From: Bdellovibrionales bacterium
GTDB lineage: Bacteria > Bdellovibrionota > Bacteriovoracia > Bacteriovoracales > Bacteriovoracaceae
Reading direction: 5' to 3'
Assembly (NCBI GenBank): GCA_023250815.1
Contig: JAHEZZ010000004.1
Coordinates: forward strand, 1 to 38,365
DNA length: 38,365 nt
Shown here one piece after another: positions 1-38,365 of this stretch (positions are counted from its first letter, which is position 1; every line of letters begins with the position of its first letter). The position numbers and the translations under genes are program-made. The notes beneath the pieces were generated by a model that searched no databases, was not told the DNA's origin, and saw nothing but the letters and a program-made list of their open reading frames with translations.

Positions 1-78
1 TTATTGTTTTTGATCTTCCCATTATTTTTGGGAAAAAAAGCTTTAAAGAATTTGTCACTTTTTCGAATGTCGAAATAA
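1..78 (+). CDS. C-terminal end of an upstream gene (partial)
   Basis: Frame 1 is open from the window edge to a TAA at 76-78 and reads as a hydrophobic stretch (LLFLIFPLFLG) followed by a basic tail (KKALKNLSLFRMSK). This looks like the last membrane segment and cytoplasmic tail of an integral membrane protein. The stop lies 8 bases before the next ATG on the same strand, the spacing expected in an operon. Only 25 codons are visible, so the family cannot be named and the reading could be fortuitous. Confidence 0.35.
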   Translation, partial: LLFLIFPLFLGKKALKNLSLFRMSK

Positions 79-86
79 ATGGAAAA

Positions 87-1346
87 ATGAAAATGATTTT
101 CTCTGGCGTTCTGCTTATCCCTCTACTTATTTTGCTCTCTTTAGTATCCCCCATCTTTTTTTCTCTTGAAGATATTAACGGTTATCTGGTTAATGAAAAT
201 ATTATTAAATACCACCATCTTAACCAAGATGAAGTTGCCAGTTTTGCTGGACGCATTCCAAATACCGATTTGGAATTTCACGGACATCTTTTTAACCCTC
301 AAAAAAAGGGTGATATGATTGAGGCCGCCCCTCTCATCTTTGCATCTTACTCTCCACAAATTTCCTCTTTGACATTATTTCAACAAGAAAAATCAAAGAT
401 ACTGCAAATTGATATTTCTAATGAGATTAAAATTCGTCCCATGCTCAATTTACTCGACAATGGAAACCCTCTTTTTCCCTTGATTATGCCTCAGGCAAAT
501 TATTTAACAACTGATGATAGTACCCTTTCAAATATTGAATCACAGACAGAGATTGTCGAAATAATTAAAGATTCATTCAGTTTAAGTTTAGAAAACTTTC
601 CCGAATATCTGATTAAATATGGGCCATTTGTTAGCGGAACATTGCAATTTAGAAGATCATTTTTAAAAATGTTAGGAGTCGCCAGGCCATCTGAAATTAG
701 TCTTTCTAAAGTTGCAGGGTTGGATTATATTTCTGTTATTAGGCCAGAGAGTAACGAGCAAACTAAAAAATATTACATCAATTTAGATTTTTCTGCCGAA
801 TCCACCTATCATATTATTTTTTCTTATAATGACAGCGATCAAATTTGGGCCAATAATATGATCTCAAAGTTTCTAAGGACTATTAAAAATTCCAGGAATA
901 AAAAGAAAAGCGGCCAAGAAAAATCAATATTAGAAAAAGAATTTGATTTTATGTCTCAAATTTATTCACTCTCTGAGGCAAAAAATATAAAAACACTGAT
1001 CGCTGGTTTTATCACCAAGGAAGATGAAACGTGGTGGATTTCAAAACTCAAACTTGAGGCACTTGAAGTGCTCAAGATAAAGAATAAAACAGTTCTCCAA
1101 GTTTATTTGAACAAATTAAAAACAATGGCCAATAAGGCAGAAGTATTCACTCATATCGATCTCACCAAATGGGATAACGGCAAGATAAAGAGCAATACTC
1201 CCGATGAAGATAACGAGAAAGTAAAACACCAAATTGAATTGATTAAACAATTAATCAACAAAATGAATGAAATTTATCAGGCCACTCAAAATCAAAACTT
1301 ATCTTATTTTGACTCTCAATCTTCTATGGCCAAAGATCACAAATAA
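87..1346 (+). CDS. Hypothetical membrane-anchored or secreted protein
   Basis: A 419-residue protein of no family I recognise. Residues 1-27 form a hydrophobic segment (FSGVLLIPLLILLSLVSPIFF) after a short basic start, so it is either an uncleaved anchor or a signal peptide; there is no lipobox. The rest is soluble, lysine-rich and mixed alpha/beta, and the last 80 or so residues are mainly charged helix (EKVKHQIELIKQLINKMNEIYQ) that could form a coiled coil. The ATG follows the upstream stop by 8 bases, and tgt begins 15 bases after this gene ends, so it is probably part of a plus-strand operon. The annotation is structural only; I infer an envelope location with the C-terminal bulk outside the cytoplasm. 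Confidence 0.7.
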   Translation: MKMIFSGVLLIPLLILLSLVSPIFFSLEDINGYLVNENIIKYHHLNQDEVASFAGRIPNTDLEFHGHLFNPQKKGDMIEAAPLIFASYSPQISSLTLFQQEKSKILQIDISNEIKIRPMLNLLDNGNPLFPLIMPQANYLTTDDSTLSNIESQTEIVEIIKDSFSLSLENFPEYLIKYGPFVSGTLQFRRSFLKMLGVARPSEISLSKVAGLDYISVIRPESNEQTKKYYINLDFSAESTYHIIFSYNDSDQIWANNMISKFLRTIKNSRNKKKSGQEKSILEKEFDFMSQIYSLSEAKNIKTLIAGFITKEDETWWISKLKLEALEVLKIKNKTVLQVYLNKLKTMANKAEVFTHIDLTKWDNGKIKSNTPDEDNEKVKHQIELIKQLINKMNEIYQATQNQNLSYFDSQSSMAKDHK

Positions 1347-1361
1347 TGTCATGAGAGTGAA

Positions 1362-2528
1362 ATGAGCGATATAAGCAACAAAGTTAAAGAATATTTTAGT
1401 TTTAAATTACTACACAAAGATATTAATTGTGGCGCCAGAGCAGGTATAATCACAACACCTCATGGTGAAATCCCCACTCCCGTTTTTATGCCGGTAGGTA
1501 CTCACGGGGCAATAAAGGCAATGCCACCCTCCTTTCTTTATCAGATGGATACTAAAATTATTCTTGCGAACACTTACCATTTACACTTAAGCCCTGGCCC
1601 TGAACTTATTCAAAAGGCCGGTGGCATCCACAAATTTATGGGTTGGCAAGGCCCTATTTTAACTGATTCAGGTGGCTTTCAAGTCTTTTCATTACAAAGA
1701 AAAAGTATCAAAGAAGAAGGCGCAGAATTTAAAGATTTAGAAGGCAAAACAATTTTGCTTTCCCCCGAGACTTCTATTAGTACCCAACAAAAATTGGGCA
1801 GCGACATTATGATGGCCTTTGATGAATGCATTCCCTATCCCGCCACTCGTGATTATGTTGAAAAATCTATAGCTCGAACCCATCGATGGCTTAGGCGCTG
1901 TATCGAAAGCTGGAAAAATGAAAAACAGGCCCTTTTTGGAATTATTCAGGGTTCAACCTTTGATGATTTAAGAACAAAATGTGTAGAAGAAGTTTGCTCT
2001 CTTGATCTTCCAGGTTACGCCATTGGTGGAGTTTCGGTTGGCGAAGGCCATGAGTTAATGAAAAAGATTGTAACCTTTACGGCACCTCAAATGCCTACTG
2101 AAAAACCTCGCTATGTCATGGGAGTTGGCACCCCTCAAGATCTCTTAATGATCTGGGAAAATGGCATTGATATGAGCGACTGTATTATTCCCACCAAATA
2201 TGCAAGGGGCGGAACACTTTTTACTTCTCGTGGAAAAATTCGCATCAGGCACCGCAATTACCGCCGAGATTTTTATCCGGTTGATACGAGCTGCGTTTGC
2301 TATACCTGCCAAAATTTTACTCGCTCTTACCTTAAGCACCTTTTTGATTCTAATGAAATTTTAGGACAAATATTAACAACCATCCACAATATTGCTTACT
2401 ATAAAAAGCTGGCAGAAAAGGCACGTGAAGCGATTTTAGAAAATCGCTACCTTGAATTTAAGGCCGAAGTTTCAAAATATTATCCCGTAGATGAAGAAAC
2501 CTCTCAGGAAGATTTAAATAGCGATTAA
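1362..2528 (+). CDS. tgt: Queuine/preQ1 tRNA-guanine transglycosylase
   Basis: Exchanges guanine-34 in the GUN anticodons of Asp, Asn, His and Tyr tRNAs for preQ1, the first tRNA-bound step of queuosine formation. The family signatures are all present: the early MPVGTHGAIK segment, the base-binding LTDSGGFQVFSL block, GYAIGGVSVGEG, and the catalytic block DMSDCIIPTKYARGG with the nucleophilic Asp context. The C-terminal zinc site is visible as CVCYTCQNF followed by a downstream His (YLKHLF). At 388 residues it is close to the usual bacterial length of about 375, with a slightly longer acidic tail. The ATG is preceded by GAGAGTGAA. Its TAA overlaps the stop of convergent serC within TTAA. Confidence 0.96.
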   Translation: MSDISNKVKEYFSFKLLHKDINCGARAGIITTPHGEIPTPVFMPVGTHGAIKAMPPSFLYQMDTKIILANTYHLHLSPGPELIQKAGGIHKFMGWQGPILTDSGGFQVFSLQRKSIKEEGAEFKDLEGKTILLSPETSISTQQKLGSDIMMAFDECIPYPATRDYVEKSIARTHRWLRRCIESWKNEKQALFGIIQGSTFDDLRTKCVEEVCSLDLPGYAIGGVSVGEGHELMKKIVTFTAPQMPTEKPRYVMGVGTPQDLLMIWENGIDMSDCIIPTKYARGGTLFTSRGKIRIRHRNYRRDFYPVDTSCVCYTCQNFTRSYLKHLFDSNEILGQILTTIHNIAYYKKLAEKAREAILENRYLEFKAEVSKYYPVDEETSQEDLNSD

Positions 2529-3661
2529 TTTTCAATTAAATGAGAAATCAAATCTGTCAGTTTTTTGAGATCAGAAATTGTAATATTGTGAAATAGAGAA
2601 ATTCGAAATTGATTCTTGCCCAGTTTTCGGTAAGCATCAATACCGTAGGCCACTTTTTCTTTTTCAAAAAGCTCAATCATTGTGCCAACATCATATTTCT
2701 CATCCACATTAATTGTAGCAACCGCAACCGAACGAAATTTTTCATCCTTAACGTAAGGGGAAAGATACTCTTTGGATTCTGCCCAAGAGTAAATATGACG
2801 GGCCTTCTCTTTGGCCATTTCTTGTACTTTTTTATAACCCAAATTATTCATCAGTTTAATTTGTTCATTTAATAAAAAAATTGTAGTGAGCGCTGGAGTA
2901 TTGTAAGTTTGATTTTGTTCACCATTTACAATCGCTTGTTTAAAACTCAACATTTCAGGAATATAACGACTTTTATCCTCGGCAATTTTGAGCGCTCGAG
3001 CACGGGCCTTAGGAGACAATAGGGCAATCCATAAACCACCATCCGAAGCGAAAACTTTTTGCGGTGAAAAGAAATAAAAATCAACAGCAGAAAGATCGCA
3101 AGGACATTGGCCAGCACCACTTGTCGCATCAACGCACAAGATGGCCTGTGAATGCACCTTAGGCAGTTCAGACATTTGCACACCGGTGGAGGTTTCATTG
3201 AGAGTCACACAAATAACATCAGAACTTAAAACATCGTACCCATTGTTCCCTTCACCCACGCCCTTTTTTATTTGTTCAGAACTAATCCATTTTACTGCTT
3301 GTGAAGACTGGAACCATTTTTCAGAAAACTCTCCACAGGTAAAATGAGTCACTTTTTTTTCCACCAGTCCCAAGGCCACCATATCAAAAACTAAAGTTGC
3401 CCCTCCATTGCCCAATATCACTGAGTAATCTTCGGGTGCATTAAAATATTTTTTAAGTCCCTCTTGTATTTCTTTTACTCTATTTCTGACCGCCAGTTTG
3501 CGATGACTGGTACCCAAATATTGATGGCCTGTTTTTAAAAGATTCTCTACATGTAAAATAGGGATTAAGGATGGCCCACAACCAAATCTAGGATCGCTGG
3601 GTTTTAAATGATCGGGAATCTTTGCCCCTTCAAAAACTTTTGCTCTTATTTCTCCGTTCAT
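2525..3661 (-). CDS. serC: Phosphoserine aminotransferase (serC_3/actinobacterial-like type)
   Basis: A PLP fold-type I aminotransferase, predicted to convert 3-phosphohydroxypyruvate and glutamate into phosphoserine in serine synthesis. The opening PSDPRFGCGPS, the GTSHRKLAVRN segment and ILGNGGATLVFD match the phosphoserine transaminase subgroup best known from Actinobacteria rather than the E. coli SerC subgroup. The PLP-binding lysine is in SPQKVFASDGG near residue 200, preceded by the cofactor Asp in CVDATSGAG. Length (378) fits. The ATG has GAGG five bases upstream, and a TATAAT hexamer sits 9 bases before the ATG, so the leader would be almost absent if that is the -10. It diverges from the barrel gene at 3778 across a 116-bp gap holding a perfect palindrome. 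Confidence 0.88.
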   Translation of the reverse strand: MNGEIRAKVFEGAKIPDHLKPSDPRFGCGPSLIPILHVENLLKTGHQYLGTSHRKLAVRNRVKEIQEGLKKYFNAPEDYSVILGNGGATLVFDMVALGLVEKKVTHFTCGEFSEKWFQSSQAVKWISSEQIKKGVGEGNNGYDVLSSDVICVTLNETSTGVQMSELPKVHSQAILCVDATSGAGQCPCDLSAVDFYFFSPQKVFASDGGLWIALLSPKARARALKIAEDKSRYIPEMLSFKQAIVNGEQNQTYNTPALTTIFLLNEQIKLMNNLGYKKVQEMAKEKARHIYSWAESKEYLSPYVKDEKFRSVAVATINVDEKYDVGTMIELFEKEKVAYGIDAYRKLGKNQFRISLFHNITISDLKKLTDLISHLIEN

Positions 3662-3710
3662 TAAAACCTCATTATATCTTCATTTCAAAGGGTACAAAAA
3701 TCAATTCAAC

Positions 3711-3727
3711 GGCAATATACTATTGCC
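3711..3727. promoter_or_regulatory. Perfect palindrome between divergent genes, possible operator
   Basis: GGCAATATACTATTGCC is a perfect inverted repeat with 7-base arms around TAC. It lies in the divergent gap between serC (minus) and the barrel gene (plus), eight bases before a TATAAA hexamer (3735-3740) that would be the -10 of the plus-strand gene, so it covers that promoter's -35/spacer. It has no T-tract and so is not a terminator. A repressor site is the most economical reading; this is inference. Confidence 0.4.
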
Positions 3728-3777
3728 ATCATCTTATAAAATGAAGAAAATAATGTTCTCCAATTTAATGAGGATCT

Positions 3778-4494
3778 ATGTTTAAACCCTTATCTCCGTT
3801 ATTTTTTTTCAGCATTGTCACACTCATGATGCTTGCTGCTTTTTCTGGTCACGCTCAAGAATCTGCGACCGAGGGCGGTTTTAAATTGGACGAAAATATC
3901 GGCGCTCCCCCAATTGACAGCACCACTAAAAATCAAAAAACAGAAGCTCCTTTGGACACAATAAAAAGAAGGCCGGAACTGGGAATTGGGGCAGGTACGA
4001 TGACTCAATCTTTTCGAAAAGTTCAAATCAATTCAAGTGGCAACAAAAATAATTTTACCTTTGCTCCTTATTTTTCTCTGTCCCTAAAATTTCCTTTATC
4101 AGAACGTTTTTCATTACTGCCTTCAGGTGGCATAACTTTTCCACAAACAGGAAGGGATGAAAATATTACAAAATTAACCTATTATCTATTGGGCGAAGGT
4201 GCCCTTCAGTTTAATGACTTTACCATTAAAGGCGGCACTGGTTTCTCAATGAATTATTATAAAGGCAAAGGCGGAGAAGCTCTGCTAAATAATGGCAATG
4301 GGGTCACAAGTTTTACAGTACCCAGTGGTTCATCTACCACAAGAAATATCATTTTATCTTTAGGTGCAGAATATCGCTTTATTGCAAAGTGGGCGGCACA
4401 GTTGCAAACTATCATTTTAAACCCCCACACCAGTCAGTCACGAGCAGTGACCTATACATTATCGGCGGTATTTTTTGTAGCACTTGGAGAATAA
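3778..4494 (+). CDS. Secreted protein, probable small outer-membrane beta-barrel
   Basis: A 238-residue protein with a clear Sec signal peptide (FFFSIVTLMMLAAFSGHAQ, cleavage probably after AHA-type GHA). A low-complexity linker (about 22-65) rich in acidic residues and Thr is followed by alternating hydrophobic/polar strands with aromatic belts (FAPYFSLSLKFPL, LTYYLLGEGALQF, IILSLGAEYRF, VTYTLSAVFFVALGE), the pattern of an 8-stranded outer-membrane barrel. The ATG has GAGG a few bases upstream. The metalloprotease gene begins 21 bases downstream on the same strand, so the two are probably co-transcribed. No ligand or family can be named from sequence. Confidence 0.7.
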   Translation: MFKPLSPLFFFSIVTLMMLAAFSGHAQESATEGGFKLDENIGAPPIDSTTKNQKTEAPLDTIKRRPELGIGAGTMTQSFRKVQINSSGNKNNFTFAPYFSLSLKFPLSERFSLLPSGGITFPQTGRDENITKLTYYLLGEGALQFNDFTIKGGTGFSMNYYKGKGGEALLNNGNGVTSFTVPSGSSTTRNIILSLGAEYRFIAKWAAQLQTIILNPHTSQSRAVTYTLSAVFFVALGE

Positions 4495-4515
4495 CCCTTA
4501 ACGGGCGGAGAATTT

Positions 4516-5400
4516 ATGAAAAAAATTTGCTTAACTTTTTTTTGTCTCATGTTTATCAATAACTCATATGCCTTTACGCTAAGTAATTCGGCCGCTGCCG
4601 CCTTCGCTGGAGATCGTGTCACAATTGATGTGGCCTCTCATAATTGCTCTAATATTGGCATGAGCAATCAACAGCTTCTTGATGCCGCAAATGAAGCAGC
4701 TGAACAATATTGGAATGATGTTCCTACAAGTCGATTGAGATTAGCAAAAGGTGGCCTAAGATCGGTCAGCTCCCTTTTTCAAACGGATGTCATCTGTGTC
4801 AGTGGAACAGACTGTACTCCAACTCCTGCCCTTGTCGTGAGCAGCGGAATTCTTATTAGCTGTAATAATAATTCTGGCAATTTTTCATCAGGCGGTGTGC
4901 TTTCTGTCACGGTACCAAATAGTATCACTGGACGAATAATCAATGGCGCCTTAATACTAATTAATGACCGTTCAGATAATCAATTCCAAAATAAATCCCA
5001 TGCCGAGCAAGTATCAATTTTGGCCCATGAAATAGGACACGCAATAGGCCTAGGCCACAGTGCAGTTGAAGATTCGCTCATGTACTACCGAAGTATCTCC
5101 ACACGCAGAGCTTTAGGCCAAGATGATATTGATGGAGTGTCTTATCTCTACCCAACTGAGCAGCCTATTAAAGGTTGTGGTTCAATCGCTCTTATTGATT
5201 CATCTGATGAAAATGGTATTAACAACAATAAAAAAATATGGCATCAGCATGGCGCTAATAAAAAGAGAGAAGAAGTTTCCCCTTTCCCACAAAAAAATAC
5301 TGCAGCCATATTGGCCATCATGATCGGAATGGCCATTCCTTATTTACTAAGTAAATGTTTAAAAATTTCTAAAAAATATCTCAAATACAACTTTAATTAA
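4516..5400 (+). CDS. Secreted matrixin-type (M10-like) zinc metalloprotease with C-terminal anchor
   Basis: The zinc site HEIGHAIGLGHS matches the metzincin consensus HExxHxxGxxH(S/D), and the following SLMYY supplies the Met-turn, placing it near the matrixins. An N-terminal signal peptide (ICLTFFCLMFINNSYA) exports it; a propeptide with an obvious cysteine switch is not seen. The segment after the catalytic domain (RRALGQDDIDGVSYLYP) is the usual M10 C-terminal helix. The protein then has GCGSIALID, a polar linker, and a terminal hydrophobic helix (AAILAIMIGMAIPYLLSKCL) ending in basic residues, so mature enzyme is probably membrane-tethered or processed at the C-terminus. SD GGAG lies 5 bases before the ATG. 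In a predator-like genome a role in prey or surface proteolysis is plausible but not shown. Confidence 0.85.
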   Translation: MKKICLTFFCLMFINNSYAFTLSNSAAAAFAGDRVTIDVASHNCSNIGMSNQQLLDAANEAAEQYWNDVPTSRLRLAKGGLRSVSSLFQTDVICVSGTDCTPTPALVVSSGILISCNNNSGNFSSGGVLSVTVPNSITGRIINGALILINDRSDNQFQNKSHAEQVSILAHEIGHAIGLGHSAVEDSLMYYRSISTRRALGQDDIDGVSYLYPTEQPIKGCGSIALIDSSDENGINNNKKIWHQHGANKKREEVSPFPQKNTAAILAIMIGMAIPYLLSKCLKISKKYLKYNFN

Positions 5401-5407
5401 ATTTGCC

Positions 5408-5426
5408 TATACTGGGGATCAGTGTA
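5408..5426 (+). repeat. Short TATACTGGG-ATCAGTRTA imperfect palindrome, copy A
   Basis: TATACTGGGGATCAGTGTA, eight bases after the protease stop codon. The same sequence recurs at 30739-30756 (also just after a plus-strand stop) and, inverted, within the murD promoter region (8890-8910). The arms TATACTG and CAGTRTA are self-complementary around GGGAT. There is no T-tract, so a simple terminator is unlikely. Confidence 0.5.
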
Positions 5427-5584
5427 ATTGCTGAGAAGACACATAGATTTTTCGGGGCGTTTTATGAATTTGCCCTTCATCTCGAATTGGATCAGCTATG
5501 GCAATTTTCATCAAAAAAGCAGTAATAAAGAATATAATAATTTGAGTCAAACGAAAATCCATAAATCACCCTCAATCCCGCCGC

Positions 5585-5683
5585 TTATACTCCTCACGTT
5601 TGAGTTTTCCAATTTGGAAAACTCAATATTACGAGTGGTATGCCCGGACAGTTTACTTGAAAAGTAAACTGGTAGAGGTATAA
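5585..5683 (+). repeat. Double-hairpin TTATAC element, copy 1 (upstream of aminopeptidase P)
   Basis: A 99-bp element bounded by TTATACTCC and GAGGTATAA, which are near-inverted repeats of each other. Hairpin 1 is perfect: TTGAGTTTTCC, loop AATTT, GGAAAACTCAA. Hairpin 2 is perfect: CAGTTTACTT, loop GAA, AAGTAAACTG. An outer partial stem pairs ATACTCCTC with GAGTGGTAT. The loop of hairpin 2 begins a TTGAAA hexamer (5657-5662), and TATAAC follows after 16 bases (5679-5684) at the right end, a plausible sigma-70 promoter reading toward the downstream gene, whose ATG is 37 bases on. Related elements are at 18226, 18435, 26506 and 33197. Confidence 0.75.
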
Positions 5684-5720
5684 CGGAGACAGTTTAAATT
5701 TTCTTTAGTACAATCTGTGT

Positions 5721-7481
5721 ATGAATGAAGAGAATTTAAATCGCCCTTTTCGCCTCTCAAAAGAGCAAATCAAAGACAACATAACTAAGGCCACGCTTTT
5801 TTTAAGAAATCAAAAAATAGATGCTCTTTATATTACCAGTAATGATCTGTATTTAAACGAGTATACCCCCCTGGAAGAATGCCACCGTTATTATTTCAGC
5901 GGGTTTACTGGATCAGTTGCCGATTTATTAATTTTAAGTACCGGCAAAGTGCTTTTATTTGTCGACGGAAGATACCATCAGCAAGCAGATTTAGAAACAG
6001 ACCCAAATAAGGTAGAAGTTTTTAAATGCCCATATGGAGTCTCTCCCTACAACGCTCTTAAAAATCAGATAAAAGATCACAAAATAAAAAAACTGGGGAT
6101 TGAAGGCCAGCGAACACCCTTTAACTCTGCTCTTGATATCGAAAGTATTTGCTCGGTTATTTCCATTGATGAAAATCAATTTGCCCAAGTTATTGCTTTT
6201 CAAAGCGCTCCATGCTTAGGGGAGGCCTATCTCTTGTCAAAAGAGATTACTGGGGAAGATCTAAAAAATAAATTATCTAGGGCAACTCAAAACTGTGAAA
6301 ATCTTTTTCTTACTGCTTTAGATAGTATCGCTTGGCTGACAAATGCTCGAGGTTACCAACTTCCCTACCAAAGCACTTATCGTACCAAAGCATTAGCAAC
6401 AACAAATAAAATATTTCTTTTTATGCCGAAGGAAACATTAATTCATTCCTCACTTCAAAATCATCCTCAAATAAATATTGTAAGAACAAAATACCATCAA
6501 CTGGCCCAAGAAATTAAAAAACTTCAAGAGCAAAAACTGATACAGGGCGATTCTATTTCTTGCGAATTTGATCGAATTACCGCTAGCGATTACCAATCTT
6601 TAGCAGACACCTTTAGAAAAGAAAATGTCATTGATTTGCCTAAAGGTATTTTACCCTTACACGCTTTTAAAAATAATATTGAAATAGGCCAAATGGAAAT
6701 TTCATTTAAAAATGCTGACCAGGCAATCTTTAACACCATAAAATGGGTCAAAGAAAATATTAATTCTGAGGTGCAAATAAGTGAGCTTGAATATTACCAT
6801 AAGGCGAATGCCTACTACCTTGAAACTGGCCGTAAAGCTCAGAGTTTTAAAACTATTGCGGCAGTAGGGCCAAACTCTTCTATCATTCATTTTAATTCTC
6901 CCTCCTCAGATGTCATAATAAAAAAAAATGAATTAATACTTCTTGATTCCGGTGCTTTTTATGAATGTGGATTAGCAACAGATTGCACGCGTACATTTTT
7001 ATCTGGAGGCGAGGCCACAAGTTTACAAAAAAAAATTTACACTTTAGTTTTAAAATCCCTTCTGAGCGTTCAAAATGCTATTTTCCCTGAAGGATCTACT
7101 GGATCATTTATTGATGGAGTTGCTCGTATGCCAATGCTTCTTCATGGCCATAACTATGCTCATGGGACAGGCCACGGCGTAGGAATAAATGTTCATGAAG
7201 GAATGTATTCAGTGGTACCAACTTCAAATACTCCTCTCTATGCGGGGCTAGTTGGCTCTCTCGAGCCTGGTATTTATCTTCCCGGAATTGGTGGTGTTCG
7301 CCTGGAAAATATTTGTGTAGTAGAAAAACACACAACGTTTGCAGGCATGCTGAGATTTAGACCCTTGAGTTTTGTCGGATTTGACCCTGCACTAATTGAT
7401 AAAGACCTAATGAACAACGATGAAATTCGCTGGCTCGAAAATTATCAAATAGAATGCAAAGAAAGAGGTACTGCTCGTTAA
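5721..7481 (+). CDS. Xaa-Pro aminopeptidase (M24B, long form)
   Basis: Predicted dimetal aminopeptidase that removes N-terminal residues before proline, probably cytoplasmic as no signal is present. At 586 residues it matches the long, three-domain aminopeptidase P type: two creatinase-like domains (about 10-155 and 165-320), the pita-bread M24 domain (about 325-535), and a C-terminal extension (RPLSFVGFDPALIDKDLMN) typical of this subgroup. Metal ligands are visible in LLDSGAFYECGLATDCTRTF (two Asp), HGTGHGVG (His), SLEPGIYLPG (Glu) and GGVRLENICVV (Glu). No SD precedes the ATG; TACAAT lies six bases upstream, so a leaderless transcript is possible, in addition to the promoter in the upstream repeat. 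Its stop overlaps that of convergent murD. Confidence 0.92.
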   Translation: MNEENLNRPFRLSKEQIKDNITKATLFLRNQKIDALYITSNDLYLNEYTPLEECHRYYFSGFTGSVADLLILSTGKVLLFVDGRYHQQADLETDPNKVEVFKCPYGVSPYNALKNQIKDHKIKKLGIEGQRTPFNSALDIESICSVISIDENQFAQVIAFQSAPCLGEAYLLSKEITGEDLKNKLSRATQNCENLFLTALDSIAWLTNARGYQLPYQSTYRTKALATTNKIFLFMPKETLIHSSLQNHPQINIVRTKYHQLAQEIKKLQEQKLIQGDSISCEFDRITASDYQSLADTFRKENVIDLPKGILPLHAFKNNIEIGQMEISFKNADQAIFNTIKWVKENINSEVQISELEYYHKANAYYLETGRKAQSFKTIAAVGPNSSIIHFNSPSSDVIIKKNELILLDSGAFYECGLATDCTRTFLSGGEATSLQKKIYTLVLKSLLSVQNAIFPEGSTGSFIDGVARMPMLLHGHNYAHGTGHGVGINVHEGMYSVVPTSNTPLYAGLVGSLEPGIYLPGIGGVRLENICVVEKHTTFAGMLRFRPLSFVGFDPALIDKDLMNNDEIRWLENYQIECKERGTAR

Positions 7482-8869
7482 TCTTTGGTAACTAAAGAAA
7501 TAAAATGCTCACCTCTCTCTTCATAATTTTTGTACAAATCAAATGAAGGAAAGGCAGGAGAAAAAAGAAGAGTCCCAGAAAATTTTTCTTTATCAACAAA
7601 GCTTATGACGTCATTTAAAATTCTGAATTTACGCAGATCGAATTTATCAAAGACCTGTTCTTCAACAAAATTAGCACACTCTCCAAAACATAAAATTTTT
7701 TGTACTTTGCCTTTGATCTGTTCTAAAAAATAATTCATCTCTTCACCTCGTCCTCGAGGACGGCCACCGAGTATCAGCCAAAGAGGCCTTCGCCCTCCAA
7801 TGACAGCATGAATGGCCGTTAATGTTGCATCCCAGTTAGTACTTTTAGCATCGTTAAAAATTGAATATTTTTTTGAGCAAGAAATTTTTTGAACACGATG
7901 CTTGACTCCCTCTACTAAGTTGATGGCACTCTGGATCCCTTTTTTAAAATGCGCTAATTCATTAGGAAGAAAACGCTCGACATACAATTCAGTGGCCTTA
8001 ATGGCAAAAAAAAGATTGAGAATATTATGCCCACCAATTAATTGAAACTTTGATAAATCATATTCTTTTTGTAAAATCTTTTTTAATTCATTAACTCGAG
8101 TTGTTTTAACCCCCCAAGTAGAAAAAGGCATATTTAAGGCCTTCTTACATAAAAAAGAATTATCCTCATCATAAATTAAAAAATCCTTCCATCCCATTTT
8201 ATTTGTAATATTCCATTTTGCCTGGCCATAAGTTTCAAGGCCTAAATATCTTTCCCCATGGTTCAGTGATAATTTTAAAACAAGGGCAATATCCGCCTTA
8301 AATTGATCAATTGATTCTAACTGAAAACTAGAAAGTTCTAGGATCAGACAATCATACTTCTCCTCACCTTGAGCATAATCACAAAGGGGGATCCCAATGT
8401 TTCCACCAACAAAAACTTTTTTCCCGCTGTGTTTAAAAAACTCAGAAATCAATGTCGTTGTCGTTGTTTTTCCGTTAGATCCAGTAATCGCAATAATAGG
8501 ATTGGCAACAAACCAAAAGGCCAATTCAATTTCAGACCAAATAGGCACTTTAAAAAGATGGGCCGTGTCCAATACTTTATGATTTCTTGGAATGCCCGGA
8601 CTCAAAATAATCAATGAACAAATGCTTAAAAAATGGGCCGTGTCACTGTCAACTTCGCTATGACAATTTTTTTTATCAATACATGCTAAAATAGAGTCCG
8701 TGGCCCAATCGTCAACTTTTCCGCTATTAACCACATGAATATTGTTTTTTAAATGGGGGTACTTGCTGCTTAAAAGTTTTAGTGCAGAAAGCCCTGAAAC
8801 ACCTGTCCCAAAAATGGCAACATTTTTATCAGTAGTGAGAAATGCCTCTAATCCATTTTTTGCCCGCAT
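7478..8869 (-). CDS. murD: UDP-N-acetylmuramoylalanine--D-glutamate ligase
   Basis: Adds D-Glu to UDP-MurNAc-L-Ala with ATP in cytoplasmic peptidoglycan precursor synthesis. The N-terminal UDP-binding Rossmann domain starts at VAIFGTGVSGLSALKLL and includes the SPGIP loop; the central domain has the P-loop ITGSNGKTTTT and GGNIGIPL; the carbamylated-lysine region follows LILELSSFQLE; the C-terminal domain has FNDAKSTNWDATLTA (canonical NDSKATN) and LILGGRPRGRGEEM (canonical LGGxDKG). The usual NISPDHLDRH is here KLSLNHGERYLG, a noticeable drift. Length 463 is normal. It stands alone, outside any mur/fts cluster. The upstream region contains a good TTGAAA-N18-TATAAT promoter inside a short repeat. 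Confidence 0.94.
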   Translation of the reverse strand: MRAKNGLEAFLTTDKNVAIFGTGVSGLSALKLLSSKYPHLKNNIHVVNSGKVDDWATDSILACIDKKNCHSEVDSDTAHFLSICSLIILSPGIPRNHKVLDTAHLFKVPIWSEIELAFWFVANPIIAITGSNGKTTTTTLISEFFKHSGKKVFVGGNIGIPLCDYAQGEEKYDCLILELSSFQLESIDQFKADIALVLKLSLNHGERYLGLETYGQAKWNITNKMGWKDFLIYDEDNSFLCKKALNMPFSTWGVKTTRVNELKKILQKEYDLSKFQLIGGHNILNLFFAIKATELYVERFLPNELAHFKKGIQSAINLVEGVKHRVQKISCSKKYSIFNDAKSTNWDATLTAIHAVIGGRRPLWLILGGRPRGRGEEMNYFLEQIKGKVQKILCFGECANFVEEQVFDKFDLRKFRILNDVISFVDKEKFSGTLLFSPAFPSFDLYKNYEERGEHFISLVTKD

Positions 8870-8889
8870 GGCAAAACCCCATAAGACTT

Positions 8890-8926
8890 ATTATATACTG
8901 ATCCCAGTTGAGTTTTCAAGTATACC
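8890..8926 (-). promoter_or_regulatory. murD promoter embedded in a short TTATAC-family hairpin
   Basis: On the minus strand TTGAAA (8914-8919) and TATAAT (8890-8895) are separated by 18 bases, with about 20 bases from the -10 to the murD ATG. The same stretch, read on plus, is TATACT-gatcccag-TTGAGTTTTCA-AGTATACC: it begins like the large repeats, shares their TTGAGTTTTC core and closes as a TATACT/AGTATA stem. On minus it also contains ACTGGGATCAGTATA, the short repeat found at 5408 and 30739. So a promoter and two repeat motifs coincide. Confidence 0.6.
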
Positions 8927-8969
8927 GGTATTTGATTTTGTCACAAAATGATACTTTAATAAAGGCCTT

Positions 8970-10244
8970 ATGAGCAAAAAAGAAATAATAAAAAAAGGTT
9001 ATTTGGATATTAAAAATTTTTTAATGTCTTACCAAAAAATCTGGGAAAAAGAAGTTATCGACTCATATCCTCAAGCATTTTTGGAGTACCCAAATGAATG
9101 GCCACGTGACCTAGAAAATTTATCATTTGACGATTTGGAAAAACTCGATTCACGCTGCCAAGAATTTTTCCTCGGCACTCATTCTTTTTTCCAAAGCTCT
9201 ACAGGAAAATTAATAAAACAAATTGAGGATTTAGAAAAAAAATGGGCACCCCCTCACTACAATCATCAAAATAATCTAGAATTAAAAATGGCCGATATGC
9301 TTTTTTTAAAACCCAAAAAAAAATATGAAATTGAACAGCTGCTCACTCCTTTGCAAGATTTTTTTTCAGATCTAGAAGTTACTTCTGCCTATGACTTAGG
9401 AGGAGGAGTGGGCCATCTTTCACGCATTATTTCGGAATATTTTAAAACTGGCAAAAATCAAACAATAAAAGTTACTTCGATTGATATCAATTCTGACTTT
9501 CAAAAATCAGGAGAAAAAAAATGGAAAAAATTTAAAAAAGTTAATTTTAATTATCTTAATGCAGACTTAAATACATTAGATATAGATGCTATTGCTGAAC
9601 ATAATTATGCTACGGTGGGACTTCACACCTGTGGAGAATTGGCCATTTCCCAAATGCGGCTGATGAAAAATAGCAAGGCCATGGCCTGTTTTAATGTTCC
9701 CTGCTGTTATCAACATTTAAAAATTGAATCTGCAAATCTTTCTCGCTTTGCCAAAGAAAACCCTTTGCCCTGGACAATCAATGCCCTGACCTTAGCAGCA
9801 AAGGCCCATTACCGTGAAGCTGATAATCCGAAACATAAAAAATCTTTTCAAGATAAATGGCAGGTCAAAAACTATCGCTATGCTCTTCAGATGATCCTTT
9901 GCAAACACCATTTAAATCATATCAGCACTGTTGGTGAGGCCCCGATGAAAGATTATTATCAACCCTTTGCTGACTATGCATTGGCAAAATTAAAACAATT
10001 TAAGATAACAAATGAAACTCATCGGTCATTAGAAATTTTTTATTCAAGCGAAGCAACTCAAAGTAGACTTAAAGAACTTTTTTTATGCAATATTATCCGC
10101 TGGCAATTTGGAAGATTGCTTGAGCTTCTTATTATTTATGATCGTCACCTTTGGGCGCTTGAACAAAACTTTAAAGTGGATTGTTTTAGTGTTTTTAATG
10201 AACGTATCTCTCCCAGGAATACCGCTTTTATTTTGAAAAAATAA
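8970..10244 (+). CDS. METTL25/RRNAD1-like SAM-dependent methyltransferase
   Basis: A 424-residue cytoplasmic protein. The SAM-binding motif I is AYDLGGGVGHLSRII (about 145), with the acidic post-motif II in VTSIDINSDF. The downstream blocks TVGLHTCGELAISQMR and FNVPCCYQHL (about 213-250) closely resemble the LHTCGDLA and GCCYH blocks of the eukaryotic METTL25/METTL25B proteins and the associated Methyltransf_32 domain. The N-terminal 100 residues are charged and helical. The substrate is unknown to me; I do not infer one. The ATG follows AAAGG closely. The next gene starts 59 bases on, on the same strand, with its own TACAAT promoter candidate. A generic class I methyltransferase label is safe; the METTL25 link is by motif recall. 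Confidence 0.75.
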   Translation: MSKKEIIKKGYLDIKNFLMSYQKIWEKEVIDSYPQAFLEYPNEWPRDLENLSFDDLEKLDSRCQEFFLGTHSFFQSSTGKLIKQIEDLEKKWAPPHYNHQNNLELKMADMLFLKPKKKYEIEQLLTPLQDFFSDLEVTSAYDLGGGVGHLSRIISEYFKTGKNQTIKVTSIDINSDFQKSGEKKWKKFKKVNFNYLNADLNTLDIDAIAEHNYATVGLHTCGELAISQMRLMKNSKAMACFNVPCCYQHLKIESANLSRFAKENPLPWTINALTLAAKAHYREADNPKHKKSFQDKWQVKNYRYALQMILCKHHLNHISTVGEAPMKDYYQPFADYALAKLKQFKITNETHRSLEIFYSSEATQSRLKELFLCNIIRWQFGRLLELLIIYDRHLWALEQNFKVDCFSVFNERISPRNTAFILKK

Positions 10245-10303
10245 CCACCTTATTGGGCCTTCTACATTTTAATATTTTAATATTTTGCGCTACAATAACT
10301 GAT

Positions 10304-11647
10304 ATGAATGACAAAAGAGATTTAACTCGTATCGAAGACCTCTCAGAGTTTTTGCATCAAAATGACCCTGATGTAGAAAGCAAGCTAACTTCGACAAGCG
10401 AAAATATAACAGAGAACATCCCAGAAGATGACGTTGAAGAAGATGAAAAAATAGCAATAGTAGAGGAAGAAGCTCCACCTCATTTTGATCAACTTCAAGC
10501 AGAACACTCTGATACCAAATCCCCCGAAGATGAAGAGGCAATACCCTCAGAAATAACTCCCCCACCTCCCCTTGAAGTTGAATCTCCCAATGAAAATATT
10601 TTAGAATTACCAGCAGAATCCCCTCCTCCATCGATAGAGGTGAAAAGTGAATTAACTCTTAAATTGCCTCTTGAAGAAGAAAAAAATGATACTCTTCAAA
10701 ACAACGTAGCACTCAAAGGCACTAGCGAGAATATATTTCAAGATAGTTTAACAGTACCCGATTTTAACTCAGAATTGTCACAATCTTTTACTGAAGAACC
10801 TCATGGGGAATCAAGAAATATTTTTACTCAATCACCTGAAATAAGTTCACCCATTGCTCCTCGAGAAACTAGGGAAACTTACAGTGATGTTCGCAAATTT
10901 GCCTCAAATATCGTACCTGGTCTTGGAACAGGAGGAGGGCCACCCTACTCCATTTTGTTAAAAAATATTCGCTACCTGGAAGACACAGAAGATATTTTTC
11001 GTATTCTCACTGATCTTGGGGCAATCAGCGCTGAAAATAAAATAGAAAGTGAAAATGCCCTAAAAACTGGAAATTTATTGTTGTCCCAATTGAGTGAATT
11101 TGCAGCCATCGTTATTGCCCATAAAATTCGACGATTTGATTTAGACTTAGAAATAGGCCCATCGGAACAAATTCACCCCTCAAAGTTTTATAATGAAGAA
11201 GGTCATGGCCCAATTACTAAAAATAATTTTTTAATTAATCGCGAAGATCATCATGAATTTATTAAAACAGACCTCACACCTTCAGATATATTGTTAACGA
11301 CACAACCCATTTTACAAAATTACCAAATTATCCGCTACATGGGTATTGTCAGCGAACACCTTCTAGTGAACAGCGATGTCCTTCACAGAAATCTTCCCCT
11401 TTCTGATGAAGGACAAATTCCCGATCCCCAAACAGACTTTGCTCCGATGACTGAAGACCTCTACAAAGAACTGCAAAATGCCATCAAAAACAAGGCCCTA
11501 AAAATGGAGGGCAATGCAGTTATTGGAGTTAGTTTTCAAATTACCCCAATGAACAAAGAACCGGAATCTAGCGAACTGCTCTATTACCAAATCTCTTGTA
11601 CTGGCAATGTCGTTTTGGCCGCTAGAATTTCTCAGGATCAATTGTAA
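10304..11647 (+). CDS. Acidic, proline-rich protein with C-terminal YbjQ/UPF0145-like domain
   Basis: Start chosen at the ATG of MNDKRDLTRIEDL; the track start is a TTG lying in what looks like promoter (TACAAT at 10291-10296, seven bases before this ATG). 447 residues. About 20-215 is disordered, acidic and Pro/Glu/Ser rich. A folded middle part follows (LLKNIRYLEDTEDIFRILTDLG...), then a C-terminal segment: ILLTTQPILQNYQIIRYMGIVSEHLLV, a helix with ALKMEGNAVIGVSFQITPM, and a final GNVVLAARI strand. That order (TTxPxxxGYxIxxYLGIVxG, then GANAVVGVxxD) is the UPF0145/YbjQ signature. YbjQ-type domains are poorly characterised. The last base of its TAA is the first of the glpD ATG (TAATG), implying translational coupling. 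Confidence 0.7.
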   Translation: MNDKRDLTRIEDLSEFLHQNDPDVESKLTSTSENITENIPEDDVEEDEKIAIVEEEAPPHFDQLQAEHSDTKSPEDEEAIPSEITPPPPLEVESPNENILELPAESPPPSIEVKSELTLKLPLEEEKNDTLQNNVALKGTSENIFQDSLTVPDFNSELSQSFTEEPHGESRNIFTQSPEISSPIAPRETRETYSDVRKFASNIVPGLGTGGGPPYSILLKNIRYLEDTEDIFRILTDLGAISAENKIESENALKTGNLLLSQLSEFAAIVIAHKIRRFDLDLEIGPSEQIHPSKFYNEEGHGPITKNNFLINREDHHEFIKTDLTPSDILLTTQPILQNYQIIRYMGIVSEHLLVNSDVLHRNLPLSDEGQIPDPQTDFAPMTEDLYKELQNAIKNKALKMEGNAVIGVSFQITPMNKEPESSELLYYQISCTGNVVLAARISQDQL

Positions 11648-13068
11648 TGTCAAAACTTCTTGACTGCACCCCACCTTTTTATGAAACATTAATTGTCGGC
11701 GGGGGTATTGTCGGAGCAGGGCTTTTTCGAGATCTCTCATTACAAGGAGTAAAAACACTTCTCATCGATAAGAAAGATTTTGCCTCCCAAACGTCGAGTA
11801 AAAGCTCCAAAATGCTACATGGAGGAATTCGTTATTTAGAAAATGGAGATTTTCACTTAGTATGGGAGGCCTTGCATGAAAAAAACCTATGGCTCAAACT
11901 AGCACCTCATTTGTGCAGAGAAAAATCATTTGTCTTACCTATTTACCAAGATTCTGTAAGGCCATTATGGATGTTAAAGGCGGGGCTTTTAATTTATGAC
12001 ATCCTTTCTAGTTTTGAAAATAAACCCCATAAAATTCTTTTAAAAAATGAACTACAAAAATTTCTTCCAGATTTAAAAACCGAAGGCCTAAAAGGTGCTG
12101 GCCTTTATCATGATGTTTATATGGATGACATTAAACTGTGTTTGGAAAATATTTATGATGGCCAGCAAAACCCCGATTGTCGTGCAGTAAATTACATTGG
12201 CATAACAAAATTTGAAAAAAAAGGTCAATTTTTCTATTGTACTTTAGAAGATGAGATAGACAAAAGTACAAAAGAAATTCTCTGTCATCAACTGGTCTTT
12301 GCAACTGGGCCTTTTACTGACTTGCTTTTAGATAAACTAATTGGAAAAAGTTGGAATCATCATCTGCTTCCATCGCAAGGATCCCATCTGTGGATAAAAA
12401 AAGATGTTTTGAATATTGATAACCCATTAGTATTAACCCCAGCTGATGGCCGAGTTATATTTGTTATGCCTTGGGATTATTCTATATTAGTAGGAACCAC
12501 TGAAGTTCGCCCCTCTGGAGAATTTTTTGATATAAAACCCAAGGCCCAGGAAATTAGCTATTTGTTAAATAATCTCAACGAATATTTTCCAGGGAAAAAT
12601 ATCAACGAATCTCATATTCTTTCCTCATTTTCAGGCATCAGACCTCTGGTCAAAGAAGGCCCTGAAATTTTAGGAAAGGCGGCCAGAGAACACAAAGTTT
12701 TCAGACCCAATCACAATATGCATGTGATCATCGGAGGCAAGTACACTACTTTTAGAAAAATGGTGCAAGAAACAGCAGAATCAATCTGCCATTTTTTAGG
12801 TCGTTCTTATAATTCTCATGCCACTATTGATATTTTAAAAAGGCCCAGCATCTTTCCGGCCTTTGAAGACAATCGCAAACTGCTACCAGAAACCATCGAA
12901 GAAATTATTCATACTGAGTCGATTCGCAAATGGGAAGATCTACTTTTCCGAAGGATTGGTGTGCCCGATGTCCATCATTGGCGCCATGAGATTCCTCTTT
13001 TTAATTTTTTTGCGCCATTCATTGCAAAATACACCAATGAATTAGGGCCTTTTCCCTTTGAAAAATAA
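11647..13068 (+). CDS. glpD: FAD-dependent glycerol-3-phosphate dehydrogenase (aerobic GlpD type)
   Basis: Oxidises sn-glycerol-3-phosphate to dihydroxyacetone phosphate, passing electrons to quinone at the inner membrane. The FAD dinucleotide motif is IVGGGIVGAGLFRDLSLQG at residue 16, followed by the diagnostic SSKSSKMLHGGIRYLENGDF, LVWEALHEKNLWLKLAPHL and, later, GTTEVRPSG and SSFSGIRPLV. At 473 residues it is a little shorter than E. coli GlpD (501) because the C-terminal domain is trimmed. It starts within the stop of the preceding YbjQ-domain gene (TAATG). No glpF or glpK is nearby, so G3P from phospholipid turnover may be the substrate; that is inference. Confidence 0.92.
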   Translation: MSKLLDCTPPFYETLIVGGGIVGAGLFRDLSLQGVKTLLIDKKDFASQTSSKSSKMLHGGIRYLENGDFHLVWEALHEKNLWLKLAPHLCREKSFVLPIYQDSVRPLWMLKAGLLIYDILSSFENKPHKILLKNELQKFLPDLKTEGLKGAGLYHDVYMDDIKLCLENIYDGQQNPDCRAVNYIGITKFEKKGQFFYCTLEDEIDKSTKEILCHQLVFATGPFTDLLLDKLIGKSWNHHLLPSQGSHLWIKKDVLNIDNPLVLTPADGRVIFVMPWDYSILVGTTEVRPSGEFFDIKPKAQEISYLLNNLNEYFPGKNINESHILSSFSGIRPLVKEGPEILGKAAREHKVFRPNHNMHVIIGGKYTTFRKMVQETAESICHFLGRSYNSHATIDILKRPSIFPAFEDNRKLLPETIEEIIHTESIRKWEDLLFRRIGVPDVHHWRHEIPLFNFFAPFIAKYTNELGPFPFEK

Positions 13069-13090
13069 ACCTTCACAAAAAGGGCAAAGA

Positions 13091-14362
13091 TCACTGGCCT
13101 GTTTTAAGTAAACCAAAAGCATGCTCAAATCCGTAGGCGACAGGATTTACAGCTTGAATAATAAGCTTCTTAACCATATCCCTGTTATTGCTCGCCTCAA
13201 ATTTGGCAACCAATGAACCTTCTCTTCTGATCTGAGAATCCATTTTAGATCCGGTATATATATCCAAAATTGTTCCTGCTCCAGGGGGAAGGGGAAGAAC
13301 TCCATAAATAAATCTTACGATGGTAAAATAAATTCTCTTCGCCAAAACTAATTTTGGCCTTTGATAATAATAAGAGAGTGAATACCTTCCTTCTACTATT
13401 GATTTTTTTGTATAAAAATCAATTAAAACTTGGCCTGAATCTTTTCTTGCTTCAGAATGAAATGGCGTTAAATCAATTACTGGGCCACTAAAATAATCTT
13501 GGTATTTATGCTTTCTGGCCTCAAATTTCTCTTTAACTTTTTCTAGTTTTAAAAGTCCATAAGTATCCCAAGTTTTTCTCGCCTTAAAATGCTCAAAAAT
13601 ATTGTAAAAACTAATATCAGATTCAAAGACACTGCTAATTGCTCTTGCTTGTTCCACCTCTGTCAATCCCAAATCTTCTCCGTGATAAGTTCTAAGATAG
13701 TAAAGAAGCATACTTTGATGTTCTCTTTTCGTTTCATGTAAATAACTCTCGTACATCTTAACAAAATAGATCACCCAAGTAACTGCAGGGCCAACAGGTA
13801 CAATTAATTTAATTTGAGAGGCCGCTTGTCTAATAATTTCTCTAAAAACATTTCTTTTATAGAAATAACCAGGATGATTTAAACTTGCGACAACTTGCCA
13901 ACTCGGAAGGGTCATTTCTTTTTCAATATCTTTTTCCAGCTGATTTAATATAGGATTTATTTTTTCTTTAATTTCATTTAACTCAGGAATTGATTCTTGA
14001 TCCCCCCAAGTCCTTTGTAGTCTGGCCATTAAATTATTTAATTTTTCTGGAAAATCAATTTGATCTTCTGTTAATTTAGAAATGGCCGAGAAATCTGAAC
14101 TTAGTTCTTGGTCAGTAGGATTTGGAACATTTTTATATTGAGCTAAACGTTTCATCCAAAGATCATAACTTGCCCAAACCTCTTCTTTAAGATGTCTACG
14201 ATAAGTGAGTGACCTATCTTTAATTGCAGTCACTTCACCTTGTTCGTTTTTAACTAAGATAAATCGTTCACTATATCCTCTTAATCCGGCCATGACGTTG
14301 ATAGAAATAAATAACGACAAAACAACAAATACACTCAATAATCTCATTTTAAATTGAGACAT
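13091..14362 (-). CDS. Secreted protein of unknown function
   Basis: 423 residues with a good Sec signal peptide (MRLLSVFVVLSLFISINVMA, cleavage near VMA/GL). The mature part is strongly helical and charged, with many Trp/Tyr/Lys/Glu. A moderately hydrophobic segment (IKLIVPVGPAVTWVIYFVKMYESYL, about 185-210) and another (IYFTIVRFIYGVLPLPPGAGTIL, about 345-367) could contact membrane. I recognise no family. The ATG has AGGAGA seven bases upstream. It lies 80 bases downstream of the barrel paralogue trio, on the same strand, so it may be the last gene of that unit, and it ends 22 bases from convergent glpD. Confidence 0.7.
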   Translation of the reverse strand: MSQFKMRLLSVFVVLSLFISINVMAGLRGYSERFILVKNEQGEVTAIKDRSLTYRRHLKEEVWASYDLWMKRLAQYKNVPNPTDQELSSDFSAISKLTEDQIDFPEKLNNLMARLQRTWGDQESIPELNEIKEKINPILNQLEKDIEKEMTLPSWQVVASLNHPGYFYKRNVFREIIRQAASQIKLIVPVGPAVTWVIYFVKMYESYLHETKREHQSMLLYYLRTYHGEDLGLTEVEQARAISSVFESDISFYNIFEHFKARKTWDTYGLLKLEKVKEKFEARKHKYQDYFSGPVIDLTPFHSEARKDSGQVLIDFYTKKSIVEGRYSLSYYYQRPKLVLAKRIYFTIVRFIYGVLPLPPGAGTILDIYTGSKMDSQIRREGSLVAKFEASNNRDMVKKLIIQAVNPVAYGFEHAFGLLKTGQ

Positions 14363-14442
14363 AATATTCTCCTAAATTATTTGGTATCCCGATTTTCGCA
14401 CCGCTCCCGGCAATGTACAAGATTTATAAATTAAGGAATAAA

Positions 14443-15606
14443 TTACCAACGATAAGAAAGACCCGCCATAATTCGCGGGCCACTGGCAACTTTAGAATAA
14501 CTTGAAGAAGCATTGCTAACTTCATACTTTTCAGAACGACGATAATAATCAAGTAAAATTCTGCCACCAAAACCATTTTGAATATAATATTTTCCGCCGA
14601 GACCTAAAGAAAAAAAAGATGCGGCACCTTTAAAGCTCTCATTATATTGTGTGCTCGTAATAGTGACGGAGTCTGAGGTATTTCCAAATCCAAAATACAA
14701 AGCAGAAAAAAGGATCGGCCTTCCATAGGTAAAAGGATCCTCTAGCAAATGCCAGTGTAAACCTACACCATATTCAAAAGAACTTTGTTTTAAATTATCG
14801 GCATTTTCTAGGCCACTTAATTCTTGAATATTATTATGAAGCATAACATTGAGACTAAACTTATGAAGCCAATTTTCTTTTTCCGCAAAATATTTTTCAA
14901 GCCCAATTGAAAAATCCATAAAAGATTGTTTGCCAGGATTAACTCCAGAAGCTGTCGTGCTGCTAACATCTGTAGTCGTTGAAAGGCCGTTAAAATGGGC
15001 CATCCCCCAAATCTCCAGAGTCCATTTTTTGTTGATACCTGCCTTGTTTGAATTAGAAACAACAGGAATATTATCTTCTTCAATTTGTTTTTTATCTATC
15101 CCTTTGCTTTGTACTTCTTCTAGATCATCTAATTCATTGCCATTTGATTTTGAGGCCATCGCCTTTGAAGAAACATCTCCCCTTGCTACTGGAACCGCTA
15201 AAACTTCTGAACCAGCTTCTATTTCTGAATGGGCCTCCACTAACATTTTTGTCGGATCTTCCGTTAATTTAACGGGAGTTGAAATTTTAAGATTAATGAC
15301 TTTATCACTTTCAATTTCTTGAGGATTAACCAAACGATACATTGACCAAATAGAACGTGAAGGTGAGGCCTTAACTACCACTCCTCTGGCGACAACCCCC
15401 GTAGTTAAAAAAAACTTTGCGTGATCACCAACCACAAGACCGTCTTCTAAACCTCTGTTAACCAGCATCGTTTTTTTAGAATTGGAAAGTGAAAGCACTC
15501 TCACTGTTAACTTCTCATCCATTTCTAAAGAGAAAGAAGAAGTTGACCAAAAGAGTAGTGGCCCAAACGTAAGAACAATTATTTTTGGCGCAATTTTGTT
15601 TTTCAT
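14443..15606 (-). CDS. Envelope protein: shared N-terminal domain plus outer-membrane barrel (paralogue 1)
   Basis: 387 residues. A signal peptide (LLFWSTSSFSL) precedes an about 90-residue domain (VRVLSLSNSKKTMLVNRGLEDGLVVGDHAKFF...ARGVVVKASPSRSIWSMYRLVNPQEI) shared with the next two genes. A disordered linker (about 120-190) follows, then amphipathic strands ending in SYRW, typical of an outer-membrane barrel. The N-terminal domain resembles small beta-barrel domains (the NRGLxDGLxxGD wording recalls FlgT-like/SH3-like folds), but I would not name it. SD AGAGGTAG precedes the ATG. The barrel differs from that of the two upstream paralogues. Confidence 0.7.
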   Translation of the reverse strand: MKNKIAPKIIVLTFGPLLFWSTSSFSLEMDEKLTVRVLSLSNSKKTMLVNRGLEDGLVVGDHAKFFLTTGVVARGVVVKASPSRSIWSMYRLVNPQEIESDKVINLKISTPVKLTEDPTKMLVEAHSEIEAGSEVLAVPVARGDVSSKAMASKSNGNELDDLEEVQSKGIDKKQIEEDNIPVVSNSNKAGINKKWTLEIWGMAHFNGLSTTTDVSSTTASGVNPGKQSFMDFSIGLEKYFAEKENWLHKFSLNVMLHNNIQELSGLENADNLKQSSFEYGVGLHWHLLEDPFTYGRPILFSALYFGFGNTSDSVTITSTQYNESFKGAASFFSLGLGGKYYIQNGFGGRILLDYYRRSEKYEVSNASSSYSKVASGPRIMAGLSYRW

Positions 15607-15624
15607 AAAACACTACCTCTATTA

Positions 15625-16608
15625 TTAAAACATGACCGATATACCCAAGGCCAACTTAAATTGATTAGAATGAATCTTCCCCTCAACGCTGCTAGGTACC
15701 ACCTCTTCTTTTGTCACAGTGGTAGGTTCATAGGAAAGTACCCCCATAAAGGCCACTCCAACTTTTAAAAAAGTGTAATAAGATTCACTTAAATCAAAAC
15801 GATATTTGATTCCTGTGTGAATGATAGGCAAAGAACTAATCGAGTATAGATATTTTTGCGAAAGAGTAGAAGCACCTAGAAGTGCACTTCCCATACGATA
15901 AGAACTGCCGAGATATATCATAAAATCTTCTAAGACAGAAGGATTGTTGTAGAGATAATAATTGAGCCCAAATAGAAAGGATTTTTCTTCGGCTTGAACA
16001 TTGATTAGGCCAGCATCGTAATAATTTCGTCCAAAAGAATAGTAGAGATCGACCGTCACTTTTTGAAGAAATTCAGCAGCTCTCATAAGATGAAACTCAT
16101 AACCAATATCAAAACTTTTTGCCGCACCCTGATTATTCTCATCTCGTGTATCTGTTGCTTCATTGAGTCCCTTATTAAATTTTAAAATAATTTCATTTCC
16201 CAATCGTTGTTTTAACTGTTTTTTTCTTTGCTTTATTTCTTCCAAGTCCTTGGCCGGCGCTTCTGTTAATTTCACAGGAATTAATATTTTAAGATTAACG
16301 ACTTTATCATTTTCAATTTCTTGAGGATTAACCAAACGATATATTGACCAAATAGAGCGTGAAGGTGACGCCTTAACCACAACTCCTCTAGCGACAACCA
16401 CTGTCGTAATAAAAAATTCCGCATGATCACCCACAACAAGACCGTCTTTAAGACCGCGGTTAACTAGTATAGTTTTTTTAGAATTAGAAAATGAGATTAC
16501 TCTTACACTTAACTTCTGATCCATTGCTAAAGGAAAAGAAGAAGTTGACCAAAGCAGTAAGGACAGAAAGAGAAGAGCAATTATTTTTGGTGCAATTTTA
16601 TTTTTCAT
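15625..16608 (-). CDS. Envelope protein, mosaic paralogue (paralogue 2)
   Basis: Start set at the ATG of MKNKIAPK (SD AGAGG 8 bases upstream); the track's TTG three codons earlier is unlikely. 327 residues. Residues 1-120 match paralogue 1 nearly residue for residue (VARGVVVKASPSRSIWS, RLVNPQEIE, PVKLTE). Residues 130-327 match the barrel of paralogue 3 (AKSFDIGYEFHLMRA, YDAG.INV, GLNYYLYN.PS.LEDFM, LKVGVAF.GVLSYEPTT, IHSNQ.KLALG.SVMF). The long central region of paralogue 3 is missing. So this gene looks like a recombinant of its two neighbours. It starts 18 bases after the preceding stop and ends 18 bases before the next start. Confidence 0.75.
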   Translation of the reverse strand: MKNKIAPKIIALLFLSLLLWSTSSFPLAMDQKLSVRVISFSNSKKTILVNRGLKDGLVVGDHAEFFITTVVVARGVVVKASPSRSIWSIYRLVNPQEIENDKVVNLKILIPVKLTEAPAKDLEEIKQRKKQLKQRLGNEIILKFNKGLNEATDTRDENNQGAAKSFDIGYEFHLMRAAEFLQKVTVDLYYSFGRNYYDAGLINVQAEEKSFLFGLNYYLYNNPSVLEDFMIYLGSSYRMGSALLGASTLSQKYLYSISSLPIIHTGIKYRFDLSESYYTFLKVGVAFMGVLSYEPTTVTKEEVVPSSVEGKIHSNQFKLALGISVMF

Positions 16609-16626
16609 AAAATACAACCTCTTTTA

Positions 16627-18216
16627 TCAAAACATCACCGACATACCCAAGGCCAATTTTAGTTGATTGGAATGAATATTTCCTTCAATATTATCAGAAA
16701 CATCGCCTTCTGAACGAAGTGTGGTAGGTTCATAGGAAAGTACACCCACAAACGCCACTCCCACTTTTAAAAAAGTATTGTAAGCATCACTCATATCAAA
16801 GCGATATTTTATTCCACCATGAACAATCGGCAGTGAAGTAATCGAATAAATATATCTTTGTGAAAGGCTAGAAGCATCTAAGAGTGCACTCCCTGAACGA
16901 TAGGAGCTACCAACAAAAACCATAAAATCTTCAAGGGCCGAAGGATCATTATACAAATAGTAATTGAGGCCAAGTTGAAATGACTTTTCCTCCCCATGAA
17001 CATTAATGGCCCCTGCATCGTAATAATTTTTTCCCATAGAATAAAAAAGATCTATTGAAAATTTTCTTAAGGAATCAGAGGCCCTCATAAGATGAAATTC
17101 ATAACCAATATCAAAACTTTTGGCGGTCCTTTGATTACTTGGATCTTGCGTATCAGTTGTTTGGTTGATCCCTTTGTTAAATCTTAAAACGACTTCATTT
17201 CCCGATCGATGCTCTAATGATTTTTTTCTTCGTCTTACTTCTTTTGCCAACTGACTTTTATAAAAAAATTGTTGCAATTCAAGATCATTCATATCACCTG
17301 ACCAAAAAACCGTATCTTGTTTTATTTTAGCTACCGCACGTTGATCGACTAGAACTTCTTTTTGTTTGTCCTCTTTCACTTGATCAAAGACACTCAGGAA
17401 ACTACTTTTTGATTGCATTACTTTACTATATTTATCCCTTCTTTGATTGTGATACATCTTTTTTAGTCCCAATTCTTCATCGTTAAATTTATTTTGAACC
17501 CCTTCGGTCACCGATTGCATAACCCACTTGTTATTTACTTTTCTAACAAGATCGGCCTCCACTACTGTTTCTAATTCTTCAATGCTTAATCCTTCCAAGA
17601 TAGCTCGATATTCATCTTTCCAACCTGTATTCTTTGTTTTGTCATTTTTCCAGCGACTAAAATCTTTTGTTTCTAAATGATGACTGCGATTAGGTGTAGT
17701 CTCCACTATTTTATCACCCACCAAATAATTTTTTTCTGCCTTCACTAAAGATTTCTGCTGTCCCATAATATTTTTATCTATGGCATCCCTGGGATTATTT
17801 GGTGCTAAAATAATTTTTTCCTGCTTTACCCGAAAGTCAGTTCGCCCACTAAATATATCCACCATAGAAACATAACTAAGCACTGAATTTAAAAAAATCA
17901 TTTCAGGATTTTCAATCCTACCTAAATGCCAAAAAGAATAACCCCCGTGAACTTTTATGGCCTCACCGTAAGCAACGGTAGTCAGCTTGGGTTTATCCAT
18001 TCCCTCTTGCAAAACAAATTTTGCCTTACTGCCAATTTTAATACCCTCAAATTCTCCTCGATCTATAATAATACTTTTTTTAGTGCTACTGACATCTAAG
18101 ATCGTAATCATTTTAGGAACGGCGGCAGCATCCACCGCCAAGGCCGATGACAAATAAAATGAGCACGAAAAGATCAAAAGAAGCAACTTAAAACTCAACT
18201 GCAAATTATCATCCAA
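16627..18216 (-). CDS. Envelope protein, long paralogue with central charged region and barrel (paralogue 3)
   Basis: 529 residues; first gene of the trio. A signal peptide (FKLLLLIFSCSFYLSSALA) is followed by a divergent copy of the shared domain (ITILDVSSTKKSIIIDRGEFEGIKIGSKAKFV...YSFWHLGRIENPEMI), a central hydrophilic segment (about 130-330) absent from the others, and the same C-terminal barrel as paralogue 2. The track start is TTG (MDDN); another in-frame TTG in NLQ is possible, and the only nearby ATG is out of frame, so the start is uncertain. The 5' end lies 10 bases from a double-hairpin repeat pointing the other way. Confidence 0.7.
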   Translation of the reverse strand: MDDNLQLSFKLLLLIFSCSFYLSSALAVDAAAVPKMITILDVSSTKKSIIIDRGEFEGIKIGSKAKFVLQEGMDKPKLTTVAYGEAIKVHGGYSFWHLGRIENPEMIFLNSVLSYVSMVDIFSGRTDFRVKQEKIILAPNNPRDAIDKNIMGQQKSLVKAEKNYLVGDKIVETTPNRSHHLETKDFSRWKNDKTKNTGWKDEYRAILEGLSIEELETVVEADLVRKVNNKWVMQSVTEGVQNKFNDEELGLKKMYHNQRRDKYSKVMQSKSSFLSVFDQVKEDKQKEVLVDQRAVAKIKQDTVFWSGDMNDLELQQFFYKSQLAKEVRRRKKSLEHRSGNEVVLRFNKGINQTTDTQDPSNQRTAKSFDIGYEFHLMRASDSLRKFSIDLFYSMGKNYYDAGAINVHGEEKSFQLGLNYYLYNDPSALEDFMVFVGSSYRSGSALLDASSLSQRYIYSITSLPIVHGGIKYRFDMSDAYNTFLKVGVAFVGVLSYEPTTLRSEGDVSDNIEGNIHSNQLKLALGMSVMF

Positions 18217-18225
18217 ACTCTTTTG

Positions 18226-18323
18226 TTATACTCACCACCTTTAAGTTTTCCGGTATGGGAAACTCAGCATTACAAGTGGTATACCTTCGCAGTTTGCTTG
18301 AAAAAAAATTGCGAAGGGTATAA
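18226..18323 (+). repeat. Double-hairpin TTATAC element, copy 2
   Basis: A 98-bp element bounded by TTATACTCACC and GAAGGGTATAA. Hairpin 1: AGTTTTCC, loop GGTAT, GGGAAACT. Hairpin 2 is long: TATACC-TTCGCAGTTT pairing with AAATTGCGAA-GGGTATA, with one G-T pair. TTGAAA (18298-18303) lies in the loop of hairpin 2 and TATAAA (18319-18324) at its right end, 15 bases apart. It sits in the divergent gap between the paralogue-3 gene and the 18541 gene. Confidence 0.72.
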
Positions 18324-18434
18324 ATTTCATTTTAACAGGACAGGCTTAACACGGCCCACAAGGCAATTCTTTCCAAATTCAGACCTTTTGGCCCTTGACT
18401 CTCTGGGCCCAACAAAACTATAAAGAGGAAATAC
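18324..18434. other. Spacer between two repeat copies, no gene seen
   Basis: About 110 bases separating copies 2 and 3. The 66-aa track ORF that crosses copy 2 and this spacer has no SD and no protein-like character. The stretch holds several GGCC/GGGCCC sites but no clear hairpin, promoter or gene. If the TATAAA at 18319 is used, this would be the 5' leader of the 18541-trxB unit. Confidence 0.5.
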
Positions 18435-18529
18435 TTATACTCCTCAGCTTGAGTTTTCCAGACAGAAAAACTCAATTACGAGTGCTGTGCCTGGACAATT
18501 TATTTTCAAATAAACTGCTTGTGGTACAA
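18435..18529 (+). repeat. Double-hairpin TTATAC element, copy 3 (upstream of 18541 gene)
   Basis: A 95-bp element from TTATACTCCTC to GTGGTACAA. Hairpin 1: TTGAGTTTT, short loop, AAAACTCAA. Hairpin 2: CAATTTATTT, loop TC, AAATAAACTG, with one mismatch. The promoter-like pair is weaker here (TTTTCA, 16 bases, TACAAA). The end of the element runs directly into the AAGGA Shine-Dalgarno of the downstream gene. Two copies in tandem orientation precede this gene. Confidence 0.72.
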
Positions 18530-18540
18530 AAGGATTGAGC

Positions 18541-18798
18541 GTGATTCGCAAAAAACAAAAGACCATTTACCGCTATGATTGCACGATTACCGGAGAGAGT
18601 TTCAAGTTAACTCGCGAATCTACTCATCCTCTAGAATTGGTTTCAGTCAAGGCCTTTTATGAAATGAATCCCGACAAAGATGATCGGCCAGAGTACATCA
18701 AAAAACAGGCAGAAGTTGAATGGTTAGAGGAACAAGAAAGAGCTCGTATCGCCGCTGAACAAAGAGCACTCTTTGAAGCGCAAAATAAAGAAAAGTAA
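18541..18798 (+). CDS. Small charged protein of unknown function, trxB operon
   Basis: Start placed at GTG 18541 because AAGGA (18530-18534) is six bases upstream; the track's TTG at 18535 would abut the SD. 85 residues: a basic N-terminus with a short beta-like part (KTIYRYDCTITGESFKLTRE) and a long charged C-terminal helix (EVEWLEEQERARIAAEQRALFEAQNKEK). It has one cysteine. No signal or family is recognised. trxB follows after 36 bases on the same strand, so the two are probably co-transcribed, and the gene sits immediately downstream of two repeat elements. Confidence 0.65.
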   Translation: MIRKKQKTIYRYDCTITGESFKLTRESTHPLELVSVKAFYEMNPDKDDRPEYIKKQAEVEWLEEQERARIAAEQRALFEAQNKEK

Positions 18799-18834
18799 TA
18801 CCAATTCCAATCGAAAAATTTTAAGGAGCAATTT

Positions 18835-19764
18835 ATGTCCGCTTCACTTCGGCAAGTTGTTATCATTGGTTCAGGGCCAGCTGGCCATACTGCTGCTCTT
18901 TACAGTGCAAGGGCAAATCTAAATCCTCTTGTTATTGAAGGCCATGAACCCGGAGGCCAACTTACTACAACTACCGACGTTGAAAATTTTCCAGGTTTTG
19001 AAAATGGAATCCTTGGCCCTGAGTTAATCGATAGAATGAAAAAACAGGCCCTTCGTTTTGAAGCACAATATTTAAATACGAAGGTTAATGAAGTTGATTT
19101 TTCCGCTCGCCCTTTTAAAATTATTTGTGAAAATGGCGACATCTTTTTGGCGCAAACTGTGATTATTTCGACAGGAGCTACCGCTAAATATTTAGGACTG
19201 CCAAATGAGATATCTCTTATTGGCAAAGGAGTAAGTGCCTGTGCGACGTGTGATGCTTTCTTTTATAAAAATCGCATCGTCCATGTCGTTGGCGGTGGAG
19301 ACACGGCCATGGAAGAGGCCAGTTTTTTAAGCAAATTTGCCTCACACGTTTATATTATCCATAGACGAGATACCCTACGTGCCAGCAAAGCAATGCAAAA
19401 AAGGATTTTTGAAAATCCAAAAATACAAATGCTTTGGAACAGCGAAGTCACAGAAATATTAAGTAACCTTCAAGGAGTTTATGCAATTAAAGTTCGAGAT
19501 GTTAAAAAAAATGAAGTTATAGAACGCAAAACTGACGGGCTTTTTATGGGTATTGGACACACCCCAAATACTACCTTTTTAAAAAAGCAAATCACTTGTG
19601 ATCAACTTGGTTTTATAAAGACGGTTAACGATGTGGAAACCAATATCCCTGGCGTATTCGCTTGTGGAGATGTTCAAGATTCATATTATCGGCAAGCAAT
19701 TTCTGCCGCTGGATCTGGTTGTATGGCGGCCATTCGAGCAGAGCGATTTCTCTCCCATCAGTAA
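18835..19764 (+). CDS. trxB: Thioredoxin reductase
   Basis: NADPH-dependent flavoprotein that reduces thioredoxin in the cytoplasm. The FAD motif is VVIIGSGPAGHTAALYSARANL, the redox-active disulfide is CATCDAFF (about residue 136), the NADPH motif is VHVVGGGDTAMEEASFL with HRRD, and the second FAD block is PGVFACGDVQDSYYRQAISAAGSGCMAA. Length 309 is standard for the low-molecular-weight bacterial enzyme. The SD AAGGAG lies seven bases before the ATG. It follows a small charged protein gene in what looks like a two-gene operon. Confidence 0.96.
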   Translation: MSASLRQVVIIGSGPAGHTAALYSARANLNPLVIEGHEPGGQLTTTTDVENFPGFENGILGPELIDRMKKQALRFEAQYLNTKVNEVDFSARPFKIICENGDIFLAQTVIISTGATAKYLGLPNEISLIGKGVSACATCDAFFYKNRIVHVVGGGDTAMEEASFLSKFASHVYIIHRRDTLRASKAMQKRIFENPKIQMLWNSEVTEILSNLQGVYAIKVRDVKKNEVIERKTDGLFMGIGHTPNTTFLKKQITCDQLGFIKTVNDVETNIPGVFACGDVQDSYYRQAISAAGSGCMAAIRAERFLSHQ

Positions 19765-19836
19765 ACAAAAACTGAGTATTCCAATCGGTAAATCCAACAT
19801 TTGACGAAATGATTTAACTCACGAGAAAATTATATG

Positions 19837-19855
19837 TGGCCCAAGGATAGGGCCA
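19837..19855. other. TGGCCC-N7-GGGCCA hairpin upstream of crotonase gene
   Basis: TGGCCC, seven-base loop AAGGATA, GGGCCA; a stable six-pair G+C-rich stem between trxB and the crotonase gene, 21 bases before the latter's ATG. It is followed by AAAAATT rather than a T-run, so it is not a typical intrinsic terminator for trxB; it could be a 5'-leader structure or just two clustered GGCC sites. Confidence 0.35.
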
Positions 19856-19876
19856 AAAATTCCAAGGAAGGTATTC

Positions 19877-20722
19877 ATGCGTTCACCCTGTACACTTTTG
19901 TTATTTGATGGACAGAAAACAACAATCTATCCCTGGACAAAAGCACGGGCATTAGAGGTCGTTTTAAATGGCCCCTATCTTACCACCCTTCATTGCCATG
20001 AACTCATTAAAATTTGTGATTGGTTGAAAGAACATTCCGAAGTACACAGTGTTCTTCTAAGATCTTCAAATCAATTTGAGTTATTTGGACAAGGCCCCGA
20101 TATCAATTATTTAAAAAATAATGTCGATGATATCATAGAAATGGCGGCCCTCATTTATAAATTACAGATAATGATGTTCCATTTACCTCAAATTTTTATT
20201 TGTGATTTAGGACTTGGAGCTTTCAATTTTTCTTTCGAGATTGCTTTAGGTGCACAAATTCATTTAGCTCATGAAGATGCAGAAATATCTATGGATCATG
20301 CTAAATTTGGAATTACGCCAGGTCAATTTAGCATAAAACGCTTCAGCGGCCATCCCGATTTAAGTTTCCATTTAATGCTCACCGGACTTAAGGTCAACTT
20401 AAAAGATGTGAAATTTTTAACCCCAGTCTTTTATCAAAAAGATCAAATTCAAGATCAGCAAAAAATTTTAAATAGCATTGCTACTTTAGCACCTGTCGCG
20501 AGAATTAATATTAAACTTGAATTGGCAAAAAATTTTAATTTACTCAATCATAATTTTAAGATTGATGAGAAATTAAACTTAGGAAAAGAAAACAATGATT
20601 GGGTTGAAGCTTTAAAAAATTGGGAAACAAATGAAAGGCCACAGTTTCAAACTGCCAAAGAATATCTAAATGATTTAAATAAAAATAAAGCTGAATTTAA
20701 TTTCAACAATATACTCAATTAG
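19877..20722 (+). CDS. Crotonase-fold (enoyl-CoA hydratase/isomerase-like) protein, divergent
   Basis: 281 residues with crotonase-superfamily layout. The first oxyanion-hole segment reads SNQFELFGQGPDINYL (canonical FxAGxDLxxL), the second FICDLGLGAFNFSFEIALGAQIHLAHEDAEISMDHAKFGITPG (canonical GxAxGGGxxLALACDxRIAxxxAxFxxPExxxGxxP). The usual Gly-rich AxGGG is replaced by GAFNF, and the catalytic Glu positions are not clear, so ordinary hydratase activity is doubtful. The C-terminal helix region is shorter and charged. The ATG has AAGGAAGG six bases upstream. It overlaps convergent mevalonate kinase by four bases (TTAG). I infer a CoA-ester-binding role without a defined reaction. Confidence 0.7.
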   Translation: MRSPCTLLLFDGQKTTIYPWTKARALEVVLNGPYLTTLHCHELIKICDWLKEHSEVHSVLLRSSNQFELFGQGPDINYLKNNVDDIIEMAALIYKLQIMMFHLPQIFICDLGLGAFNFSFEIALGAQIHLAHEDAEISMDHAKFGITPGQFSIKRFSGHPDLSFHLMLTGLKVNLKDVKFLTPVFYQKDQIQDQQKILNSIATLAPVARINIKLELAKNFNLLNHNFKIDEKLNLGKENNDWVEALKNWETNERPQFQTAKEYLNDLNKNKAEFNFNNILN

Positions 20723-21630
20723 AAAAAATAAACCGGTCGAATCTCATGTGAAGATAAAAGTTTTTTTACCAAATCCAAGTTTTCGGCCATCCCGAGTAAA
20801 AATCCGCCCCCACCTGCACCACAAAGTTTTAAAGCGAAACGTGTATCTTTAAGACCTTCTTTCCAAAGATCAATATAAAGTTTTGGAATCATCGGGGTGA
20901 GATTTTCAAGCTGTATTTGAGAAAGTTTTTTCCACGAATAAAAAAGTTCGCGAGAATTCCCTTCTAAAAAATTATTGATACAATCATGTGTAACCTTTAC
21001 CAGTTCCCCTTCACATATTTTGGCAAATTCAGAAGTTTTACATTTTTCTAAAAAAAGATTTACCAAAGGCTCAGTTCTTCTTGCTCTGCCGGTATTGAGC
21101 AAAAATAGGGCCGCCCCATCTTTATTCTTCCTTTCGGGTATTTGAACTTCAATTAGTTCCCCCTTACCCTTAAATAAAATAGGCCGGTTAATAAAACTAA
21201 TTAATGGGTCCATACCAGAACTGGCCCCATGAAAATGAGATTCCATTTTGGCAAAAAAAACTTTTAAACGATTGGTATCTGCGAGTAAGAGATTTATATC
21301 TTCTTTAGTATAACGATGTAAAAGAGCAGCACATAAAGCCCCTGAACTTCCGACTCCAAAACCCTGGGGAATAGTCGATTCAAAAAACAGGCCCTGTCCA
21401 ATATCAAAATCCATCGATGTAACATCAAAATCAATTGATAAATCATCTGAAATTTGCATTTGTTTAATATGCTGACAGAGAGAGCGAAGCTCTTGATCAA
21501 CATTCTTTCCATCTCTTCTAAAAGTAAGATGGCCCTCAAACAAATTATAAGGCATCGCCAGGGCCATTGAATGCTTTATTATACTGTATTCACCGAACAG
21601 CAAAACCTTAGAATAAAATGATTTATTCAT
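20719..21630 (-). CDS. Mevalonate kinase (GHMP family)
   Basis: Start moved to the ATG of MNKSFYSKVLLFGEYS, one base after the mvaD stop; the track's 38 extra residues read through the end of mvaD. 303 residues. GHMP motifs: KVLLFGEYSIIKHSMALAMP (substrate side), the ATP loop PQGFGVGSSGALCAALL, and the C-terminal KLCGAGGGGFLLGM. HGASSGMDPLISF carries the Asp expected in mevalonate kinases. It is the last gene of the five-gene unit and probably phosphorylates mevalonate to 5-phosphomevalonate. The assignment between this kinase and the GYDIA-like one is by motif resemblance and operon logic and could be reversed. Confidence 0.8.
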   Translation of the reverse strand: MNKSFYSKVLLFGEYSIIKHSMALAMPYNLFEGHLTFRRDGKNVDQELRSLCQHIKQMQISDDLSIDFDVTSMDFDIGQGLFFESTIPQGFGVGSSGALCAALLHRYTKEDINLLLADTNRLKVFFAKMESHFHGASSGMDPLISFINRPILFKGKGELIEVQIPERKNKDGAALFLLNTGRARRTEPLVNLFLEKCKTSEFAKICEGELVKVTHDCINNFLEGNSRELFYSWKKLSQIQLENLTPMIPKLYIDLWKEGLKDTRFALKLCGAGGGGFLLGMAENLDLVKKLLSSHEIRPVYFF

Positions 21631-21631
21631 C

Positions 21632-22786
21632 TTAAGTAAATTCCTTATCCCCATGATCAAGAGCATGCCAATAAAGTGGCCCTTCACCGACTTTATCGTG
21701 AATCCACTTGGCACTTTCAGTACTACTAGTACATAAAGAGGCAAGATCTTGTTCTACCCATTCGCTTACTATTAAAAAATATTCTTGGGGATAAAGCAGA
21801 TGAACATTTGGCCCGGCATCAAGAGTAAAACCTATTGGGATCTTATGATCTTCTCTAAACTGTCTAATTTTTTCAATAATCGCCAATGTATTTGGGCGCA
21901 TTAAAATATAAGGATTTTCACTCGACATCATCAATGCATGAAGATCCATTGCTTCTCTTTCAATCAGCAAAACAAATTCTTCTAAATCGCCTGTTTGTAA
22001 AATCCGAAGCATTTTCTGGGCCCGCAAATTTGCCCTTTTGAAACGCTCAAATTTATAAGGATGCTCGGCAATGAGCTTGTGCCCATCAGAACTAGAAACA
22101 CTCTTCGGTTTTGATTCTACAATCAAAATAGTATCGCAATAATTTTTAAAAATAGGATGAAGGCCGATTAGAGGAACTGCATATTCATCACTTTCATCTT
22201 CAATCAACTTTCGATCAGAAATTCCCCATAGCGCAGCGTGCGGCCAAACTGATCGACAGGCACTACCTGATCCAAGTCTTGCCATTTCTGAGGCATTTTT
22301 CCAAAAAGTATATTGCTCTTCTGAACTGCCCAATTCGGGGAACGCCACCTCATTTTTGATTAACTTTTCAAAAGACAAAAAAGATAAAGCAAGTGCCGCC
22401 ATAGATGAAGCAGATGAGGCAATACCAGTAGAATGAGGAAATGAATTTCTAGAATTTATTTTAAAATGATATTTAAAATAAATTTGGCAAAGATGGGGAT
22501 TTTTTAACAAATGAGATTTAAGTAACGTTTCAATTTTGCCATTAAAATCTTTTTTTTCTTTTTGTTGAAAAACAAAATCAAAACTCAATTGATTAGTTTT
22601 TTCATTTTCCCTAGGGGCCCAAGAAAGTGTTGTTTGGGTACGAGACTTTTCCAGTGTCAGGCTTAAAGAGGCATTACAAGGAAGTTGATTTTCTTTTTTT
22701 CCCCAGTATTTTACCAACGCAATATTGGAAGGAGCACTCCAAGTAATCTCCCCATGATGCAAATTTTGATCAGTGTCGTGTGCCAT
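21632..22786 (-). CDS. mvaD: Diphosphomevalonate decarboxylase
   Basis: ATP-dependent decarboxylation of mevalonate 5-diphosphate to isopentenyl diphosphate. The signature N-terminus SAPSNIALVKYWGKKENQLPCNASLSLTL, the central STGIASSASSMAALALSF and the LGSGSACRSVWPHAALWG block with the conserved Ser/Arg are all present, followed by FTLDAGPNVHLLYP. Length 384 is at the upper end for the family. The ATG is 17 bases inside the end of the upstream kinase gene, so translation is likely coupled. The related mevalonate-3,5-bisphosphate decarboxylases of archaea are an alternative, but the Lys in VKYWGKK and the GSGSACRS block favour the classical enzyme. Confidence 0.92.
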   Translation of the reverse strand: MAHDTDQNLHHGEITWSAPSNIALVKYWGKKENQLPCNASLSLTLEKSRTQTTLSWAPRENEKTNQLSFDFVFQQKEKKDFNGKIETLLKSHLLKNPHLCQIYFKYHFKINSRNSFPHSTGIASSASSMAALALSFLSFEKLIKNEVAFPELGSSEEQYTFWKNASEMARLGSGSACRSVWPHAALWGISDRKLIEDESDEYAVPLIGLHPIFKNYCDTILIVESKPKSVSSSDGHKLIAEHPYKFERFKRANLRAQKMLRILQTGDLEEFVLLIEREAMDLHALMMSSENPYILMRPNTLAIIEKIRQFREDHKIPIGFTLDAGPNVHLLYPQEYFLIVSEWVEQDLASLCTSSTESAKWIHDKVGEGPLYWHALDHGDKEFT

Positions 22787-23852
22787 AATTAACCTGTGAG
22801 GTAAAATTATTCATGAGATTAACGGGTCCAGAAAAAACCATTTGATCAAAAGTTAAAATGGTTGAACAATTTTTAGATTTAAAATATTCTTCAACTTTTT
22901 CTTTGCCATCTTTGGAATAAGCAAGAATAAAATCGCCGCCCCATGCACCTAAGGATTTAACAGTGCCATTAAAATCACTAAAATGAGTTAAGCGGATTGA
23001 CGGAATCTCTAAAAGTTTACTTAAAATAGCTTCATGATCATTCATTAAATTTGAAAAGTGATCGCCCTCTGTACAAGAAATCATGGCATCAACTAAAGGA
23101 TTAATTTGCATGATAATTTTATTTAAATATTCTTTTGAATATTGTTTTTTCTTAAAAAGTTCAACAGAGCTGCTAGTTTTTTGTTTTTTCCCCAAATAGA
23201 CGAAATAAAGTTCCGTGGCAAAAGGAGGAGAAAATTGCACATGTGACCACTGCGGAGTTGCTCCTTTTTTTTCATAGAGAATAGGGCCATCTGCTTGAGC
23301 AACAGCTACATCAATACCAGAACCGCCCATGGTCTTAAAAAGCAATTCAAAAGGGCCAGTAAAGGCCCATGAGGCGATATTGTGAATAAGTGTAGAACTT
23401 GAACCAAGTCCCCAATCCATAGGAAAAGAAACTTTAGTCTCGGCAATCACTTCAACATCGTCCCGTAAGAAATGAGGGTTTTGTTTCCTCGCCTGTCGTA
23501 GTATCTTTTGCAAAATCAATGCTGCTTCTGATGTATTGTCATCTAAAAGATTAAAACGCCAAAATTCAAAACGAGCTTCAAACCAAATATTTCCTTGGTA
23601 ATCATAACTTTTCCAGTGAAGGATTGGAGTAAAAGATTGGTTGTATCTTACAGAAAGAGATTGCCCCCATCTGGTGGGCAACCCCAATCCTTTTCCACCT
23701 TCAAGAACAAGATATTCTCCTGCTAAAAGTACTTTGCCGTTACCCCAAAAAAATTGGTCTGGCCCCAAGCTAGAAGTCGTGCCCAAAGAAGGCATTTCTT
23801 CTTTTAAATTTAAATTTGAATGAAATCCCATGTTCATGTCATCATTCATCAT
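22770..23852 (-). CDS. GYDIA-like GHMP kinase, probable phosphomevalonate kinase
   Basis: Start set at the ATG giving MMNDDMNMGF, two bases after the mvaA stop; the track's TTG lies inside mvaA. 360 residues. WGNGKVLLAGEYLVLEGGKGLGLPTRWGQSL, DYQGNIWFEARF, VSFPMDWGLGSSSTLIHNIASWA and MGGSGIDVAVAQADGPILYE follow the pattern of the GHMP kinases found in mevalonate clusters of Bacteroidota and named for a GYDIA motif (GIDVA here). The classical Staphylococcus MvaK2 is different. In this unit the missing step is phosphorylation of 5-phosphomevalonate, so that role is inferred from context. The C-terminal GxWGGDFILAY replaces the usual GAGGGG loop. Confidence 0.78.
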   Translation of the reverse strand: MMNDDMNMGFHSNLNLKEEMPSLGTTSSLGPDQFFWGNGKVLLAGEYLVLEGGKGLGLPTRWGQSLSVRYNQSFTPILHWKSYDYQGNIWFEARFEFWRFNLLDDNTSEAALILQKILRQARKQNPHFLRDDVEVIAETKVSFPMDWGLGSSSTLIHNIASWAFTGPFELLFKTMGGSGIDVAVAQADGPILYEKKGATPQWSHVQFSPPFATELYFVYLGKKQKTSSSVELFKKKQYSKEYLNKIIMQINPLVDAMISCTEGDHFSNLMNDHEAILSKLLEIPSIRLTHFSDFNGTVKSLGAWGGDFILAYSKDGKEKVEEYFKSKNCSTILTFDQMVFSGPVNLMNNFTSQVNYGTRH

Positions 23853-23854
23853 GA

Positions 23855-25240
23855 TTATTGCCAAGTTCTAGTCATTTTGAGGTATTCTCGAACAGCGCTA
23901 TATGACACTGTCTTATCACTAAAATATTCTTTCGCCGCAATTCTTTCTTCTTCACTAGCGGCAAAACTGTTTAGCATATTTAAAAGATGCATTTTCATAT
24001 GGCCTTTTTGTATTCCTGAAGTCACTAGCGACTTTAAAGCGGCAAAATTCTGCATTAAACCAATTGCCGCCATAATTTGCATTAAATCAGAAGCTTTCGG
24101 ATTGCCCATTAGTTGCAAGGAAAATTTTGAGAGAGGATGAAGTGATGTGAGCCCCCCAACAGTTCCTACCGATAGAGGTATTTCAAGCCAAAATATAAAT
24201 TTTCCATTTTCTATTTTGGAATTGCTGAGCCCCTTATATTTTCCAGAAGAGGAAGCATAAGCATGAGCGCATGCCTCCACCGCTCTAAAATCATTTCCGG
24301 TACTCAAACTAACAGCATCAATACCATTCATAATTCCTTTATTGTGAGTTGTCGCACGGTAAATATCATTTTGGGCAATCCAAGTGGCCAGATTAAATCT
24401 TTGGGCAAATGCTTCGGCACTCATATCTATCGCAGGATCAAGCAGTTCACTCACTAAACAAGAAACTTCAGCGCGCACTAAACATTCTGGAGTATAGTTG
24501 GAAAGAATAGACATTATAATATCGCATTTTTCCTTTTTAAATTTACCACTCTTATAAAATTTTTCTTTAAAACTTACCGCCAAACTTTCTAATACTGAAT
24601 TGATAAAGTTGGCCCCCATAGCATCGCAAGTTTCAAAATGGGCAAAAAGCTGAACGTAGTGGGAATTTAAGTTTTCCTGATACAAAGAAGTTGGTAAAAC
24701 TTGCTCAGTCTCTTTAAATATAATCTCTAAGGATTTAAGACCGCCCCCTCGATCCTCCATCTTTTTTAAAAGAGGAGAAGCATCTTCAATCATTTCATTT
24801 TTAATTTCAAAAAAAAAGTTGAGCAATTTTTCTTTTTCACCAGAATAAATAAGATGAACTTGTCCACTTTTTCTGGCACCTAAAATAGAGGTTTTAACTC
24901 CTCCCTTATTTTTCCAAAAATTGGCAGATTTAGAACAAGCTGCCACCACGGAACTCTCTTCAATAACCAAAGGAACAGTGTAAAGATTTTGGTTTATTAA
25001 TAAATTAGGAACAATTCCCATTGGAAAAGGAAAATTTGAAACGGTATTCTCGCTAAATTCATCGAGTAATTGCTGCAAATTTTGGTCTTGATTCCAAAAT
25101 TTTTGCAAGATTTCTTTACAATCAAAGTGCCTGTTTAAATAATTAATTTTTTCTTCTTTTGACAATTTTGAAAGGCCGCTAATCTCAATACCTGGCCCTT
25201 GAAATTGGGCCGATAAATATTCACTACTAATATCCGACAT
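23855..25240 (-). CDS. mvaA: Hydroxymethylglutaryl-CoA reductase (class II-like)
   Basis: Converts HMG-CoA to mevalonate with NAD(P)H. Recognised by VPLVIEESSVVAACSKSANFW (catalytic Glu), CDAMGANFINSVLESLA (about 205), TTHNKGIMNGIDAVSLSTGNDFRAVEACAHAYASSSG (catalytic Lys and Asp region, about 297), LEIPLSVGTVGGLTSLHP, and the C-terminal LLNMLNSFAASEEE segment. Spacing and wording match the bacterial class II enzymes; at 461 residues it is somewhat longer than their usual 425-430. The ATG has AGGTGA five bases upstream. fni ends 19 bases before it and the GHMP kinase starts 2 bases after it. Confidence 0.93.
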   Translation of the reverse strand: MSDISSEYLSAQFQGPGIEISGLSKLSKEEKINYLNRHFDCKEILQKFWNQDQNLQQLLDEFSENTVSNFPFPMGIVPNLLINQNLYTVPLVIEESSVVAACSKSANFWKNKGGVKTSILGARKSGQVHLIYSGEKEKLLNFFFEIKNEMIEDASPLLKKMEDRGGGLKSLEIIFKETEQVLPTSLYQENLNSHYVQLFAHFETCDAMGANFINSVLESLAVSFKEKFYKSGKFKKEKCDIIMSILSNYTPECLVRAEVSCLVSELLDPAIDMSAEAFAQRFNLATWIAQNDIYRATTHNKGIMNGIDAVSLSTGNDFRAVEACAHAYASSSGKYKGLSNSKIENGKFIFWLEIPLSVGTVGGLTSLHPLSKFSLQLMGNPKASDLMQIMAAIGLMQNFAALKSLVTSGIQKGHMKMHLLNMLNSFAASEEERIAAKEYFSDKTVSYSAVREYLKMTRTWQ

Positions 25241-25259
25241 CTAAATCACCTAGTATTCT

Positions 25260-26378
25260 TTAAATTTCCAGCGTCCGCTGGGCCATGGCCAAACCTTGTG
25301 CCACATTGTTAATATAATCCATCAAAAAAATATCGCCCTGATTTGCAAAGTTTAGCAAACAATGGGCCTGACCAAAAAATCCCACTAATCCTTTTTTTTC
25401 TAAATGCTTTATATAGTATTGCCCCTCAAGAAAATGCCTAACACCACCAGAAACAATCACATGTTTGCAAATAAATTTTGGCCCTAAATTATCCTTCAAT
25501 GAAAGCATAAAATCTAGCATTTGAGTAGCACCATGGCCAACTTCAGCAAGTGGATTTAGCCCTCCTGGCCCGCCGCGAAGGATTTCTAATTTAGAGAAAT
25601 TTGTTCCGCCCAAAGCAGCAAATTCTATTACCTCTAGGGGGAGCTGTACTAAATGCATTAAACTTTTTGGCCCCATGCCTTGGCCTACTTCTTTTATGCC
25701 AATTTTAAAAGTAGCGAAATCGAGAAGTTTTTTAAGTGTGACAATAGGTGCTACTTGAATGCTATCCCCTTCAGGCTGCAGAAATTCTTGCAAAATATTG
25801 ATATGAATAAAAAGTCCGTCTGCTTGAAGCGCCAAAAGCATTTGCTCAATCAATTGGCAGGCCAACTTAACTCCGAATTTTTCAATTAATTTTTCAATTT
25901 GCGCAATCCCCAAATTGGCGACCAAAGGTAAATCGTCTTTAAGAATTGTCCGCAAATTAAAATCGGCAAAACTTTGGCATTTATCAAACGAAATATTTTT
26001 ATTTAAATGTTCTTCTAAAAGCGGGCGGCAAGAACCTAACCCCATTCCCAGTCCAAAATGATTACTGGCCTTGGCCAAAATCTGATTAATCGGAAGGGAC
26101 TTCGCAGTTCCCCCAGTCATACTGGACACCCATAAAGGCAAGGTGCATTTTTTAGCAAAAATTTCTTTTTCTAATCCCGGGTTATAGCGAGAAAAGTGCT
26201 CCCTCTCAAAATGACATGATTTTTTACTGACATTTGGAGTTGTCGCAAATAGTGGCTCATAATTAAATAAAGCGCTCAGCTCTTTTGCCAAAGATGGAGA
26301 AAATTGCGATGAAGAGGCCAAATTAATGTGGTCTTCTTTTCGCTGGCCAAGATTATCTAAGGTAAATTGATCGGTCAT
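25260..26378 (-). CDS. fni: Type 2 isopentenyl-diphosphate isomerase (FMN-dependent)
   Basis: Interconverts IPP and DMAPP using reduced FMN. Start chosen at the ATG of MTDQFTLDN because AAGG lies six bases upstream; the track's GTG six codons earlier lacks an SD. 372 residues. Motifs: QRKEDHINLA at the N-terminus, LPLWVSSMTGGTAKS, LGMGLGSCRPLL, the FMN/phosphate region KEVGQGMGPKSLM, GGTNFSKLE and HVIVSGGVRH. It is the first gene of the mevalonate unit, and a TGGCCTAA/TTAGGCCA inverted repeat lies about 37 bases before its ATG. Type 2 isomerases are the ones usually paired with bacterial mevalonate pathways. Confidence 0.9.
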   Translation of the reverse strand: MTDQFTLDNLGQRKEDHINLASSSQFSPSLAKELSALFNYEPLFATTPNVSKKSCHFEREHFSRYNPGLEKEIFAKKCTLPLWVSSMTGGTAKSLPINQILAKASNHFGLGMGLGSCRPLLEEHLNKNISFDKCQSFADFNLRTILKDDLPLVANLGIAQIEKLIEKFGVKLACQLIEQMLLALQADGLFIHINILQEFLQPEGDSIQVAPIVTLKKLLDFATFKIGIKEVGQGMGPKSLMHLVQLPLEVIEFAALGGTNFSKLEILRGGPGGLNPLAEVGHGATQMLDFMLSLKDNLGPKFICKHVIVSGGVRHFLEGQYYIKHLEKKGLVGFFGQAHCLLNFANQGDIFLMDYINNVAQGLAMAQRTLEI

Positions 26379-26414
26379 CCATGGCCTTACTATCACAGGA
26401 GAAAAGATGAGTCA

Positions 26415-26451
26415 TGGCCTAATCGATATTTCTTGCTAAAAATTTAGGCCA
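26415..26451. promoter_or_regulatory. Interrupted palindrome upstream of the mevalonate unit
   Basis: TGGCCTAA (26415-26422) and TTAGGCCA (26444-26451) are perfect 8-base inverted arms separated by 21 bases, centred roughly two helical turns apart, upstream of fni. The spacing suits a dimeric or paired DNA-binding protein site. It also contains two GGCC tetramers, which are common here, so chance is possible. Confidence 0.35.
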
Positions 26452-26505
26452 ATTTTACCCTCTATAGATCTTACGGGCCATAGCGTAATCTAAAAATATT
26501 CACAT

Positions 26506-26548
26506 TTATACTCATCATCTTTGAGTTTTTTCGCCGCAGAAAACTCAA
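26506..26548 (+). repeat. TTATAC element, left half only (copy 4)
   Basis: TTATACTCATCATC followed by the hairpin TTGAGTTTT, GC-rich loop TTCGCCGCAG, AAAACTCAA. This matches the left part of copies 1-3, but the right hairpin with the TTGAAA/TATAA pair is missing. It lies 26 bases before a lipoprotein ATG, in the same orientation relative to the gene as the other copies. Confidence 0.62.
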
Positions 26549-26574
26549 AATGTAAGAATGCTAGGGGAGAAATT

Positions 26575-27501
26575 ATGCTAAGAGCAAAGTATCTACTACC
26601 TCTTTTCGTTATCACCCTTCTTCTTCTTTCCGGATGTAATCCAAATGAAGAAGTGACTGAAACAAATAAGGATGACCAAAATACCATTAATGATCCTATC
26701 AATAGGCCACCGAATCCAGATGATCCGACGCCTAATCCACCGCAAACTCGTTTGCGATTAGTTGAAATTAAGGGTCGAGATTTAAGCAAGGATGAGTTGA
26801 AAAATAGTATCTTACCCTATAACAAATTATTTTTTCCTGTTGCTCCTTTAAATAAAAACTTTAAAAGTAAAAAATGCCAAAATAACACAGAGAAATGTGT
26901 GGTTAACCGGCAAATTCCTTTTGCTTTTAATTTAGACGTCTTAAAAGGCGAGAGTCCCAAAGATATCGTAATCAAAGATATGATTATCGAAATGGGGCTA
27001 GTAAGTGTTGGTCAAAATTATCGAACAGAACAATTTTGTTTTTTAGAATTAAAAACATGTTCAGGTAATGCCATTACTCGACACCCTACTCTGGGCATCC
27101 CTTGGTTTATAAAAACCTTTGCTTGGGACTCAACTTTTTGGAAAAAAGGACACGACCAAACAATGCTGACCAAAACTTTTCATGAAACACTAGAAAAAGG
27201 AAAGGTAGCAGATGGGCATTATGTGGTGGAGAAAGGGCAATTTAGCATGAAAAATTTATTTTTACTTTCTAGCGACAATTTAAAAGAATATGTTTTTTTA
27301 AAAGATAATATTCGCTTTATGGTAAGTGACGATACTTTTGTTGTTGATCCGGTTTTAAAAGTTTATATTGAAGATAAACTACCGACAGAAAATGATCATA
27401 TCGCTCCCAATGCCCCAGCTCGAATAATTGATCAGTCGCAAGTTTATGCCGATGTAATGGAAAGTGATTGGCCTATTCTTAACGATGAGCTTTTAGAATA
27501 A
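26575..27501 (+). CDS. Lipoprotein of unknown function
   Basis: Start set at the ATG of MLRAKYLLP with AGGGGAGA four bases upstream; the track start lies in the repeat. 308 residues. The signal peptide ends in the lipobox LLSGC, giving a lipid-modified Cys at about residue 20 followed by Asn-Pro, and an Asn/Asp/Pro-rich linker (NRPPNPDDPTPNPPQTR). The folded part (about 65-308) has paired cysteines (KKCQNNTEKCVV, FCFLELKTCSG) suggesting disulfides and an envelope location. No family is recognised. The end overlaps the convergent methylase gene by 23 bases. Confidence 0.78.
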   Translation: MLRAKYLLPLFVITLLLLSGCNPNEEVTETNKDDQNTINDPINRPPNPDDPTPNPPQTRLRLVEIKGRDLSKDELKNSILPYNKLFFPVAPLNKNFKSKKCQNNTEKCVVNRQIPFAFNLDVLKGESPKDIVIKDMIIEMGLVSVGQNYRTEQFCFLELKTCSGNAITRHPTLGIPWFIKTFAWDSTFWKKGHDQTMLTKTFHETLEKGKVADGHYVVEKGQFSMKNLFLLSSDNLKEYVFLKDNIRFMVSDDTFVVDPVLKVYIEDKLPTENDHIAPNAPARIIDQSQVYADVMESDWPILNDELLE

Positions 27502-28195
27502 GCACAAATTCTCGTTTGCCAAAATCAAAGGAATTCTTCTTAAGGGTAGCTAAATCAGTGTTCATTAATTCTTCATTGGGATTATTTAAATCCATAGCAA
27601 TAAAAACAGAGCGATTTATACCTCCAGATAATGTACACAATTCTTGAACTAATCGATTCAAACGATAAGGGGTATCGAGAATCACTACCGTCTCTTTTTT
27701 TAATAGACATTCTTTTAAATAGGCCTTTCTCTCCTCCTCTTTTTTAGGAGGAAAGCTGGCAAAATAAAATCGATCACTAGCAGCGCTCAGGGCAAGTGCT
27801 AAAATAACTGAATTATCGCAGGAGGTGGCGGTAACTTTGATATTATGGTCGTGACAAAATTGTACGAGACTTGTTCCCGGATCGCAAAAGCTGGGCATTC
27901 CTCCATCTGAAAAAAGATAAACTGTGCCACCCGATTTAAGCAGCGATTGCAGTTCTAATTCTGTATCTCCTGAATCATTTTCATTGAGAAAGCGCAAATG
28001 GGGAATAATTTGGCGATCAAGTCCCCATTTAATCCAACGAGATCGAGTTGGCCTAAGATCCTCACCGACAATGGCAATTTTCTCTTCTGCTAAAAGTTTA
28101 ACACTGGCCTCTTTTAAAACCTCAAAAGTATCCATCGGCAGACGATGTTCATCAAAAAGCGGGGTGGGAATTAAAACCAGTTTTGCTCTATTCAT
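27479..28195 (-). CDS. RsmI-family (tetrapyrrole-methylase fold) SAM methyltransferase
   Basis: 238 residues of the RsmI-like group. Landmarks: LVLIPTPLFDE at the start, EDLRPTRSRWIKWG (canonical EDTRxTxxLL), a Gly-rich SAM loop VYLFSDGGMPSFCDPGTSLVQFCHD (canonical SDAGxPxISDPGxxLV), DRFYFASFPPKKEEERKAYL and VVILDTPYRLNRLVQEL (canonical E.PHRL). RsmI methylates the 2'-OH of C1402 in 16S rRNA. The departures (GGMPSFC, TPYRL) and the absence of the C-terminal extension of true RsmI suggest a sister group whose substrate may differ. It is divergent from the next gene with only 37 bases between starts. Confidence 0.75.
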   Translation of the reverse strand: MNRAKLVLIPTPLFDEHRLPMDTFEVLKEASVKLLAEEKIAIVGEDLRPTRSRWIKWGLDRQIIPHLRFLNENDSGDTELELQSLLKSGGTVYLFSDGGMPSFCDPGTSLVQFCHDHNIKVTATSCDNSVILALALSAASDRFYFASFPPKKEEERKAYLKECLLKKETVVILDTPYRLNRLVQELCTLSGGINRSVFIAMDLNNPNEELMNTDLATLKKNSFDFGKREFVLILKAHR

Positions 28196-28232
28196 TAATT
28201 TTTCTAGACTAAAAGTTTAAAGATCTTCTAGT

Positions 28233-29432
28233 ATGCCGAAGATGAATGCACAAGAGTGTACTTTCCCTTTTTTTCTTATTATTCCACCGGGGCTTGAAAA
28301 GGTTTCAATTAAGGAGATTGAAGACTTAAAAAAAGAATTTTTATCTAAAAATAACATTCAGGCCAATATCCAAATAGTATCCAGTGAAAAGGGTGGCATT
28401 AATCTTCAAGGCCCACTGGAAATTGCGGCATTAATAAATAACAATTTAAAAATCCCCTCACGTTTACTCCTTCGGTTAGCGACTTTTCGATGCAGAGACT
28501 TTCCTAAACTCTTTTTAAAGCTTGGAAAAATTAAATGGAATGATTGGTGTTATGAGATAGGAAAAATTCAAAGTTCTGCCGCCAATTCCACTCTCTTTGA
28601 TTCTCGAAAAATTGAAAAAACGGCAAAGCAAGCGATTGATAATTTTTTTAAAAACAATCCGGCAAAAAAAAATGAACATAAAGAGGCCATTCACCCCAAA
28701 CTTTTTATTCGCTTTCAAGACGACATTTGTACAGTATCCCTTGATACTTCTGGCGAGCGCTTGGGAAAAAGAGGACTCAAAGTTGGCACCCATATTTCTC
28801 CTCTCAGAGAAAACTTGGCCTATGCCTGCCTCTATTATTTTATTTCGCAGCTAAAAGAAAAGGGATGTCCTGGGCCCTATACTTTACTTGATCCGATGTG
28901 CGGCAGTGGAACATTTTTATCCGAGGCCAAAACATCTCATGTCCCTAGAGATTTTTCCTTCAACTATATCCCTCTGATGGAAAAAGTTAAAAGAAACTCC
29001 ACAAAAAGATTTTGGTTTGACTCTTATCCGCTCGATTTAAATATAAAAAACATTTTCGGGTTTGATAAAGATTCTAGAGCGATCAGCTCGGCCCAATTAA
29101 ATTTAAATAAAGTCCAAAGTTTTTCTAAAGAAATTTTTAATTTTACTCTCAAGCAAGAAGATTTTTTTGTAAAAGAAAGTATTTTTAAAGTATCAGATGA
29201 ATCGATCATTGTAATTTGCAACCCCCCTTATGGAAAAAGACTTGTGATAAATGAACCCAGACAGCTTTATTTAGAATCTTTTATTGAACAAGCAAAAGTT
29301 AAATTTTCACCGGCCTACTTAGGCATTTTATTTTTAGATTGTTCAAAAAAGTCAGAAGATACTTTGTACTTCGAACATGGCGGATTAAAAGTGGCCTTTA
29401 ATATTTATGCTAATACCAAATTTAGAATTTGA
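28233..29432 (+). CDS. RlmL/Trm11-type THUMP-domain RNA methyltransferase
   Basis: 399 residues. The N-terminal half (about 10-180) has the layout of a ferredoxin-like plus THUMP RNA-binding module; SLDTSGERLGKRGLK marks its end (canonical D.SG..LhkRGYR). The catalytic domain has SAM motif I LLDPMCGSGTFLSEA (about 218), an acidic motif II in IFGFDKDSRAI, and motif IV VICNPPYGKRL (about 329), typical of N2-guanine methyltransferases such as RlmL (23S G2445) and RlmG/Trm11 relatives. It lacks the second, RlmK, methyltransferase of the E. coli fusion. The exact guanosine is not deducible. Confidence 0.85.
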   Translation: MPKMNAQECTFPFFLIIPPGLEKVSIKEIEDLKKEFLSKNNIQANIQIVSSEKGGINLQGPLEIAALINNNLKIPSRLLLRLATFRCRDFPKLFLKLGKIKWNDWCYEIGKIQSSAANSTLFDSRKIEKTAKQAIDNFFKNNPAKKNEHKEAIHPKLFIRFQDDICTVSLDTSGERLGKRGLKVGTHISPLRENLAYACLYYFISQLKEKGCPGPYTLLDPMCGSGTFLSEAKTSHVPRDFSFNYIPLMEKVKRNSTKRFWFDSYPLDLNIKNIFGFDKDSRAISSAQLNLNKVQSFSKEIFNFTLKQEDFFVKESIFKVSDESIIVICNPPYGKRLVINEPRQLYLESFIEQAKVKFSPAYLGILFLDCSKKSEDTLYFEHGGLKVAFNIYANTKFRI

Positions 29433-29542
29433 TTTTTAAAAACTTCCGGGATCTCTTTAATTCATTTGACTTTACCATTGCGCACCAGAAAGGTCGAACA
29501 AACATCAATAATTTCAACAGGTTATGCCAAGATGTTAAAAAA

Positions 29543-29573
29543 CGTGGTACCGCCACGGAATTTGTCCTATAAT
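29543..29573 (+). promoter_or_regulatory. Hairpin and TATAAT box upstream of AAA ATPase gene
   Basis: CGTGG-TACCG-CCACG (29543-29557) is a perfect 5-pair inverted repeat at the -35 position of a consensus TATAAT (29568-29573) that lies 9 bases before the ATG. No recognisable -35 hexamer is present, so an activator or an overlapping operator is possible, and the transcript would start within a few bases of the ATG. Confidence 0.4.
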
Positions 29574-29582
29574 CTAAATATT

Positions 29583-30731
29583 ATGTTTATTAAAAGATCA
29601 TTAGATATCAAAAAGCATCTTGAGCAAAAAAGTGTTCTCCTGCTTGGCCCAAGAAGAACGGGAAAATCTTTATTTATCCAGCAGCAAGTAAAACCAGATT
29701 TGTATTTTAACTTACTTGAAACTGAGACCTTTTCTAAGTTTGCCTACGACCCAGGTCAACTAAAAGAATTGATTAGGGCCGATCACCAAATAATTTGTAT
29801 CGATGAAATCCAAAAACTTCCCAACCTTATGGACGAAGTACATTCCTTAATTGAAACAAACAAAAAATTGCGATTTATTTTAACCGGATCTAGCGCCAAA
29901 AATTTAAAAAAATCTCACACATCATTAATGGCCGGAAGAGCACGACAAATAAATTTTTTTCCCTTTACTTATCAGGAGGTAAAAAATCATCATTTTAATT
30001 TGGAAAAATTTCTTCTCTATGGTGGCCTTCCCGACGCTTATCTTTCGACAGACCCATGGGAAGAATTAAAAGATTATGCTGGTATATATTTAACAGAAGA
30101 AATTCAATCTCAGGCCTTTGTCCGAAAAATTGAAAACTACTCTCGCTTTTTAGCATTTTCAGCTTATTCGAGTGGGCAAATTCTCAATTTTGAATCATTG
30201 GCCAACGACGCTTTTATTCCTGCAAGAACGATCAAAGATTATTATCAATTACTGGAAGAAACTCTCATCGGATACAACTTAAAACCTTTTAAGAAAAAAG
30301 GAAGCCGCAAAGAAGTATCCACTAGCAAGTTTTATTTTTTTGATACTGGAGTTTTAAACTCATTTATCAAACGAAAATCGCTGACGATTAAGACTCCTGA
30401 GTTTGGTGAATTATTTGAACATTTTATTTTCCAGGAACTAAAGGCCTACCAACTTTCAACTAGGGCCGACTGGGAATTAGAATTTTGGCGAACACATAAG
30501 CAAGATGAAGTCGATTTCATTTTAAATAAGGGTGAAATTATTATTGAGACAAAATCGACAACTCATCCAAGCAATGAACATTTTAAAAGCATTAAAAAAT
30601 TTAAAAATGAGTTCAAATGTAAAAGGGCGTTGTTAATATGCAGGGCCCCCCAAAAAAAGGTGATGGATGAAATTGAAATTTATCCCTGGGAACTTTTTTT
30701 AAATGAATTAAATAACGGAGATATTATCTAG
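29583..30731 (+). CDS. AAA_14/DUF4143-type ATPase with PD-(D/E)XK-like C-terminus
   Basis: Start at the ATG of MFIKRSLDIKKHL; the track's upstream 39 residues from a TTG are unlike the family. 382 residues. Walker A is GPRRTGKS (about 22), Walker B IICIDEIQKLP (about 70), sensor 1 FILTGSSAKNLKKS, then the family's GRARQINFFPFTYQEV, LLYGGLPDAYL and TFYFFDTGVLNSF-like segments. The C-terminus has FWRTHKQDEVDFIL and IIIETKS, matching the D...ExK core of a restriction-endonuclease fold. The family is widespread, often horizontally mobile, and of unknown function. It is monocistronic here, with its own TATAAT box. Confidence 0.88.
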   Translation: MFIKRSLDIKKHLEQKSVLLLGPRRTGKSLFIQQQVKPDLYFNLLETETFSKFAYDPGQLKELIRADHQIICIDEIQKLPNLMDEVHSLIETNKKLRFILTGSSAKNLKKSHTSLMAGRARQINFFPFTYQEVKNHHFNLEKFLLYGGLPDAYLSTDPWEELKDYAGIYLTEEIQSQAFVRKIENYSRFLAFSAYSSGQILNFESLANDAFIPARTIKDYYQLLEETLIGYNLKPFKKKGSRKEVSTSKFYFFDTGVLNSFIKRKSLTIKTPEFGELFEHFIFQELKAYQLSTRADWELEFWRTHKQDEVDFILNKGEIIIETKSTTHPSNEHFKSIKKFKNEFKCKRALLICRAPQKKVMDEIEIYPWELFLNELNNGDII

Positions 30732-30738
30732 TTGCAGC

Positions 30739-30756
30739 TATACTGGGATCAGTATA
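30739..30756 (+). repeat. Short TATACTGGGATCAGTATA palindrome, copy B
   Basis: TATACTGGGATCAGTATA lies between the stop codons of the convergent ATPase and U32-like genes. The arms TATACTG and CAGTATA are perfectly complementary around GGAT. It matches 5408-5426 and the murD promoter segment. Lacking a T-tract on either strand, it could mark a bidirectional stop or a protein-binding site. Confidence 0.5.
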
Positions 30757-30760
30757 CATA

Positions 30761-31969
30761 TCAAAGATCTAAAAAAACGTTCGACCTTGTGGTCATGCCA
30801 CTCATCCAAGGAATAAAAAGAAGATTGTGGCCACTGCTTTCCGTCAGTTGCTTTTTTTCCGCATCTTCAAAATAATGAACTACCATATCTTTTTCTTTGC
30901 CTGTCGGTGAACTCAGTTTGAGTTTGGCGGGGGCCTTTATTTTTTGCTCAGGATCTCTAAGTAAAATCGCCATCCGACCTTGCTCTTTGCAGACATCGAC
31001 AATCTGGCCAATCATTAATTGATGGCGGTTTTGCAGGCGATTATTTTTTAGTTTAGGAAGTAGAATATCGCTTTTGTTTGTCAGAAAAAAACCACGATTA
31101 ACAGGCCTCTCATAAGTATTTTTTAATTCTAAAAATTTTTCTTGGCCAAAAATATCTGTCAGTGACAACGCCTGATTAGTCAAACGTACTCTTTTTTCTG
31201 CCTCTTCAAAGCGCAAATCAATAACCCAACTATCAAGTCCGACTTCACGTAATTTTTCCGGGATATCGAGCAAGCAAAGATCTTTGCTATTAAACATAAA
31301 AGTACCCTGCTTATTTTGCAAAATAGGGAATCCTTTATGGGGTGATTCTTCACTGCCCCCTTCAATCATCAAATCTTCTTTTATTTTTAATATTTCCTCA
31401 AAATGAGGAGTCAGTAATTCCCTTGGTGTTGAAAAAAGGAGAAGGCGTCCAAAAAGCAACAAATCTGTTTTAATATTAAAAAGATGCAAAGATCTGGCAA
31501 TACTTTTAACCTCCATGAAGGGGAGTTCAGGAGAAAGACTTACCCTTTTAAGGGCCGGCCCAATAATGGGATGATTCGCCAAACTCATTATGGAATGAGG
31601 ATTGTGAAAGGACGTCTCTAAATTAAGATGCAAATTTATTTTAGGAAGTTCCTGAGCGCAAAATAAGGCAACACCCAGATCGCATACTTTTACCAACAAT
31701 TCTTTTGGGGAATATTTAAGCGCCTCTAAATAAAACTTTTTAAAAGAGTAAAAAAGTCCTTCTCGCAAAGATTCATGGCAATACATATCGAATTCTATAA
31801 TAACGGAAAGTTTCAAATCTCTTGCGGCTTGAATAATGACATAGGATTCTTCTGCAGAAGTTTTGCCAAATCGCGAGAGGCCAAGGGGGGAAATAATCAC
31901 ATGAGAAACCGCTGTGAGGTCAATCAATTTAAGTTCATCTGCCTTTTCTACAAAGATAGTGTACTTCAT
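30761..31969 (-). CDS. U32-family protein, divergent partner of TrhP
   Basis: Start set at the ATG of MKYTIFVEK, which overlaps the stop of the upstream U32 gene as ATGA; the track's 14 extra residues lie inside that gene. 402 residues. The barrel pattern of U32 proteins is visible: VSHVIISPLGLSRFG, LSVIIEFDMYCHES, LLVKVCDLGVALF, INLHLNLETSFHNPHS, LKRVSLSPELPFMEV and the diagnostic LLLFGRLLLFSTPRELL. The Cys cluster of the catalytic partner is not evident. B. subtilis has an adjacent TrhP1/TrhP2 pair for 5-hydroxyuridine formation at U34, so a joint role is plausible but inferred. Confidence 0.72.
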   Translation of the reverse strand: MKYTIFVEKADELKLIDLTAVSHVIISPLGLSRFGKTSAEESYVIIQAARDLKLSVIIEFDMYCHESLREGLFYSFKKFYLEALKYSPKELLVKVCDLGVALFCAQELPKINLHLNLETSFHNPHSIMSLANHPIIGPALKRVSLSPELPFMEVKSIARSLHLFNIKTDLLLFGRLLLFSTPRELLTPHFEEILKIKEDLMIEGGSEESPHKGFPILQNKQGTFMFNSKDLCLLDIPEKLREVGLDSWVIDLRFEEAEKRVRLTNQALSLTDIFGQEKFLELKNTYERPVNRGFFLTNKSDILLPKLKNNRLQNRHQLMIGQIVDVCKEQGRMAILLRDPEQKIKAPAKLKLSSPTGKEKDMVVHYFEDAEKKQLTESSGHNLLFIPWMSGMTTRSNVFLDL

Positions 31970-33195
31970 TGTAAAACTTCTCGGCGTAAAATAACATGGG
32001 GACTGGCACATTTAACATAGGGAATTCTCACCACCGACCCCGGTTTAGTGCTTTCAATTTCACTACCACTTGCACTTAAAATTTTATCCAAATAAATCTT
32101 TTCACTCTTTCCTCTAAAAGGAAGAATTTCTAAAGTTTCACCGCAGCTAAATTTATTTCTCACTTCTATTAAAAGATACTGCCCTTCTTTTATTTCTAAA
32201 ACGGTACCAATGGCATCAAAAGTTTTTTCTTCACTCTCCCGCTTATTATAGATACTGCTAATATCCGCCGGGCCAATCAATGAGCCGTTAGTATAATCAC
32301 GGTGAGAAAACTTGTTCAGTTCTTCTGTCCAACCCTTTTCTTTTTTTAATTTAACAAACTCAGTGGGATTTTGCTGGTAGCACTCTAAGGCCTCACGGTA
32401 AATTTTGGTAGTAGTAGCAGCGTAGAGCGGCCCCTTCATTCGCCCCTCAATTTTAACAGAATCAATCCCGGCATCAAAAAAATGAGGGATCACATCGACT
32501 CCTTCTAAATCCTTCGAACTCATAAAATAAGTGCTGATCTCTTGGCCGTTGTTTTTTAATTTGTATTCAAAACGGCAACTGTGAGCGCAACCTCCGCGGT
32601 TACTATCCCTACCTTGAGTATAATTTGAAATGACACAATGGCCGGAGTAGGACATACACATCGACCCGTGAATAAACATCTCAATTTCAAGCTTCGTTTT
32701 TTCTTTGATAATTTTTGCTTCATTTAAAGTTACTTCCCGCCCCAAAACAATACGTTTCACTCCCCGCTCTTTCCAAAAGAGAGCGCTTGAAACATTTAAA
32801 CAACTGGCCTGGGTAGAAAGATGAATGACGAGGGATTTATAATTTTGAGAAATAAAATCGACAACTCCAAGATCAGAAACAATCACCGCATCTACTTTAA
32901 TATCGCTCAAAAATGTTAAAAACTCATCCAGCCCCTCAAAATCTTGACGATGAAAAAAACTATTGAGTACTACATAGACTTTACTTTTCCTTGCATGGGC
33001 ATACTTCACCCCTTCTTGAAGTTCGCTATTAGTGAAGTTTTCTGATGCTGCTCGTAATCCAAATTTTTGCCCCCCAAGATAGACGGCATCGGCACCGTAA
33101 TGAACCGCAACTTTAAGTTTTGAAAGACTCCCCGCCGGCGCCAAAACTTCTGGCCTTTGGGGCAATTTTTTAAAAGCAACTTCTAAGGAATCCAT
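31966..33195 (-). CDS. trhP: U32 family protein, probable tRNA 5-hydroxyuridine synthase TrhP
   Basis: 409 residues. RPEVLAPAGSLSKLKVAVHYGADAVYLGGQKFGLRA is the standard U32 opening, and EMFIHGSMCMSYSGHCVISNYTQGRDSNRGGCAHSCRFEY carries the four-cysteine cluster shared with E. coli YegQ/TrhP, followed by SVKIEGRMKGPLYAATTTKIYREAL. TrhP makes ho5U34 in tRNAs. YegQ is longer because of C-terminal additions; this copy ends with a small beta domain (IGTVLEIKEGQYLLIEVRNKFSCGETLEILP). AAGGG six bases before the ATG serves as SD, and TATAAA lies directly between them: the gene start abuts a double-hairpin repeat, so promoter and SD nearly coincide. An alternative start is TTG at codon 11. Confidence 0.85.
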   Translation of the reverse strand: MDSLEVAFKKLPQRPEVLAPAGSLSKLKVAVHYGADAVYLGGQKFGLRAASENFTNSELQEGVKYAHARKSKVYVVLNSFFHRQDFEGLDEFLTFLSDIKVDAVIVSDLGVVDFISQNYKSLVIHLSTQASCLNVSSALFWKERGVKRIVLGREVTLNEAKIIKEKTKLEIEMFIHGSMCMSYSGHCVISNYTQGRDSNRGGCAHSCRFEYKLKNNGQEISTYFMSSKDLEGVDVIPHFFDAGIDSVKIEGRMKGPLYAATTTKIYREALECYQQNPTEFVKLKKEKGWTEELNKFSHRDYTNGSLIGPADISSIYNKRESEEKTFDAIGTVLEIKEGQYLLIEVRNKFSCGETLEILPFRGKSEKIYLDKILSASGSEIESTKPGSVVRIPYVKCASPHVILRREVLQ

Positions 33196-33196
33196 T

Positions 33197-33290
33197 TTAT
33201 ACCCTTCGCAATTTGCCTTTCAAGCAAACCGCTGCCGGTATATCACTTGTAATACCAATTGCAGATATTAATTTTGCAATTGTGATAATA
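33197..33290 (-). repeat. Double-hairpin TTATAC element, inverted copy (upstream of trhP)
   Basis: About 94 bases, oriented toward the minus-strand trhP gene. Its right part is nearly the sequence of copy 2 (TTTGCTTGAAA, AAATTGCGAAGGGTATAA) with TTGAAA and TATAAA 16 bases apart. The left hairpin has different bases, CAATTGCA with TGCAATTG in place of GAGTTTTCC/GGAAAACTC, and the outer stem is TATCAC/GTGATA, so pairing is kept while sequence changes. The intervening ATTACAAGTG also matches copy 2. The rest of the gap to 33380 shows no gene. Confidence 0.7.
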
Positions 33291-33380
33291 CTGAACATTG
33301 CTATGCATCGTTTTATTTTTTTACTACACCACTGCCTTTATCAAATTTTATAGATAGAATAAGGGCCTTGAGAGGAAAGT

Positions 33381-34523
33381 CTGAAAATTAAAAAACTTTT
33401 TAATATTTTTTTGTTTCTATTTATACCGGCCATTGCTTTTTTTATTTATTCTTATTTTACAACTTTAAGTCAAAGTTATCCAGTTTCCTATCTGGTCATT
33501 TCCGTCCCCGAAATTAAAGCAAGTTCACTAAAATAAATTGAAGACTCGCAAATTTTACTGATTGGAGATCACTTTGCAGAGGCCCTGGAAAAATATTTAA
33601 GATCAACGGATGGGCCTATCGCAAAAACAGCGCAGAAATTAAAAACTCCTTTAAAACTTTCCATCCTTAGCACCCAAAATTTAGGGCTTCATAGAATAAA
33701 TTTTCTTTTAAAATCCCTTAAAAAATTGCCCGGACTGATCATTTTTCACGGCAGTGCTAGCGAATATTTTGAAAAAAAAATTGATCCCATTGATTTTCCC
33801 ACTTATAAACACAATATTAAACTATTTCAAAATCCTTCGCTTGCCACCTTGCTCATGTCATTTCCTGTTATTGGTCGCTTTATCTACCATCCCCTTCATT
33901 ACCTTTTTATGAATAAAATCACTAAAAATGAAGAAGAAATTAATGCTGATTTAAAAATGAGTTCTATCGAAATTAACAATATTATTTTTCATTACGAGCT
34001 TGAAACGCTGGCACAAATCATAAGAAAATCAAATTCTGATTTGATTGTTATCACTACACCTGTCAATATTCAAAAGGCGCCCCATGAGGCCTGTGCTCAA
34101 AGTATAACCTCAGGGATCACTGACTTTCAAAGTGAGCAAGCAAATAAAATGGCCCAACAAAACTTTAAAAATGCCTACTACTCTCTAGAAAAATTAATTA
34201 AATCCTCACCAGGCAACGCCCAATCTTATTATCTTTTAGCAAATGCCGCCCTTGGCCTGGGACTCTTTGATGTCGCCCGAGATGCTTATATAAAGGCCAA
34301 TGCCTTTGATTGTGCCCCCGAAGGCAGTTCCGTGCTGATCAATCAAGCAATCAGGCAATGGGTTCTTAAAAACTCTTTTAAAATAATTGATTTTGACGAT
34401 GACCTCTCACACCAAATTGGACATAATGATATTTTTATAAACGATCACTATCCGCAAGATTATTATTATCAACAAGTGCTGACTTCAATAACTGAAGCAA
34501 TTATGAGATATTTTAGATTGTGA
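33381..34523 (+). pseudogene. SGNH/GDSL hydrolase-like gene with TPR insertion, interrupted by an in-frame TAA
   Basis: Read through one TAA (33534-33536), the frame gives a single protein of about 380 residues: basic start and membrane anchor (LFNIFLFLFIPAIAFFIYSYF), then QILLIGDHFAEAL (GDSL block I), LGLHRINFLLKSL, GLIIFHGSASEYF (block III position), SDLIVITTPVN, a TPR-like pair (AYYSLEKLIKSSPGNAQSYYLLANAALGLGLFDVARDAY), a tail resembling IRQ...IDFDDD, and DHYPQDYY (block V). This layout recalls SGNH proteins with a TPR insertion in Myxococcota. The catalytic Ser is replaced by His. The only SD-linked start is CTG 33381 (AGAGG 5 bases upstream). The track's TTG 33726 has no SD and would cut away block I. 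Inactivation is the simplest reading. Confidence 0.68.
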
Positions 34524-34532
34524 GGAATGACC

Positions 34533-34988
34533 ATGAATGCAGATAAAAATAACGGCCCAAAAAATGTCAGCTTAAAAAAACATGAAGTGCTCTGCCTAGA
34601 GGGGGATATTGAAACTGATCTCTACGTTGTCGAAAAAGGTAAACTTATTGTTTGTCTGGTAAAAGGAACTCAGGTTTCACCCTTGGCCTTTATCGGGCCA
34701 AAAGAATTTATCGGAGAGATGTCTTTTTTTGACAAAGGGCCAAGGAGTGCCAATATTATTGCGCTAGAGGATTGTCTACTTACAAAAATTTCCAGTGAAG
34801 AGATGTATAAATCTCTCCCTCGTTGGTTAATTTCGATGGGCCGTACAATGGCCAAAAGAATTCGAACTACCGATGAGGTCATCAGAGGAAAAGGTTTAAA
34901 ATTTGCCAATGCCGAAAGTATGCAACCTTTATCAATTGAAGACCAACGAACCTATTATCTTGCGATCACAAACAAAAAGAAAAAATGA
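34533..34988 (+). CDS. Cyclic-nucleotide-binding (CRP-like) domain protein
   Basis: Start at the second ATG (34533), six bases after GAGGA; the track's first ATG abuts the SD. 151 residues forming a single cNMP-binding beta-roll: LKKHEVLCLEGDIETDLYVVEKGKLIVCL, then the phosphate-binding cassette FIGEMSFFDKGPRSANIIALEDCLL, which keeps the Glu and Arg that hold a cyclic nucleotide. A helical tail follows with no helix-turn-helix, so it is not a CRP/FNR transcription factor; it more likely senses a nucleotide in complex with another protein. It begins 9 bases after the SGNH gene and is followed 6 bases later by a lipoprotein gene. Confidence 0.85.
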   Translation: MNADKNNGPKNVSLKKHEVLCLEGDIETDLYVVEKGKLIVCLVKGTQVSPLAFIGPKEFIGEMSFFDKGPRSANIIALEDCLLTKISSEEMYKSLPRWLISMGRTMAKRIRTTDEVIRGKGLKFANAESMQPLSIEDQRTYYLAITNKKKK

Positions 34989-34994
34989 ACTAAA

Positions 34995-35762
34995 ATGAAA
35001 AAATTATTTCTGCTGTTATTTCTTTTATTATCTGCTTGCGCCAGCAAGGATCAATATTTTCACCCCTCTTATTTCGTGCTTACAGAGGGTAGCGAGGGCA
35101 GTAAACTCAACTACCCAGAACTTTTTAAAAGACTTACTAAAACAAGCACCATGGCCGGAGGACTCTATGAAGTTTCTGTGACCCCCTTAACAACACCACT
35201 CTTAGAGGCACAAGCAAAATTTCAAGGGGAATGGAAACATTTAAGCTCTGAAGAAATATTATCTCTCTCGCAAAATTTAAAAAAAATATATACCGAAGGA
35301 AAAACATGTATTGAATTTAAGGCACAAATTTTGCGTTTTGAAGGGGCCTCAAAAACCAATGACTGGAAAATGTCTCTTTATACTGATTTAACAATGATGC
35401 GAGAGGGAGAAAATGATGCCCAAGAGCGAACCGCCAAAGAATTTGAACTCACTTGGATAACCCCCTTACCGGAAATTGTAAAATCTCAAGTGACAAAAAT
35501 TCAAGACAAATACGATCAGTGGTTACTTTCTGCAGTTGCCTGTACTTATAGAGAACTGCCCCTAGAAAACGGTTTTGCCATAAAAGTAATCGCTCCTTAT
35601 ATCAATTTTCCCTTTTCTGAGCAGTTGAGATTAGATTATGGGAATTGGAGCAACTATGACGACGATCATTTGATGGCCGCCCAAAAAGAAAAGGGCCAGG
35701 ATACACCTTCATCATCTTCAAAAATTAAAAGGCAAAATAACCAACGCTATCGCGGCTGGTAA
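34995..35762 (+). CDS. Lipoprotein of unknown function
   Basis: 255 residues. The signal peptide KKLFLLLFLLLSAC ends in lipobox LSAC, with the lipidated Cys at about 15 followed by Ala-Ser, favouring the outer membrane. The mature domain (about 25-225) is mixed alpha/beta with two further cysteines (GKTCIEF, SAVACTYRE), then a polar tail (QKEKGQDTPSSSSKIKRQNNQRYRGW). No family is recognised. It is the last gene of the SGNH/cNMP/lipoprotein run; no good SD precedes the ATG, which sits six bases after the previous stop, so coupling is likely. Confidence 0.78.
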   Translation: MKKLFLLLFLLLSACASKDQYFHPSYFVLTEGSEGSKLNYPELFKRLTKTSTMAGGLYEVSVTPLTTPLLEAQAKFQGEWKHLSSEEILSLSQNLKKIYTEGKTCIEFKAQILRFEGASKTNDWKMSLYTDLTMMREGENDAQERTAKEFELTWITPLPEIVKSQVTKIQDKYDQWLLSAVACTYRELPLENGFAIKVIAPYINFPFSEQLRLDYGNWSNYDDDHLMAAQKEKGQDTPSSSSKIKRQNNQRYRGW

Positions 35763-35773
35763 TTTTTTCGACA

Positions 35774-35828
35774 CCGGGGCCAAAAGGTGACCGCCTGAGA
35801 ATCGCCCGTTTTTGTTATTTTTTTTTCT
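35774..35828 (+). terminator. Possible terminator region after the 34995 lipoprotein gene
   Basis: A GC-rich stretch (CACCGGGGCCAAAAGGTGACCGCC...CGCCCG) is followed by TTTTTGTTATTTTTTTTT. CACC/GGTG can pair around GGGGCCAAAA, but the stem is short and not adjacent to the T-run, so the call is weak. The rest of the 160-base gap holds only the region before the small lipoprotein gene, including GCAG-TATCTA-CTGC. Confidence 0.3.
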
Positions 35829-35922
35829 AATATGCCGAAAAACTATTAAATTAGAATTGTCTTAATTGGCATCAATTCTGCAGTATCTACTGCGAGTGAA
35901 CAATCAAGACATGGAGGTTTTG

Positions 35923-36087
35923 ATGAATGTAAAAAAATTATTTCCCCTTCTTTTATCGTTAACAATCTTTTTTGCTTCCTGCAGTTCAAACAACACAAAT
36001 CTCACAGAGAATGAAAAACAAACTCTTCATGACAAAAGAATTTATGAACTTCAGAGAGTGAAAGAACGATTATCAAAAGAATACTAA
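35923..36087 (+). CDS. Very small lipoprotein
   Basis: Start at the ATG of MNVKKLF with GGAGG five bases upstream; the track start lies well before it. 54 residues: signal peptide [16 protein letters not shown] with lipobox FASC (lipid-modified Cys about 19), then only 35 residues, Asn/Thr-rich and ending in a charged helix ([24 protein letters not shown]). Size and layout recall entericidin- or Lpp-like small lipoproteins, without real similarity. Its stop overlaps that of convergent malate dehydrogenase (TTAA). Confidence 0.72.
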
Positions 36088-37076
36088 TTAATAAGGCCTA
36101 GCCCTTTTACAGCATCTCTTTCCCCTTTAAGTTCCCCTAAAGTTGTAAGAAATTTTTCTTTTCCAAAATCATTATGAGTTACACCTTTAATCACTTCGCA
36201 TTTGCCATTTATAGTCTTGCATGGATAAGAAAAAATTAATCCCTTATCGACATCATACTCTCCATTAGAGGCCAAACACATCGAATAATTCACTCCAGGA
36301 GCAGAGTCGTGGGTAAGATTGTAAATCCCGTCGACAACAGCATTCGCTGCAGAAGCAGCACTCGAGAGTCCACGGGCCTTAATAATTTCAGCACCTCTTT
36401 TTTGAACAATCGAAATAAATTCAGTTTTAAGCCAAGTTTGGTCAGTAATAACTTCTGCTACCGCTTTGCCATTAATTTTAGCATTAAAAAAATCTGGATA
36501 CTGAGTCGCCGAGTGATTTCCCCAAATAATTAAATTAGAGACCGCTGTAACATCCACCCCTGCTTTTTTTGCCAGCTGAGTTTTGGCGCGATTTTCATCC
36601 AGCGTAGTCATCGCATAAAAACGATCACGGGGAATATCTTTTGCCGCATTCATCGCCACCAAACAATTAGTGTTGCAAGGGTTACCGACAACAAAAACTC
36701 TCACATCTTTGGCCCCATGATCATTGATCGCTTTGCCTTGAATCGTAAAAATTCCACCGTTGATTTTAAGCAGATCAGCTCTCTCCATGCCATCTTTACG
36801 AGGAACTGATCCCACCAAAATGGCCCAATTGACATCTTTCATAGCAACATTTACATCACTCGTCGGAGTGATTTTTTTAAGCAAGGGAAAAGCACAATCC
36901 TCAAGTTCCATGCATACCCCTTTTAGGGCACCAAGGGCCTGTTCTAATTCTAAAAGTTGCAATTCGATTTCGGTTTCAGGGCCAAACATCTGCCCAGAAG
37001 CAATTCTAAAAAGTAGGGCATAACCAATTTGCCCCGCTGCTCCGGTAACTGCAACCTTAACTCGCTTTCTGGCCAT
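36084..37076 (-). CDS. mdh: Malate dehydrogenase (NAD-dependent, 330-aa type)
   Basis: Oxidises malate to oxaloacetate in the TCA cycle. The dinucleotide motif [21 protein letters not shown], the substrate loop [21 protein letters not shown] with its arginines, [30 protein letters not shown] and the catalytic His in [14 protein letters not shown] (about 187) identify the cytosolic-type/Mdh-SF1 group rather than the E. coli 312-residue type. Full length. The SD AAGGAG lies seven bases before the ATG. It is a single gene here, not linked to sucCD or other TCA genes. Confidence 0.95.
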
Positions 37077-37196
37077 GTAAAACTCCTTAAAAAAATAATA
37101 GATTGAAATTAAAGTTTAACGGGTCTGATTCCTCAAATCAACTGAAAGAAGCTTTATGTCTTGACGGTATTTGATACAATTGCCAGCATCAGGATT

Positions 37197-37694
37197 ATGA
37201 ATCAAAACTTTAAAAATAAAAATCGATATCGCAGAAATCATGGCCATCACCAGAAAGCACAGTCAAATTCAATGACCTCACAACCTGGGGTACAAAATTC
37301 GGCCGAGAAAGTAGTTGTTAGGTATGATCAACTTCAAGAGGCGCATATTCAAGCGAGAAAAAAATATTACGATTTTTATTATCGAGCAGACCCCCAGCAA
37401 CTGGATAAATTTGAACGATCTTTCGATCGAACACTTGTAGAACTTAGAGAGTTCGAATCTAGATTAGGGCCACAAGATTACCAAATACTAAAAAGCAAGC
37501 GAGATAACTATCATTTAGATCTCACTTACTCTACAAATCATCAGCTGGATCCAGAAAAATATCCTATGGATTCTGATCTAAAGATTGAAGACCCCCATAC
37601 TTTAGAATCGCAAATTAAATGCGACTTCTCCAATGATAAAGAAGAATCATATGGCAATGCGGATGATTACAAAAAATATAAAGGAATTGAGTAG
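37197..37694 (+). CDS. Charged hypothetical protein
   Basis: Start at the ATG of MNQNFKNKNRYRRN; the track's TTG (37161) lies in a TTGACG that looks like promoter sequence, and TACAAT occurs at 37175. 165 residues, no signal or membrane segment. A basic Asn/Arg/His-rich N-terminus (about 1-35) suggests nucleic-acid contact. The middle (about 38-100) is a predicted helical hairpin rich in Tyr, Arg and Glu (QEAHIQARKKYYDFYYRADPQQLDKFERSFDRTLVELREFESRL), and the tail is acidic. No family is recognised. It ends 19 bases from the convergent XRE gene. Confidence 0.65.
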   Translation: MNQNFKNKNRYRRNHGHHQKAQSNSMTSQPGVQNSAEKVVVRYDQLQEAHIQARKKYYDFYYRADPQQLDKFERSFDRTLVELREFESRLGPQDYQILKSKRDNYHLDLTYSTNHQLDPEKYPMDSDLKIEDPHTLESQIKCDFSNDKEESYGNADDYKKYKGIE

Positions 37695-37713
37695 GACTTT
37701 TTTCTGACAGATG

Positions 37714-38040
37714 TTAAAGCACGACTTGTTCTTCAGAAACTGCATTTTCAGCAACATTTTTGGAATTTCTAACTTGGCCTTCCATTTTAAAATATTCATC
37801 AAGTGTATTGTGAAAGTCGGCAAGCAATGATTCTCTTAATTCCATCGGAGAGATATCTAAAACTTGTGCTACTCTTTTTAACATTTTAAGAGGAATGCTA
37901 CACAACCCCCTTTCAACGTTAGAAATAAATTGGCCGTTTTTATATCCCAAAATCTGAGACAGCTCGGCCTGTGAATAATGCTTATGATGCTCTAGACGTT
38001 TTTGTCTGATAAGTTGTGATATATTTTCAAAGCTTCTCAT
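37714..38040 (-). CDS. XRE-family helix-turn-helix regulator
   Basis: 108 residues. Residues 6-65 form an HTH_3 domain: LIRQKRLEHHKHYSQAELSQILGYKNGQFISNVERGLCSIPLKMLKRVAQVLDISPMEL, with the SQAELSQ first helix and the QFISNVERG recognition helix-turn. The C-terminal 40 residues are acidic and probably for dimerisation or partner binding. The predicted role is DNA-binding transcriptional control; targets are unknown. GGGGA precedes the ATG. The neighbours do not form a phage or toxin-antitoxin module. Confidence 0.85.
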   Translation of the reverse strand: MRSFENISQLIRQKRLEHHKHYSQAELSQILGYKNGQFISNVERGLCSIPLKMLKRVAQVLDISPMELRESLLADFHNTLDEYFKMEGQVRNSKNVAENAVSEEQVVL

Positions 38041-38222
38041 GGATGTTTCCCCTTAACTTTTAATTATTGAGATCTACATATCAGAAATTAAATTTAGGAT
38101 GAGAACAAAAAGTGTTTTACTCTATTTTTTTTGGACACCTTTAAAACTGTCTTAAAAAGACTGCTAATGTAAGGACAAAATATGATTGGCCTTAAATAAA
38201 AAGGAGTATATTGTAAATTTTG

Positions 38223-38263
38223 CACCCCGTGAGGAGTATAGTTCCCTTCAACTCCTCCCGGTG
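38223..38263 (-). terminator. Hairpin downstream of the YggS-type gene
   Basis: On minus, CACC-GG-GAGGAGT, a 13-base loop, ACTCCTC-ACGG-GGTG, followed by CAAAATTT. The stem is strong (7 plus 4 pairs) and begins 13 bases after the yggS stop, so a terminator is reasonable, though the T-run is short. The right arm contains TATACTCCTCACG, identical over 13 bases to the left end of repeat copy 1. Confidence 0.5.
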
Positions 38264-38275
38264 AGCAGTTCCGAA

Positions 38276-38365
38276 CTATGAAAAAAGTTGTGACCCCACT
38301 CGAATACAATCAGTTTTATATTTAAGAGCGATCTGATAGTCCTGACTCATGCCCATTGAAAGACT
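38276..38365 (-). CDS. YggS/PLPBP-family pyridoxal-phosphate protein, C-terminus (partial)
   Basis: The minus strand is open from the window edge and reads SLSMGMSQDYQIALKYKTDCIRVGSQLFS then TAG. LSMGMSxDxxxAIxxGxTxVRxGxxIFG is the C-terminal signature of the YggS/YlmE/PROSC proteins, which bind PLP and maintain its homeostasis. The 29 visible residues include the phosphate-binding SMGMS and the RVG segment. The remainder of the gene lies beyond the window; it is not in the ORF track because it is short and lacks a start. Confidence 0.82.
   Translation of the reverse strand, partial: SLSMGMSQDYQIALKYKTDCIRVGSQLFS

Follow-up and report, generated by a model that had tools for sequence, protein, structure and literature searches.

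The genomes of the Bacteriovoracaceae, a bacterial family known for predators of other bacteria, are biased away from GGCT, and its complement AGCC, towards GGCC. This bias is real, strong and a family-wide trait, and we consider it highly probable that it is the work of a directional process that replaces GGCT by GGCC.

The window, that is the whole stretch of DNA analysed (38,365 nucleotides, contig G000:C8), comes from a genome assembly of 2.69 Mb in 254 contigs that is 86% complete. Features of the window are:

1-38365: the whole window, with 248 GGCC sites and AGCC/GGCT down to 43, both strands counted
1362-2528, plus strand: tgt (queuine tRNA-ribosyltransferase), by which the genome was assigned to the Bacteriovoracaceae
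11647-13068, plus strand: open reading frame of 473 aa, FAD-dependent oxidoreductase of the DAO family, containing the stretch in the next line, with 13 GGCC
12001-13068: stretch counted in an earlier reading made from the sequence alone (the sequence-only reading), with GGCC at 12085, 12100, 12160, 12308, 12448, 12543, 12658, 12681, 12842, 12858 and 13046
20719-25240, minus strand: mevalonate pathway cluster of diphosphomevalonate decarboxylase, GHMP kinase and HMG-CoA reductase
30761-33195, minus strand: two peptidase U32 genes in tandem

The sequence-only reading had reported, for 12001-13068, 11 GGCC, 1 CCGG, 2 GCGC and 0 CGCG, with about one GGCC expected. Our recount gave exactly these numbers and a zero-order expectation of 1.15. 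The sites fall in all three codon phases, as claimed (phase 0, n = 5; phase 1, n = 3; phase 2, n = 3), and the 6 GGCC given for positions 1-1000 were reproduced. Over the window, 248 GGCC were observed versus 152 expected under a third-order (maximal-order) Markov model (O/E 1.63, z = 11.3), while the control words CCGG and GCGC stood at O/E 0.95 and 0.88 under the same model. Sixteen further contigs of the same genome, each taken alone, gave O/E of 1.0-1.8 for GGCC and 0.17-0.56 for GGCT. In 211 kb outside the window the pooled values were 1.51 for GGCC (z = 19) and 0.30 for AGCC (z = -33), so that the excess survives third-order correction beyond the window instead of falling to about 1, the value that the sequence-only reading had named as speaking against it. 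The GGCC bias is a genome-wide property of composition that the 12001-13068 stretch merely samples; a local element there is ruled out, since other contigs show the bias too.

Synonymous codon shuffling of 198 genes yielded 537 GGCC versus 1148 observed (z = 37), and the control ratios in the same genes were 0.97 for CCGG and 1.00 for GCGC. In the oxidoreductase reading frame alone, the 13 observed sites compare with 4.3 ± 1.7 after shuffling. Codon or amino acid choice, already judged insufficient in the sequence-only reading, is ruled out as the cause by these shuffles and by the presence of the bias in all codon phases and in non-coding DNA.

The larger half of the signal, which that reading overlooked, is the depletion of AGCC/GGCT. 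This is the most depleted tetranucleotide of the window and the strongest signal of all words (O/E 0.19, z = -16.7); over 249 kb of the genome AGCC has an O/E of 0.28 (z = -37). Part of the GGCC excess under the Markov model is the mirror of this depletion. On both strands of the window, GGC is followed by A 299, C 496, G 139 and T 43 times. Of the pyrimidines that follow GGC, a share of 0.13 is T; the next lowest value among the 64 trinucleotides is 0.36. The low share holds for every preceding and following base; by codon phase it is 0.21, 0.37 and 0.04, and in non-coding DNA, where the bias had also been claimed to appear, it is 0.15. Alanine codons following a G in this genome are GCT in 28 cases versus GCC in 633. 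The GGCC excess arises mainly at the expense of GGCT/AGCC, and because C prevails among the pyrimidines after GGC (87%) whatever the codon phase or flank, and outside coding DNA as well, we read the bias as a directional exchange of GGCT for GGCC and not as a liking for GGCC. Two other words are depleted in the 249 kb, CGCG (O/E 0.37, z = -12) and GGACC/GGTCC (O/E 0.35, z = -9); these losses have the look of ordinary restriction-site avoidance and seem distinct from what happens at GGCC.

Relative to synonymous shuffles, AGCC stands at 0.20, GGCT at 0.50, and the inner-position neighbour GGTC/GACC at 0.72-0.80. The strong effect is confined to the outer position of GGCC, with the inner neighbour mildly reduced. 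A motif favoured for its own sake is disfavoured by these values, since both transition neighbours should then lose alike. The bias does resemble HIP1 (GCGATCGC) of cyanobacteria in that a palindrome is over-represented genome-wide and in all codon phases. Unlike HIP1, the excess is coupled to depletion of one transition neighbour and is part of no longer motif: among the top words of 5 to 8 letters, none containing GGCC was found except AGGCC at 1.13. The HIP1-like character proposed in the sequence-only reading was therefore rejected, since no enriched word of octamer scale grows from GGCC and none of the flanking bases abolishes the effect.

The nearest relatives by tgt were records named Bacteriovoracaceae, Bacteriovorax (the group includes the culturable Bacteriovorax stolpii) and Halobacteriovoraceae. 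The signature was visible in most of them and was not seen in the Firmicutes and Geobacter records compared via tgt. We then surveyed at most 20 kb from each of 60 further Bacteriovoracaceae genomes. As a rule, AGCC was the tetranucleotide with the strongest depletion there, and GGCC mostly ranked among those with the strongest excess. Signature strength, expressed as the log odds ratio of GGCT/GGCC relative to YGCT/YGCC, ranged from -3.2 to 0 over the family genomes, with the window at about -2.5 to -2.6; 59 of 61 family genomes lay below -0.35. Nineteen loci from other families of the phylum had a mean of +0.16 (range -0.34 to +0.65), and none was shifted. A Mann-Whitney test separated the two groups (p = 1e-10, a value that overstates independence because the genomes are related). 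When strong and weak family genomes were compared, AGCC (-1.23 ln units) and GGCC (+0.68 ln units) were the two largest of 136 tetranucleotide shifts. Contrasts within genera ran in the expected direction in 11 of 14 cases (p = 0.08), which is suggestive but not significant.

To compare explanations of the codon tables, we modelled conversion (GGCT and AGCC moved into GGCC by one parameter), avoidance (their removal) and promotion of GGCC. From weak to strong genomes, alanine codons after G change from.236 to.010 for GCT and from.339 to.57-.67 for GCC, and the G-ending share of Lys, Glu and Gln codons goes from.37 to.96 before GCC and from.27 to about.05 before GCT. With composition pinned to control contexts, conversion beat both avoidance and promotion, for the window's own genome as well as for each of the four strength bins, although in the own genome it still left a large deviance. 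With composition left free, avoidance and conversion could not be distinguished in the own genome and avoidance was better in one bin; the modelling case for conversion therefore rests on the control contexts.

Avoidance would mean that GGCT/AGCC is a nuclease target or otherwise harmful and that the rise of GGCC is a by-product. It is in keeping with a depletion that exceeds the GGCC gain in size, with the fit just described under free composition terms, and with the share of GCC among non-GCT alanine codons in the own genome,.527 after G versus.517 after T, as pure avoidance predicts. With composition fixed from control contexts it yields too little GGCC (for example 115 expected versus 272 observed) and fits worse than conversion in every set, and we know of no precedent for a nuclease that attacks a non-palindromic 4-base word throughout a family. 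We regard avoidance as unlikely.

Synonymous sites in aligned orthologues were saturated between genera, which made it impossible to polarise changes at that distance. Close relatives among the strong genomes showed 1 C/T difference versus 44 conserved sites at the outer C of GGCC, and 18 versus 19 at YGCC (p = 4e-7 for the contrast, on small counts). C/A differences persisted at the outer C. Such a pattern is also what a purely protective modification of the outer C, for example N4-methylcytosine, would leave: C-to-T changes would be lowered, GGCC would persist and GGCT would not be renewed, with no repair enzyme involved. However, even with C-to-T blocked completely, GCT after G is predicted to remain at 5.6-9% (a range that depends on the assumed transition bias), whereas the strongest bins have about 1% and the own genome has 2.3%. 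Protection also sits poorly with the enzymes present. The one that is universal in the family (see below) belongs to the C5 family, whose product, 5-methylcytosine, deaminates more easily; PF01555 (N4/N6) methylases occurred in 36 of 59 family genomes and none was found in the own genome, and an m4C methylase was rejected as the cause because PF01555 is not universal. Synechocystis, which carries GGm4CC, shows no signature on its plasmid pSYSM, though there it is the inner C that is modified. Taken together, protection alone appears quite improbable to us.

Raising T-to-C 20-fold and lowering C-to-T 10-fold predicts A.287, C.57, G.138 and T.006-.009 after G, and the strongest bin has A.283, C.573, G.134 and T.010; the two factors were picked by hand, and the agreement shows sufficiency and is no fit. 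The modelling supports the direction from GGCT to GGCC. Together with the comparison of close relatives, it leads us to prefer, for the outer base of GGCC, raised T-to-C combined with blocked C-to-T to either GGCT avoidance or passive protection.

A C5-cytosine methyltransferase was present in 62 of 62 good-quality family genomes and in 48 of 48 genera. The enzyme is about 380-430 aa long. The catalytic motifs are in place: it matches PF00145, and 61 aligned sequences contain GGPPCQGF. The gene is syntenic: 27 of 30 loci have an mnmA-like gene adjoining it, and inspection of the 30 loci revealed no recognisable restriction enzyme at its side. In the own genome it is represented by a 374 aa piece on contig G000:C97 and an overlapping 5' part on C232, the gene being split over two contig ends; the overlap contains amino acid differences, which suggests that the assembly mixes strains. 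Contig G000:C38 encodes another C5-methyltransferase, unrelated to the first and 397 aa long, next to a class-V aminotransferase gene. Outside the family only 33-34% homologues were found, in 2 of 110 genomes. The methyltransferase and the GGCC signature share one family boundary, and this common boundary is the one observation that speaks for GGCC as the putative recognition site. The sequence-only reading had offered a GGCC methyltransferase or mismatch-repair bias as an alternative. That alternative is favoured by the loss of GGCT/AGCC and by the family-universal C5-methyltransferase. The target domain of this enzyme does not align with that of HaeIII. The closest methyltransferase of Neisseria (about 36% identical) lies in a two-methylase operon, which we take to be of the GGTGA type, and is uninformative. 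Another gene adjoins the family methyltransferase in 22 of 30 loci; it matches no Pfam family and resembles an ATPase by eye, and in the own genome it is not adjacent.

Signature strength spans -3.2 to 0 although nearly all family genomes carry the methyltransferase. Because weak genomes carry it too, another determinant of strength must exist, and the missing repair factor is a plausible one. One subtype of the target domain was weaker (mean -0.87 versus -1.52), and it was set aside as the cause of the gradient since the difference rests on non-independent genomes.

We searched for candidate repair enzymes. No Vsr (PF03852) was found over the cut-off in the own genome, as assembled at 86% completeness, and two weak matches there proved on inspection to be unrelated long proteins. 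Across the family, Vsr occurred in 3 of 95 genomes (absent from 92), DUF559 in 3 of 59, and NucS over the cut-off in 2 of 48; all three were rejected as the repair enzyme because they are rare. Almost the whole family has UDG and HhH-GPD glycosylases. The HhH-GPD proteins inspected keep the EndoIII lysine (pattern matched in 24 of 30 loci, no match in 6), and a MIG-type glycosylase was rejected on the pattern-matched sequences. Among the matches listed, the three most strongly biased genomes (G025, G062 and G029) each have one EndoIII-size HhH-GPD match and no MutY, unlike most relatives; this may be fortuitous, or it may give a clue to the repair background.

The same data bear on a further explanation, a context-dependent mismatch-repair or replication bias of the family that is unrelated to a coincidentally universal methyltransferase. 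The near-ubiquity of the UDG and HhH-GPD glycosylases would suit such a bias, as would the failure of strength to track methyltransferase presence inside the family. Yet signature and methyltransferase end at the same family boundary, and the site is an exact palindrome in which a cytosine is altered, which is what a process linked to a methylase should produce. We judge an unrelated bias to be rather unlikely.

Very-short-patch (VSP) repair is known from bacteria carrying Vsr beside Dcm or restriction-modification systems. It restores T:G mismatches in the site to C:G, thereby lowering C-to-T and raising T-to-C. As a positive control, 50 kb of E. coli K-12 contained 22 CTWGG versus 346 CCWGG, a log odds ratio of -1.63 against other first bases. 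That VSP repair alters word counts has been described (PMC5337935, citing Bhagwat and McClelland 1992). As with Dcm/Vsr at CCWGG in E. coli, a short palindromic site has one cytosine at which the C-variant is in excess and the T-variant is scarce, in genomes with a C5-methyltransferase and no adjoining restriction enzyme. Differences from Dcm/Vsr are the site itself (GGCC), a stronger bias in the strongest genomes (down to -3.2 versus -1.6), and the lack of Vsr in the own genome and nearly all relatives. Since Vsr, its defining gene, is lacking, we do not class the Bacteriovoracaceae system as Dcm/Vsr.

GGCC, here the putative site, is shared with M.HaeIII/M.NgoAII and with M.Ssp6803II of Synechocystis, an abundant-site methylase outside restriction that methylates the first C of GGCC as N4-methylcytosine (PMC6560206). 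The target domain of the family enzyme does not align with that of HaeIII; unlike in the family, pSYSM in the host of M.Ssp6803II has no GGCT-to-GGCC bias (log odds +0.48), so GGCC methylation alone is insufficient for the bias. On pSYSM, GACC/GGTC is depleted (z = -5.8), possibly as a mirror-image effect at the inner base, the C that is N4-methylated in this organism. Mig.MthI is an archaeal T:G glycosylase beside the GGCC restriction-modification system of Methanothermobacter and guards the inner C. Like the process proposed here, it attaches T:G repair to GGCC methylation without Vsr; unlike it, the HhH-GPD proteins inspected in the family retain the EndoIII lysine.

The best reading of these results, to which we give about an even chance, is a VSP-like T:G repair tied to the universal methyltransferase. 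A sequence-specific process would target the outer base of GGCC/GGCT. Wherever the last C of GGCC newly changes to T, the change would be reverted; T:G mismatches in GGCT would be resolved to C:G, and GGCT would drain into GGCC on both strands. Such repair would accompany 5-methylcytosine placed at GGCC by the orphan C5-methyltransferase. By analogy with E. coli, the methylated and guarded base would be the outer C, and the repair would be carried out by a dedicated enzyme that is no recognisable Vsr. More tentatively, and with the odds somewhat against it, this may be an ancestral maintenance system of the whole family, in which an orphan GGCC C5-methyltransferase and an undescribed non-Vsr T:G repair enzyme have rewritten the genomes from GGCT to GGCC.

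In the open-access literature we found no paper on GGCC methylation or this bias in relatives of Bdellovibrio or Bacteriovorax, and its novelty is provisional. If the reading is correct, a whole family without Vsr bears a footprint equal to or stronger than that of Dcm/Vsr at another site, and methylation-linked T:G repair would have been invented more than once. The results also point to a family-universal methyltransferase with a conservation comparable to that of Dam or CcrM, and they indicate that codon choice, pairs of neighbouring codons and k-mer binning in these genomes are shaped by the bias.
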